Shown: piece after piece, positions 1 to 44,242 of the stretch | Layout of the letters: each line of letters starts with the position of its first letter | Numbering within the stretch: position 1 is the first letter of the stretch | Origin: a virus | Length of the DNA: 44,242 nt | Virus record (IMG/VR): IMGVR_UViG_3300042731_007312 | Coordinates: 1-44,242 of that record | Reading direction: 5' to 3' (one strand) | Notes under the pieces: model-generated | The model's database searches: none | What the model was told of the DNA's origin: nothing | Seen by the model: the letters and a program-made list of their open reading frames with translations, nothing else | Position numbers and translations under genes: made by a program

Positions 1-1
1 G

Positions 2-469
2 TATTCGGTCGAGTTCGTTTACCAGAACGCCCCTTCACAGTGGGGTTTTATGGGTCTCAACGACCCGAAATATGGGAAAATCACGCCTTACATAGGCACT
101 TACGACGACGGCTGGCATATCTCGTGTGAGGCCCCTTCCTGTTACGGGACGCTTGTCGGCGTGAGGCTGTGGTATTATGCGGGCCTTGCCGACCCGCGCT
201 TTTGGGACGGTTTGGTCTACGAACCGATGCTTCAGCCGTTCGCAAGAGCGCTGATGTACCTCACCGTGGCACGCCTCGAGCGACCCCTGTGTAGCTGTAC
301 GACCATAAAGGAATGGTGTAAGGAATTACAGACCGACCTCGCTATTGGAGAGAACACCGTCCCCTGGGGCGACCTCGACAACCCGTTCGGAACCCGTCGC
401 GGAGAAATCGACGCGTGGCGGGACATCGACAAGATTCACCCAAAACGCTACATAGGTGTAGTCATATGA
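2..469 (+). CDS. Phage structural protein, C-terminal part (partial)
   Basis: The frame is open from the left edge, so the true start lies outside the window; an internal ATG at 50 is not preferred because the frame continues upstream with sensible protein. The visible part is rich in aromatic residues and contains a Cys-rich stretch (PLCSCTTIKEWC) and a conserved-looking tail (NPFGTRRGEIDAW). No family is recognised with certainty. Its place at the head of the tail operon, joined by ATGA to the next gene, suggests a virion structural or head-tail joining protein. The function is inferred from context only. Confidence 0.6.
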   Translation, partial: YSVEFVYQNAPSQWGFMGLNDPKYGKITPYIGTYDDGWHISCEAPSCYGTLVGVRLWYYAGLADPRFWDGLVYEPMLQPFARALMYLTVARLERPLCSCTTIKEWCKELQTDLAIGENTVPWGDLDNPFGTRRGEIDAWRDIDKIHPKRYIGVVI

Positions 470-1080
470 ATGTACTTGATATTCTAAAGACACTCTTCGA
501 GTTTGCAAAAGTCCTGTCCCCATTCGGTCAGAAAATCGAGCTTCCGCCCATAGTGTTCGAACCCATACACGTACTGATAGTCGACGACGACGACAACATC
601 AGGGAACTGTTCGGGCGCGTCGCGCACACCGTAAACCTCGAGACGCTTTCTGCTGCGACGATAAAAGAAGCTATCGCCTTAATCGAGAGGGACAAACCTG
701 ACATCTTGATACTCGACTGGCGGGTGAATGGGGACAAAAAGGACGGCGCTGACGTGCTCGACAAATGGTTTACCACTGTTAACGGGCCTGTAGCCGTCGT
801 GAGCGGTGTCGCTCCTCTTGCGAAGCTGCGCGAACTGTACGTGTATGGGATTTTTCACGCGTTCCAGAAGCCGGTCGAGGTAGAAGTCCTGACGGCTGTG
901 CTCAACAGGTACGCCGACATCATTGAAAAAGACCGGCTTCTGGAACAAAAGGAGTTACGTGAGGCTGCGCTTCAAGAGGCCCTTGTTCAAATGAGTACCG
1001 AATTGCGGGTTGTTAAGACACTACTGTTACTTTTACTCGCAGTTGCAGCCGCGATTTTCTATAACACAGGTATGGTATGA
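466..1080 (+). CDS. Receiver-domain (CheY-like) protein with C-terminal membrane anchor
   Basis: The start is the ATG of an ATGA overlap with the previous gene, giving 204 residues. Residues 34-150 form a response-regulator receiver domain: acidic D40-D41 after a hydrophobic strand (HVLIVDD), phospho-acceptor D84 in LILDW, the Ser/Thr position as S113 (VVSG) and K135 in FQKP. All the residues needed for Asp phosphorylation are therefore present. No DNA-binding output domain follows. Instead there is a charged, probably coiled segment (about 150-178) and one hydrophobic helix (about 181-198) near the C-terminus. Family knowledge predicts phosphotransfer from a histidine kinase; none is encoded here, so a host kinase would be the partner. 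Membrane location is inferred. Its placement inside a tail operon is unusual. Confidence 0.85.
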   Translation: MNVLDILKTLFEFAKVLSPFGQKIELPPIVFEPIHVLIVDDDDNIRELFGRVAHTVNLETLSAATIKEAIALIERDKPDILILDWRVNGDKKDGADVLDKWFTTVNGPVAVVSGVAPLAKLRELYVYGIFHAFQKPVEVEVLTAVLNRYADIIEKDRLLEQKELREAALQEALVQMSTELRVVKTLLLLLLAVAAAIFYNTGMV

Positions 1081-1409
1081 GCCTAGTATACAGGACAGTA
1101 ACAGACGACACCGGTTTGGGGCAGGTGTATATTGTGCCGGAAGAGCACCCGGTTGAACTGACGCGACAGGGTCTTCGCGTAAACCTTCCCGTTGTGCCCG
1201 ACATCCCGCACGCAGCACAGGTCGAGCTTCGGAATCTTTTAATTGAGCGAGACGTCATGTCGTTCGAGGCCGTGAAGAAAAGGCCGACTGCGACATTAGG
1301 GATAGCTCGCCTCGTAGTTGAGCGACACGGTTTGTCTACGAACGCGAGACACTTATCAAACACCCTTGTCAGGCTATTCAAGCAGGAGGAAAACACATGG
1401 GTAATCTAG
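1077..1409 (+). CDS. Hypothetical protein in tail operon
   Basis: This 110-residue protein starts in an ATGA overlap with the receiver-domain gene and ends inside the next gene, so translation is probably coupled. The N-terminal half is beta-strand-like (VYRTVTDDTG, GQVYIVPEEHP) and the C-terminal half helical and basic. I recognise no family. Its position just before the probable major tail protein would fit a tail-completion or neck protein, but the sequence gives no direct support. Confidence 0.6.
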   Translation: MSLVYRTVTDDTGLGQVYIVPEEHPVELTRQGLRVNLPVVPDIPHAAQVELRNLLIERDVMSFEAVKKRPTATLGIARLVVERHGLSTNARHLSNTLVRLFKQEENTWVI

Positions 1410-2890
1410 ACATCGAACCCGGGAAAACCAGTAATTCGAGGGTATTCCTGATTGAATGTCGAGCGCGTGCGGACAGGGAACCCGACTATCAGGGTTGCGC
1501 TCGCATCGGAGCGCCCGAGTGGGCGTTCGGGGACATAACCCCCATAAAATGCCCGTCCCCGTATATGTACGGGCAGTACGAGGAGGTCGGCTTCTATCAG
1601 GGCGAAACGGAACGCCCGACCATTCCCGTTATAGGGCGTTACTCCCTAAATACCCTGTCGAAGCTGTTGGAAATCGGACGTAACAACCTCGAGGCCGACG
1701 TTCAAGTACACTTCGGCACGTGCGGGGTACCTAGTAACTTCGACTACGGCTACACAAAGGTGCTTGTCGCTGAAGCCGTGCGCGAGGTGAACTGGTCGGC
1801 TGACGAAATGGGCGACTTCAGCGACGCAGACCAGGCCGAAGTAACCGAGACAGGCGAGTTTTCGGCGAAATGGCTGTACGAGATAGTCCCGCTCCGACCG
1901 GCCCGGAAGGCCGACACGCTCATAACGAACGAGATACTGGCCGTACACCTGTGGGACCACGTCGCGTGTGAAGAAGACGCGTGCTTGCCGGTCCAGAAAT
2001 GGTTTGCAGTAACGAAGGCGGAAGGCGGGTCTGTTGGCACAACAGCCGACTGTATATACTCGCTCGACAAAGGGGCCGCGTTCGGCGCGAGCGACATCGA
2101 TGGACTGGGTCTCAACGACCCATCCGACATCGACCACCTTGGCGAATACCTCGTTGTGCCGTCGAACGGCGCTGCCGGTCACTGTTACCTCGCTGTGTCG
2201 GAAATCGACACAGGTGGTGGTGAGACGTGGCCGCTCGTGACAGACGGCTACGTTGCCGGAGGCGAGCCGAACGCAATCGCCTCAAGCGGTAACGTCGCGT
2301 GGATAGTCGGTGACACAGGGTACGTGTATAAGTTAACTGACGCGACCCTGGGACCGACGGCCATTGACGAGGGAGGCACGACCACGCAGGACTTGAACTG
2401 CGTCGACATGTATTCTGATAATTTCGTTGTCGCAGGCGGGAACAACGGCATCGTTATGTACACGTCGAACGGGCAGGACTTCACCGTTGTGAACGCTCCC
2501 TCAGCCGACAACGTTGTGTCAATCGCCGTCAAGAACAAGCTCGAATGGTTTGCGGGAACGGACGGCGGTGACATATACGCCACTTACGACGCCGGAACAA
2601 CCTGGGAACTGAAGGTATCAGGATACACCTCAATCCCGGCCATATCAATCTGTACAGACTCGGAAATCTTCGCTACTGCAACGCACAGCACGGGCGGGCG
2701 CATCCTCAAGTCGATTAGCTCAGGCTGGTCTTGGGTTGTCGTCCCAACAGGCACGGGAAGCATACCCGAAAACGACCGCCTCAACGACATCGACTCGTAC
2801 TGGAGAGACCCGAACCTTGCTCTCGCTGGCGGTCTCGCCGGTGATGGTAGCGACGGCATACTAATCGCGGCTCAGCCCGCAACGACATAA
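1397..2890 (+). CDS. Probable major tail protein with C-terminal beta-propeller
   Basis: The 497-residue protein starts at ATG 1397 after the ribosome site AGGAGG. Residues 1 to about 190 look like a compact structural domain with no repeats. From about 195 onward there are repeated strand motifs typical of BNR/Asp-box propellers: SLDKGAAF, VGDTGYVYK, MYTSNGQDF, TYDAGTTW, ILKSISSGWSW and AGGLAGDGSDG, giving about six blades. Gene order (immediately before the tail chaperone and tape measure) is the usual place of the tail-tube protein, which sometimes carries a surface-exposed C-terminal domain such as an Ig fold. I infer that the propeller decorates the tail tube and may bind glycans. If the N-terminal domain is not a tube protein, this is a separate tail decoration protein. 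Confidence 0.6.
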   Translation: MGNLDIEPGKTSNSRVFLIECRARADREPDYQGCARIGAPEWAFGDITPIKCPSPYMYGQYEEVGFYQGETERPTIPVIGRYSLNTLSKLLEIGRNNLEADVQVHFGTCGVPSNFDYGYTKVLVAEAVREVNWSADEMGDFSDADQAEVTETGEFSAKWLYEIVPLRPARKADTLITNEILAVHLWDHVACEEDACLPVQKWFAVTKAEGGSVGTTADCIYSLDKGAAFGASDIDGLGLNDPSDIDHLGEYLVVPSNGAAGHCYLAVSEIDTGGGETWPLVTDGYVAGGEPNAIASSGNVAWIVGDTGYVYKLTDATLGPTAIDEGGTTTQDLNCVDMYSDNFVVAGGNNGIVMYTSNGQDFTVVNAPSADNVVSIAVKNKLEWFAGTDGGDIYATYDAGTTWELKVSGYTSIPAISICTDSEIFATATHSTGGRILKSISSGWSWVVVPTGTGSIPENDRLNDIDSYWRDPNLALAGGLAGDGSDGILIAAQPATT

Positions 2891-2907
2891 CCTGACAGGA
2901 GAGGTAT

Positions 2908-3438
2908 ATGGACGACAAAGAACTGACTGACGACCAAGTAGCAACTAAAGCCGTGCTCGAGGTAGGTGACGAAATCAAGGTTGACGCCGAAGAAATCGTC
3001 ACCCTCGAGCGTGGCTTCAAAGTGAAAATCACGCCCGTCCCCGGTATGCTCATTACGGAGGCAATCAGCCGCGTACAGGAGCCGAAAGTCCCGATTGTGT
3101 GGAATGACAAGAAGGACAGGGAGGAGCCGAACTACCAAGACCCAACCTACGTTGCAGCCATGCAGCGTTACGAAGCTCAGAAGGTAATCGCCTCGACAAA
3201 TGCCGCTATCCGAATGGGCGTTCGCCTCATTGACGGTCTCCCTGAGGACGACTCGTGGATTGACGACCTTCAAGAGTTGGGCTTCGACGAGGTCGAACGC
3301 GGTCTTCCCGCCCGCGTTCTCGAGTTCTACTACATGAAATTCATCGTCGTGACAAACCGTGACATAAAAACCATCTCGAGGGTGATGGGCTTCGACGAGG
3401 CGGAAATAACAAGTAAAGAGGAGACGTTTCGGCGTTAA
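2908..3438 (+). CDS. Tail assembly chaperone, short form (gpG-like)
   Basis: This 176-residue acidic protein lies directly before the tape measure gene, the standard place of the gpG-type tail chaperone. The start ATG follows AGGAGAGG. The sequence has a beta-strand-rich beginning (VGDEIKVDAEEIV, GFKVKITPV) and a helical remainder. It ends at TAA 3436-3438, but a second frame opens after a stop at 3407-3409 and continues to 3724 without any usable start codon. The short protein is therefore probably the unshifted product of a frameshifted pair. In lambda-like phages such chaperones coat the tape measure before tube polymerisation. Confidence 0.75.
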   Translation: MDDKELTDDQVATKAVLEVGDEIKVDAEEIVTLERGFKVKITPVPGMLITEAISRVQEPKVPIVWNDKKDREEPNYQDPTYVAAMQRYEAQKVIASTNAAIRMGVRLIDGLPEDDSWIDDLQELGFDEVERGLPARVLEFYYMKFIVVTNRDIKTISRVMGFDEAEITSKEETFRR

Positions 3439-3724
3439 GCGAAACGGCATCCCGATAACTCAGCACCCGTTCTGGGGACCCTCAATCCCTACGAACATCA
3501 CCACAAGCATATTCTTCGACCGCTTCGACGCAGCCGTCGAAGCAGGCGCGTCGCTCGACGAACTCTTTAGATGGGAACAGGGCGAATACCCCTCGTGGTT
3601 TGTCACGACCGTTGTCGCGTGGTATCGCCTCAAAAAACGAATAAAAGCGCACGTCGACGACGTTGTATCGCTACATCACGAGAAACAGTCTCGGAAAGCG
3701 AAGCGAAAGCGAAAGAAAAGGTGA
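2908..3724 (+). CDS. Tail assembly chaperone, frameshifted long form (gpGT-like)
   Basis: A +1 shift at TTT-C (3427-3430) joins residue F174 of the short form to a second frame that reads from GGC 3431 to TGA 3722, giving about 271 residues. The extension is clearly coding: it contains DELFRWEQGEYPSWF and VVAWYRLKKRIKAHVDD and ends in a lysine/arginine-rich tail. It has no ATG, GTG or TTG that could start it independently. The organisation matches the G/GT pair of lambda, where the T extension contacts the tube protein; here the shift is +1 rather than the more common -1. A -2 shift would reach the same frame and is not formally excluded. Confidence 0.75.
3417..3438 (+). promoter_or_regulatory. 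Programmed +1 ribosomal frameshift site
   Basis: AGGAG (3419-3423) lies exactly three bases before the codon TTT, which is followed by C, so a tRNA-Phe can slip from TTT to TTC. A zero-frame TAA stands two codons further on. This is the geometry of the bacterial release-factor-2 (prfB) +1 site, where an internal Shine-Dalgarno-like sequence sits three bases upstream of the slippery codon. The overlap of the two frames is only 29 bases (3410-3438), so the shift must occur here. Confidence 0.7.
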
Positions 3725-3727
3725 CGA

Positions 3728-6700
3728 ATGGCCTTCACTACAACGGGCGTGATACTGGAGGCGAGAGGACTCGCCTCTTTTCAATCGGCCCTGAAAAGCG
3801 CTCAAAAAAGCATAACCGACACCGGGAAGGCGTCAAAGGGCCTCGCTTCTGACATAAACTCGTTCGGGAAGGGGGTGCTCAAGGGGGGCGCTCTCCTCGG
3901 GGGCGTCGCTCTCGCAGGCCTGGGGGCGTTCACGACCGGCGTAGCGACCCTCGGCGTAACAGCCGTCAATACCTCAATATCTGTACAGAGCGCGTTTGCG
4001 GGCGTCACAAAGACCGTGAACGGTCTCACGACCGCGACGGGTGAACTTAGCGAAGCTGGTGAAAACCTGAAAAGGGGTTTTCAGGACTTGGCCCTCGAGA
4101 TACCCGTCGCAGTCGAGGAACTCATGGGTATAGGTGAGTTGGGCGGTCAGTTGGGCGTTCAAGAGGATAACCTCTTGAACTTCACGAAAACAATCGCTCA
4201 ACTCGGGGTGACGACCGACCTCACATCGGAAGCTGCTGCAACCTCGCTTGCTCAGCTAATGAACATCATGGGTTCGTCGCAAGACTCCATCGGGTCAATA
4301 GGTAACGTGATAGTCGCGCTCGGTAACAACAGCGCGACGACCGAATCTCAGATTGTCAATTTTGCTCAGCGAATAGCGGGTGCTGGTAAAATAGCGGGCC
4401 TTACTGAGGCGCAGGTGCTAGGTATCGCCGCCTCATTCAGTTCGGTCGGCATTGAGGCGGAAGCTGGTGGTACAGCGACGCAGAAGGTTCTTCTCGCCAT
4501 GCAGCAGGCCGTCGCAGGAAGCACGACCGGGTTCGTTGACAATTCAGCGGCCATAACCGACAACGTCGACCGGCTCTCAGGGTACAACGCGAAGCTCGTT
4601 ACGCTCGAGGCCCGCACCGGCATGTCAGGGGACGCGCTGTGGGCACAGTATCAGGCGTTTCTCGATGCAGGCGGCGCGGCTGAAGATTGGGGCCGTCAAC
4701 TCGGAGACACGAACAGAAACCAGCTTTTCAACACAATCAAGAGCGTGAAGGAGACTGAGGCTGCTCTCGAAGACCTTCGCGCCTCGCAAGGGAAGCCGAT
4801 TGACCCAGGCCAACTCACAAAGTTCGCCGAAGTCGCAGGCATGACCGCTGACGACTTTCAAACACTATGGAAAGAGGACTCGTCGAAGGCGTTCGAGGCG
4901 TTTGTGACGGGCCTGGGTGCTCAGGGGGACGAGGCGATTAACACGCTCGAAGACCTCGGCCTGTCTGACCAGCGCCTCATTCGCTCGTTCCTGTCTCTTT
5001 CCAATAACTCTGACATCCTGACAAGCTCGCTCGAGCTTGCAAACAACGAGTTCGAGAACGGGAACGCGCTCGCTAAAGAGGCCGAACAGCGCTTCGCCAC
5101 AACTGCGAGCAGGATACAACTCCTCAAAAATCAGGTTCGTGACATAGGAATAACCATCGGTGATACATTGCTTCCCGCCTTCAATAACGCGCTCGCTGCT
5201 GCGTCCGACTTCGCGCTTGAGTTCGGGAAGAAGTTACCGGGCTACATCGAGGACGTGAAGAGTGCGTGGCAGGGTTTCAAGACTGTGTGGCAAGGCTTTA
5301 ATACAGGTGAGTTCGACCTCATTAAAGGCGGTTTTCAAGACATACGAGAGGCCCTTAAAGGACTCGGCCTCCCTGAAGGGCTTGCGAACACCATCGTCAA
5401 CGTCACCGAAAAGGTTTACTACCTAAAAGAAGCGGCGAAGGGGCTGAAAGACCTTTTTGTCGGTCTTATCGACAAGGACGCTTTTCAAATTGACGTTGGT
5501 CTTGGCGGTCTTATGGCTGCGTTTGAAGGACTCGGCCTCGACCCCGACATCGCCCTTCAAATAGCACAGATAACGAGCGACCTCGTTACCTTGGGGCAAG
5601 AGGCGTTCACGTTCTTTCAGGCGTTCGGGGAAGAGCACTGGAGCGAAATCGTCGGGGCAATAGCAGGCGTCGGAGCTGTGCTCGCAGGGTCGGCCATTTT
5701 CGCCGTCCTCACTGCTATCGGCACGGCTATCGCTGCGCTCGCCACACCCATGACGCTTATAATCGGAGCGGCTGCCCTCCTCGGGGCGGCGTGGGCCGGG
5801 AACTGGTTCGGCATACAGGACATCGTCATGGGGGCCTGGGAAGCGATACAACCGATGCTCGTCGAACTGTGGACGTGGCTCTCGACAAACATACCCGCTG
5901 CGCTCGCTACACTCAGTCAATGGTGGACCGAAAACTGGCCCATCCTCGCTGCCGTCGCTCTGACCGTGTGGACCGTCATACGGGACGCTATAATGACAGC
6001 CGTGAGCGTCATAACCGCAAGCGTGATTCCGGCATTTCAAACAGCGTTCGCAAATCTTCAAGAAGCCTTCTCTCAAACGGGTGTCTCGTGGGGGGACGTA
6101 TGGGAAGGGATAAAGACGGTCCTCATTGCAGCAGGCGTCGTCATACTCGGCATAATAGCGACAATCATCGGCGTCATAACTGCGTTCGCAACCGGTTTCG
6201 CGCAGGCCCTCACCTACGTGTCGGAGGTGTGGATACTGCTCGTGTCGGCTGTACAACTTGCAGTCGAAGGTATAATAAACATCGTCTCAGGTATCGGCAC
6301 GATAATAGCGGGCATACTCGAAGGCGACTTCACGATGATAGGTGAGGGCCTCGTTCAACTGTTCGAGGGTATCGTACAAACCCTTGTCGGCATAATAGGG
6401 GTTGTCGCAGGCATTATAACGGCTGCCCTGGCCGGTGTCATAGGATTCATTCAGGGGTTTGTTACGGGAATCATCGAGTATTTTCAAACACTGTACGACA
6501 CGCTCGTCGGGAACTCCATCATACCCGACCTCGTGACGGGAATCATAGGCTGGTTTGAAATGCTAATCGACCCTATAACCGGCGTATTCGAAACGATAAT
6601 CAGCACGGTCACAGACGCCTTCGGCACGATTGGCGACCTCGTGACGAGCATACCAGGAATTGGCGCTATATTCGGAGGTGGTGAAGAGGAAGCGCCTGTT

Positions 6701-7468
6701 GACGGCGCAGAGGGAGGGATGGAAGGGGGCGCTCTCCTCGGGGGTTTTGACTCAACTGCAATTGTCGAGGCCCTCGAAACTACCCTCCCTGAAGCATTTG
6801 CGACCTTCGGTGAAGTGTTTCTCGAATTGTGGACGCCGGTTCAAGAGGCCATTTTGCTGTTTCAAACGACTCTGCTCTTGATAGCCACAGAGACACTCGT
6901 TTTGTTGACAGAAGCGTTCTCAACATTTGCCACTATCGCAATTCAACAGCTTACGACCCTGACGACGTTCATTTTATCAAAAGTAGTTGGGGCGCTTACC
7001 ATCACCCTTCAAGTGCTAATGACATTACAGTCGACAACCGTGTCGGTAACTGAGACGATGGTCGAGTCGTTCGAGCACGTCACCGACGAGATTAAGGTGC
7101 TGATTGAGGCCGTTGACGAACTTATCGAGCAGCTTGAAGCTGCTGCGCGTGCAGCCCGTAACGTGACGGCAGGCGTTCTCAGTACCGGCGCTGACGTGGA
7201 AGGCGCGAAAGACAACGTCGGCCTTCAGCACGGTGCTCATTTTATCGTTCCCCCTGGTTATCCAAACGACAGCTTCGGTCCTGTGTTCCTTACCTCAGGT
7301 GAAGAGGTCATCGTAAGAACACCATCACAGCAGGGGGTCGGAGGCGGAACGACAAATATGATTGAGGTAAACATAAATAATCCGACCGTCAGGAACGACC
7401 GTGACCTTGACACAATGAGGCTCATGGTACGACAGGAAATTTCGGACGCTATAGGAGTCGGTCAATGA
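3728..7468 (+). CDS. Tail tape measure protein (TP901 type)
   Basis: At 1246 residues this is the largest gene. It starts at ATG 3728 after AAGGTGA and three bases after the chaperone stop. The N-terminal 300 residues carry the TP901-type tape measure signature: a glycine/alanine-rich hydrophobic stretch (about 50-85), FAGVTKTVNGLT, then ELMGIGELGGQLGV and QVLGIAASFSSVGI. Several long hydrophobic segments follow (about 635-700, 745-780 and 795-910), and helical acidic segments continue to about 1160. Tape measure proteins set tail length; at about 1.5 angstrom per residue this would give a tail near 190 nm, which is an inference. The C-terminus (VPPGYPNDSFGPVFLTSGEEV) looks like the virion-associated end. 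Translation is coupled by ATGA to the next gene. Confidence 0.95.
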   Translation: MAFTTTGVILEARGLASFQSALKSAQKSITDTGKASKGLASDINSFGKGVLKGGALLGGVALAGLGAFTTGVATLGVTAVNTSISVQSAFAGVTKTVNGLTTATGELSEAGENLKRGFQDLALEIPVAVEELMGIGELGGQLGVQEDNLLNFTKTIAQLGVTTDLTSEAAATSLAQLMNIMGSSQDSIGSIGNVIVALGNNSATTESQIVNFAQRIAGAGKIAGLTEAQVLGIAASFSSVGIEAEAGGTATQKVLLAMQQAVAGSTTGFVDNSAAITDNVDRLSGYNAKLVTLEARTGMSGDALWAQYQAFLDAGGAAEDWGRQLGDTNRNQLFNTIKSVKETEAALEDLRASQGKPIDPGQLTKFAEVAGMTADDFQTLWKEDSSKAFEAFVTGLGAQGDEAINTLEDLGLSDQRLIRSFLSLSNNSDILTSSLELANNEFENGNALAKEAEQRFATTASRIQLLKNQVRDIGITIGDTLLPAFNNALAAASDFALEFGKKLPGYIEDVKSAWQGFKTVWQGFNTGEFDLIKGGFQDIREALKGLGLPEGLANTIVNVTEKVYYLKEAAKGLKDLFVGLIDKDAFQIDVGLGGLMAAFEGLGLDPDIALQIAQITSDLVTLGQEAFTFFQAFGEEHWSEIVGAIAGVGAVLAGSAIFAVLTAIGTAIAALATPMTLIIGAAALLGAAWAGNWFGIQDIVMGAWEAIQPMLVELWTWLSTNIPAALATLSQWWTENWPILAAVALTVWTVIRDAIMTAVSVITASVIPAFQTAFANLQEAFSQTGVSWGDVWEGIKTVLIAAGVVILGIIATIIGVITAFATGFAQALTYVSEVWILLVSAVQLAVEGIINIVSGIGTIIAGILEGDFTMIGEGLVQLFEGIVQTLVGIIGVVAGIITAALAGVIGFIQGFVTGIIEYFQTLYDTLVGNSIIPDLVTGIIGWFEMLIDPITGVFETIISTVTDAFGTIGDLVTSIPGIGAIFGGGEEEAPVDGAEGGMEGGALLGGFDSTAIVEALETTLPEAFATFGEVFLELWTPVQEAILLFQTTLLLIATETLVLLTEAFSTFATIAIQQLTTLTTFILSKVVGALTITLQVLMTLQSTTVSVTETMVESFEHVTDEIKVLIEAVDELIEQLEAAARAARNVTAGVLSTGADVEGAKDNVGLQHGAHFIVPPGYPNDSFGPVFLTSGEEVIVRTPSQQGVGGGTTNMIEVNINNPTVRNDRDLDTMRLMVRQEISDAIGVGQ
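3884..3903 (+). repeat. 20-bp direct repeat in tape measure gene, copy 1
   Basis: GGGGGCGCTCTCCTCGGGGG occurs here and again at 6725-6744. Both copies are in the same frame and encode GGALLGG. They may reflect internal duplication or simply the same Gly-rich motif. Confidence 0.8.
6725..6744 (+). repeat. 20-bp direct repeat in tape measure gene, copy 2
   Basis: Exact second copy of the 20-mer at 3884-3903, again encoding GGALLGG. It follows a Gly/Glu-rich linker between two large hydrophobic regions of the tape measure protein. Confidence 0.8.
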
Positions 7469-10400
7469 GTGGATATGTCATATTCAAGATAACAGACGGC
7501 ACGGACGAGGTAAACCTCTTAGCGCTAAAGGCTGGTTTCCTATTGAAAGACTGGAAACCGTCAGTGCTTCCGATTGACGGCATTTTTCAGGAGTCTCCGA
7601 CTGCCCCAGGCCGAACCATCGTTCACACACGCTTCGAGAGTATAACCGACCGACTGTCGCTCGCAGTACGTGACACTGCCCCCCTTGACCTCATACGTGA
7701 GTACCGTCGCTTGTTGACGCTTTTAATGAAGGCTATCGACTATTGGACCGGCGTCAACCCCAACCCGGTGTACATCATCAAGCAGGCGAAATGTGAGTCT
7801 GTGCCGTCTTACGCGCTCGTTGGGCTGTGGAACAGTCCGCAGGTCGGAGGCCCGTTCGACCAGCCGTTTGCTCAAAAACCGAGCGTATTCGACGACCTCG
7901 ACTTCAAGATTGAGCACACCGAATGGTTTTCTTCCCCTCCTGGGACAGGAGAGGTGCTTAACCTGTCAAACAGACAAGAAGCCCTGATTCGGGACTGGAC
8001 AGCCGTTACGACGGGGAATCACTGTTTCTACGTTCCTGCCGGTCAATGTGGCTGTGCAAGCGATACCCTGTTCGTATCCGATTCGGGTGTCCCGACCGTC
8101 AGATACAGCGTCAACGGCACGGCCTGGGTCGTGAGCGCGACGCCTCCAACGGCACACGTGAGGGGATGGACAATATTCGGGGGATACCTGTACGCCTTCA
8201 CCGCAAACGGTGTCTTCCGCTCGAACGACGGCGGCGCGAACTTCGCCCTTTTCTCTGCAACCCCGATAGCCAACAGCGCGAACTACTTCCCGCTAATGAC
8301 AAATGATGGGACGTACATGTACGTATATGGTGAGGTGACAGGAACGCACGGCATATATAGGTCAAACGGCGGTGCGTGGGCGCTTGTATTTCAGACATCA
8401 GCGAGTAACATTTACGGTGTACTCGGCTATCACTCAACGCAAGGGTGCTTGTATTGCTACACAGCTTACAACACTACAACACCCGAAATAATCTATTCGG
8501 AAGATGGTACAACGTGGCTCCCGAGCGGTCTTTTCGGAAACGATTCGTTCTCAGGACCGTTCCTGGAAATTGGAGACTATATGTACACCGCAGGCTATTC
8601 GGTGAACTCAGGCGTGTATAAGCTCAACGTAGAAAATGGTGTCTTCTCGTCCGATAAAATACACTCGTGTGCTCAGAACTATTACATATGGCTCAATTGG
8701 CTCGAGTACGACACAGATGCAAAGAAGTTGTATGTGAACGGTCTACGTTGGACGGAGCGCGACAATGCGTCATACATTGACACAACGGCCTATTGGCTAA
8801 CAGAACAGGCCGAAGAAGACCAACTGACTAAACTCGCGCTCATTATGACAAAAGAAACCGTCAAGCCTAGAGAATTGTACTATTTCCCTGGCACAACCGG
8901 ATTCCTGTACATTTACGGGTCAGACGGGAACTTGTATCAATTCCCGACCACGAGGCGGTCAATTGACCGCGAAACGACTGAGAAGGTCTTCGTTACGAAC
9001 TCAGAGACAAACAAACAGATAACACACGCCTACTTTTACGACACGAGCGCAGGAACGTACACATCGCTATACCCGATAAGTTCAACGCCTCAACCTCTTA
9101 TAACGGGACTCCCCCCTCAAGTAAATGATGCAATTTACATATGTATTGAGGACTCCGTCCTGCGTGACGACGGGGCGTTCAATAATTTCATACTCCCTCT
9201 GTGTACCTCGTCAAGGGGTTTGTTCTTCACGCGCGAATACTGGAACGGGGCGGCGTGGGCGGCGTTATCGGGCTACAACTCGACAGCGCGTGACAACGTA
9301 TTCGCAAACCCGCCGAACACCGTCGATATGCTGATACGCGAGCACAAAGGGCACTTTTTCATCCCGCCGTCCGATTTTGCAACAACGGCGGTGAACGGCG
9401 TCACCGGATGGTGGGTCAGGCTTCGTGTCACAACCGTCAATGCCTTGTACACGGTCCCTGAGATTGACAGTGACATTTATACTGTCACCTGGGCACATGT
9501 CGAGGTTGACGATGAGGATGTGCCAGGTGACATTCCCTGTTATACGCACTTCAAAGTGTACCCTGACGGCGTTGTGGATAATACCTATTATCCACACCGA
9601 ATGATTATCTCGTCACGTTCGACAGAACGAGGAGAGGTTTTCAGTCCGTTCATTAACCTTGCACAGGAAAACAACCGACCGGGCGTGTACCCCATTTACG
9701 GGAACACAGGCGACATGTCGTTTGTCGCGTCACCTTCTGTTCCCGCCGGTCAGTATGCCTATTGGCAACCTTCTGCCGGAGGTGAGGCGACACTTGTGAC
9801 AACTCGCTTCATACCGGGCGTTCAAACCGACTACCTCGGGCGATACAGGGCCTTCTTGAGAGTATATGCCGAAAGCGTGTCCGACGCGAACTGGTTAAAG
9901 GTGTGGCTAAGAGTAAATACGGGGAGTGCATACATCGACTCAAAAGTCGCTAATATCACTCAGGTAGCCGGTGTCGCTGAAAGCGTCGCTCTTGTGATTG
10001 ACCTCGGCGTGATTGACATATTACCGATTGCCATCCCCAAAAACACGCGCGTGAACAATCTCACACTTGATGTTAGGGGGGACGCTGCAAACGGCACACC
10101 AGCTCTTAGACTGTACGACCTGTGTATATTCGACGTCGACGAATGCTTTGTCGACGTGTTGAGTAAGGCCGACGACACGTACTACGCCGAGTATTTCGAC
10201 ATCGACTCAATAAGCGACCCATCAAACAGGCTCGTTGCAAGCTCACGAACAATCTATCCACAAAACGAATTTTACATCGACAACAGCATTGAAATACCGC
10301 TCGAACCCCGAACCGGACCGGCTAAACTTCAGGCTAACGCTAATCAGCGCGTGTGGTTTTTGGGGATGAGATGGGATTCGACCTACGAGGTGTGGGTGTC

Positions 10401-10473
10401 ACAGCTTCAGCAGTCATACAGTGTGCAGGCCGAAAAAGTCTCGCGCTACATGACACCTTACAGGGAAGCGTAA
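7465..10473 (+). CDS. Large distal tail / tail-tip protein with Asp-box repeats
   Basis: The 1002-residue protein starts in an ATGA overlap with the tape measure gene, where siphoviruses place the distal tail protein. The first 180 residues (ITDGTDEVNLLA, DTAPLDLIREYRRLLTLL) resemble a structural attachment domain. Residues about 185-480 contain BNR/Asp-box motifs (RYSVNGTAW, FRSNDGGANF, IYSEDGTTW), suggesting a second beta-propeller. A further beta-rich region follows, containing YWNGAAWAAL and GVTGWWVRLRVTT, which are typical of phage tail domains. The end (YEVWVSQLQQSYSVQAEKVSRYM) is probably the contact with the next tail-tip protein. No enzyme motif was seen. The role is inferred from order and composition: linking the tail tube to receptor-binding parts. 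Confidence 0.75.
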   Translation: MSGYVIFKITDGTDEVNLLALKAGFLLKDWKPSVLPIDGIFQESPTAPGRTIVHTRFESITDRLSLAVRDTAPLDLIREYRRLLTLLMKAIDYWTGVNPNPVYIIKQAKCESVPSYALVGLWNSPQVGGPFDQPFAQKPSVFDDLDFKIEHTEWFSSPPGTGEVLNLSNRQEALIRDWTAVTTGNHCFYVPAGQCGCASDTLFVSDSGVPTVRYSVNGTAWVVSATPPTAHVRGWTIFGGYLYAFTANGVFRSNDGGANFALFSATPIANSANYFPLMTNDGTYMYVYGEVTGTHGIYRSNGGAWALVFQTSASNIYGVLGYHSTQGCLYCYTAYNTTTPEIIYSEDGTTWLPSGLFGNDSFSGPFLEIGDYMYTAGYSVNSGVYKLNVENGVFSSDKIHSCAQNYYIWLNWLEYDTDAKKLYVNGLRWTERDNASYIDTTAYWLTEQAEEDQLTKLALIMTKETVKPRELYYFPGTTGFLYIYGSDGNLYQFPTTRRSIDRETTEKVFVTNSETNKQITHAYFYDTSAGTYTSLYPISSTPQPLITGLPPQVNDAIYICIEDSVLRDDGAFNNFILPLCTSSRGLFFTREYWNGAAWAALSGYNSTARDNVFANPPNTVDMLIREHKGHFFIPPSDFATTAVNGVTGWWVRLRVTTVNALYTVPEIDSDIYTVTWAHVEVDDEDVPGDIPCYTHFKVYPDGVVDNTYYPHRMIISSRSTERGEVFSPFINLAQENNRPGVYPIYGNTGDMSFVASPSVPAGQYAYWQPSAGGEATLVTTRFIPGVQTDYLGRYRAFLRVYAESVSDANWLKVWLRVNTGSAYIDSKVANITQVAGVAESVALVIDLGVIDILPIAIPKNTRVNNLTLDVRGDAANGTPALRLYDLCIFDVDECFVDVLSKADDTYYAEYFDIDSISDPSNRLVASSRTIYPQNEFYIDNSIEIPLEPRTGPAKLQANANQRVWFLGMRWDSTYEVWVSQLQQSYSVQAEKVSRYMTPYREA
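7519..7528. repeat. Palindrome TTAGCGCTAA, copy 1 of 7
   Basis: Exact core palindrome near the start of the distal tail protein gene, encoding LLALK. Consensus over all copies in coding sense is CYTTAGCGCTAARG, where the second base is the least constant. Confidence 0.8.
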
Positions 10474-11673
10474 ATGTTCCCCTCGTATAGACGCCTCGGA
10501 ACATTTACGCTTAACGCGTGGAACCCGACCATCACTGTACCCGGGGGCGGTCCGCCTTACATAACGTATGTGCCCGAAGGACAATTCAAGCGCTCTTTTG
10601 CGTCAGAAATACAGTCGGCGAAATATAGCCTGTCCTCGTTCGGGGGATACGACGGGATGGGAATACAGATAAACGACTGTCAGGCCGTTATAGACGACTG
10701 GATTGCTAACGGCCTGGGGCGACACATCGCTCTTTACAGTCCCGAAGGGGTCGGTGTTTGGGAAGGGTTTGTCAACGAGGTGAAGGCAAACCTCGGGACA
10801 TTGAGCCTTCAGAGGGGACCTCTCCTCGACGTGTCGAACTATATACAAGGCACGTACACAAACCACGACACGAGTGTTAGCCCGCCTTACCGAAGCCCGA
10901 CCACATATGCAACCCCTGTCTCCGACTCAGTCAGTCAAGGACTGTTCGGCTATTTTCTGACAACTGTTCAATGTGGGCAGGTGACATCAGCACAGGCAAA
11001 TCAAATAGTAACTATGTACCTTCAAGAGCACGCATACCCCGAGACGACACAGAAAATAAATGTGTCGTCAGGGAGCTTCAACATGACCCTCACCTGCCTC
11101 GGCTACTTCCACTGGTTTAGCACATATACTTACGTCAACAACGCGACCGGGACGGTCGGCATTAGCACTCAAATACAGGACATAGTGAACGCACAACCGA
11201 ACAGCGTTATAAGCACTGACTTCTTGAACATAGCGACAAACGCCTTCGCTATTCCTGACGGCGCATACTCTGAACAAGAGGCACTCGGCCTCCTCAAAAA
11301 CCTCGTTCAACTCGGAGACAATTCGAATAACCGATATGTGGTCGGAGTGTACGATGGTCAGGTGCTTTACTACGAGGTTGCACCCGCACGGACCTCAGTC
11401 GAGTATCTTCAGTATCTTTCGGACGTGGGGCAGCGTGTCAGGAATAAATACGGGAAACCGCTTCCGCTTTGGGACATCAGACCCGGGAAATGGTTAAAGA
11501 CGGTTGACCTACTCCCTGGTCAGGTGTCAGAGGGGACCTCTGACGACCCGACGTTCCTTTTCATCGAAAAAATAGACTATTCAATACCTGCGTCTGTGTC
11601 AATCACCGCCTCGAAACACTCGCAAGTAAGACAACAACTCAACCGACTTGGCCTGGGGGGCACATATGCCTAA
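10474..11673 (+). CDS. Putative tail hub / baseplate protein
   Basis: The 399-residue product starts at an ATG one base after the previous stop (TAAATG). It is beta-rich at the start (SYRRLGTFTLNAWNPTITVPGG, GQFKRSFASEIQSAKYSLS), as in tail hub proteins that receive the distal tail protein. Its C-terminus (FLFIEKIDYSIPASVSITASKHSQVRQQL) resembles the ends of phage hub proteins. It lacks recognisable endopeptidase or lysozyme residues. The assignment rests on position between the large tail-tip protein and the jelly-roll protein, and on general composition. Confidence 0.55.
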   Translation: MFPSYRRLGTFTLNAWNPTITVPGGGPPYITYVPEGQFKRSFASEIQSAKYSLSSFGGYDGMGIQINDCQAVIDDWIANGLGRHIALYSPEGVGVWEGFVNEVKANLGTLSLQRGPLLDVSNYIQGTYTNHDTSVSPPYRSPTTYATPVSDSVSQGLFGYFLTTVQCGQVTSAQANQIVTMYLQEHAYPETTQKINVSSGSFNMTLTCLGYFHWFSTYTYVNNATGTVGISTQIQDIVNAQPNSVISTDFLNIATNAFAIPDGAYSEQEALGLLKNLVQLGDNSNNRYVVGVYDGQVLYYEVAPARTSVEYLQYLSDVGQRVRNKYGKPLPLWDIRPGKWLKTVDLLPGQVSEGTSDDPTFLFIEKIDYSIPASVSITASKHSQVRQQLNRLGLGGTYA

Positions 11674-12172
11674 CGTCCGAAACCCCGAAATGACACAAAT
11701 GCTCAAAGGCGACTTTCAGTCGGCCCTCGGAACGGCCCAGGCTGTGTATTACACAGGCGGGAATGGGGGCACTGCAACGAGTGGGGCATGGCGGCAATAC
11801 CCGCTTAACGCCTTATGGGATAACACGTGCGGTGCAACCATCGGGTCAAATAACCTGTATCTCAAAATGGGCGTCTATGCCGTGAATTGGTGGGCCGTCG
11901 GCTATTATGTCAGTCGTTTCCAGACATACCTATGGAACTCACAAGACGGGCTTGTACGATATGGTGTTTCTCGCTACCCTTACGCCGTGTCGACGGCGTA
12001 CAACGAGGCTATATCAATTGGTCATGCCCTCATGTCGCTTAACGCGACCCGATACGTTAGGTTATACTATCGATGTCAGGTAACAGCCGCTACATACGGC
12101 CTCGGGGTCGATAGTCAGTTTGGGACGAACGTGTTCGGCGGTATATGGGTTTATCAATTGGAGTCATACTGA
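11666..12172 (+). CDS. C1q/TNF-like jelly-roll tail protein
   Basis: The start ATG at 11666 lies inside the end of the hub gene, after a G-rich ribosome site; the ATG at 11648 further upstream is less likely. The 168-residue sequence has the pattern of phage jelly-roll domains related to C1q/TNF: WRQYPLNAL near the start, then GVYAVNWWAVGYYVSRFQTYLWN, ISIGHALMSLNATRYVRLYYRC, and a final FGTNVFGGIWVYQLE. Such domains usually form trimers at the tips of fibres or tails and bind receptors. That role here is inferred. It ends TGATG with the next gene. Confidence 0.65.
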   Translation: MPNVRNPEMTQMLKGDFQSALGTAQAVYYTGGNGGTATSGAWRQYPLNALWDNTCGATIGSNNLYLKMGVYAVNWWAVGYYVSRFQTYLWNSQDGLVRYGVSRYPYAVSTAYNEAISIGHALMSLNATRYVRLYYRCQVTAATYGLGVDSQFGTNVFGGIWVYQLESY

Positions 12173-12753
12173 TGATTGACTTTCCTCTCTGTGTACACGT
12201 GCTCGTTCCGGGCACACTGTGGGACCTCGTGGGTCCTCCAAACGAATACGTGTCCCTCTCGTGGGCCGACCCCGTAACTGAGAAGCCGACTGAAGAAGCG
12301 CTTCTTGAGACCTGGGCGGTGCTTGCACCCATTATCGTACAACAGGCGGAAGCAATGGTGCTTGGGCTTGAATTTACACCCTCGTTCACGAGCACCGCCG
12401 AAGAGGGCTTCTTGCTCGAGGTGTCATACACAAGCCACACTGTGTCGGAGCGTTACGCGAACGTAGCCGACACGACGGCACGGCTCTTAGCTCTAAATGA
12501 CAACCCGCTCGTTCAACTCATTCGGGTGTATGATAGTAAGGCGTCTACCTGGGACAATTGGCGCGGTTTTTTAGGGAATCTCGTGTATCAGCCTGCGTGG
12601 ATTAACCTGTTCCTGGGCTGCACAATGGGTGCTCAAAGTATTGCTCGCGTCGTTGGAGACGCGAGCGTGTACACCGAATACAAGCGCGTTTACGATGCGT
12701 TGACGATATTGACACCAGAACAAATCTGTGATAAAATATCAGTAAGGAGGTAG
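12172..12753 (+). CDS. Hypothetical tail-operon protein
   Basis: This 193-residue protein begins at the ATG of a TGATG junction. The N-terminal part contains WADPVTEKPTEEALLETWAVL, a proline/helix pattern seen in short tail-tip or fibre-associated proteins, followed by helical sequence. The C-terminal half is hydrophobic and aromatic (DNWRGFLGNLVYQPAWINLFLG). No family is recognised. Its position after the jelly-roll protein suggests a tail-fibre accessory or chaperone. That is inference. Confidence 0.55.
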   Translation: MIDFPLCVHVLVPGTLWDLVGPPNEYVSLSWADPVTEKPTEEALLETWAVLAPIIVQQAEAMVLGLEFTPSFTSTAEEGFLLEVSYTSHTVSERYANVADTTARLLALNDNPLVQLIRVYDSKASTWDNWRGFLGNLVYQPAWINLFLGCTMGAQSIARVVGDASVYTEYKRVYDALTILTPEQICDKISVRR

Positions 12754-12757
12754 TGAC

Positions 12758-12973
12758 ATGTACGAATTATCGAAAGTAACACAGATAGCACGAACAGCCC
12801 TGATATGGCTCGTGATTGTCTCGATTGTGCTCGTGGCAGTCTCGGTCTGTGTAGGCTGTGACGCACCTTACGAGCCGACAGGCGAAGAGACGGGCGACTC
12901 ACCGCAGCCCACACCGTCCCTTAACCGGGCGGTGATACAGAACTACATCGACAAGTACACCGGTCAACGGTAA
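12758..12973 (+). CDS. Small single-pass membrane protein
   Basis: The 71-residue protein follows AAGGAGGT. It has one hydrophobic helix (about residues 13-32), then CVGCDAP and a polar, proline-containing outer part. The cysteine after VCVG resembles a lipoprotein site, but the residue at -3 is Cys rather than Leu/Val/Ile, so lipidation is doubtful. Coming last in the tail operon it could be a lysis-related (spanin- or holin-like) protein, but no endolysin is adjacent and the function is unknown. Its last bases overlap the convergent gene on the other strand. Confidence 0.6.
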   Translation: MYELSKVTQIARTALIWLVIVSIVLVAVSVCVGCDAPYEPTGEETGDSPQPTPSLNRAVIQNYIDKYTGQR

Positions 12974-13881
12974 CAGGCGAAAACGCCCGTTTCCCAGGCC
13001 GTTTCCCATTCCTTTGGTGAATGTAACTTGACCGCAGGGCCTTTTAGGCCCAGGTCAAGTTTTTCTTCTTCAAGCTCGTCCCGATACAGCCGATAACTTG
13101 CAGCCGCCCGTCCCCCGGCCCCGATGTGGCAGAAGCGCGGGTCAGGATACACCGTCCGGGACATTTCGAGGTTAGCCTCACTCGTGTACGCCCCCTCAAG
13201 CTGAAGCGAAAGGTACGTCCCGTTCTCGTACAGGCCGAAGGCCCCTTCTGACAACAGGCACATACAGGGGGTGTCGCCTGCCGCCTCGCGTATGGCCCGC
13301 GCTCCGACCATCGAGCCACACGGACTCCCGTAAACGATGTGCTTGAGACGCGGTCCCAGGTGTTCTTTGAGGTACGATATAACAGCGACGCCGGTTGTTC
13401 CCGTCGCTATTATGTCGAACAGGAACACCGACACGTCGTCGGCCTTAGCGCTAAAGATTTCGAGGTTTCCCGCCACAGGCGCAGCCTTGAACGGGTCGAA
13501 GGCTTCGTCTCCGTTCCGTGTTCGAATACGCTCGCGGCGTGCCCACATGTACGCGAGCCACACGTCGTATTCGTTGTGTAATATGTCAAGTATCCCGTGA
13601 AAGAAAGCGTACCCGCCTCCCTCAGTCATTATGGGGACGCCCACGAGGCGCGTCTTATAAATTTCCTTCCATTGTGAGAGCGCGAACTTGACCATTGAGC
13701 CGATGATGAAGCGGCTGTACAGCGCGTTCTCTTGTGGTTTTGTGAGGCGACCTGGGTAGAACACCCGACTCTTACCGGCTGGCGTTTCTATCGAGAAAAC
13801 GCCGTCCTCGAGGAACTTCGCCCACGCGACGGCCTGCCCGACCTGAAAACGCGTCATTTCCTTATACTTGTAAGTTTTCAT
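12964..13881 (-). CDS. Phosphoribosyltransferase-like protein
   Basis: The ATG at 13881 gives 305 residues; a TTG at 13905 is in frame but lies inside the promoter. The core (about residues 155-215) has VSVFLFDIIATGTTGVAVI, which matches the PRPP-binding loop of type I phosphoribosyltransferases (hydrophobic strand, acidic residue, then a Gly/Thr-rich loop). Only one acidic residue stands where canonical enzymes have two. The following KHIVYGSPCGSMVGARAIREA resembles the next strand-helix of the fold. The N-terminal 130 residues are unrecognised. It could act in base or nucleotide modification; the radical SAM gene elsewhere in the window is a possible partner, but that is inference. It is transcribed alone from its own promoter. 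Confidence 0.6.
   Translation of the reverse strand: MKTYKYKEMTRFQVGQAVAWAKFLEDGVFSIETPAGKSRVFYPGRLTKPQENALYSRFIIGSMVKFALSQWKEIYKTRLVGVPIMTEGGGYAFFHGILDILHNEYDVWLAYMWARRERIRTRNGDEAFDPFKAAPVAGNLEIFSAKADDVSVFLFDIIATGTTGVAVISYLKEHLGPRLKHIVYGSPCGSMVGARAIREAAGDTPCMCLLSEGAFGLYENGTYLSLQLEGAYTSEANLEMSRTVYPDPRFCHIGAGGRAAASYRLYRDELEEEKLDLGLKGPAVKLHSPKEWETAWETGVFACYR
13445..13454. repeat. Palindrome TTAGCGCTAA, copy 2 of 7
   Basis: Exact copy within the phosphoribosyltransferase-like gene, just upstream of the codons for its nucleotide-binding motif. It is read in a different frame from most copies (FSAK), which argues against protein-level repetition. Confidence 0.8.
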
Positions 13882-13887
13882 AGAGCG

Positions 13888-13916
13888 ATTATACCATAGT
13901 AACAAAAAAGAGGCAA
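13888..13916 (-). promoter_or_regulatory. Leaderless-type promoter inside terminator
   Basis: TTGCCT (13911-13916), a 17-base spacer ending TGG and TATAAT (13888-13893) lie on the minus strand. Only six bases separate the -10 from the ATG at 13881, so the transcript should begin at or next to the start codon. The -35 box is part of the 3' arm of the terminator hairpin that ends the head operon. Confidence 0.75.
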
Positions 13917-13936
13917 CCCGTGAAGGTTGCCTCTTT
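13907..13936 (-). terminator. Intrinsic terminator of head operon
   Basis: A perfect 12-bp stem (AAAGAGGCAACC with its complement) around a 6-base loop is followed on the minus strand by a six-T run. It lies 16 bases after the major capsid protein gene, so it should end the long terminase-to-capsid transcript. Confidence 0.85.
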
Positions 13937-13952
13937 GAGTCTCAGGTGGAAA

Positions 13953-15449
13953 CTAGCGCCCGTGTTCCCAGGGGTCCTCACCGTCGAAGGCTTCCCAGGG
14001 GTCTTCGCGCTCGTTATAGACACCACCGTCGAGGTTATACGGATGGTCGGGGTAGGGGTCTCTCAGGTATTGCATCGAGGTGAACTTGATGTTCTGGATG
14101 CGTCCTGCAAGCTGCGGTGCGCGAAGCACCATTCGCTGATGCGAGACGAGGGACAACTGGAAACACCACCTCCGTATGTCGACGGCCCAGGAGTAGATGC
14201 CCCTGTCTGACCAGAAGGTCTGCATACCGCGAAGGAGTGCGATGTTCTCACGCGCGACTGCGTCCTGATAGTTGAGGTATTCCATGTACAGAACGGGGAA
14301 GCCGTTCTGGATGGTGACGGGAAGCATGTAGATGCTTGACGCAAATTCGCCGTCAACGAGGTTCGCGTTGTCGTCGCCTGTGTGGACGTGGATTCCGTCG
14401 TCCGTGATAACCGGGAATCTCATGCCGCCAATGTCGATGTACATACCCTCGCGCATGGCGTCGCGCTCGGCGGTGTTCTCGCGCCCGTCAAGGAACACGT
14501 TGTCGTTCTGGCCTCTCAGGCCGTTACCGCACCGGCCCGTATTGTAGATACAAGGCCATATTTCGCTCAACTCCACCCACAGTGTCGGGGGCATTGTGAG
14601 CACCCACTGCACCGGGGACAGGCCCATGCGCCTCGCGTTATGCTTGAGATACTCGACCATCGATACCAGATAGGTCACTATCGAGCGACCGTCCGACCCG
14701 TCGATGTTCGCATACGCGAAGTCCTTTATGTCGGAGTTAAGCGCCGGGCAGGCCACGTCGGTCTTCGCGTCAACGATAGCGTCCGATATTTGCGTATCGA
14801 GACCTACCATTTCATTCGCAGCCGCCGTGCCCTGATATATCTGCTGATACAGGTCAAGCTCAGCCGCCGCAGCCGTCTTCACCATTTCCGACATGACGAT
14901 GTAGTTGAGGACGTCGGTCTGTGACAGGCCCGGGGGAAGCTGCCCCATATCGCCGAGCAGCGAGCCGTGTAGGACCAGGTCCATCGGTTCGCCTCTGTTT
15001 ATGCGCCTCATGACGCGCGTGAAGTCAATGACGTCGCTGTCGAACCTGACGAAGCCCCACCTCGTGCTGAGGTAGCATGTCTTCATCTTGTTCGTGGGCG
15101 CATCGTCACAAACCTCGTCCGGTTTCGTCCCCTCCGCAGCAGTGTACCCCGTGATGAACGGGTAGAAGGGGTAGTCTGCCGTCGAGGGAAATTTGGGGAC
15201 CGCAGCCGCGATTCCCATCGGGTTGACGCGGGCGGAAATTACGTCGCGTTCCGCCCCGAGCACCGACAGTATACCGCCGTGCCCGTGAAGGGGTGCTACA
15301 GTCTGACCGCCGGTTGTGTCGTAAACCGACTTCCAGTTGAAGCCCCGTCGTGAACCCTTCTTCCCGTCAAGCGCGAGACGCTCAAGGATTTCCGTGTTCT
15401 TGCTGGTCGTTTCGGCCAGCATCTCGAGAATTTTTTGTGTGTCGCTCAT
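13953..15449 (-). CDS. Major capsid protein
   Basis: The 498-residue product starts at ATG 15449 after AGGTGAG; a GTG three codons upstream is possible but poorly spaced. A short N-terminal coiled segment precedes the shell domain. YTAAEGTKPDE with the following strand-rich region is typical of HK97-fold capsid proteins (E-loop and adjacent strands), as is the long spine-helix region around residues 160-200. It is the last gene of the head operon and follows the protease-scaffold gene, the classic order. The C-terminal part (from about 400) contains an arginine/aromatic-rich stretch and ends in a repeated acidic motif (EDPWEAFDGEDPWEHGR). Confidence 0.85.
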   Translation of the reverse strand: MSDTQKILEMLAETTSKNTEILERLALDGKKGSRRGFNWKSVYDTTGGQTVAPLHGHGGILSVLGAERDVISARVNPMGIAAAVPKFPSTADYPFYPFITGYTAAEGTKPDEVCDDAPTNKMKTCYLSTRWGFVRFDSDVIDFTRVMRRINRGEPMDLVLHGSLLGDMGQLPPGLSQTDVLNYIVMSEMVKTAAAAELDLYQQIYQGTAAANEMVGLDTQISDAIVDAKTDVACPALNSDIKDFAYANIDGSDGRSIVTYLVSMVEYLKHNARRMGLSPVQWVLTMPPTLWVELSEIWPCIYNTGRCGNGLRGQNDNVFLDGRENTAERDAMREGMYIDIGGMRFPVITDDGIHVHTGDDNANLVDGEFASSIYMLPVTIQNGFPVLYMEYLNYQDAVARENIALLRGMQTFWSDRGIYSWAVDIRRWCFQLSLVSHQRMVLRAPQLAGRIQNIKFTSMQYLRDPYPDHPYNLDGGVYNEREDPWEAFDGEDPWEHGR

Positions 15450-15458
15450 TTCTCTCAC

Positions 15459-17273
15459 CTACCCGCCGTATTCGGGGAACTTCGTGAAGAACAAGCCGCC
15501 CGGTCCTTCTTCTTTGGGCTGAGGGGCGGCGGGGGCGTCCTTCGCCAGCGGGGAGTCGTCGGGGACGACTGTGTCGGCTGCGTCCGGGCCTGTGACCGCC
15601 TGTTGTATCAGCGCCTCGAGGGAGGCGGGCGGTGTGCCCGTTATAGCGTCCTTCACCTGCTGTTCGGTTCCCTTCTGAAGCTGCGACACGACTGTGGTCA
15701 ACGCGCCGACGTTCTTGGCGATTGTCTCAAGCTGGCCGGTCATCGCGCCTACCTGTACGAGAGCCGCCTCGTGGGCACTCAGCGACTTGATTATGGGTGC
15801 TATTACTCGTGCTATCTCCTCACGCGTGACTGCGCCCTCGACAACCGGCTCGTCCTTTACCGCGTCACCTTCCGGTTCCGGTTCCGGTTCCGGTTCGGAG
15901 ACCGGTTTGTCGTCCGGTTTAGCCTCGGGTGCGTCGGTCGGCTCAAGCCCGAGTTCTTTTTTGTCGAGGCCGAGCACGTCCGCAAGGTCTGATAGCTGTT
16001 TCGTCCCTTCAACGAGGCCGTCAACCACTTCGGGTTTCATCCCGGCCTCAATGAGGAACTCACGCTTCTCGTCTTGCATCTGTCTCTCCTCCAAGAGTTT
16101 CGTAACACTGAAGCCCGTCAGGGCGTTTGCTGCGTGCTTCGCGGGAAGCACGCTAAACTCAATCGATATGTACTTCGTGATTATCGAGGGGTCTTCGGCG
16201 TCGTACTCGAGTAGCGCTCGCGGCATACCGTGACTCATCTTGACTTCCATGCCGTCAAGATTTTCCGCTATTTCCTCGCAGCCCTCGAGCACGTAACCGG
16301 AAGCAATCAGGAATCCGTTCGCCACGTCGACCGTGTCGGCCTTCCCCCATACCGAACCGGGTGTGTGCCACAGCCACAGCTCAGGCATTTCGGTCTCTTT
16401 CGCGTCAAGCGCCCGCACGAACTCCTTATGGGCTGTCTCACACAGTATTTCGCCTTCCCGGTCTCTTATGTTGTTCGACACAATGCCGAGCCACCTGAAG
16501 CGACCCGACGTGTCCTTGAACAACTGGAACGAAGATTCTTCTTGTACGTCCGATACTAACACAACACCCTGTTCCTTCGTGGGGGGACTGGTCGGTCGAC
16601 CGAACAGCCTCAATAACCATTTCGGGACTAAGCCCGACTCCTCGCCAGCCGACTTGTCACCGGTCTCGTCTGCTAAGATACGCTGAGCCTTCGTCTGAAG
16701 CCGCTCTTTAAGCGCTTCGGTAAGCTCAGGGTGCTTCGCTTGCGGGATACGCTGTATAGCGTTCCGAAGGTGAGGGAGGTCAATGTTACCCTGTGCGTCC
16801 TTGTAAGGGAAGTAGCGCAGGGAACGGGGGACCGTTCTACCCTCATCGTCCTTTTTCGCAGGCGTGCCCTCAGGCGTTTCTTTAGCAATCCACAGGAAAG
16901 CAGAGTCCGGCAGGTCGTTGATGTAGGCAGTTGTCCATTCCGCCTTCTCATCGAGGTCGAACTCGTCCCCGTCAAGCTCCATTTCCGGTTCGGGTTCCGG
17001 GCTGAAGTCGTCTTTTCCCTCGACCTCAGGTTCTATGACACCACGCACGACGTTGTCTGCGTCCAAAGTTTCGGACACGAGAGACACGAACTCAGCCGTG
17101 AGTTCACGAATCTTGTCGGCCTTGTTCGGTATAGAATCGTCGTCCCGTATTTGTGCATAGAGCTTTTGATATGTAGAGACGAGAGCATTCGTCTCACGTA
17201 GGGCAGATTCCTGTTTTCTCAACCGGTGAAGTTCCTTGATTGAGAATACTCCATCTGGTATATTGTCGCTCAT
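15459..17273 (-). CDS. Capsid maturation protease fused to scaffold
   Basis: The ATG at 17273 follows GAGGGA, giving 604 residues. Residues about 110-210 match a domain often found with phage prohead proteases (INDLPDSAFLWI, VPRSLRYFPYKDAQGNIDLPHLRNAIQRI). Residues about 250-395 resemble the XkdF-type serine protease: RDREGEI, MSHG (probable catalytic His) and YISIEFSVLPAKHAANALTG (probable catalytic Ser in the SIEFS strand). The remaining 200 residues are acidic and helical, with a tandem Glu-Pro repeat encoded by CCGGTT repeats near 15870-15898, and look like a scaffold. Protease and scaffold in one protein is a known arrangement. It should cut itself and the capsid precursor during maturation. 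Confidence 0.75.
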   Translation of the reverse strand: MSDNIPDGVFSIKELHRLRKQESALRETNALVSTYQKLYAQIRDDDSIPNKADKIRELTAEFVSLVSETLDADNVVRGVIEPEVEGKDDFSPEPEPEMELDGDEFDLDEKAEWTTAYINDLPDSAFLWIAKETPEGTPAKKDDEGRTVPRSLRYFPYKDAQGNIDLPHLRNAIQRIPQAKHPELTEALKERLQTKAQRILADETGDKSAGEESGLVPKWLLRLFGRPTSPPTKEQGVVLVSDVQEESSFQLFKDTSGRFRWLGIVSNNIRDREGEILCETAHKEFVRALDAKETEMPELWLWHTPGSVWGKADTVDVANGFLIASGYVLEGCEEIAENLDGMEVKMSHGMPRALLEYDAEDPSIITKYISIEFSVLPAKHAANALTGFSVTKLLEERQMQDEKREFLIEAGMKPEVVDGLVEGTKQLSDLADVLGLDKKELGLEPTDAPEAKPDDKPVSEPEPEPEPEGDAVKDEPVVEGAVTREEIARVIAPIIKSLSAHEAALVQVGAMTGQLETIAKNVGALTTVVSQLQKGTEQQVKDAITGTPPASLEALIQQAVTGPDAADTVVPDDSPLAKDAPAAPQPKEEGPGGLFFTKFPEYGG

Positions 17274-17321
17274 ATTTCCCTCACAATAAGAATAACACAA
17301 ATATTATGTAACAACAAGGTA

Positions 17322-17813
17322 TTAGCGGAATTGACGCTTACTTCCGCGCCTGATTGCGCGGTCAACCCGGTTCTTGAGCGGTTTTTCGGTCTTTTCAGCT
17401 ATAGTCTCTGTTATGTGAAGAGGCTCAGTGCCCGGGTGATGTACTTCTTTCGCGTACTGTGTCTCGCCACTCGAGCCGCCGGACGAACTCTTGATGCGCC
17501 CTTTACGGGTTTTCCGCTTGTAATTCCTCTTAAAGCGCAATGTTCGTCCGGGCTTCGCGCGTATGGTGTGGGGTTTAGTACCCTCGTCGAGGTACATCAC
17601 GCGCTTGTCGTCCGTGCCGACTTCCCATCCGTATGTTCCACGCGCCCGCAGGCGTCTCTTCACGATTTCGGCGGGGGGGTCGAACGGAGCTACAAAGTCG
17701 TTCCAGTCCCGTTCGACCCCCCTGGCTATCGAGTCGAGTTCCTTCTCGACTTCTTTCGTGATGCGCCGATAATCGAGCGTCTTCGGGACGATAGCCTTTG
17801 CGCCGACTACCAT
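17322..17813 (-). CDS. Minor head / tail-completion protein (gp10-like)
   Basis: The 163-residue product begins at the ATG of a TAATG junction with the upstream gene. It has ERDWNDFVAPFDPPAEIV, a beta strand with YLDEGTKPHTIRAKPG, then a very basic C-terminus. The YxxxGTKPHxI motif followed by basic strands is common in HK97 gp10-like proteins, which sit at the neck or tail terminus. The family assignment is tentative. The basic tail may contact DNA or acidic head surfaces. Confidence 0.55.
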   Translation of the reverse strand: MVVGAKAIVPKTLDYRRITKEVEKELDSIARGVERDWNDFVAPFDPPAEIVKRRLRARGTYGWEVGTDDKRVMYLDEGTKPHTIRAKPGRTLRFKRNYKRKTRKGRIKSSSGGSSGETQYAKEVHHPGTEPLHITETIAEKTEKPLKNRVDRAIRRGSKRQFR

Positions 17814-18334
17814 TATCCCTCGAGCGCTGCCACCCGAGCCTCGAGCGCAGCCAGGCGTTCGTCGATGGTCTGTTTCCCGGCGGGGATGCGCTTGAACGTG
17901 AGTACGAGGCCGGTATGGTCTGCGAGCATACCGGCACCCCTCACCACGTCGGACGCGAGTTCGGGGTCGTACACGTACACCGTCACGCCCCCAGGCTGGC
18001 CCTTTTTGACCGCCCCTCCCTGTACCTGTTCTGCGTATCCGCCCCGAGAGGTGACGAGTTGCGCCTTGTTCGGTTGTGCGGGCGGGTTCCACAACCAGTC
18101 GTTCGTAACAATTATCTGTTTCTCGCCTGTGGTGAACGCGAACGCAACGACGCCGTCGTAGTTGTAGCCGTTTTCGTCGATAAGCCTCACGACTATACGC
18201 TGCGACTCCTCTGCTGTGCCGTTCCCCGGACGCGCCTCGACCAGCGACCACTTCCCTTTGTCGGTCGGCTCAGCGACCTCGAGGTTCGCGTTCCAGTCTC
18301 GTTGTACTTCAGGTGGTAAAACTCGTAAACCCAT
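17813..18334 (-). CDS. Head-operon structural protein with C-terminal coiled coil
   Basis: The start ATG follows AGGAGGAG. The 173 residues include a WSLVEARPGNGTAEESQRIVVRLIDENG strand region with asparagine/glycine turns, and end in a heptad-like segment (IDERLAALEARVAAL) suited to trimerisation. It may be a head decoration or fibre-base protein. I recognise no family. The gene is in the middle of the head operon between a minor structural protein and a gp10-like protein. Confidence 0.55.
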   Translation of the reverse strand: MGLRVLPPEVQRDWNANLEVAEPTDKGKWSLVEARPGNGTAEESQRIVVRLIDENGYNYDGVVAFAFTTGEKQIIVTNDWLWNPPAQPNKAQLVTSRGGYAEQVQGGAVKKGQPGGVTVYVYDPELASDVVRGAGMLADHTGLVLTFKRIPAGKQTIDERLAALEARVAALEG

Positions 18335-18345
18335 ATGTACTCCTC

Positions 18346-18891
18346 CTATATTGCATAACCATACCATGCTACTATTATTGAACAGTTTGCGTCGTTTGCA
18401 TTGACGCGAAAAGTGACGCTTTTCGCACCATCCGCCCATCGAATACGAGAGGCAGGTAAAGCTATCTCCTCCCCTTCGTAACCGTCAAGGGCAGCAGCAG
18501 TGTTGTAGTAGTAGTAATGGGTCACGGGTGTAAAGTTGCCGCCCCCATTGACTGCGTCTGTGTAACCTATCTCAAACCTACAACTATCACTTACGGTGTT
18601 TAGACTAAAACACATCCTGGTGACATATACCTCTTGACCCTCACTGAGGTTGAAGTATATGCCTGGGCTGTCACCCGAAGGCCCATCGGTCAGTACGTTG
18701 ACGCCGTCAACGCCGGTTTTCTCGTTCAACCAGCGGCGTATTGAGCGCCCTTCTTCGGCTGCGATATATTCGTCCGACGAAACGGCTAACCGACCGGCCT
18801 TGTCGAGCGGGGCGGCTATCGCCACAGCGTTCAACACCGGTATTATCTTCTGTTGTGTGGTCAATCTCGCAACTAAATTCGCGTTCGACAT
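18346..18891 (-). CDS. Head-operon minor structural protein
   Basis: The ATG at 18891 follows AGGTGA and gives 181 residues; the longer open frame upstream overlaps the portal gene and is not used. The first third is helical; the remainder is a beta-sandwich-like domain (YFNLSEGQEVYVTRMCFSLN, FRVNANDANCSIIVAWYGYAI) of the kind found in capsid decoration or fibre proteins. No family is recognised. It sits directly after the portal gene with a 7-base gap. Confidence 0.55.
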   Translation of the reverse strand: MSNANLVARLTTQQKIIPVLNAVAIAAPLDKAGRLAVSSDEYIAAEEGRSIRRWLNEKTGVDGVNVLTDGPSGDSPGIYFNLSEGQEVYVTRMCFSLNTVSDSCRFEIGYTDAVNGGGNFTPVTHYYYYNTAAALDGYEGEEIALPASRIRWADGAKSVTFRVNANDANCSIIVAWYGYAI

Positions 18892-18898
18892 TTCACCT

Positions 18899-21112
18899 CT
18901 ATGGTAAATTAGGTAATGGGCCTCGTGAGCACGGCTTGTCGGTCGGGACGAGCGTACAATCACCCCATCCCTCACACTCGAGCTTCGGGTTTGGCGGGGA
19001 CTTCGGATACACACCTGCCGCAGCCCACACCGAAGCCCGCTTCACCTTCCCGCCCAACTTCATACACGAGGGGCAATGCTTCTCGCTCGCTCCGAGCACC
19101 CACTCGAGCTTGATGTCCTGTCCGGCCATGACAAGGGCCTGAAGCCGGACCGTGTCATACTGACGAGTCCACAACCGTAACCTGTACGACAGGTCGGCGA
19201 ACACTCGCCCCTGTTCCTTCTGCTCGAGTATGAAAATCGCAAGGTCAATTACCCGGTCTGTCGCTGCGTTCGTAAGCTCGTCGAGCTTCGCCCGCTCTTC
19301 GGCGTTTATAGCTTCAAACCCGATTCCCGCCTGGGCCATGCCTTCAGCCCACGCTTTCCGATACTGCGTGATTATGATGCTCGTGAGGCTGTCGACAAAC
19401 TCGTACTCGTCCATCGCGCCCGTCCAGAGGCGTCGAGCGTGCGAGCGTATCGAGTGCTCGTAAAAGGTGAGGGTCTTTTCCTCTACTTCTTCAACCACCT
19501 CAGGTCCTTCGACGGACTCCCCTTCTTCGGCCTCAGCCTCTTCTTCGGCAACTACCGGGTTTACGGGGGGCGGTTCGTACAGGTCAAGAAGCGCGTTCAA
19601 TGCTGCCGCAGCCTGACGCGCCCGCTGTCGTACACCGCCCGTCTTCCCATTCATAACAACCTGCTCGACCTCGTTGAGTTTCCTTAGCGCTAAAGCCTGT
19701 ATCAGTACCGGGTCGTTCGCCTCAACGTCAAGCGGGTCGGTCTGGAACGGGACTGCGAGGTCCAGGAATGGCTCGAACTCAGGCGAGCGGAACAGCAGTA
19801 GTACATCCGACCCGTCAGGGAGTCGCCCGTCTCGCAATTCCATCTCGTCGAACTGAGACTGCGTGATGTCACCATCCGCAAGCATCAGTTCGCGCGACAC
19901 GCGAATGGTGATTGAAGACTGTCCCTCGTCGTCCGGTTGAAGGTCAATCTCGCGGCGTTCGGCCCTCAGCTTTTGAAGTTCGGCCCTGACTGCGTCCTGT
20001 TCGTCGTCCTGTGCGTCGAACACCATCATAAGGTAAGCCGGAAGGAAACGGCGCTCGAACTCGTCCTTGATGACGCGCAATAGCTGGCCTTTCCCTTTTT
20101 TTCGGGCCTTCATATGTTGCGTCTCTGCGTCGGCCTTAGTCGCGCCGGACGACGTCGCGGGCCATATCTCGCGTGCATCAAGCCCATACACGCCCGAAAT
20201 GAGGTAAACGCCCAACGAGGTGCTCACCTCCTCGTTGAAGCCGTCAGGGAGTTGAGACAGGGGTACAAGTGTTATGGTAATTTTCTTGTGTTTGGATGCT
20301 ATCGCCGGTACGCGCGAATAGCGCGTGAACCCGGCTGCGTCCATGATGGAGTCGTCCATAGCGAGCGTGTCCTGAAGCTCGCGCAAGTCGATACCTTCCG
20401 CAACGAGGATAGCTCGCATCGGCCTTGACCCCATTTTTTCCTGTTTGTACGTGAGTATGTCCCCGAGCACCTGCGCCGTATTCAGGCAACGAGACACGGC
20501 ACAGTAACCGACGCCGTTCATCTCGAGGGTTGACGACGGCATTTGTGCCGGGCACATCACGCGCGTGTAGTGAAGTTTGCGCCTCGAACCCCCGTCGTCC
20601 ATATACACGACGGGGTATATGGGGTTTGACGTTCTTGTACAACGGCGGCTGTCGAGGGAGGCGACGTTAATCGGCGTCCCGATTAACGGTCCGCTCTTCC
20701 GCCCCCGTCCTATGACCTCCGTGAACGAGCCGTTGTCCTGTCCTGTGTATGACTGTACGAACCTGCTGACCCAGGTCGCGTACCCCTTCCCGAAGTCTGC
20801 GTTCGCTTTCACCTCTCGCGTCAGGCTTGCCGCCTGTTCGACGTGAGACCGTATCGTGGAGTCTCGCGCCACGAAGCGCCACTCAGTTGTAGTTGCGAAC
20901 TCCTCGAGGGCCGTGAGTGCTAACTGAATATAGTCGTTCCCGCGAGCAAAGTCGAGTAGCTTCTCATCCCGCTCCTGTGACCACCACGCTGGTATGTCGG
21001 AGCGAGCGCTCACGAGAACGGAGAAGATGTCGGAAGTCTCCTCGTCGACCGGCTCGTCCTTGACGTGTTCCTGTACTGTATACTTTTCCTGGTCTTTTAT
21101 GTTGTCGCTCAA
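18899..21112 (-). CDS. Portal protein fused to Mu gpF/SPP1 gp7-like head morphogenesis domain
   Basis: The 737-residue protein begins at TTG 21112 in a TTGA overlap with terminase; no better start is near. Residues 1-490 have the portal pattern: a helical N-terminus, a DVLLLFRSPEFEPF region and long helices (ERREIDLQPDDEGQ, EVEQVVMNG). An acidic linker (EEEAEAEEGESVEGPEVVEE) leads to a C-terminal domain ending with HCPSCMKLGGKVKRASVWAA and a Cys pair (LECEGWGDC), the zinc-like signature of Mu gpF-family morphogenesis proteins. These two functions are usually separate neighbouring genes; here they form one chain. The portal ring is the DNA entry channel, and gpF-type proteins help start head assembly. 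Confidence 0.8.
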   Translation of the reverse strand: MSDNIKDQEKYTVQEHVKDEPVDEETSDIFSVLVSARSDIPAWWSQERDEKLLDFARGNDYIQLALTALEEFATTTEWRFVARDSTIRSHVEQAASLTREVKANADFGKGYATWVSRFVQSYTGQDNGSFTEVIGRGRKSGPLIGTPINVASLDSRRCTRTSNPIYPVVYMDDGGSRRKLHYTRVMCPAQMPSSTLEMNGVGYCAVSRCLNTAQVLGDILTYKQEKMGSRPMRAILVAEGIDLRELQDTLAMDDSIMDAAGFTRYSRVPAIASKHKKITITLVPLSQLPDGFNEEVSTSLGVYLISGVYGLDAREIWPATSSGATKADAETQHMKARKKGKGQLLRVIKDEFERRFLPAYLMMVFDAQDDEQDAVRAELQKLRAERREIDLQPDDEGQSSITIRVSRELMLADGDITQSQFDEMELRDGRLPDGSDVLLLFRSPEFEPFLDLAVPFQTDPLDVEANDPVLIQALALRKLNEVEQVVMNGKTGGVRQRARQAAAALNALLDLYEPPPVNPVVAEEEAEAEEGESVEGPEVVEEVEEKTLTFYEHSIRSHARRLWTGAMDEYEFVDSLTSIIITQYRKAWAEGMAQAGIGFEAINAEERAKLDELTNAATDRVIDLAIFILEQKEQGRVFADLSYRLRLWTRQYDTVRLQALVMAGQDIKLEWVLGASEKHCPSCMKLGGKVKRASVWAAAGVYPKSPPNPKLECEGWGDCTLVPTDKPCSRGPLPNLP
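19684..19693. repeat. Palindrome TTAGCGCTAA, copy 3 of 7
   Basis: Exact core palindrome inside the portal gene, flanked as CTTTAGCGCTAAGG in coding sense. It encodes LAL with TTA and CTA leucine codons, which look uncommon in this genome. Confidence 0.8.
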
Positions 21113-22581
21113 AACGTAACAACTCCGATTTCCACTAGACCCCCGATAATCTCTTCTGCCGCAAATGCCTGAATAACCGCGTCGGCGTAGTCTGAGCTTC
21201 GTTTGAGGCGCTTCCGTATGTCGGCCTTCGCCTCAACGAGCACGCGCCCGCCGCTCTGCGTCTTATAGCGCGGTTTCGTGAAGTCCCCTTTTAGCTTATA
21301 GTCAGGCGGAAGCCTGACGCCCTCCTCGTTGAACGGGTTTAGAAGCTCGCGCATAAACCACCATGCGGCGGCTCGAAGGTTTGCAAACTTCACCTTCCCG
21401 GTTTTGTCGACGTAACTCGTCCCCTCCGATGCCACGAATGAAATGACAGGTATCCTAAGTTCACTCAGGCGGTCGACTATCGGACCGCCCATCCCGATTG
21501 CGTCAACGACTGGTATACCGCCCGTCTCCTCATAGGCCCTCACTATCAGGCCCGTCGTTTCCATCGTGTCCGACTTCGTGTACTCTCGTATCTCGACTAT
21601 GTCGCGCCCCCTCAAGAACGCGAACACGGTTTTGTCCGAACCGGTGCGGGCGATGTCGACGCCGATGTAGTCGCAGCGCCCCCACTCAGGCGGGTCGTCT
21701 TCCCATCGGCCCATAGCTTCTTCGACCCAGGCGAGCGGGATAACCCCGTCCTCGTCGCCTGACGCGAACTCACCTAATACCTGATTCTGGTAAAGCTGAC
21801 TTTTCGGACCCCACTGCTCGCGGCGGTCACGTATCCACGCCTCGTTAATCTTTCCGGTCTCGAGGATTTCCTCGAGCGTTATTCGGCGCGTCCACCAGTC
21901 TCGATAACCGTCGCGCCCCGACTGAATGTCAAAGAAACGCCCGACCGGCAGTTCGGGCGTGCTAAACGCGAGCGCGTAGCAGTCGCCTACGTTCATGGCC
22001 CCCTCTGCTGCATCCCACATGGCCTCCTCGATGGTTTTCGCCTCATCGAAAATCCACAGCAGGTTTTCGGCGTGCGCTCCCTCGACGTGGGCGTGGTTTT
22101 TCGACACAACGCCGAACGCCTGCCCTGTGTTGAGGTGTATGTGCTCTGTTAAGAGTTCGTCCTTCGAGAACGGCGGTCGACCGATAACATCCCATCGAAG
22201 GCGGGCCGCCCACTTGTGTACCTCAGGCCAGAGATATTTCTGGAGTTGACGCCCGACCGCCGCCGTCGCTACAACTTTCCAGTCGAGGCCGTCTCGCGTC
22301 AGAGAAAACCACAGAATACCTACTGCTATCGTGGCGGTCTTACCGGCCCCACGCCCGCTCCGAACGCATACACGATGATGTTCGGGAATAGCGTCAAGCA
22401 CGTTTGTCTGGTAAGGGAACGGTCCTGTCCCGGTCGGCCATATGACGCAGTCGCGCATAAACCCTGCCGGGTCGTGGAAGTATTTTCGCTGAAATTGCTG
22501 GTACGCGTCCCCGCCCAACAGGAACAGAAGCTCGTCACGAAACCGCTTCTTCTGCTCGAGAGGGAATTTCCGCCAACTCAT
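21109..22581 (-). CDS. Terminase large subunit
   Basis: The 490-residue DNA packaging motor has an N-terminal ATPase: Walker A SGRGAGKT (75-82) and Walker B LLWIFDEA (174-181, with the catalytic Glu). FSTPE (207-211) probably serves as the coupling motif. The C-terminal RNase H-like nuclease has D309 in YIGVDIARTGSDKT, D360 in IPVVDAIG and D464/D467 in SSDYADAV. It binds the portal and cuts and pumps DNA. It overlaps the small subunit gene and the portal gene by ATGA and TTGA respectively, so the three are translationally coupled. Confidence 0.95.
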   Translation of the reverse strand: MSWRKFPLEQKKRFRDELLFLLGGDAYQQFQRKYFHDPAGFMRDCVIWPTGTGPFPYQTNVLDAIPEHHRVCVRSGRGAGKTATIAVGILWFSLTRDGLDWKVVATAAVGRQLQKYLWPEVHKWAARLRWDVIGRPPFSKDELLTEHIHLNTGQAFGVVSKNHAHVEGAHAENLLWIFDEAKTIEEAMWDAAEGAMNVGDCYALAFSTPELPVGRFFDIQSGRDGYRDWWTRRITLEEILETGKINEAWIRDRREQWGPKSQLYQNQVLGEFASGDEDGVIPLAWVEEAMGRWEDDPPEWGRCDYIGVDIARTGSDKTVFAFLRGRDIVEIREYTKSDTMETTGLIVRAYEETGGIPVVDAIGMGGPIVDRLSELRIPVISFVASEGTSYVDKTGKVKFANLRAAAWWFMRELLNPFNEEGVRLPPDYKLKGDFTKPRYKTQSGGRVLVEAKADIRKRLKRSSDYADAVIQAFAAEEIIGGLVEIGVVTF

Positions 22582-23036
22582 TGAAACAGGCCCGACATGT
22601 CGAGGCCCGCTTCCCTCAGCTTGTCGAGCAATTCCTCTATCTCGTCGTCAACCTGCTCGACCTCGAGCCTGACCTTACTGTTAGCACCGTAAACGTCAGG
22701 GAGCCGACGAGATAGCCACTCGAGCGCGGCCCTCCAGTCGTGCTTACTGTGGTAAATCCACGTTTTGACCATCTTCCCTTCAATGCCTGCGTTCGCAGCC
22801 TCAACCTCGAGCACAAGGTCAATGAAAATCTGCTCGTTTTCGGGCACTTCGTAGCCCGGGTCGAGTTCGAGAAACAGAAGGAGTTTCTCGCCTTTACGCA
22901 TCCACGAGCGATACGTGGTGTATGCAATCATGTTTCGAGCGCAGACCGCCTCGTATCGTTCACCATTTCGTATATCAGCGCAGAGCTTCTCGATTAGCTC
23001 AGGCGTGAGCTTTGTCGGCCTTCCGATTTTCCCCAT
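22578..23036 (-). CDS. Terminase small subunit
   Basis: The 152-residue protein opens with GRPTKLTPELIEKLCADIRNG, a helix-turn-helix beginning typical of phage small terminases, followed by ICARN-like and TTYRSWMRKGEKLL helices. An acidic helix at the end (EQVDDEIEELLDKLREAGL) probably contacts the large subunit. It selects the viral DNA for packaging and forms an oligomeric ring. The ATG lies six bases after an extended -10 element, so it is the first gene of the head operon and may be leaderless. Confidence 0.85.
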   Translation of the reverse strand: MGKIGRPTKLTPELIEKLCADIRNGERYEAVCARNMIAYTTYRSWMRKGEKLLLFLELDPGYEVPENEQIFIDLVLEVEAANAGIEGKMVKTWIYHSKHDWRAALEWLSRRLPDVYGANSKVRLEVEQVDDEIEELLDKLREAGLDMSGLFQ

Positions 23037-23042
23037 GCCTCT

Positions 23043-23053
23043 ATTTTAACATA
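23043..23053 (-). promoter_or_regulatory. Extended -10 promoter for head operon
   Basis: TG-T-TAAAAT lies on the minus strand with six bases (AGAGGC) before the terminase start codon. No good -35 box is seen at 16-18 bases, so it may depend on the extended -10 or a phage activator. It is divergent from the promoter at 23076-23104. Confidence 0.5.
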
Positions 23054-23075
23054 TTTGTACTCCACATAACAGGTT

Positions 23076-23104
23076 TTGCACATCCGGGAAACCTGTGGTA
23101 TAAT
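23076..23104 (+). promoter_or_regulatory. Promoter for ParB-like and radical SAM genes
   Basis: TTGCAC, 17 bases ending TGG, then TATAAT; six bases separate it from ATG 23111. The layout copies that of the 13888-13916 promoter, including the leaderless spacing. Confidence 0.75.
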
Positions 23105-23110
23105 GTGCAT

Positions 23111-23701
23111 ATGAAGAAAAAGCCCGAACTGACATTTATGAGCGCTGGTGACTTCGACGCCCACGTCGACAACTGGCGCATACACCCCGACGAACAAGCG
23201 ACGGCGGTTGAGGGTTTTATTTATGGGGAAGAGGGGGTCGGCTGGGCGGAAACACTGACCGTCAATCGCCGACTTCAGGCTAACGGTTGGGCAACCGAAG
23301 GGTTTGTGTGCCTCAACGGACACCTCCGGCAGAAGATAGCGCTCGCGCAGCCCGACACACAAGTCCCGGTTCTTATCGGGGAATGGACGCCTGAGGAGGA
23401 GGTGAAGGTGCTCACGCTACTTGACGCCTCAACCTACTTTGCAGAGACAGACGTTGACAAGTTTCAGGCGTTAATCGAGTCGTTCGAGTTCGAGGCTCCT
23501 GACATGAGGGAGTTTCACGAGGCGGTCGAGAATATGTTCCTGGGGGACGAGTTCGACATTCCCGAACTCGAGTTCGTTGACGACGATGTAATTACCCTCC
23601 GTGTCGTTGCGCCAAACGACAGAACAGCGACGGTGCTTATGAACCACCTCAACAACCTCGGTAAGAAGGGAGTGAAATGGACACGTCTCGGGAAAAAATA
23701 G
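23111..23701 (+). CDS. ParB-like (ParB/Srx fold) protein
   Basis: The ATG lies six bases after TATAAT, so the 196-residue product is probably read from a leaderless message; an upstream in-frame start at 23012 precedes the promoter. Residues about 15-125 match the ParB N-terminal fold found in phages: NWRIHPDEQ, GWAETLTVNRRL, VCLNGHLRQKIAL (the GHxR region that binds nucleotide in this fold), PVLIGEWTPEEE and LLDASTYFAETD. There is no helix-turn-helix DNA-binding domain like that of chromosomal ParB. Phage proteins of this kind often lie next to terminases or DNA-modifying enzymes. Its 3' end overlaps the radical SAM gene by 25 bases. Confidence 0.75.
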   Translation: MKKKPELTFMSAGDFDAHVDNWRIHPDEQATAVEGFIYGEEGVGWAETLTVNRRLQANGWATEGFVCLNGHLRQKIALAQPDTQVPVLIGEWTPEEEVKVLTLLDASTYFAETDVDKFQALIESFEFEAPDMREFHEAVENMFLGDEFDIPELEFVDDDVITLRVVAPNDRTATVLMNHLNNLGKKGVKWTRLGKK

Positions 23702-25284
23702 GCCAGCTTTGCTACTACAACACGCGAATACCAAACTCGCGGCGGATAAACCCGGGGGCATTGATTATACACGAACTCCTCGAGGGGGCAGCCGTCCTGA
23801 CGCATCGGAGCGAAATTGTTTCTGCCCTGGGGGACGAGGTCTTTATGATGTCGTTCCTTGCAGCTCGCCACTTTCAGGCCATATTCGACTCGCTAAAGAA
23901 GGCGCGAATACCATACCTCGCCTCTGACCGGACCGACGCACACCCGATTGTTATTGTAGGGGGCGGGGCGTGCTTCAACCCCGAACCCGTCGCTCCGTTC
24001 GTTGACGTTATATGTGTCGGGGACGGGGACGATTTCGCTCGCAGTATGCTCGAGGCCCTTAGCGCTAAGGGGCGTCAGGCTCGCATTGACGCCCTCTCCG
24101 AACTGCCTGGGGCTTACGTGCCTCATCGTCGGAAGGTGGTGTATGACGACACGGGCTTTTTCATTAAAGACATTTTGGGCGAAGACCGGCCCATTGTTCC
24201 TGCCGTATGTGACACGTTCCCGCCCATCCTTCACAAGGCTGAGTCGTCCGACGAACTGATACTGACACACGGCTGTCGGGGGACGTGTCACTTCTGCTCG
24301 ATAGCGTGGCAGGTCCCTTACAGGGAGCGTCCGAAAGAAGAGGTGTTTGAAACAATACAAATGTATCCTGAGGTGATGCTCACCTCGACAAATTTCGGGG
24401 GTATCAGTTATGTGAGCGAGCTTATCGGCGGTTCGTTTTGGGGGGTCGGGGACATGCGCGTCGACGACTTCGTGCGGAAGGTCCCGCCGATTGAGACGGG
24501 TACAGAGTTCGAGGGTCGAACTCTCGAGTTTGGTATTGAGGGGATTTCGGAGCGCCTTCGGAAAATACTCGGGAAGCCGATAAAGACGGCACTCGTAGAC
24601 GAGGCAATCGAAAAGGCACTCGCAGGCGGTTGTAGACGCCTGAAGCTGATGTTCATTCGAGGCGTCCCGACTGAGAACGACAACGACTGGAACGAGTTTT
24701 TCAAGTGGTTCTGGCCGACATACAAGAAGCTCGAGGAGGCCGGGGCGGCGGTCGAGGCTCAATTCACCCCGTTGACGCGTCAACCTCACACCCCCCTTCA
24801 GTGGGCAGCGCACGAGTACAACAGCGCGTCGGAAATGATAGTCAAGTCTCTACGAGAAGAGGCCCGCCGTCGTAAGCGGGCCTCTGAAGAATCCTTACTT
24901 TATGTCACGCCGTCGAGGCGCTACGCGTCATGGCTTATTGACATAGCGCTCCAGTGCGGGAACAGGAACACGGCGCAGTTCGTTTGGGCCATGTCGAAGG
25001 GGGCCTTCGGTAATTTGCAGGCCGACAGGAACGTCGGAAGGGGGGTCAGGCGTGTCAAGGGGGTCTTAAAGAAGGTCGGCCTCGAGCCTGACTTGTTGTT
25101 AGCCGAATGGCCGGTCGACTCGCGCCTTCCCTGGTCGATGTTCCCGGCCATTAGCGAAAAAGGCGAGCACCGTCGTCTCACAGCTTATCACAACGTATCT
25201 CGTCTAATTCAGCGAGAAAAAGAGGCTCAAGCCAGTCGGGGCGGTCTGAGAACAGGTCTTCGGCGCAAGAGCGAGCCGTTGTGA
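23677..25284 (+). CDS. Radical SAM enzyme with B12-binding-like N-terminal domain
   Basis: The 535-residue protein starts within the end of the ParB-like gene after AGGGAGTG. The N-terminal 180 residues have the Rossmann-like pattern that precedes the catalytic domain in B12-type radical SAM proteins (PIVIVGGGACFNPEPVAPF, VDVICVGDGDD). C200, C204 and C207 in HGCRGTCHFC form the CX3CX2C motif that holds the 4Fe-4S cluster and activates S-adenosylmethionine. Downstream strand motifs LEFGIEGISERLRK and LKLMFIRGVPTEND fit the radical SAM barrel. The order resembles the TIGR03960-like group, but the substrate is unknown. A role in nucleic-acid base modification is plausible for a phage and is inference. 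The C-terminal coding end overlaps a convergent gene by 107 bases. Confidence 0.8.
   Translation: MDTSREKIGQLCYYNTRIPNSRRINPGALIIHELLEGAAVLTHRSEIVSALGDEVFMMSFLAARHFQAIFDSLKKARIPYLASDRTDAHPIVIVGGGACFNPEPVAPFVDVICVGDGDDFARSMLEALSAKGRQARIDALSELPGAYVPHRRKVVYDDTGFFIKDILGEDRPIVPAVCDTFPPILHKAESSDELILTHGCRGTCHFCSIAWQVPYRERPKEEVFETIQMYPEVMLTSTNFGGISYVSELIGGSFWGVGDMRVDDFVRKVPPIETGTEFEGRTLEFGIEGISERLRKILGKPIKTALVDEAIEKALAGGCRRLKLMFIRGVPTENDNDWNEFFKWFWPTYKKLEEAGAAVEAQFTPLTRQPHTPLQWAAHEYNSASEMIVKSLREEARRRKRASEESLLYVTPSRRYASWLIDIALQCGNRNTAQFVWAMSKGAFGNLQADRNVGRGVRRVKGVLKKVGLEPDLLLAEWPVDSRLPWSMFPAISEKGEHRRLTAYHNVSRLIQREKEAQASRGGLRTGLRRKSEPL
24059..24068. repeat. Palindrome TTAGCGCTAA, copy 4 of 7
   Basis: Exact copy in the radical SAM gene (LSAK frame), extended to a 14-bp perfect palindrome CCTTAGCGCTAAGG. 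Confidence 0.8.
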
Positions 25285-25516
25285 GGAGCGCGTCTGCGCT
25301 CTCGTCACACGCGACGGCGTAGTTTCGTACAAGTACCCCATTAAGGAATACGTCGTCGCAGGTATGCTCGTCGAGAAGCGCCCCCTCGACGAGCCAGAAC
25401 CCCCCACTGTCTGATTCGTCCGCTCTGACAAAAAAGTGAATCGAAGGGAGGCCGTCACTCAGTACGACGGCCTCCTCGAGCCACCATTCATCGCCTTCCC
25501 CTTTTAGCCACTCCAT
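25178..25516 (-). CDS. Hypothetical acidic protein
   Basis: This 112-residue acidic protein contains DEWWLEEAVVLSDGLPSIHFFVRAD and GFWLVEGALLDEHTCDDV, suggesting a small beta-rich domain, and a helical end. No family is known to me. It is last in a run of minus-strand genes and overlaps the convergent radical SAM gene by 107 bases. The start ATG lies inside the next gene upstream (13-base overlap). Confidence 0.5.
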   Translation of the reverse strand: MEWLKGEGDEWWLEEAVVLSDGLPSIHFFVRADESDSGGFWLVEGALLDEHTCDDVFLNGVLVRNYAVACDESADALLTTARSCAEDLFSDRPDWLEPLFLAELDEIRCDKL

Positions 25517-25734
25517 CGCCTTACCATATGCGCGTCGGTGATGTCCTCCGACCCGTCAGGCCAGCAGACGCGCCTCGCCTCGTTAGCCGGGCCTACGTAG
25601 AGCAGGCCCGGCTTGACCTCGTATGGAGTCGACGGGGTTGCAGACGCGCGGGCCGCCTCTTCTTCGGCGTTCGGTTCGCGTTCACCATCGACCGGGTCAA
25701 CTTTCATTCCATCCCTCGTGATTCGGAAGTTCAT
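25504..25734 (-). CDS. Hypothetical small protein
   Basis: A 76-residue protein with an ATGA start overlapping the NUMOD4-HTH gene. The end contains a strand-turn pattern (GLLYVGPANEARRVCWPDGSEDITDAHMVRRW) that looks like a small compact domain. The middle is alanine/proline/glutamate-rich. Function unknown. Confidence 0.5.
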   Translation of the reverse strand: MNFRITRDGMKVDPVDGEREPNAEEEAARASATPSTPYEVKPGLLYVGPANEARRVCWPDGSEDITDAHMVRRWSG

Positions 25735-26120
25735 CGACCGTGTATCACCCGATAGATGGTCGAGTAGTGACGCCCGACCTCGCGCCCGATTTGGGCGTAG
25801 TTGACTTTGTCGGTCGCCTTCTGCTTCTCGTACAGGTCACGGATTCGGGCCTTGTCCTCGTCTGTTAGATTCGGACCGGTCTTCCCCTTCGGGGCGGGAA
25901 GCTCAATCCCGTGAACGTCTCTCACGAGCGAGCGTATGTTCACCGTCTCGTTCCCATTCGTTCCGTGAAGTGTCACTCTCGCGCCGTCTCCGATGGGCCG
26001 GTTTCGTTTCTTCGACCATACGGTTCCGTGCGAACCGACCTCATATCCCGGGAAACCGGGTATGGGCAGGAACGTCTCGGCCTTAGCCTTTACCGTTACT
26101 TCGTATCTTTCGTCGTCCAA
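25731..26120 (-). CDS. NUMOD4-HTH protein without nuclease domain
   Basis: The 129-residue protein begins at TTG 26120 after AGGTGA. Residues about 15-40 match the NUMOD4 DNA-binding motif (FLPIPGFPGYEVGSHGTVWS), and residues 85-127 form a helix-turn-helix like those of transposases and homing enzymes (LTDEDKARIRDLYEKQ, YAQIGREVGRHYSTIYRVI). NUMOD4 usually accompanies an HNH nuclease, but no HNH residues are present here. It may be a relic of a homing endonuclease or a repurposed DNA-binding regulator. Confidence 0.7.
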   Translation of the reverse strand: MDDERYEVTVKAKAETFLPIPGFPGYEVGSHGTVWSKKRNRPIGDGARVTLHGTNGNETVNIRSLVRDVHGIELPAPKGKTGPNLTDEDKARIRDLYEKQKATDKVNYAQIGREVGRHYSTIYRVIHGR

Positions 26121-26352
26121 TTTTCACCTCTCCTCGTGCCATAATGGCACATTCTATCTTGTATGACAAGGGACCGATGCCCTCTTGCCTCATACGCTTG
26201 AGCAAGTCGGGGTAGTCTTCCCATTCGCTCGCCTTTATGACGCCGTTTCCGTAAAACTGCTCGCGGGCGTATTCAGCGAGTTCCTCAAGCGACGTCCATT
26301 TCTCGTGTTTCACATAGTACGTGTCAAGTAAATCGTCAATCCACTGGTCCAC
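26083..26352 (-). CDS. Hypothetical helical protein
   Basis: The 89-residue product starts with GTG 26352 inside the nuclease gene and overlaps the NUMOD4-HTH gene by 38 bases. It is mostly helical (WIDDLLDTYYVKHEKW, LEELAEYAREQFYG) with a basic end. I recognise no family. The overlaps on both sides suggest a translationally coupled cassette with its neighbours. Confidence 0.5.
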   Translation of the reverse strand: MDQWIDDLLDTYYVKHEKWTSLEELAEYAREQFYGNGVIKASEWEDYPDLLKRMRQEGIGPLSYKIECAIMARGEVKIGRRKIRSNGKG

Positions 26353-26854
26353 AGAGCGCCTCCCTGTATCCGAAGTTTACTATGTCCGACCAGTGAATCA
26401 CAAGTACCCTGTATCCCATACTTTCGAGGTCGAGGAGTCGCTTCGCCTCGTACTCAGGCGACTTCCCGAAAACGACCGGGTCGTCGTGTACCTCTCCGTT
26501 CACCTCGATGATGGTGTTCCCGACGACAAAGTCGACCACGTACCTGTCGAGCACCACCTCGCGCTCGTACTCGACCCCCTCTTTGTCGAGCGCCTTCGCA
26601 ACCGCCTGCTCGTGACAAGAGGGGTTTCGCCGCCGCCACGAGGCCATGCGTTCGAGTACGTACTCGCGCCCGTAACGGCTCATCGTAGCCTGATAGCCGA
26701 GCCGACCGATACGACTCATTTCGGTGCGGTCGGCTGCGCGAGCTTTCCCGGCTCGTACCTGGTGCTCGTGGAAGTCGGGCAAAGAGGCGCGAGCGCGGCC
26801 CCCCTTCGCCGCTATCTCGCGCCTTCGTTCCGCCGTAAGGTGTTGAAAACCCAT
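26336..26854 (-). CDS. DUF559/Vsr-type PD-(D/E)XK nuclease-like protein
   Basis: The 172-residue protein starts at ATG 26854, joined TAAATG to the gene before it. The N-terminal half is basic with a KGGRARA motif, likely DNA-binding. The C-terminal half has the Vsr/DUF559 endonuclease pattern: SCHEQAVAKALDKEGVEYEREV, then YVVDFVVGNTIIEVNGEVH (acidic residues D and E of the PD-(D/E)XK site) and a final GYRVLVIHWSDI strand-helix. Vsr-like enzymes nick DNA; free-standing phage members often act as homing or recombination nucleases. The exact substrate is unknown. Confidence 0.7.
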   Translation of the reverse strand: MGFQHLTAERRREIAAKGGRARASLPDFHEHQVRAGKARAADRTEMSRIGRLGYQATMSRYGREYVLERMASWRRRNPSCHEQAVAKALDKEGVEYEREVVLDRYVVDFVVGNTIIEVNGEVHDDPVVFGKSPEYEAKRLLDLESMGYRVLVIHWSDIVNFGYREALCGPVD

Positions 26855-27238
26855 TTAGTTGAACACCCCTGCTCGGCCCCACACCTGCGCCCCGTTGTCG
26901 GCGTTGAGTATCTCGACCGTGTAGGGGTTTCCTTCGGCCTCTTCTTCGGTGATAAACTCAACGAGGCCGAAATGCTTCGCCACAGCCGCTAAGGCGTGGT
27001 AGCATATGGTTTCGAGCCGCCTCGTGTTCGGGCCGTTCCCCGGGCACTGCTCGCCGGTGTCGGCGTCGGCGCAGCTCACGACCGCGAGATTCCCGAACTG
27101 CTTGAGGGCCACTTTGTAATCACCCTTCGAACCGGGCACTGTGTAAACCCACTGCTCGCCTTCTATCACGCCCTTCGCCGCCTTCGCCGCTTCGAGAGCT
27201 TTTTCCTCTCTTCCCTTCACACTGTCTAAAACCGTCAT
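26855..27238 (-). CDS. SWIM-like zinc-binding protein (tentative)
   Basis: The 127-residue product has a likely metal site of Cys residues (VVSCADADTGEQCPGNG) followed by CYHALAAVAKHF, the C-x-H end typical of SWIM zinc fingers. The rest is alpha/beta with a lysine-rich first helix. It is the first gene after a strong promoter and has a leader with AAAGGAGAC. The leader is nearly identical to that of the STAS-like gene at 31020-31319. Function unknown; SWIM domains usually bind nucleic acid or protein. Confidence 0.5.
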   Translation of the reverse strand: MTVLDSVKGREEKALEAAKAAKGVIEGEQWVYTVPGSKGDYKVALKQFGNLAVVSCADADTGEQCPGNGPNTRRLETICYHALAAVAKHFGLVEFITEEEAEGNPYTVEILNADNGAQVWGRAGVFN

Positions 27239-27260
27239 TTCTGTCTCCTTTACTCGTTAG
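27236..27260 (-). repeat. Duplicated 25-base leader, copy 1
   Basis: On the minus strand this stretch holds CTAACGAGTAAAGGAGAC, then one variable base and GAAATG, covering the ribosome site and start codon. The same 25 bases with one mismatch occur at 31317-31341 before an unrelated gene. Confidence 0.85.
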
Positions 27261-27284
27261 TCGATTTCCATTTCCGATGCTTAA

Positions 27285-27313
27285 ATTATACACCTGCTCG
27301 CCTGACTTGTCAA
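27285..27313 (-). promoter_or_regulatory. Consensus sigma70 promoter
   Basis: TTGACA, 17 bases ending GGTG, then TATAAT. It lies within the 3' end of the preceding gene and 46 bases ahead of the start codon at 27238. Confidence 0.85.
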
Positions 27314-27582
27314 GGGTTTTTTCTCTCAGTTTCGAGATATTCGTAAATCCCCTCAACAAACCCCACGACGGCTGCATCAGACCATCGAGTGTCCCCCCAG
27401 GCGTGCTCGACTTCGACGGTTCCCTGAGCGCGAAGCCTTTTCGCCCTTACGAGGGTAGCCGTCGAATACGGACGGTGAAACGTCGGGCGTGTCTGATTGT
27501 GCTCGATGTACCAGTCAAAGAAGCTCGTGACACAGTTCTCTCGTCCTGTGTCACGAAGCCACTTGTTGTATGCCTCACGCAT
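27310..27582 (-). CDS. Hypothetical protein
   Basis: The 90-residue product starts in a short overlap with the HD-domain gene. It contains NCVTSFFDWYIEHNQTRPTFHRPYSTATLV and a helical end (GFVEGIYEYLETER). I recognise no family. Its 3' end overlaps the -35 region of the promoter for the next gene. Confidence 0.5.
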   Translation of the reverse strand: MREAYNKWLRDTGRENCVTSFFDWYIEHNQTRPTFHRPYSTATLVRAKRLRAQGTVEVEHAWGDTRWSDAAVVGFVEGIYEYLETERKNP

Positions 27583-28420
27583 GTTCGGCCCTCATTATCT
27601 CAATCATCGCCTCGCGGGTCATCGAGGGGTCAGCATCGAAACGCTCTTCCATCGCCCTCTTGATGCGCCCGATGTCGGGGCCAGTCGCGCCGGTCGCTTC
27701 CATTATGTCGTGCCCGTCGATGGGCATACGGGGCGCGGTCGCTTCCATTTCGGCCTTTATCGAGCGTATGTGCTCGATGTGCTCGTCGATGTCGGGGTCG
27801 CGTGCTATACGGTCGGCCCTGTGCATTTCCATAATCTCGTCGAATATCGAGGCTCGACCGGTCTCGATGCGCGAGAAGTGGGTCCGGCGAATGAAGCGGC
27901 GAATGGTTTTCGCCTTTGCGCCCCGGGCAGGTATGCCCATGTGCTCGCGTGCTATCGCACATATCATTTCGGTGTCAGCCTTCGAGAAACGGAAGCGCTC
28001 GCAGAACCGACGCGCTATTTTCTCAGACTCGGCCTCGTGCCCGAAAAAGGTGAAGCCTTCGCCGTCCGCTCGAGGCTCTGCACAGGCGGGCTTCCCTGCG
28101 TCGTGGAACATCGCCGCTATCCTCATTATCGACCGGGGGGTCGAGGCGGTCGCTCGTATCGCCTCCATCGCCTCACAGGTGTGGTCGAAAATGTCGGTTT
28201 CCCCGTGATGGGCACACTGCTTGTGCCCGATACACTCAGTGATTTCAGGCGCTATGTCGGCGAATATGCCGAACTCGGCCCATATGCTCATGGCCCGGGA
28301 AGCGGACGGGGTCTCCATCATCTTGATGATTTCGTCCCGTATGCGCTCGGGTGCAATGCTCATATGTGCCCCTCTCGCTATCGCTTTTCGCATCGCTCGT
28401 TCACTGTCACGGTGTATCAT
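27575..28420 (-). CDS. C-terminal half of split CCA-adding enzyme (neck and HD domain)
   Basis: The 281-residue product, from ATG 28420 after AAGGAGA, begins exactly where the neck of a class II tRNA nucleotidyltransferase would continue (IHRDSERAMRKAIARGAHMSI), followed by APERIRDEIIKMM, the conserved ERIRDE motif. An HD phosphohydrolase domain follows: FDHT (H80), MFHDAGKP (H106, D107) and FGHEAES (H128). This matches the C-terminal two thirds of the bacterial enzyme. The head domain is encoded separately about 4.5 kb upstream (32950-33459). Family knowledge: the neck and body bind the tRNA acceptor end, and the HD domain has phosphatase/phosphodiesterase activity. The two chains should assemble to add CCA to tRNAs. 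Confidence 0.8.
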   Translation of the reverse strand: MIHRDSERAMRKAIARGAHMSIAPERIRDEIIKMMETPSASRAMSIWAEFGIFADIAPEITECIGHKQCAHHGETDIFDHTCEAMEAIRATASTPRSIMRIAAMFHDAGKPACAEPRADGEGFTFFGHEAESEKIARRFCERFRFSKADTEMICAIAREHMGIPARGAKAKTIRRFIRRTHFSRIETGRASIFDEIMEMHRADRIARDPDIDEHIEHIRSIKAEMEATAPRMPIDGHDIMEATGATGPDIGRIKRAMEERFDADPSMTREAMIEIMRAEHA

Positions 28421-28442
28421 TACTTTCAATCTCCTTGACAAA

Positions 28443-28471
28443 AGTATACCATGACGCCCCCGGTTTGTCAA
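28443..28471 (-). promoter_or_regulatory. Promoter for CCA C-half gene, with inverted repeat
   Basis: TTGACA, 17 bases ending TGG, then TATACT. The nine bases CTTGACAAA (plus-strand 28464-28472) are perfectly complementary to TTTGTCAAG (28434-28442), which overlaps the ribosome site. The left arm would be absent from transcripts starting here but present in read-through RNA. Confidence 0.8.
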
Positions 28472-28479
28472 GAAATTTT

Positions 28480-28899
28480 TCATAACAGTTCGTTGAGTTT
28501 CTTAAACACCCTCTCGCAGTGCTCTTTGTCGTCGGTTGACGTTACCCTGAGCTTTTGCCCGTCAAACGTTGTGACCACGAGGATGTACTGTTTTTCGCCG
28601 CCGCAGAGAGGGTCGGGGCGTTCAACGCCGTAGCTCACAGTTTTGATGTCTGTGAGCCTGACGGTTCCGCAGCCCCCGAAAAAGAACCTCTTTTCCTCGA
28701 ACGCATCGAGCCGACCTCGGAGCGCCTTGTATGCGCTTTCAACGACTTTGAACTCAGCAGGACCGAACGAACTGACACCGCCTTCGGTGTGAAGTACCTG
28801 AAGATAGTATGTCAGGCCGTCCTTCACCGTTGCGACAGACTTTATGTCCCGTATGTCGACAATCATTCTAAGGGAATCGTCACTCCATAGGTATTTCAT
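28480..28899 (-). CDS. Hypothetical protein
   Basis: The 139-residue product begins in an ATGA overlap, with GGGAGGAAAA as its ribosome site. It alternates strands and helices (LRMIVDIRDIKSVATVKDGLTYYLQVL; YILVVTTFDGQKLRVTSTDDKEHCERVFKKL), a pattern of small PH-like or TBP-like folds, but I cannot assign a family. Its stop lies just before the promoter of the CCA C-half gene. Confidence 0.5.
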   Translation of the reverse strand: MKYLWSDDSLRMIVDIRDIKSVATVKDGLTYYLQVLHTEGGVSSFGPAEFKVVESAYKALRGRLDAFEEKRFFFGGCGTVRLTDIKTVSYGVERPDPLCGGEKQYILVVTTFDGQKLRVTSTDDKEHCERVFKKLNELL

Positions 28900-29753
28900 T
28901 TTTCCTCCCTCTCGTTTATCCATTCGACTATATCCGACACGCTGATGGTAAGTTCTGCGTTCGGCTCAATCATTTCGTTGGCGAAGGAGAGGTGTGCTTC
29001 CCAGGCGTTGCGAGATACCTCTTCGCCGTGTTCGCCTTCGACAATGTCACCATCGTCTACATGTACCACCTCGTCAAAGTTCATGACACCCCAGGCCGTG
29101 TCGCGGCGGCGGTAATGAATTTCCTCGAGCACGTTCAAGGCGAGAAGGTGCGGGCCATGCGGCAGGTCTGTGAAGTCGCCTCTGTACGTCCGGTAATTGA
29201 GCATCACGTTCGTGAACATGTTCCCGTCGTCGTCGTACCTGACGGTAAGACCCTCACGCCACGTGGTGAACGGAATCCGAAAGTGCTTGACATACGTACT
29301 GTCGAGCCGCACCGGATACCATCTCCCATCCTCAAGCGTGTCTGTAAGCACTCGTGTTAAGCCTGTGAGTGCATACTCACGAACGACCGGGAAACCGTGT
29401 CGGTCGGTCTGTGTCCAGTTCTCGTTAGCGCGAACGTCTCGCGCGTCAATCCCCTCGAGCCGGTGAAGCCACGCAGTTTTGTGGGTGTTGTAACTTTCCC
29501 AACCGGCCTCTTCGGACATAAGCGAGAAAAAGAAGCCGGTGTCGTTCCTGTACGACACGCGCCACAGTACCGCCATGTAGTCGCCTGCTGCCCAGGGGGC
29601 CGGTGCAGTTTTTATGTGCCACACATTCACCACTTCAGGGCGCGACAGGGCATGGAAACCGGCCTTCTCACTTAGTTTCGAGTTCGCTGCAACTCGAAAT
29701 GGTATGTCAACTCGTGCCGTCGCTATGGTGTCTTTCAATATAGATGCTTTCAT
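28896..29753 (-). CDS. Hypothetical protein, paralogue of the 29988-30848 product
   Basis: The 285-residue protein starts at ATG 29753 after GAGGAG. Its end (WGVMNFDEVVHVDDGDIVEG, SRNAWEAHLSFANEMIEP, IVEWINEREEK) closely parallels the product of the gene 235 bases upstream, so the two are duplicates separated by one small gene. The middle contains beta-strands and a conserved-looking IPFTTWREGLTVRYDDDGNMF segment. Function unknown. Confidence 0.6.
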   Translation of the reverse strand: MKASILKDTIATARVDIPFRVAANSKLSEKAGFHALSRPEVVNVWHIKTAPAPWAAGDYMAVLWRVSYRNDTGFFFSLMSEEAGWESYNTHKTAWLHRLEGIDARDVRANENWTQTDRHGFPVVREYALTGLTRVLTDTLEDGRWYPVRLDSTYVKHFRIPFTTWREGLTVRYDDDGNMFTNVMLNYRTYRGDFTDLPHGPHLLALNVLEEIHYRRRDTAWGVMNFDEVVHVDDGDIVEGEHGEEVSRNAWEAHLSFANEMIEPNAELTISVSDIVEWINEREEK

Positions 29754-29760
29754 CGTCTCC

Positions 29761-30000
29761 TCACTGTTCTGCGGCATACTCGAGACCGCGAATTATGTTC
29801 TCGTGTGTCGTAACAGTCCCCAGGCTCCAGCCTGGGACCGGGATTCCTTCCGCCTTTATCACTATCGGGCGCGGTTCACATATGTCAAAGCTATACACAC
29901 CCTCTTTTCCACTGACCGACCTTACCGTCGCGTCGATGTACAGACCGGGTTCCTGCCGGAGCGTCATTTCTGCGCCCTCAGGAATAGTTATCGTGAGCAT
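29761..30000 (-). CDS. Hypothetical small beta-rich protein
   Basis: The ATG at 30000 has well-spaced AGGGGA; an ATG at 30006 is too close to it. The 79 residues begin with repeated strands (MLTITIPEGAEMTL, GLYIDATVRSVSG) and end with a helix. It lies between the two paralogous genes and overlaps the first by 13 bases. Function unknown. Confidence 0.5.
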   Translation of the reverse strand: MLTITIPEGAEMTLRQEPGLYIDATVRSVSGKEGVYSFDICEPRPIVIKAEGIPVPGWSLGTVTTHENIIRGLEYAAEQ

Positions 30001-30848
30001 ATCCATTCCCCTATTTCATCGAGCGTGACGGTCCCCTCGAGTGGGTCGAGCATTTCGTCTGCAAATGCTCGATGTGCTTTCCACACGGAGCGCGTCACCT
30101 CGACGCCTTCCCCTTCGCCGACCTCTTGCCCATTCGTGATGTATACTCGCTCGTCGGCGTAGTAGTTGCCCCAGGGAGTGTCCATCACATGGTGGTATTC
30201 GGAGAGTGCTTGAAGGGCGATTTCGTAACGCCCGTTCGGGCCGGTGTACGCTCCCTCATACACCCATCGGACGAACCCCCTCATCGTCGTGAACAAAGAA
30301 CCGTCCCGCTGATACACGACAAGGCCGTCCTTCTTGAACGAGGTGTGCGGGATAAAGAAAAAGTCGCGGTCACGCAGGTTTACCGGCTTCCAATCGCCGA
30401 GCTTCTCGAGTGCGTCGCTCAACAGCGCAGTCAGCCCGTCAAGCTGTGCGAGCCTGAGGTAGAAAAGGCCGTCCTTCTCGAACCACCATTCGTCAATTTC
30501 CGAAGCCGCCTTTAGCGCCTCCGACGTGTACACGAACGCGGGCGCGTCGGGTTTGTAGCGGTTCCATTCCACGTCACTCGAGAGTAAGGCGACGAAATAC
30601 AGTTTGTTCCGTTTCCCCTCGTGTGAGGGTCGCTGTGCCCGGAACAGCACAGCCGTGTACTCGCCTTCTGCAAGCGGGACGGGGGTCGCCTCAACCGTCC
30701 ACATGTTCACGACCGTCGCGTTAAAATAGGGCGTAAAACCGCCCGAGCCATTGAAGGATGACTCGACGGTCTCTGCAAGGTCACACGCACCCGTCACCTC
30801 GAACGGGAAGCTGACCCTTACCCTTAACAACGTGTAGTTTACAATCAT
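29988..30848 (-). CDS. Hypothetical protein, paralogue of the 28896-29753 product
   Basis: The ATG at 30848 is seven bases after GAGG and overlaps the small membrane-protein gene as ATGA; the ATG at 30854 is too close to GAGG. The 286 residues share with the paralogue VVNMWTVEATPVP (compare VVNVWHIKTAPAP), the central FIPHTSFKKDGLVVYQRDGSLF segment, and the C-terminal WGNYYADERVYITNGQEVGEG, SRSVWKAHRAFADEM-type end. The pair is diverged, so the duplication is not recent. Function unknown. Confidence 0.6.
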   Translation of the reverse strand: MIVNYTLLRVRVSFPFEVTGACDLAETVESSFNGSGGFTPYFNATVVNMWTVEATPVPLAEGEYTAVLFRAQRPSHEGKRNKLYFVALLSSDVEWNRYKPDAPAFVYTSEALKAASEIDEWWFEKDGLFYLRLAQLDGLTALLSDALEKLGDWKPVNLRDRDFFFIPHTSFKKDGLVVYQRDGSLFTTMRGFVRWVYEGAYTGPNGRYEIALQALSEYHHVMDTPWGNYYADERVYITNGQEVGEGEGVEVTRSVWKAHRAFADEMLDPLEGTVTLDEIGEWICSR

Positions 30849-30976
30849 CGCCATGCCTCGATTATTCGAACGACACCGTCAACAAACTCGGGCCTCGTGA
30901 GGGCCATTAACAAAGCGACAAACGAAACTGCCCCTACTATCGCCAGGGTGAGTATCGCCTCTGTGAAGTTTGTCAT
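30845..30976 (-). CDS. Small single-pass membrane protein
   Basis: This 43-residue gene is supported by AAGGAGG seven bases before its ATG and an ATGA overlap with the next gene. Residues 8-26 (ILTLAIVGAVSFVALLMAL) form one membrane helix, followed by an amphipathic end. The ribosome site is joined to the palindrome at 30988-30997. Function unknown. Confidence 0.6.
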   Translation of the reverse strand: MTNFTEAILTLAIVGAVSFVALLMALTRPEFVDGVVRIIEAWR

Positions 30977-30987
30977 ATCACGCCTCC

Positions 30988-30997
30988 TTAGCGCTAA
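30988..30997. repeat. Palindrome TTAGCGCTAA, copy 5 of 7
   Basis: The only intergenic copy. It lies between a terminator T-run and a small membrane-protein gene, and its right side forms part of that gene's ribosome site (TAAGGAGG). Confidence 0.85.
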
Positions 30998-31019
30998 AAA
31001 AAATTCGGGCTTCCGCCCG
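30996..31019 (-). terminator. Intrinsic terminator after STAS-like gene
   Basis: CGGGC-GGAA-GCCCG is followed on the minus strand by AA and eight Ts. The five-base-pair stem is short but G/C-only. It lies directly after the STAS-like gene stop and should end or reduce its transcript. Confidence 0.75.
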
Positions 31020-31319
31020 TTATGTTATTTTACCTTCGGCCATCGCTCGTTTTCGGTGATTGATAGCCATTTTAATTAGGGCTTTCAGGTCTGTCCGACC
31101 GTTAAACTCGAACTTGATGGTTCGGAGCGTCTCGACCTCGAACTCCCTCAAGAGCTTCCCGAACACCTCGTCCATAAAACCGTGAGCGAAATGGCCCAGG
31201 CTGTTGAACTCAACGATTATGTCTTCGCCTTCCCGCAGCGCCTCTGCTATGCGCTCACGTAGTTGTTCCGACGCCCCACTCATAAACCTGTTCTCGCCAC
31301 TCTCAATCGTCAGTTGCAT
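31020..31319 (-). CDS. STAS-like protein (DUF4325 type)
   Basis: The 99-residue product has the DUF4325 pattern: IIVEFNSLGHFAHGFMDEVFGKLLREF, IKFEFNGRTDLKALIKMAI, NHRKR. DUF4325 proteins are STAS-like and are often found next to an ATPase/HTH partner; none is adjacent here. It has its own promoter, the duplicated leader, and a terminator immediately after it, so it is a one-gene transcript unit. A sensing or protein-interaction role is inferred. Confidence 0.7.
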   Translation of the reverse strand: MQLTIESGENRFMSGASEQLRERIAEALREGEDIIVEFNSLGHFAHGFMDEVFGKLLREFEVETLRTIKFEFNGRTDLKALIKMAINHRKRAMAEGKIT

Positions 31320-31341
31320 TTCCGTCTCCTTTACTCGTTAG
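31317..31341 (-). repeat. Duplicated 25-base leader, copy 2
   Basis: Matches 27236-27260 at 24 of 25 positions, spanning the ribosome site and start codon. The promoter upstream has the same form, but the bases between promoter and repeat differ. Confidence 0.85.
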
Positions 31342-31368
31342 CTGTTTTTCCTTAACTCTGATGATTGA

Positions 31369-31398
31369 ATTATACCACGCCGAGGAGGTATTTGTCAA
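31369..31398 (-). promoter_or_regulatory. Consensus sigma70 promoter
   Basis: TTGACA, 18 bases ending TGG, then TATAAT, located at the 3' end of the preceding gene and driving the STAS-like gene. Confidence 0.85.
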
Positions 31399-31831
31399 GC
31401 AATATTTCGCGCCTGGAGGCATCATTTTCTACCAGTTTTGTTACAAGCACCTCGATGTAGTTATCGAGATTGTGTGTGTGCCACAAAACTGCAACCTCGC
31501 GCTTTACCGGTTCCGTATTCAGGTCACGTGCGAGAAGGTGCTCAAACAGTACGTCAAGCTGGCACATCAAGGCGACTGCAAGCTGATGTGTGACCTCGTC
31601 GGTGTCGTATGCGAACGCTCGAGGCCAGCCTTCAGGGAGCTTGAAGTCGGCCTCGAGCCGGTCAAGCACCTGCCCGACCGGCGGGCGTCGTGTTACCCCC
31701 TTCACGAGTGGGCCTCTGTATTCGGCCCACTCGTTGTGAGTGACGCACTGTATAGCGTCCCTCACCTCCGTGACGATGTCGTATGGGTCGCCTTCCCCCT
31801 CAAAGACCGCCAGAACTATCGTCTCGCTCAT
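31370..31831 (-). CDS. Hypothetical protein
   Basis: The 153-residue product starts in an ATGA overlap. It looks alpha/beta with a helical centre (DEVTHQLAVALMCQLDVLFEHLL) and a strand-rich end. It shows no recognised motif. Its last 29 bases contain the promoter for the STAS-like gene. Confidence 0.5.
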   Translation of the reverse strand: MSETIVLAVFEGEGDPYDIVTEVRDAIQCVTHNEWAEYRGPLVKGVTRRPPVGQVLDRLEADFKLPEGWPRAFAYDTDEVTHQLAVALMCQLDVLFEHLLARDLNTEPVKREVAVLWHTHNLDNYIEVLVTKLVENDASRREILLDKYLLGVV

Positions 31832-32310
31832 ACGCTGATACGCACCGGTTCGTCCGGGTTATCGGCTACGTATTGTGCAAGCTCGAGAAGCTCGAGCATC
31901 CACTCCTTGTACATCTTAAGCGAGACCTCGCTATAGTGGGGCGCGAACAGTTCGACCGGGACGAGCATCGCACCCCGCTCGTCAAACTTCGCACCCTTGA
32001 TGCGCTCGCGGAATCCCTTCTGGCGCGGGAATCGCTTCCCGTCCATGTAGTCGAGGTAGGCGGGCAGGTCAATCCTGATGTACGCCTCTTCGAGCGCTTC
32101 GACTGCCTCAGCGTACTTCTCGCACAGAGACAGGAAACCGCCCCGGTCAAAGTCGACCTCGCCTCGAGCGACGGGCCTCGTATGTAAGTAGATGTTCGCG
32201 CCCGTCTCGTCCTCTACCTGAGCACAGTTCACTCTCAGGAACGCCTCGAGCGAGAACGGGTTCCTAAACCAGTTTACTTCGTAACCGTTACAACTCATGT
32301 CAAATGACAT
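31828..32310 (-). CDS. Hypothetical protein
   Basis: The 160-residue product uses ATG 32310 after GAGGAGG. It is mainly helical (FLSLCEKYAEAVEALEEAYIRIDLP, YKEWMLELLELAQYVAD) with a first strand region containing NWFRNPFSLEAFLRVN. I recognise no family. Its end is coupled by ATGA to the next gene. Confidence 0.5.
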   Translation of the reverse strand: MSFDMSCNGYEVNWFRNPFSLEAFLRVNCAQVEDETGANIYLHTRPVARGEVDFDRGGFLSLCEKYAEAVEALEEAYIRIDLPAYLDYMDGKRFPRQKGFRERIKGAKFDERGAMLVPVELFAPHYSEVSLKMYKEWMLELLELAQYVADNPDEPVRISV

Positions 32311-32551
32311 TTTCGGCCTCCTCGCGCGGTCGCGCGTCAATCATCCGAATCTGATAGTATTTGAGCGGAAGCTCATGCGGTTTTTCGAGGGTCGCGTGAT
32401 ACAGACCGTCTGAGAACTCGAGCTTCACCGTCAGCCTCGTGGGCGCTGGTGTCTCGTACTCGCCTTCGACGCTCGACACCAGCTTGAACAATGCGCGTGC
32501 CGCCTGTGCGGGCGTCTTCCCGATTCCTGTCGGCCCAGGGTGCTCACTCAT
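32300..32551 (-). CDS. Hypothetical small beta-rich protein
   Basis: ATG 32551 gives 83 residues. The first half is helical (IGKTPAQAARALFKLVSSVEG) and the second beta-rich (RLTVKLEFSDGLYHATLEKP). It shares short overlaps with both neighbours. Function unknown. Confidence 0.5.
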   Translation of the reverse strand: MSEHPGPTGIGKTPAQAARALFKLVSSVEGEYETPAPTRLTVKLEFSDGLYHATLEKPHELPLKYYQIRMIDARPREEAENVI

Positions 32552-32786
32552 CGCGAGACCTCGTTTCGTAAGGGAGCGCGTCGGGGTCTTTGAGCGTCGC
32601 CACAAATGCGTACTCCTCATATTCGTCGGTCGGCTTGACCACGAACGTCAACTCTTCCGGGTAGTCGGACTCGTCGTACTCGCCCGCAAGCCATTCCCAT
32701 GCCTTCACCTCGTCAAGCAGCGCACTGATAGCTTCAAAGTAAGTTTCACCGAACCCCTTCGGTCCTTCTTGCGTGTTTTCACCCAT
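32544..32786 (-). CDS. Hypothetical small acidic protein
   Basis: ATG 32786 follows AAGGAGTTGAC. The 80 residues have a helical start (ETYFEAISALLDEVKAWEWL) and strand-rich end (LTFVVKPTDEYEEYAFVATL). Its end pattern resembles that of its downstream neighbour. Function unknown. Confidence 0.5.
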   Translation of the reverse strand: MGENTQEGPKGFGETYFEAISALLDEVKAWEWLAGEYDESDYPEELTFVVKPTDEYEEYAFVATLKDPDALPYETRSRDE

Positions 32787-32795
32787 GTCAACTCC

Positions 32796-32936
32796 TTATG
32801 CTATAGATATTAAGACCGCCACGCGAATCGGCGTCCTTATTTGTAACCACTCAGACGGGCGCGGGAAGGTAAACCACGCCGTCAGCATTCCTAACACTGC
32901 CTCGTACACGAGGCGCTCGAGAAAATTCAGCTTCAT
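32796..32936 (-). CDS. Small hydrophobic protein
   Basis: This 46-residue gene has AAGGAGG well placed before its ATG and fits closely between two larger genes. It begins with a basic amphipathic stretch (MKLNFLERLVYEAVLGML) and contains aromatic, proline and hydrophobic residues; it may associate with membrane. No stretch is long enough to be sure of a membrane helix. Function unknown. Confidence 0.55.
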   Translation of the reverse strand: MKLNFLERLVYEAVLGMLTAWFTFPRPSEWLQIRTPIRVAVLISIA

Positions 32937-32949
32937 AGTAGCCTCCTTG

Positions 32950-33459
32950 TCATTCCCCGAATTTCGCTTCCATCCTCATCGCCCTGAAAATACGGGCGGG
33001 GTCTTCTTCAATACGGGCGGCAGCATCTTCGGTGAACCGGATAATGCCCGCCTCGATGTCGTCAAATGCGCCTTCGGGCGCGAAAATCTCGCCGGTCGCA
33101 GACCGGAACATAAACGCGCATATGGTCATGTCGCGCCCCTCAATGTCCCTCTCGATTGACGCACCCCTGAAGGTGGTTATCTCGAAGGTTTCGCCGTCCC
33201 GGATAATGATACAGGTCCCGTGCTTCGCCCCGCCCGCGTCGATACAGTCAGGGAACATACGCCTGATTTCAGAGGCCGACGCCGAAGTCGCTATGTCGAT
33301 GTCGTGAGGCGCTTCCCCTCTTATCCAGTCGCGTATCGCCCCGCCTGCTATGAAGGCCGCGTGACCGTGAGCCTCGATTTCGGCACATATCCGAATACCG
33401 CCCTCGAAACTCTCAGGTATTCTTTTAGGTGCTTCTCGGGTCTCAATCCTTATAGCCAT
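32950..33459 (-). CDS. N-terminal half of split CCA-adding enzyme (nucleotidyltransferase head)
   Basis: The 169-residue product starts at ATG 33459 after AAGGAGG. It carries all motifs of a class II tRNA nucleotidyltransferase head: GG (39-40) and RD (43-44) in GGAIRDWIRG, the metal-binding DxD (D53, D55) in PHDIDIATSA, GRDMTICAFMF (compare RRDFTINAMA) and EEDPARIFRAMR, the EDxxR motif that selects CTP and ATP. It stops directly after that motif, at the head/neck junction, where the product at 27575-28420 takes over. No neck or HD domain is present. The intact chemistry suggests a working two-chain enzyme rather than a pseudogene. Confidence 0.85.
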   Translation of the reverse strand: MAIRIETREAPKRIPESFEGGIRICAEIEAHGHAAFIAGGAIRDWIRGEAPHDIDIATSASASEIRRMFPDCIDAGGAKHGTCIIIRDGETFEITTFRGASIERDIEGRDMTICAFMFRSATGEIFAPEGAFDDIEAGIIRFTEDAAARIEEDPARIFRAMRMEAKFGE

Positions 33460-33460
33460 T

Positions 33461-33499
33461 CCGGCCTCCTTGTACTGAATTATACCATAGGGAGGCCGG
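33461..33499 (-). promoter_or_regulatory. Inverted repeat that could hide the CCA N-half ribosome site
   Basis: CCGGCCTCC (33491-33499) and GGAGGCCGG (33461-33469) on the minus strand form a 9-bp stem around the -10 box. The right arm contains the ribosome site GGAGG. Transcripts starting at the promoter lack the left arm; read-through transcripts have it. Confidence 0.65.
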
Positions 33500-33508
33500 G
33501 CTTGTCAA
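33479..33508 (-). promoter_or_regulatory. Promoter for CCA N-half gene
   Basis: TTGACA, 18 bases ending TGG, then TATAAT, followed closely by the ribosome site and start codon of the nucleotidyltransferase gene. Confidence 0.85.
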
Positions 33509-33518
33509 GAGTTTTCTT

Positions 33519-33752
33519 TCACAGTATTGTTACGAGTAGGCGGAAGCGACGCGCAAGGTCGCGCGGGCTTCGGTAATTGAGTGTCACCGAACAACCAGGA
33601 CCTTTTACGCGCACCCCTCCCTCGTCGGCCCATCCTTCAATCGTGGTGATTCGCCACTGTCTATAATTGACGGTGACAACTATCGTGTCACCGTCGTAAC
33701 CTACTTCTGCGCTTTTAAGAACCCGCTCGAGGGCTGCTGCAATGTCATTCAT
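33519..33752 (-). CDS. Hypothetical small protein
   Basis: The 77-residue product starts in a short overlap with its upstream neighbour. A helix (DIAAALERVLKSAEVG) is followed by strands (DTIVVTVNYRQWRITTIEGW, GGVRVKGPGCSVTL), a pattern of small dsRNA- or KH-like folds, but no family can be claimed. It ends just upstream of the CCA N-half promoter. Confidence 0.5.
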   Translation of the reverse strand: MNDIAAALERVLKSAEVGYDGDTIVVTVNYRQWRITTIEGWADEGGVRVKGPGCSVTLNYRSPRDLARRFRLLVTIL

Positions 33753-34095
33753 CGCACACCTTTGAGTGAAGCGAAAGAAGGGCCTCGAAAAAGGTCAGGC
33801 CCTTCACCACGTTCCGGCCCGCCCGCACATAACACAGGTTTCCCTTGAAGCACGAGTGAATAGACTGACCGGTCGCCTGTGTTATCTGACGTACAAGCTG
33901 GTCAAGAGAGAGGTCTATCAATACGGCGTCCTTCGGTTTCACATCGAGTGTACACTCGATGTGAACAGGTTTGCTGTCCTGTAAGGCGACGGCCTGGGCA
34001 GAACGGTATGTCGTCTCCGTTACCTGCCGGAAGAGAACTCGCTGTGTCCTTCCGTTCGCCTCAACGTCAAGCTCAATAAATTGACTTGCTTTCAT
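33745..34095 (-). CDS. Hypothetical protein
   Basis: The 116-residue product begins in an ATGA overlap. It is strand-rich at first (QFIELDVEANGRTQRVLFRQ) and ends helical (VVKGLTFFEALLSLHSK). There is one Cys pair (HSCFKGNLCYVRAG). Function unknown. Confidence 0.5.
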   Translation of the reverse strand: MKASQFIELDVEANGRTQRVLFRQVTETTYRSAQAVALQDSKPVHIECTLDVKPKDAVLIDLSLDQLVRQITQATGQSIHSCFKGNLCYVRAGRNVVKGLTFFEALLSLHSKVCDE

Positions 34096-34286
34096 TTATT
34101 ACCTCTGTATCCCTTCAACATCGCGCGTATCTCGTGCCTGTACTGAGGCCACAAGAACTTACGTAACTCCTTGACAGTAACACCGGGCATATTCACCGAC
34201 ACCTGCGTGTCGGGCGGATAATGCCCCACATGTTCAAGGAGGGCGTCTTGTAACGCCCTCAATTCGTCTCGCTCGTGTTCGTCCAT
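34092..34286 (-). CDS. Hypothetical small helical protein
   Basis: The 64-residue product is first after its promoter, with AGGGAGTG as ribosome site. It is helical and charged (HERDELRALQDALLEHVGHYPP, ELRKFLWPQYRHEIRAMLKGYRG), with a basic end. It could bind DNA or protein; no family is recognised. Confidence 0.5.
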   Translation of the reverse strand: MDEHERDELRALQDALLEHVGHYPPDTQVSVNMPGVTVKELRKFLWPQYRHEIRAMLKGYRGNK

Positions 34287-34306
34287 GTGTCACTCCCTTC
34301 GCCCTT

Positions 34307-34335
34307 ATTGTACACCCCCTTCGCCCCCTTGTCAA
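34307..34335 (-). promoter_or_regulatory. Promoter with flanking direct repeats
   Basis: TTGACA, 17 bases ending GGTG, then TACAAT. On the plus strand CACTCCCTTCGCCC (34291-34304) and CACCCCCTTCGCCC (34313-34326) lie on both sides of the -10, matching at 13 of 14 positions. They may form paired operator sites. Confidence 0.75.
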
Positions 34336-34336
34336 G

Positions 34337-34570
34337 TCATTTTCCTTCGTACAGTTCGACACCCGGAAGACCGCCGATGTATCGCCCACATTCCCCACAC
34401 ACTATCTTGTTCCCGCCCTTAGCGAACAAGAGGGCCGGGTCAACGAGCGGACCGTCACAGTACCAGCACCACGTCTGTCGCCTGATGCGCTTTATCGCAG
34501 GGGCGCTCGAGAAGTTGAGCCTGACGGTGCTAACCTCAACCTTTGTCAGTTTCGTTATTGTGTAGGGCAC
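34337..34570 (-). CDS. Small zinc-ribbon-like protein
   Basis: GTG at 34570 after GAGGGGG gives 77 residues; no ATG is suitably placed. CWYC and CGEC pairs, 30 residues apart, form a four-Cys zinc site. The N-terminal strand (KLTKVEVSTVRLNFS) is similar in style to other small proteins of the region. It overlaps the previous gene's end. Function unknown. Confidence 0.55.
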   Translation of the reverse strand: MPYTITKLTKVEVSTVRLNFSSAPAIKRIRRQTWCWYCDGPLVDPALLFAKGGNKIVCGECGRYIGGLPGVELYEGK

Positions 34571-35328
34571 AATGCCCCCTCGAGGTCCTTGAGTAGCCGG
34601 TCGACCAGCGGTTCGTTCCCCCACACGTGCCTGTACTCGTCGACGTCGAATGGGCGAAGCCACGCCTCGATAGCCTCACGGTCGAGGGAGGAGGCGTTCT
34701 TTATCTCGTAGTCGTTGTGAGGGACGTCGGCTTTTGCAAGCTCGTGAACGAACTTCGGTGTCGGTGCTTGAACGAGGTCGTAACCGACGACCTCGTTCCT
34801 GAGGAGGAACAGGCACACGTAGAGGTGATGCTCTACGTTGTACTGTCCGGTGTATCCCCATACCGGCACACGCTCATGATACCAGGGGGCCTCACGAGCT
34901 ATGCCCAGGTGAATCGTCTCGTCTATTAGCACGCCCATCGCCGGAAGCCGAACGTCACCGCCCCTGTGGTCAAGCGCAGACGTATATGCCTGCGCCCCGT
35001 CATATGGATGTGACCATAGGGTAAATCTCGACCCGCACCACATACACAGAAGGCGCTCGCCTGCGGACACGGCCTGAGACTCGCATACCGGACAGTGAAT
35101 CAGTTCGTACCCGCCCCCTGACCATAACACCGTGCGGACACTTGAATACCCTCGAGGGCGGAAGTCAAAAGACATTCGCGTCTTTTGACACCACGCGCTC
35201 AATCGACGCCTGTACTCGTGTACGAGCATACCGGGAGCCTGCCACCTATACCGTCCCCATACCTTCCACCAGTAAGGCGACAGACGCGCCCTGATTTCGT
35301 CCCTTCGTCTCCTCGAAAACTCATTCAT
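34555..35328 (-). CDS. Zinc-ribbon-containing hypothetical protein
   Basis: ATG 35328 in an overlap gives 257 residues. The basic N-terminal helix region (RRRRDEIRARLSPYWWKVWGRYRW) precedes a zinc-ribbon made by CPVC and CMWC pairs (about residues 85-110). The C-terminal half has mixed alpha/beta sequence (YNVEHHLYVCLFLLRNEVVGYD). No catalytic motif is recognised. Nucleic-acid binding is a reasonable guess. Confidence 0.55.
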   Translation of the reverse strand: MNEFSRRRRDEIRARLSPYWWKVWGRYRWQAPGMLVHEYRRRLSAWCQKTRMSFDFRPRGYSSVRTVLWSGGGYELIHCPVCESQAVSAGERLLCMWCGSRFTLWSHPYDGAQAYTSALDHRGGDVRLPAMGVLIDETIHLGIAREAPWYHERVPVWGYTGQYNVEHHLYVCLFLLRNEVVGYDLVQAPTPKFVHELAKADVPHNDYEIKNASSLDREAIEAWLRPFDVDEYRHVWGNEPLVDRLLKDLEGALCPTQ

Positions 35329-35662
35329 CGTTAGCCTCCAATAGCGGACAGTTGAAAACGTCACACGGCTGGTCTTCCCGTTGACGGTTGTCACACGTCC
35401 TCCTCGAACCGTCATAGCAGAAACAGAGGCGCTTGAGGTTCGGCTCAATTTTGGTCAGGATTTTCCGTGCCTGACGGACGTCGCTCGCCTGTTCCGCCTC
35501 CGACAGGTCACTGTGTTCTGTGTTCATTTGTCGGGTCCACCGCTCGACATATCGTGACGGAATCACGAGGTCGCCTCGCTCGTTTATCGTGCCGACCTTG
35601 AAGATGTACCTCATCCAGTTCGACCACAGGTCGTGTGCGGTTGCAGCAAGTTTTTCAAGCAT
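35321..35662 (-). CDS. Conserved phage-type hypothetical protein
   Basis: ATG 35662 gives 113 residues; an in-frame GTG nine bases earlier is less likely. The pattern AHDLWSNWMRYIFKVG, IPSRYVERWTRQMNTEHSDLSEAEQ and SDVRQARKIL is one I associate with a conserved family of phage proteins of unknown function. The end adds a Cys-rich tail (CFCYDGSRRTC, QPCDVFNCP). It overlaps both neighbours by eight bases. Confidence 0.6.
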   Translation of the reverse strand: MLEKLAATAHDLWSNWMRYIFKVGTINERGDLVIPSRYVERWTRQMNTEHSDLSEAEQASDVRQARKILTKIEPNLKRLCFCYDGSRRTCDNRQREDQPCDVFNCPLLEANDE

Positions 35663-36194
35663 AACGTACACCCCTCACTACGTGTGTCAAGAGCGTGACT
35701 AAGTCTTCGAAGTCGAGCTGGTCTTCACCCATCACGAAGTCGAGGCCAAGCGCAAATAGAGGAGTGTACACGCCCCCCTTGACGGCGAACTCGAGCCGTG
35801 CCCGCCCGTAACGGAACAAGAGCGTGTCGGGTCGGGCCTCGACCGTAAGCAGTATGCCGTCGTCGTCTTCATCCTCGTTGAACTCAGTAATCAGCCCGAT
35901 TATGAATACCTCGTCCTGAAAGAACGGGGCCTCCTCAATGAGCGCGTCGACGAGCTTACAATTGCTCGCCTGCTCGAGCACTGCCCTGATGATTTCGTCC
36001 TGCTCTTCGGTCGCGTAATGTCGTATGTCCTGAAGGCGCGAGCGCAACGCAAGGTCGAACGCATCGCGTACAGTCAACGGGACATTCAGCTTCACGCTTT
36101 CCTCGTAGTCGTGTCGTGCCCTCTCGCTCGCCTCGTCGAGTATGAGCCTGTTCCCGATTATGAGCCGGTAAATCAGTCGTGTTGCAAAGTCCAT
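35655..36194 (-). CDS. Hypothetical acidic protein
   Basis: ATG 36194 gives 179 residues. The N-terminal half is helical (RDAFDLALRSRLQDIRHYATEEQDEIIRAVLEQ); the C-terminal half is beta-rich (GILLTVEARPDTLLFRYGRARLEFAVKGG) with acidic loops. It is the last gene before a 20-base gap. Function unknown. Confidence 0.5.
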   Translation of the reverse strand: MDFATRLIYRLIIGNRLILDEASERARHDYEESVKLNVPLTVRDAFDLALRSRLQDIRHYATEEQDEIIRAVLEQASNCKLVDALIEEAPFFQDEVFIIGLITEFNEDEDDDGILLTVEARPDTLLFRYGRARLEFAVKGGVYTPLFALGLDFVMGEDQLDFEDLVTLLTHVVRGVRYA

Positions 36195-36214
36195 CTGTTT
36201 CCTCGCTTTCTAGT

Positions 36215-36529
36215 TTACAATTCCGACAACTTCTGTACGAGTGCCTCAGCCGCCTTCTCAACCTCTGCTGCGAACGGAACGTCAGTCGCTTCCGCACTCG
36301 GGTGAACGACACCGCTCGTGTCCATCAGTTCACCTTGTAGCCCCAGGTCGTCAAACCACGAGTAGGCGAAGAGGGTCGTCGAAGGGTCAGCCGGTAACAC
36401 AGACACGGTCAACTCGCGTATGTCGTATGCCCCCTCAGCCTGTGCCTTCTTGAACCACTCGACTAACTTGTCCGGGTCGGTGAAGACCGCAACAACCTCC
36501 TGGTAACAATCGACATAATAGATTATCAT
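36215..36529 (-). CDS. Hypothetical protein
   Basis: The 104-residue product begins in an ATGA overlap. The first 60 residues fit a small alpha/beta fold (IYYVDCYQEVVAVFTDPDKLVEWFKKAQAEG followed by a strand). The end is helical and alanine/glutamate-rich. Function unknown. Confidence 0.5.
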   Translation of the reverse strand: MIIYYVDCYQEVVAVFTDPDKLVEWFKKAQAEGAYDIRELTVSVLPADPSTTLFAYSWFDDLGLQGELMDTSGVVHPSAEATDVPFAAEVEKAAEALVQKLSEL

Positions 36530-36795
36530 TTCCGTAACCTCTCAACTTCGGCGCGGGCGTGCTGTGTCACATCTCGCTCGGTCCCGCAGAACTCCTCGAG
36601 CCGGAACACTCTCTCGACCGCCACTGCAAGCTCGTTCCCGACTACTGTGTGCCTGTGGGTCGGGAAGTCCTGTGCCTTCTCGAGCGCTACCTTCGCCTTC
36701 CGGGCCTCTTGTAGTGCCCGCTTCCCCTCAAACCACGTCCATATAACCTCTTCTGCGTCAAAGTCGACGCTTATCAAAATCGCTTTTTCGTCCAC
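36526..36795 (-). CDS. Hypothetical protein
   Basis: GTG 36795 gives 89 residues. Two strands (AILISVDFDAEEVIWTWFEG) precede long helices. It overlaps the upstream gene by 38 bases. Function unknown. Confidence 0.5.
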   Translation of the reverse strand: MDEKAILISVDFDAEEVIWTWFEGKRALQEARKAKVALEKAQDFPTHRHTVVGNELAVAVERVFRLEEFCGTERDVTQHARAEVERLRK

Positions 36796-37003
36796 TCACC
36801 ACCTCCGATATAACAGCTTCGACCGTGAGGGTGCTTCTTGAGCACACCTCACGTATCCACTTAGCAGCCGTGTCGTCGTCAATACCGAGTGCCTCCGACA
36901 CGACAATAACTGCCCGTTCAAATACCCGTTGTCGCTTGACAAGCATTGTACACCCTAACTGTGCTCGTGTCAAATAGAACATACAGGTCGCGCAGGTTTT
37001 CAT
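36758..37003 (-). CDS. Small Cys-motif protein
   Basis: The 81-residue product starts MKTCATCMFYLTRAQLGC, a Cys pattern shared with two nearby small genes, followed by a helical domain (FERAVIVVSEALGIDDDTAAKWIREV). The Cys residues could bind zinc. An internal ATG overlaps a promoter -10 element, so a shorter product may also be possible. Confidence 0.5.
   Translation of the reverse strand: MKTCATCMFYLTRAQLGCTMLVKRQRVFERAVIVVSEALGIDDDTAAKWIREVCSRSTLTVEAVISEVVSGRKSDFDKRRL
36945..36973 (-). promoter_or_regulatory. Internal promoter
   Basis: TTGACA, 17 bases ending GGTG, then TACAAT, within the start of a Cys-motif gene. It could serve the genes downstream (36526-36795 and following). Confidence 0.55.
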
Positions 37004-37239
37004 GTTTCTAACACCTGACTGAGTACAGGCACATACTGATGGTGTTTACATCTCCAGTCTAGCTGTACATCAAACACGGGGGTCTTTGAAAGTAAGCACC
37101 TCAAACGCCCCGTTTCGTCGTACACCGGTCCAAAAGACAGGTACGACGAAACGGGCGCTCGCATATAAACGAAACTGACTGGTGCCGGTGGGTGACACTT
37201 TCCGCCCAGGTTGTGCATACAGTTCATACAGCACCCCAT
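37000..37239 (-). CDS. Small Cys-rich protein, family member
   Basis: The 79-residue product has MGCCMNCMHNLGGKC at the start and QLDWRCKHHQ near the end. The 37458-37640 product shares both ends (NCRTCKHRRAGFC and RLDWWCEKY), with a different middle. This layout (CxxC, Cys, then DWxC) is frequent in small phage proteins and suggests a zinc knuckle. Confidence 0.55.
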   Translation of the reverse strand: MGCCMNCMHNLGGKCHPPAPVSFVYMRAPVSSYLSFGPVYDETGRLRCLLSKTPVFDVQLDWRCKHHQYVPVLSQVLET

Positions 37240-37448
37240 CAGTAACCGCTCACCATCGCGTCAGCACCAGCCGACATTAGCACCATCCCTAACTGCCACA
37301 GCACAACCCCAACAATAAATAGAACAATCGTGAGTTCTTTCAACTTCATCAAAGGGTTGAACATACACTGTACGATTATGAGGCCCATCACGCACACGAG
37401 AATTACCCCGCCGGTGACACAGACTAGACCGACAAACAGAGCGCTCAT
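37239..37448 (-). CDS. Small membrane protein with two helices
   Basis: The 69-residue product has two hydrophobic segments (about residues 3-27 and 38-60) joined by a basic loop (NPLMKLKE). It could be a holin-like or inner-membrane protein, but no lysis gene is adjacent. It starts after GAGGGA. Confidence 0.55.
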   Translation of the reverse strand: MSALFVGLVCVTGGVILVCVMGLIIVQCMFNPLMKLKELTIVLFIVGVVLWQLGMVLMSAGADAMVSGY

Positions 37449-37457
37449 TTATTCCCT

Positions 37458-37640
37458 CTATTGTTCATATTTCTCACACCACCAGTCAAGTCGTATTCGA
37501 AAAGGGTATTGTAGCACCTTATACCCGGCAGGGGTCGAGACACTCTTTACCCTGATTTTAGCGCCGGTCGGGGGCCTGCGCTCGACCCCGCCTTCGAAAC
37601 AGAAGCCCGCCCTCCGATGCTTACACGTTCGACAATTCAC
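37458..37640 (-). CDS. Small Cys-rich protein, family member
   Basis: GTG 37640 gives 60 residues beginning NCRTCKHRRAGFCF and ending RLDWWCEKYEQ. It is related to the product two genes downstream. Four Cys could hold one zinc ion. It overlaps the next gene's end by 20 bases. Confidence 0.55.
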   Translation of the reverse strand: MNCRTCKHRRAGFCFEGGVERRPPTGAKIRVKSVSTPAGYKVLQYPFRIRLDWWCEKYEQ

Positions 37641-37968
37641 GCCTCACCTCATAGTACGTCGGTCCTTCCCTGTAAAACAGAGGATGCTCGTCGTCGAGCG
37701 TCAACCCGTAATGGTTCCAGTCCTCACTATGAATCATCTGAGTACCAAACGCCTTGTACACGTTCGTGTCACCGACACACAGGCGGAAGAAGCCGTCCGG
37801 GTGACTGATAACAGCCCACTCTTCACCCTTGTATCGTATCAGCCCGACCTCGAGCGTAAACTCACCACCAGGGAGGCTAACCAGCCCTATAACCGTCGCC
37901 TCCCTCAACACGCGCTTGATTAGCGCCGGTCGCTTCTGTAAGAAGTCGAACTTAATCGTCACTAACAT
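37621..37968 (-). CDS. Hypothetical beta-rich protein
   Basis: The 115-residue product overlaps the methyltransferase gene end by 17 bases. It has strand-turn-strand patterns (GEFTLEVGLIRYKGEEWAVISHPDGFF). Function unknown. Confidence 0.5.
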   Translation of the reverse strand: MLVTIKFDFLQKRPALIKRVLREATVIGLVSLPGGEFTLEVGLIRYKGEEWAVISHPDGFFRLCVGDTNVYKAFGTQMIHSEDWNHYGLTLDDEHPLFYREGPTYYEVRRELSNV

Positions 37969-38914
37969 CGGTCCAACTCCTTCCGGCTATACGCCCGCAC
38001 CCCTCACACGGATGTGTTACATGCTGTACACAACCCGGATGTCCACACGGCTGCCCATCCTCGTACCACTCGTGACGTAAGTATTCAATTACCTTCTCGT
38101 CCTTCTGCACACGAGGGGCATACTGAATTTCAAACCGCTTCGCAGCTCCCTCGACGTACCGCCACTCGCGCTCAATCAGTATGAAGTCGCGGTCGAGCGC
38201 CTTTGCGACGTGTCCCGTCGTACCTGTACCGGCTAACGGGTCGAGCACAAGGTCGCCTTCTCGCGTCGACGTGAGTATCACGCGCCTCAGCAATTCGCCC
38301 GGTTTCTGCGTCGAGTGAAGTTTCTTCCCGTCACCGCCCTTCAACCGTTCGCGCCCCTGACATATCGGGAACACCCACACGTTTGCGCCGACCTTCCCGA
38401 CCCCGAACTCCTTCGCTGCGTCGTGGTCGTGGTATGCCCTACTCTTTTTTGACTTCGCCGCCCATATCAGCGTCTCCGTGGCGTTCGTGAAGCGAGCACC
38501 CCGGAAGTTCGGCATGGGGTTTGTCTTCAGCCACACCACGTCGTTCAAGAGCCAGAAGCCGAGGTCTTGCATCACGCGCCCCAGGCGGAACAGGCTGTGA
38601 TACGTCGACATGGCCCATATGGTCGCGTTCGGCTTCATCACCCGCCTGACCTTAGTCAACAGGTATGCGAGAAAACTGTCGTAGTCGTCAAAGTCGACGA
38701 ACTGGTCCCACTGGTCGTCGACCGGCTCGACCCACGTGTTGTTCCACCTACTCACGCGCTTCCCCTTCGGAAGCTGCAAGAAGTAGGGCGGGTCGAGGAA
38801 CACGAGGTCGGCGACAGCTTCAGGGAGGCCGTCAAGAACCCGAAGCGCGTTCCCGTGTATTATCCTGTTTCGCACCTGCCCGAGGTCCCAGGGACCGTTC
38901 CCCTCGACTATCAT
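37952..38914 (-). CDS. CcrM-like adenine-N6 DNA methyltransferase
   Basis: The 320-residue product starts at ATG 38914 in an ATGA overlap. It has the beta-class order: catalytic DPPY (41-44) first and the S-adenosylmethionine motif DPLAGTGTTG (225-234) near the end. The intervening sequence closely matches CcrM of alphaproteobacteria: DQWDQF, GFWLLNDVVWLKTNPMPNF, TNATETLIWAAKS and HSTQKP. CcrM methylates the adenine in GANTC; I infer the same or a similar site. The C-terminal 30 residues (CGHPGC and CEGCG) add a possible zinc knuckle not found in CcrM, replacing its longer C-terminal domain. Likely purpose: protecting phage DNA from a host restriction system or mimicking host methylation. Confidence 0.85.
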   Translation of the reverse strand: MIVEGNGPWDLGQVRNRIIHGNALRVLDGLPEAVADLVFLDPPYFLQLPKGKRVSRWNNTWVEPVDDQWDQFVDFDDYDSFLAYLLTKVRRVMKPNATIWAMSTYHSLFRLGRVMQDLGFWLLNDVVWLKTNPMPNFRGARFTNATETLIWAAKSKKSRAYHDHDAAKEFGVGKVGANVWVFPICQGRERLKGGDGKKLHSTQKPGELLRRVILTSTREGDLVLDPLAGTGTTGHVAKALDRDFILIEREWRYVEGAAKRFEIQYAPRVQKDEKVIEYLRHEWYEDGQPCGHPGCVQHVTHPCEGCGRIAGRSWTDVSDD

Positions 38915-39441
38915 ACCGTCACCCGCACGAGCGCGACGATAAGCGCGAGTATCAGCACGAGAAGGAGGCCGACGCGATTGCTCGTGTGATGGTGACGCGC
39001 CTCGAAAAACTCGCGCTCCTGTCTCTCCTTCTGTTCTCTTAATTGCCTCAATGCACACACAAGCTCGTGTACCTGTCTGATGCTTGCAAAATAGCGCTTC
39101 TCTAGTCTCAGTAACCCGCCCCGGATTCGGTCGACCTCCGAATCCTGCTCAAAGGCTCGAACGACGCGCTCGAATAGCACACGCGTGTACCTCTCGACTT
39201 CCCTTTTCATATCCTCAATCGGACGCATCGCCGAAGTTGTGCCTGTGACGCGTATGTGCTCGCCTGTCCATATTTCGAGGTCGACCGCCCACACCCACAC
39301 TGCCCTCGACACGTCCGGTTCGATTGAGCCTCTCAGGACGAGGTTTTGCTGATACGAGGTGTGAGCAATGCTCTGGGCTGAGGGGAGACCGTCCCCCTCG
39401 TCAGGCTGTGATATGTCGGGAACGTTATTCCATTTGAACAT
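38911..39441 (-). CDS. Coiled-coil protein with C-terminal membrane helix
   Basis: The 176-residue product has a basic, Glu/Arg-rich helical region (about 85-145) and a single hydrophobic helix at the end (NRVGLLLVLILALIVALVRV), with a short tail. The N-terminal part is beta-rich (VWVWAVDLEIWTGEHIRV). It precedes the methyltransferase and is coupled to it. It is probably a tail-anchored membrane protein. Function unknown. Confidence 0.55.
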   Translation of the reverse strand: MFKWNNVPDISQPDEGDGLPSAQSIAHTSYQQNLVLRGSIEPDVSRAVWVWAVDLEIWTGEHIRVTGTTSAMRPIEDMKREVERYTRVLFERVVRAFEQDSEVDRIRGGLLRLEKRYFASIRQVHELVCALRQLREQKERQEREFFEARHHHTSNRVGLLLVLILALIVALVRVTV

Positions 39442-39954
39442 TCAATCCCTCCTCACGCCACGCCTTGACATAGTACAGTTCTCGAGCATGATGTCCCTGA
39501 GCTTCCCCAGGTCTGGCGCGTCGAATGGTTCGTGGAACACGAACCGAACTGCGTGGTTGCTAACACCTTCACACCACACGGCCTGCCCGAGGTGTCTCGA
39601 CGCCCACTCGAAATGAAGCGGGTTGAAGTAGGCTTCACTTCGGTAAGGGGGTAAGAGTATAACCGTGCGCTCGTCGAGCCTATACACATACTCCATCACT
39701 TCTAAGAGACCGGCGTGCTCGCGCCACTCTTCCACGTAACCCTTGAGAAGTACGCAGAGTTCTTCTTGTGCGTTGAAATGTATCAGTTCGCCGTCCTTTT
39801 CGAAAACTTTCTGAAAACTCTTGAGGTGCTCGATTGCTCGAACTCCATTTAGCATGAGGTCGGCCTCGCTCCCTGTGTACGCGCCCGCCTCAGCGTCTCT
39901 TCGGGCCTGCTTCCGAACGGTCAACTCATACTCGTCCCTGTGGTCGTAAATCAC
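39442..39954 (-). CDS. Hypothetical protein
   Basis: GTG 39954 in a GTGA overlap starts a 170-residue protein. The first 60 residues are helical, then alpha/beta sequence (EVMEYVYRLDERTVILLPPYRSEAYFN, AVRFVFHEPFDAP). Function unknown. Confidence 0.5.
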   Translation of the reverse strand: MIYDHRDEYELTVRKQARRDAEAGAYTGSEADLMLNGVRAIEHLKSFQKVFEKDGELIHFNAQEELCVLLKGYVEEWREHAGLLEVMEYVYRLDERTVILLPPYRSEAYFNPLHFEWASRHLGQAVWCEGVSNHAVRFVFHEPFDAPDLGKLRDIMLENCTMSRRGVRRD

Positions 39955-40616
39955 GTCTCGTCCTCCTCAATGGGTTCGCCGTTCCTGAATACACCGCCGG
40001 TAAGGCCCGTAGCGAATGGTTCTGCTTCCCCTCTCACGCAATCGAGCACCCCGAGGAGCGCGTCGATTTCGCCGTAACCGGCATACATAAACCACTCTGC
40101 ATACGTCGCGTCAATCCGCCGAATGGTGACGTGTGCCATTGTCACTATAATCGACTTCGTATCGTCGGTCGGGTCGGCCTCAAACATCGGACCGACCCAA
40201 AAGCCAGCGATATGGAAACCGCCCGGAAGCTCACGCTCCTCGCGCATTGCTTCAGTCAGTTCGTTCTTTAGCGCTAAGGAAACGTCAATACCGGCCTCAG
40301 CCATTGCGCGAGCGATTGACATTTCCTCCGTGAAACCGACCCCCTCGTATTTTTCGTCCCCGTTTCGGATGGTCGTGAGCCACGAACCCTCGTGAAGCTC
40401 GTCGATTTCATAGCCCTCAGTGCCCATCCGATATAGTATCGCCTCGAGGCCCTGCTGAGGGAGCGCCCTCTCGAGTTGCTCGAGTTGTTCGAGTAACCAG
40501 CGAAGGCTCTTCCCGCCAAGCGCTTGAACAAACGCCGCCTCGCGTCGGCTGAGCATTCCCCTCTCGTCAAGGATTTCCGCCAAGTCGAGGAACGCCTTTA
40601 GCGTAATTAGATTCAT
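39951..40616 (-). CDS. Hypothetical protein
   Basis: ATG 40616 after AAGGAG gives 221 residues in an ATGA overlap. It has a helical first 65 residues (FLDLAEILDERGMLSRREAAFVQAL) and a mixed remainder (GGFHIAGFWVGPMFEADP). Leucines encoded by TTA and CTA occur in its copy of the palindrome. Function unknown. Confidence 0.5.
   Translation of the reverse strand: MNLITLKAFLDLAEILDERGMLSRREAAFVQALGGKSLRWLLEQLEQLERALPQQGLEAILYRMGTEGYEIDELHEGSWLTTIRNGDEKYEGVGFTEEMSIARAMAEAGIDVSLALKNELTEAMREERELPGGFHIAGFWVGPMFEADPTDDTKSIIVTMAHVTIRRIDATYAEWFMYAGYGEIDALLGVLDCVRGEAEPFATGLTGGVFRNGEPIEEDET
40268..40277. repeat. Palindrome TTAGCGCTAA, copy 6 of 7
   Basis: Exact copy inside the hypothetical gene at 39951-40616, encoding SLALK on the minus strand. 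Confidence 0.8.
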
Positions 40617-41503
40617 TCCCAAAACTCCTTGTACTTATCTGTTAGTCCCTCGAGCGCCTCTCGGAAGTGCTTGTCTCTTACGGTGTAGGTCGGGAAGGGA
40701 CAGGCTTTACTACCCGTTTTCTGAGGCTCGTTCGACATTTCCCATTCAGTCCCGTCCCAGGTCGCCTTCACATTACCCGGGGCGCGGTCGTGCCCCCTCA
40801 GGCCCGCGCAACGCTCCGACGCATACCGCTGTATCGCGTCAAGGATGAACGCCTCAACCTGTGCGTGCCGAATCACGAGTACGTCGCCTACGGACGCGAC
40901 GTACTTATCCTTGAACTCTCCGTATGTGTACACCGCCTCGTATGTTATCGGCTCCGACTCGTCGCTCATATAATGCGAGCGGTGAAAGCCCATGCGCCTT
41001 GCGGTGTCCTCGACTATGTTCAACGACAGGTCTGCGGGGCCTGACCCCCGATACCCAAACTCGAAGCCGGTCGGACTGTGGTACGTCACGAGGTGAGGGA
41101 CGTTTGACGTTACGATGTCAAACGTCCGGGTGTAACCGGGTCGACCGTCCCCATACGTCAACGCCCTGCGCTTCACAACGTAAACGGGGTCGTGTATGCC
41201 GACCCCCTCAATCGGTTCGAGGAGCGGGAAGTCGCAAAACGGCAAGCCGTCCGCACGCACGAGGACTCCGTTCACCTTCGTGTATTCGACGGTCGCGCTC
41301 ACGAGCCGACGATGGTCGTTCTCGTTCACGTAATTGTACCAGCACAACGGACTGTCAGGCTCGTGAACGAATTGTACGTACTTACCCCCATACTCAGGCT
41401 CAGTAAGCTCGAGAAGTACGCACTCGTGCCCATCGAGGTAAAAGAACTCGTGCCCATCGATGGTCTCAACCCCTAGAATTTTCATTGCTGTGCTCACATC
41501 CAT
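40613..41503 (-). CDS. Hypothetical protein
   Basis: ATG 41503 after AAGGAGGT gives 296 residues. It is alpha/beta throughout with strands such as FFYLDGHECVLLELTEPEYGGKYVQFV and a C-terminal helical domain. No catalytic motif is recognised. It is the first gene after the promoter at 41523-41551. Confidence 0.5.
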   Translation of the reverse strand: MDVSTAMKILGVETIDGHEFFYLDGHECVLLELTEPEYGGKYVQFVHEPDSPLCWYNYVNENDHRRLVSATVEYTKVNGVLVRADGLPFCDFPLLEPIEGVGIHDPVYVVKRRALTYGDGRPGYTRTFDIVTSNVPHLVTYHSPTGFEFGYRGSGPADLSLNIVEDTARRMGFHRSHYMSDESEPITYEAVYTYGEFKDKYVASVGDVLVIRHAQVEAFILDAIQRYASERCAGLRGHDRAPGNVKATWDGTEWEMSNEPQKTGSKACPFPTYTVRDKHFREALEGLTDKYKEFWE

Positions 41504-41522
41504 ATTCGTACCTCCTTGTCCT

Positions 41523-41551
41523 ATTATACACCCCTGAGGGGGGCTTGTCAA
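41523..41551 (-). promoter_or_regulatory. Consensus sigma70 promoter
   Basis: TTGACA, 17 bases ending GGTG, then TATAAT. The spacer holds the palindromic CCCCTGAGGGG, a possible operator. It drives the genes at 41503 and below. Confidence 0.85.
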
Positions 41552-41555
41552 GACT

Positions 41556-41617
41556 CAAAGGCGAAGCCCCGACTTTCGCCGGGGCTTCAAAGCATCGAGT
41601 ATTAAGGAGGCACTTAC
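41556..41617 (-). ncRNA. Candidate small RNA with anti-Shine-Dalgarno sequence
   Basis: A perfect promoter (41624-41652) is followed by no coding frame before the next promoter. The predicted RNA of about 60 bases has CCUCCUU (plus-strand AAGGAGG at 41604-41610), then an 11-bp stem with a GAAA loop (41563-41588) and a short U-poor end. CCUCCUU is complementary to the AAGGAGG ribosome sites of several phage genes. The RNA is predicted from the sequence only. The lack of a clear U-run is the weak point. Confidence 0.45.
41563..41588 (-). terminator. Stable hairpin (terminator-like, weak T-run)
   Basis: GAAGCCCCGGC-GAAA-GUCGGGGCUUC is an 11-bp stem with one G-U pair and a GNRA loop. The following bases (GCCTTTGAG) give only three Ts in a row. 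It may end the small RNA or protect it from decay. Confidence 0.55.
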
Positions 41618-41623
41618 ACCCCC

Positions 41624-41652
41624 ATTATACCCTGCTTCGCCGTCTCTGTCAA
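41624..41652 (-). promoter_or_regulatory. Orphan consensus promoter overlapping tRNA 3' end
   Basis: TTGACA, 17 bases ending GGG, then TATAAT. The first T of the -35 box is the base directly after the tRNA acceptor stem, so tRNA and promoter are fused. No coding gene follows before the next promoter. Confidence 0.85.
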
Positions 41653-41725
41653 GCGCCAAGAGGGGCTTGAACCCTCGACACCGGGATTAAAAATCCCGTG
41701 CTCTACCAGTCTGAGCTATTGGCGC
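41653..41725 (-). tRNA. tRNA-Lys (anticodon UUU), no encoded CCA
   Basis: The cloverleaf is complete: perfect 7-bp acceptor stem (GCGCCAA with TTGGCGC), 4-bp D stem, 5-bp anticodon stem CGGGA/TCCCG with loop TTTTTAA (anticodon TTT) and a perfect T stem with TTCAAGC loop. The next base, where the discriminator belongs, is T, unlike the usual A of tRNA-Lys, and no CCA follows. The tRNA therefore needs a CCA-adding enzyme. Its 5' 39 bases also encode the end of the gene at 41687-41956. Confidence 0.92.
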
Positions 41726-41956
41726 AATTTCGGCTGCCTCAAGGCGCTCTTGTGCCCACTTCGGCATACGCCTGCCGAGGTAATTGAAAACGAACACCCG
41801 TCCACAGTCGTGACACTGAATCTCGACCTTCCCCGTATAGTCCCCCTCAACGCTGTTGTCGTGACTCGTACACCCACCATCCTCCATCACGTGAGCTGAA
41901 CACGTGATGAACTCCTCGAGGATGGTACAGTTGAGGTGCTTACAGCGTCGACCCAT
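41687..41956 (-). CDS. Zinc-finger-like protein overlapping tRNA
   Basis: ATG 41956 in a TGATG junction gives 89-90 residues. Cys/His pairs (RRCKHLNC, TCSAHVMEDGGC, IQCHDCGRVF) fit one or two zinc sites. The last 13 codons (APIAQTGRARDF and stop) lie in the first 39 bases of tRNA-Lys, so its C-terminus is set by the tRNA sequence. The tRNA is probably processed from this transcript. Function unknown. Confidence 0.6.
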   Translation of the reverse strand: MGRRCKHLNCTILEEFITCSAHVMEDGGCTSHDNSVEGDYTGKVEIQCHDCGRVFVFNYLGRRMPKWAQERLEAAEIAPIAQTGRARDF

Positions 41957-42240
41957 CACATCACCGGCGCTATAAGCACCTTCACCTTCTCGAGGTCGAC
42001 TGCCATGTCGGATGGGTCGACCTCCCATTGCTCATCGACGGTGTGCTTTTCTGACTTTACCGTAACCCACAATCGGGAAGGGCGGTCTTCGTGAAGGCCC
42101 GGCCTACTCAAGCCCACGAACACCTCGAGGCCGTATTTCCTCGCTTTCACTCCCTGGTCACTTAGTACGCCGTCAAACTCGACACTACACCAGTTTGCAT
42201 CATAGAACAACAGAAGTAATTCCCTGAAAAACTGTGTCAT
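41956..42240 (-). CDS. Hypothetical protein
   Basis: ATG 42240 in an ATGA overlap gives 94 residues. A helical start (TQFFRELLLLFYDANW) is followed by strands (LEVFVGLSRPG, RLWVTVKSEKHTV). Function unknown. Confidence 0.5.
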   Translation of the reverse strand: MTQFFRELLLLFYDANWCSVEFDGVLSDQGVKARKYGLEVFVGLSRPGLHEDRPSRLWVTVKSEKHTVDEQWEVDPSDMAVDLEKVKVLIAPVM

Positions 42241-42656
42241 ACCCTTCGCCACTCCTTTTTTATTTTCTCGAATACGCCGACCACTGTCAGCGAGACGGTC
42301 ACGTACCCGCGCCCAGGTGACGCAGCCGCCGTCCTGATACTCACGAGCACGTCGATGTCCCCAAAGCGTTCCACGTACCCGAACTCGCTTTGACTCGGTT
42401 CTGGTTTACACAGGCGTAACCTGTACCCGGCTGCGCGAGCCTGGACCGTTCTCACTCCGACCGTCTCAGTCAGCCGGTGTACTGCGTCCCGAATCTCGTC
42501 GTCGAATAGGGTCGTGTGAGAGTGTTCGCCGGGTTCGTCCATAGCTTCCCAACCCATCCGCCTTGTCGACACCTTAAAGGTGAACGGACTGAGGCCAAAT
42601 GTGCGGTCGAGCCACTTATGAAGGTGCGTGTTGACCTTCCCCTTTATCTCGTCCAT
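42237..42656 (-). CDS. Hypothetical protein
   Basis: ATG 42656 after GGTGA gives 139 residues. The C-terminal strand pair (GRGYVTVSLTVVGVF) resembles one in the 43983-44216 product (GGILVVCLTVSMRF). The N-terminal half is mixed. Function unknown. Confidence 0.5.
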   Translation of the reverse strand: MDEIKGKVNTHLHKWLDRTFGLSPFTFKVSTRRMGWEAMDEPGEHSHTTLFDDEIRDAVHRLTETVGVRTVQARAAGYRLRLCKPEPSQSEFGYVERFGDIDVLVSIRTAAASPGRGYVTVSLTVVGVFEKIKKEWRRV

Positions 42657-42937
42657 TTCACCGCCAAGCACCGATAGTCGAAACCGCCCTGGTCGTGCTC
42701 ATAACGGTGACACCACACGTCAGTGAAGCGAAAGACCAGTTCACCCTCAAACAGCATCACCACCTCCGAAATGGATTCCGGGTCGATGTCCTCAGCCGAC
42801 CAGAACGATAGCTCGTATCCGTTCGTGTTGAAGGCCGTGACTCTTGCGTCAGGGAAGTCCTTCAACCCTTCCCCTGTATCTATCTGGAGCGTGAACGCCT
42901 CGACGCTCACCTCCTCCTCAGTCCATATCTTTGCCAT
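42644..42937 (-). CDS. Hypothetical beta-rich protein, three-member family
   Basis: ATG 42937 gives 97 residues. DFPDARVTAFNTNGYELSFWSAEDI parallels DARVLGVERFGIEFESANDI of the 43703-44005 product. Its end (VFRFTDVWCHRYEHDQGGFDYRCLAV) parallels CIRFRQDDVACFGF plus GGTDYMCRGVI of the 43285-43668 product. Function unknown. Confidence 0.55.
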   Translation of the reverse strand: MAKIWTEEEVSVEAFTLQIDTGEGLKDFPDARVTAFNTNGYELSFWSAEDIDPESISEVVMLFEGELVFRFTDVWCHRYEHDQGGFDYRCLAVKWTR

Positions 42938-43283
42938 GTCTCTCGACCACCTCTCGAAATTCAGTAAGCTCGCGCTCCCTCTCGGCAGGGTCACGCCACG
43001 TGAACGACATTTTCATCTCGCGCCCGATAGCGTGAAAAAGCACCTGCCGGAGCACGCCCGGAAACGGGACGCCTGCCTCTACGAAAATCTGACCGAACGC
43101 AAGCCACTCGTGGTCACTCGTGTTCCTGTCAGTCAGTACGTCAAGTAATTCCTGCCCCTTTAGCGCTAAGGCTTCTGCGTCGATGTTTTCAAGTATGTAC
43201 GAACCGCAGCCCATATCGTCGACCCATCCGCACAGGTCGAGGGCCTCGTCGTTGTCCATTATGCCGTGTCCAAATGCGCCCAT
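42918..43283 (-). CDS. DUF4259-like protein
   Basis: The 121-residue product begins MGAFGHGIMDNDEALDLCGWVDD, matching the GxWGxGxFxNDxALDW opening of DUF4259 proteins. The rest is helical. DUF4259 proteins have no known function. Its 3' end overlaps the next gene by 20 bases. It contains one copy of the palindrome. Confidence 0.65.
   Translation of the reverse strand: MGAFGHGIMDNDEALDLCGWVDDMGCGSYILENIDAEALALKGQELLDVLTDRNTSDHEWLAFGQIFVEAGVPFPGVLRQVLFHAIGREMKMSFTWRDPAERERELTEFREVVERHGKDMD
43160..43169. repeat. Palindrome TTAGCGCTAA, copy 7 of 7
   Basis: Exact copy inside the DUF4259-like gene, encoding ALALKG on the minus strand. Confidence 0.8.
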
Positions 43284-43284
43284 G

Positions 43285-43668
43285 TCAGTCGACCCGTATA
43301 TTCCCGTGCGACTCTGACTCGACCTTTATATGCCCGCGTGCCTCTGTGGCTATCACGCCCCGGCACATATAGTCGGTCCCGCCTTCACCACTCGGGAATC
43401 CGAAGCAGGCTACATCGTCCTGTCTGAATCGAATACAGCCCTCAGGGCCAGTCCTGTACTCAACAAGCACCTCAACAACTCCTTCGGGTGAAAAAGGATG
43501 TGAGGTCGGCCATTCGTACAGATTGACAATGTTCTCGTCGTGCCGAATCTCCATCACTTTCAGGGACGGCTCGAACTTAAGGTGTCCCCCCTTCTTTCGC
43601 ACGCAGACAACAAAGTCGTCCCTGTCAGCCTCGAACATTATACTTAGTTGTACATTCATTTTCCCCAT
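43285..43668 (-). CDS. Hypothetical beta-rich protein, three-member family
   Basis: ATG 43668 gives 127 residues. Strand-rich sequence with GGTDYMCRGVIATEARG places it in the family with the 42644-42937 and 43703-44005 products. It is first after the promoter at 43686-43713. Function unknown. Confidence 0.55.
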   Translation of the reverse strand: MGKMNVQLSIMFEADRDDFVVCVRKKGGHLKFEPSLKVMEIRHDENIVNLYEWPTSHPFSPEGVVEVLVEYRTGPEGCIRFRQDDVACFGFPSGEGGTDYMCRGVIATEARGHIKVESESHGNIRVD

Positions 43669-43685
43669 TCCATCACCTCAGAGCA

Positions 43686-43713
43686 ATTATACCACAGAGG
43701 GTTCAAATGTCAA
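43686..43713 (-). promoter_or_regulatory. Consensus sigma70 promoter
   Basis: TTGACA, 16 bases ending TGG, then TATAAT, overlapping the 3' end of the preceding gene. Confidence 0.8.
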
Positions 43714-44005
43714 GGAAAGAGTCAACCTCTCCGACAACCACGTACACGTCCCCCTGCGGGAACTTCATAAGCTCAGGCTTCCGAATACCGAAGCGCAACG
43801 AGGATGCGTCCGCTTCTTTCCCGTCCTTCGCTGCAACCCACACCTCGTCACCGTCGCGTAGCGTGATGTCGTTCGCGCTCTCGAACTCGATACCAAAGCG
43901 CTCAACGCCCAAGACTCTCGCGTCAAGCTCAAACCACTGACCGGCCCGCTTGACGCAGAGGCGAAGGCGGGCCGGGTCGACCTCAAGAACCGCTATTCGA
44001 GTCAT
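43703..44005 (-). CDS. Hypothetical beta-rich protein, three-member family
   Basis: ATG 44005 gives 100 residues of alternating strands (RIAVLEVDPARLRLCVKRAGQWFEL, DVYVVVGEVDSFLDI). The central DARVLGVERFGIEFESANDI shows relation to the 42644-42937 product. Function unknown. Confidence 0.55.
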   Translation of the reverse strand: MTRIAVLEVDPARLRLCVKRAGQWFELDARVLGVERFGIEFESANDITLRDGDEVWVAAKDGKEADASSLRFGIRKPELMKFPQGDVYVVVGEVDSFLDI

Positions 44006-44216
44006 CGCCTTTAGTAAACCTCATACTGACCGTCAGGCACACCACGAGGATACCACCTGGGACCGCGTCTTCGTTACTCACTTCGAGTTCGACTATCACA
44101 GGGATTCCCCCCATAGGATACACGAATAGTCTCGTGGTGTTCTCAATCTCGGGTCTCTCGAATGTCACGAGGTATCCTGCCTCAGCCGCCCGCACAAGCT
44201 CAACGCCTACGGCCAT
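43983..44216 (-). CDS. Hypothetical protein (possibly cut by window edge)
   Basis: ATG 44216 gives 77 residues with a weakly spaced GAGG before it. The frame has no stop up to the right edge, so the protein could be longer. It is strand-rich (GYLVTFERPEIENTTRLFVYP, GGILVVCLTVSMRF). It overlaps the next gene by 23 bases. Confidence 0.45.
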   Translation of the reverse strand: MAVGVELVRAAEAGYLVTFERPEIENTTRLFVYPMGGIPVIVELEVSNEDAVPGGILVVCLTVSMRFTKGDDSNSGS

Positions 44217-44242
44217 ATTCAACGCCTCGAGTGTGAGCCACA

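Follow-up and report, generated by a model that had tools for sequence, protein, structure and literature searches.

Class II tRNA nucleotidyltransferases, among them the phage enzymes of PHROG 2244 (tRNA nucleotidyltransferase), are each made as a single polypeptide in which a catalytic head is followed by neck, body and tail regions. Coding sequences shaped by scarce tRNAs or amino acids are known from codon-deficient expression under tRNA cleavage and from enzymes in which the very amino acid that they produce is avoided. Within class II, bacterial CC-adding enzymes retain the EDxxR motif and lack the flexible loop that otherwise separates motifs B and C; loss of this loop, which is needed for the addition of A, is their hallmark (PMC7014341). 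Jumbo phages have been described with tRNA repair sets consisting of RtcB, a CCA-adding enzyme and Thg1 (PMC7824862).

The window analysed here is a stretch of 44,242 nucleotides. It belongs to a phage contig of 161,983 bp, which it matches at 100% over 34 kb and at 99.99% over the rest, and which carries both genes described below at the same spacing. The enzyme agrees with the class II and PHROG 2244 enzymes in its motifs, in its invariant residues and in the order and fold of its domains, whereas it is encoded by two genes, lacks Leu, Val, Asn and Tyr, and has a shortened loop. With the bacterial CC-adding enzymes it shares the loop deletion and the retained EDxxR, but it is of phage origin, split and purged of particular codons, and its CC activity is a prediction. 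In comparison with the known cases of codon deficiency and self-avoidance the purge is near-total, takes in synonymous isoacceptors as well as five amino acids, and is found in a tRNA-repair enzyme. All three enzymes of the jumbo-phage repair sets are also encoded by this phage, but neither a codon purge nor a split of the CCA-adding enzyme was found described for those sets (PMC7824862).

The catalytic head of the enzyme is encoded at 32950..33459 on the minus strand (169 aa), and the neck, body, tail and HD domain at 27575..28420, also on the minus strand (281 aa). Re-checking of the open reading frames confirmed the coordinates that an earlier note on this DNA had given for both products. 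In profile searches the head matches Pfam PolyA_pol (E 1.8e-18) and positions 4-149 of the 392 positions of PHROG 2244; the body matches PolyA_pol_RNAbd (2.3e-8), an HD domain and positions 152-381 of the same 392. The halves are complementary and non-overlapping, since these two intervals are adjacent parts of one profile. An alignment with intact phage enzymes places the seam directly after the EDxxR helix. The earlier note had regarded the products as complementary pieces of one enzyme and had proposed aligning them to the enzyme family as a check; they cover different parts of it, not the same part. Taken together, the two products very probably constitute one split class II tRNA nucleotidyltransferase. 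This reading is well supported by the profile matches, the retention of all invariant residues, the high-confidence models and the separate promoters.

The two genes lie on the same strand in the correct order and are separated by 4.5 kb (32950 minus 28420), as had been claimed. The intervening genes (28480..32786, minus strand) have a normal composition, with 16-33% Leu, Val, Asn and Tyr combined, and one of them encodes a DUF4325 STAS-like protein. Where eleven genes had been counted between the halves, the present count is about nine open reading frames of at least 79 aa plus small ones.

Each half has an intact promoter and ribosome-binding site of its own, again in agreement with the earlier claim. 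The head is preceded by an extended -10 promoter with 12/12 matches to the sigma-70-type consensus (33479..33508, minus strand; TTGACA-18-TATAAT) and by the Shine-Dalgarno sequence AAGGAGG (33465..33471, minus strand). The promoter of the body has 11/12 matches (28443..28471, minus strand; TTGACA-17-TATACT) and is followed by AAGGAG (28431..28436, minus strand). A longer body reading frame starting at 28483 is possible. The start is placed at 28420, because the promoter lies inside that longer frame and AAGGAG is found 10 nt upstream of the ATG at 28420. The codon purge in the body sets in exactly at this ATG. Between positions 27000 and 34500 of the window there are 14 promoters in all, against 3.6 expected; five on the minus strand have 11-12/12 consensus matches, one of which stands ahead of each half.

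The head retains every column that is invariant in 29 relatives (G39, G40, R43, D44, D53, D55, R109, D110, E152, D153 and R156), and the body every column invariant in 21 relatives, including E25, R26 and E30 of the ER(I)xxE motif. Of the head motifs listed in the earlier note, GG/RD, DxD and EDxxR are therefore in place, but its 'RRD' reads GRD, with the invariant R109 and D110 present and the preceding arginine lost; the ERIRDE neck motif and the HD domain that it had assigned to the body are both borne out. AlphaFold2 models of the two products have pLDDT values of 93.3 (head) and 91.4 (body). The head model resembles the B. stearothermophilus enzyme (PDB 1miv, TM 0.85) and the body model the tRNA-processing enzymes PDB 3wfo-3wfs (including 3wfp/3wfs). 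The flexible loop, between R98 and D105, consists of 6 residues compared with 20-23 in the 29 relatives, a 16-residue deletion. Given a loop of this length and the status of loop loss as a hallmark of CC-adding enzymes, the split enzyme is likely to add CC rather than CCA, as far as its sequence indicates. The 'complete' CCA enzyme of the earlier note thus stands as a split class II enzyme, whereas its completeness is doubtful.

Other phages also carry interrupted genes for this enzyme. In two of them (L114:4024-6416 and L126:1340-3858) the CCA-enzyme gene is interrupted in the flexible-loop region by inserts of 0.8-0.9 kb that encode GIY-YIG-like nucleases; in a third (L099:2462-4033) the gene is in two open reading frames about 0.1 kb apart. 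The earlier note named no phage case of this enzyme split in the way seen here; the interruptions in these other phages are at another site and, in the first two, contain GIY-YIG inserts. An origin of the split by homing-type invasion is plausible in view of the interrupted relatives, two of them with such inserts. It could further be proposed that an insertion simply broke the enzyme and that the halves are dead, as phage genes for this enzyme sometimes have GIY-YIG inserts and a DUF559 nuclease-like gene is found at 26336-26854. This is very improbable: both halves have their own strong promoters and ribosome sites, confident folds and all invariant residues, their frames and starts are intact, so that neither has the marks of a pseudogene, and a directional purge common to both needs selection on both.

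The purge is the main oddity of the locus and had no part in the earlier interpretation, of which the split is upheld. The 448 codons that follow the two start codons include no Leu, Val, Asn or Tyr codon, and Gln occurs once, in the body. From the 133 other open reading frames called on the 161,983-bp contig, 39 Leu, 39 Val, 14 Asn, 16 Tyr and 12 Gln would be expected; the joint nominal P for the absence of Leu, Val, Asn and Tyr is about 7e-54. These four amino acids make up about 24% of the phage's other genes and 12% of the lowest of the other called genes. At conserved LVNYQ columns the head matches 0/14 and the body 1/18 (medians for relatives 88% and 73%, respectively), compared with 43/56 and 35/41 at conserved columns of other residues. 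In the window, stretches of at least 40 residues free of them occur in these two genes only, whichever frame is read. Elsewhere on the contig no such run is longer than 54 residues, and the frames concerned are rich in Arg, Ser and Pro. Other runs that looked purged were rejected as Arg-, Pro- and Ser-rich shadow frames in high-GC DNA.

The purge extends to synonymous codons. All 24 Thr codons in the halves are ACC or ACT and none is ACA or ACG (P 8e-11), and 17 of the 18 Pro codons are CCC or CCT, with CCA or CCG used once (P 2e-5). GGA is absent from 31 Gly codons, which is weak evidence alone (P 0.012), while GGG is used 13 times. Codon choice is normal in the boxes of Ala, Arg, Ile, Glu, Lys and Ser, with ATA serving 28 times for Ile. 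Overall, 2 of the 448 codons belong to the avoided set, compared with a median of 34% in called genes. Under standard wobble rules the avoided synonymous groups correspond to the isoacceptors Thr-UGU/CGU, Pro-UGG/CGG and, probably, Gly-UCC. The codon purge is certain as a fact of the sequence. The pattern tracks tRNA isoacceptors and not protein chemistry, because synonymous codons are treated differently, and it points to selection on the making of this enzyme rather than on the locus, since two unlinked genes share it while the genes between them are normal.

Several other causes of the purge can be weighed against these observations. Amino-acid sparing in proteins under nutrient limits is known, and the near absence of five amino acids could be attributed to selection on the protein or on amino-acid supply (protease avoidance or starvation) that removed Leu, Val, Asn, Tyr and Gln; this would leave the loss of ACR and CCR with retention of ACY and CCY unexplained, as well as the restriction of the effect to just these two of all phage genes, and is quite improbable. 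Avoidance of DNA or RNA motifs, such as restriction sites or the targets of an mRNA-cleaving toxin, might be considered as several DNA methylases are encoded by the phage. The avoided triplets are, however, frequent in the other two frames of both genes and common in neighbouring genes, and this frame test contradicts motif avoidance, which is left barely credible. The absence of whole codon sets might also suggest that the genes follow a private genetic code and write Leu, Val, Asn and Tyr with other codons. Yet the sites encoded by ATA, ATC, ATT, ATG and TTC all align to the same mixture of Ile, Val, Leu, Met and Phe, none of the codons corresponds to a single missing residue, and the invariant residues are correct in the standard code, so recoding is scarcely tenable.

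The simplest account is a limitation of tRNAs, as the purge bears on the making of an enzyme whose own substrate is tRNA. The enzyme would be shaped for translation at a time when some tRNAs, attacked or lacking CCA, cannot be used, and would then restore them, a reading to which we give a probability of roughly one half. The genes are cleared of codons for all Leu, Val, Asn and Tyr and nearly all Gln, together with those of Thr-UGU/CGU, Pro-UGG/CGG and probably Gly-UCC. Transcribed from promoters of the host's sigma-70 type, they could be expressed at an early stage, when the corresponding tRNAs are out of use. After translation the catalytic head would presumably join the tRNA-binding half with its HD domain, to give one enzyme that repairs the 3' ends of tRNAs and probably adds CC, not CCA. 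It may then return the avoided tRNA set to use alongside the RtcB ligase and the Thg1-like polymerase of the phage. What limits the tRNAs, and which tRNAs these are, belong to the conjectural part of this account; candidate causes are a tRNA-attacking defence, damage by the infection itself, shut-off of the host by the phage, and CCA-less tRNAs dependent on the enzyme. The Cas12a3 defence, for example, cuts the CCA tails of tRNAs (PMC12851939). The target sets of the nucleases MenT1, Cas12a3 and AriB were compared with the avoided set and none equals it. It is an even chance, again, that the gene pair is confined to codons of still-functional tRNAs and so represents a self-bootstrapping repair enzyme.

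The phage has genes for nine tRNAs, all lacking an encoded CCA, and a search with Rfam gave no tRNAs beyond this ARAGORN set. One is tRNA-Lys(UUU) at 41652..41725 (minus strand), noted earlier as lacking CCA, which may be a substrate of the enzyme. The RtcB ligase gene (L009:4524-5720, E 1.3e-74) adjoins tRNA-Gln and tRNA-Thr, and the gene of the Thg1-like 3'-5' polymerase (L008:9946-10734, E 9e-10) adjoins tRNA-Asp; a DHH protein is also encoded. Neither the RtcB nor the Thg1-like gene is purged. This fits a limitation tied to 3' ends, but would mean that not all repair genes come under it. The unpurged genes count against the tRNA-limitation reading, as do the weak GGA signal, the single example and a survey of encoded CCA. 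This survey, a partial one in four arbitrary, unrelated bacterial genomes, gave no match between the avoided set and the CCA-less tRNAs, a result that is not diagnostic.

A special case of the same reading dispenses with a defence, taking the purged codons as those of host or phage tRNAs whose genes lack CCA and which need this very enzyme, so that its synthesis would not call for its own products. It agrees with the isoacceptor-level pattern, which follows no anticodon rule, with the lack of an encoded CCA in all nine phage tRNAs, and with the encoding of CCA in only part of the tRNA genes of many bacteria (PMC10673834). On the other hand, the host's own enzyme should maintain a mature tRNA pool at infection, the Asp, Lys and Glu tRNAs of the phage also lack CCA and yet their codons are used, and none of the four genomes surveyed gave a match; this narrower version is unlikely. 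Limitation of tRNAs in its general form is the preferred reading.

In searches for the host, codon usage gave no pointer, the first 24 kb matched no known phage at the DNA level, and a cytosine methylase of the phage had, among species genomes, a best relative of only 43% identity. A second purged enzyme was not found among at least 80 viral relatives of the head, which have 20-33% Leu, Val, Asn and Tyr among the matches listed, nor in four scans of viral contigs with degenerate patterns, again among the matches listed. These searches covered part of the viral collection, in which the purge is known from one example. Literature searches brought up no earlier case of a repair enzyme purged of codons, although such absence is weak evidence.

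A working-looking enzyme of about 450 residues with no Leu or Val is extraordinary, and offers a natural case of a large enzyme built on a reduced amino-acid alphabet. If the tRNA-limitation reading is true, the codon usage of the two genes would be a readable fingerprint of the tRNAs lost in infection, and it should be possible to translate both halves, one Gln apart, with four or five amino acids left out. In the enzyme one might also see a candidate answer to the open question raised in the Cas12a3 paper, of viral resistance to the loss of tRNA tails (PMC12851939).

Some further features of the phage were observed. The contig (L004-L012) has 55% GC and odd codon usage, with ATA at 42% of Ile codons and GAC at 88% of Asp codons. 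Two of its tRNAs, tRNA-Lys (L004:8454-8527) and tRNA-Thr (L009:3099-3170), have U at the discriminator position, which is unusual for bacteria. Finally, a 68-nt RNA-like element (L011:11723-11790) scores as tmRNA with 56 bits; it has an acceptor stem (G3-U70) and a T arm with no tag-coding part, and is possibly a tRNA mimic or decoy.
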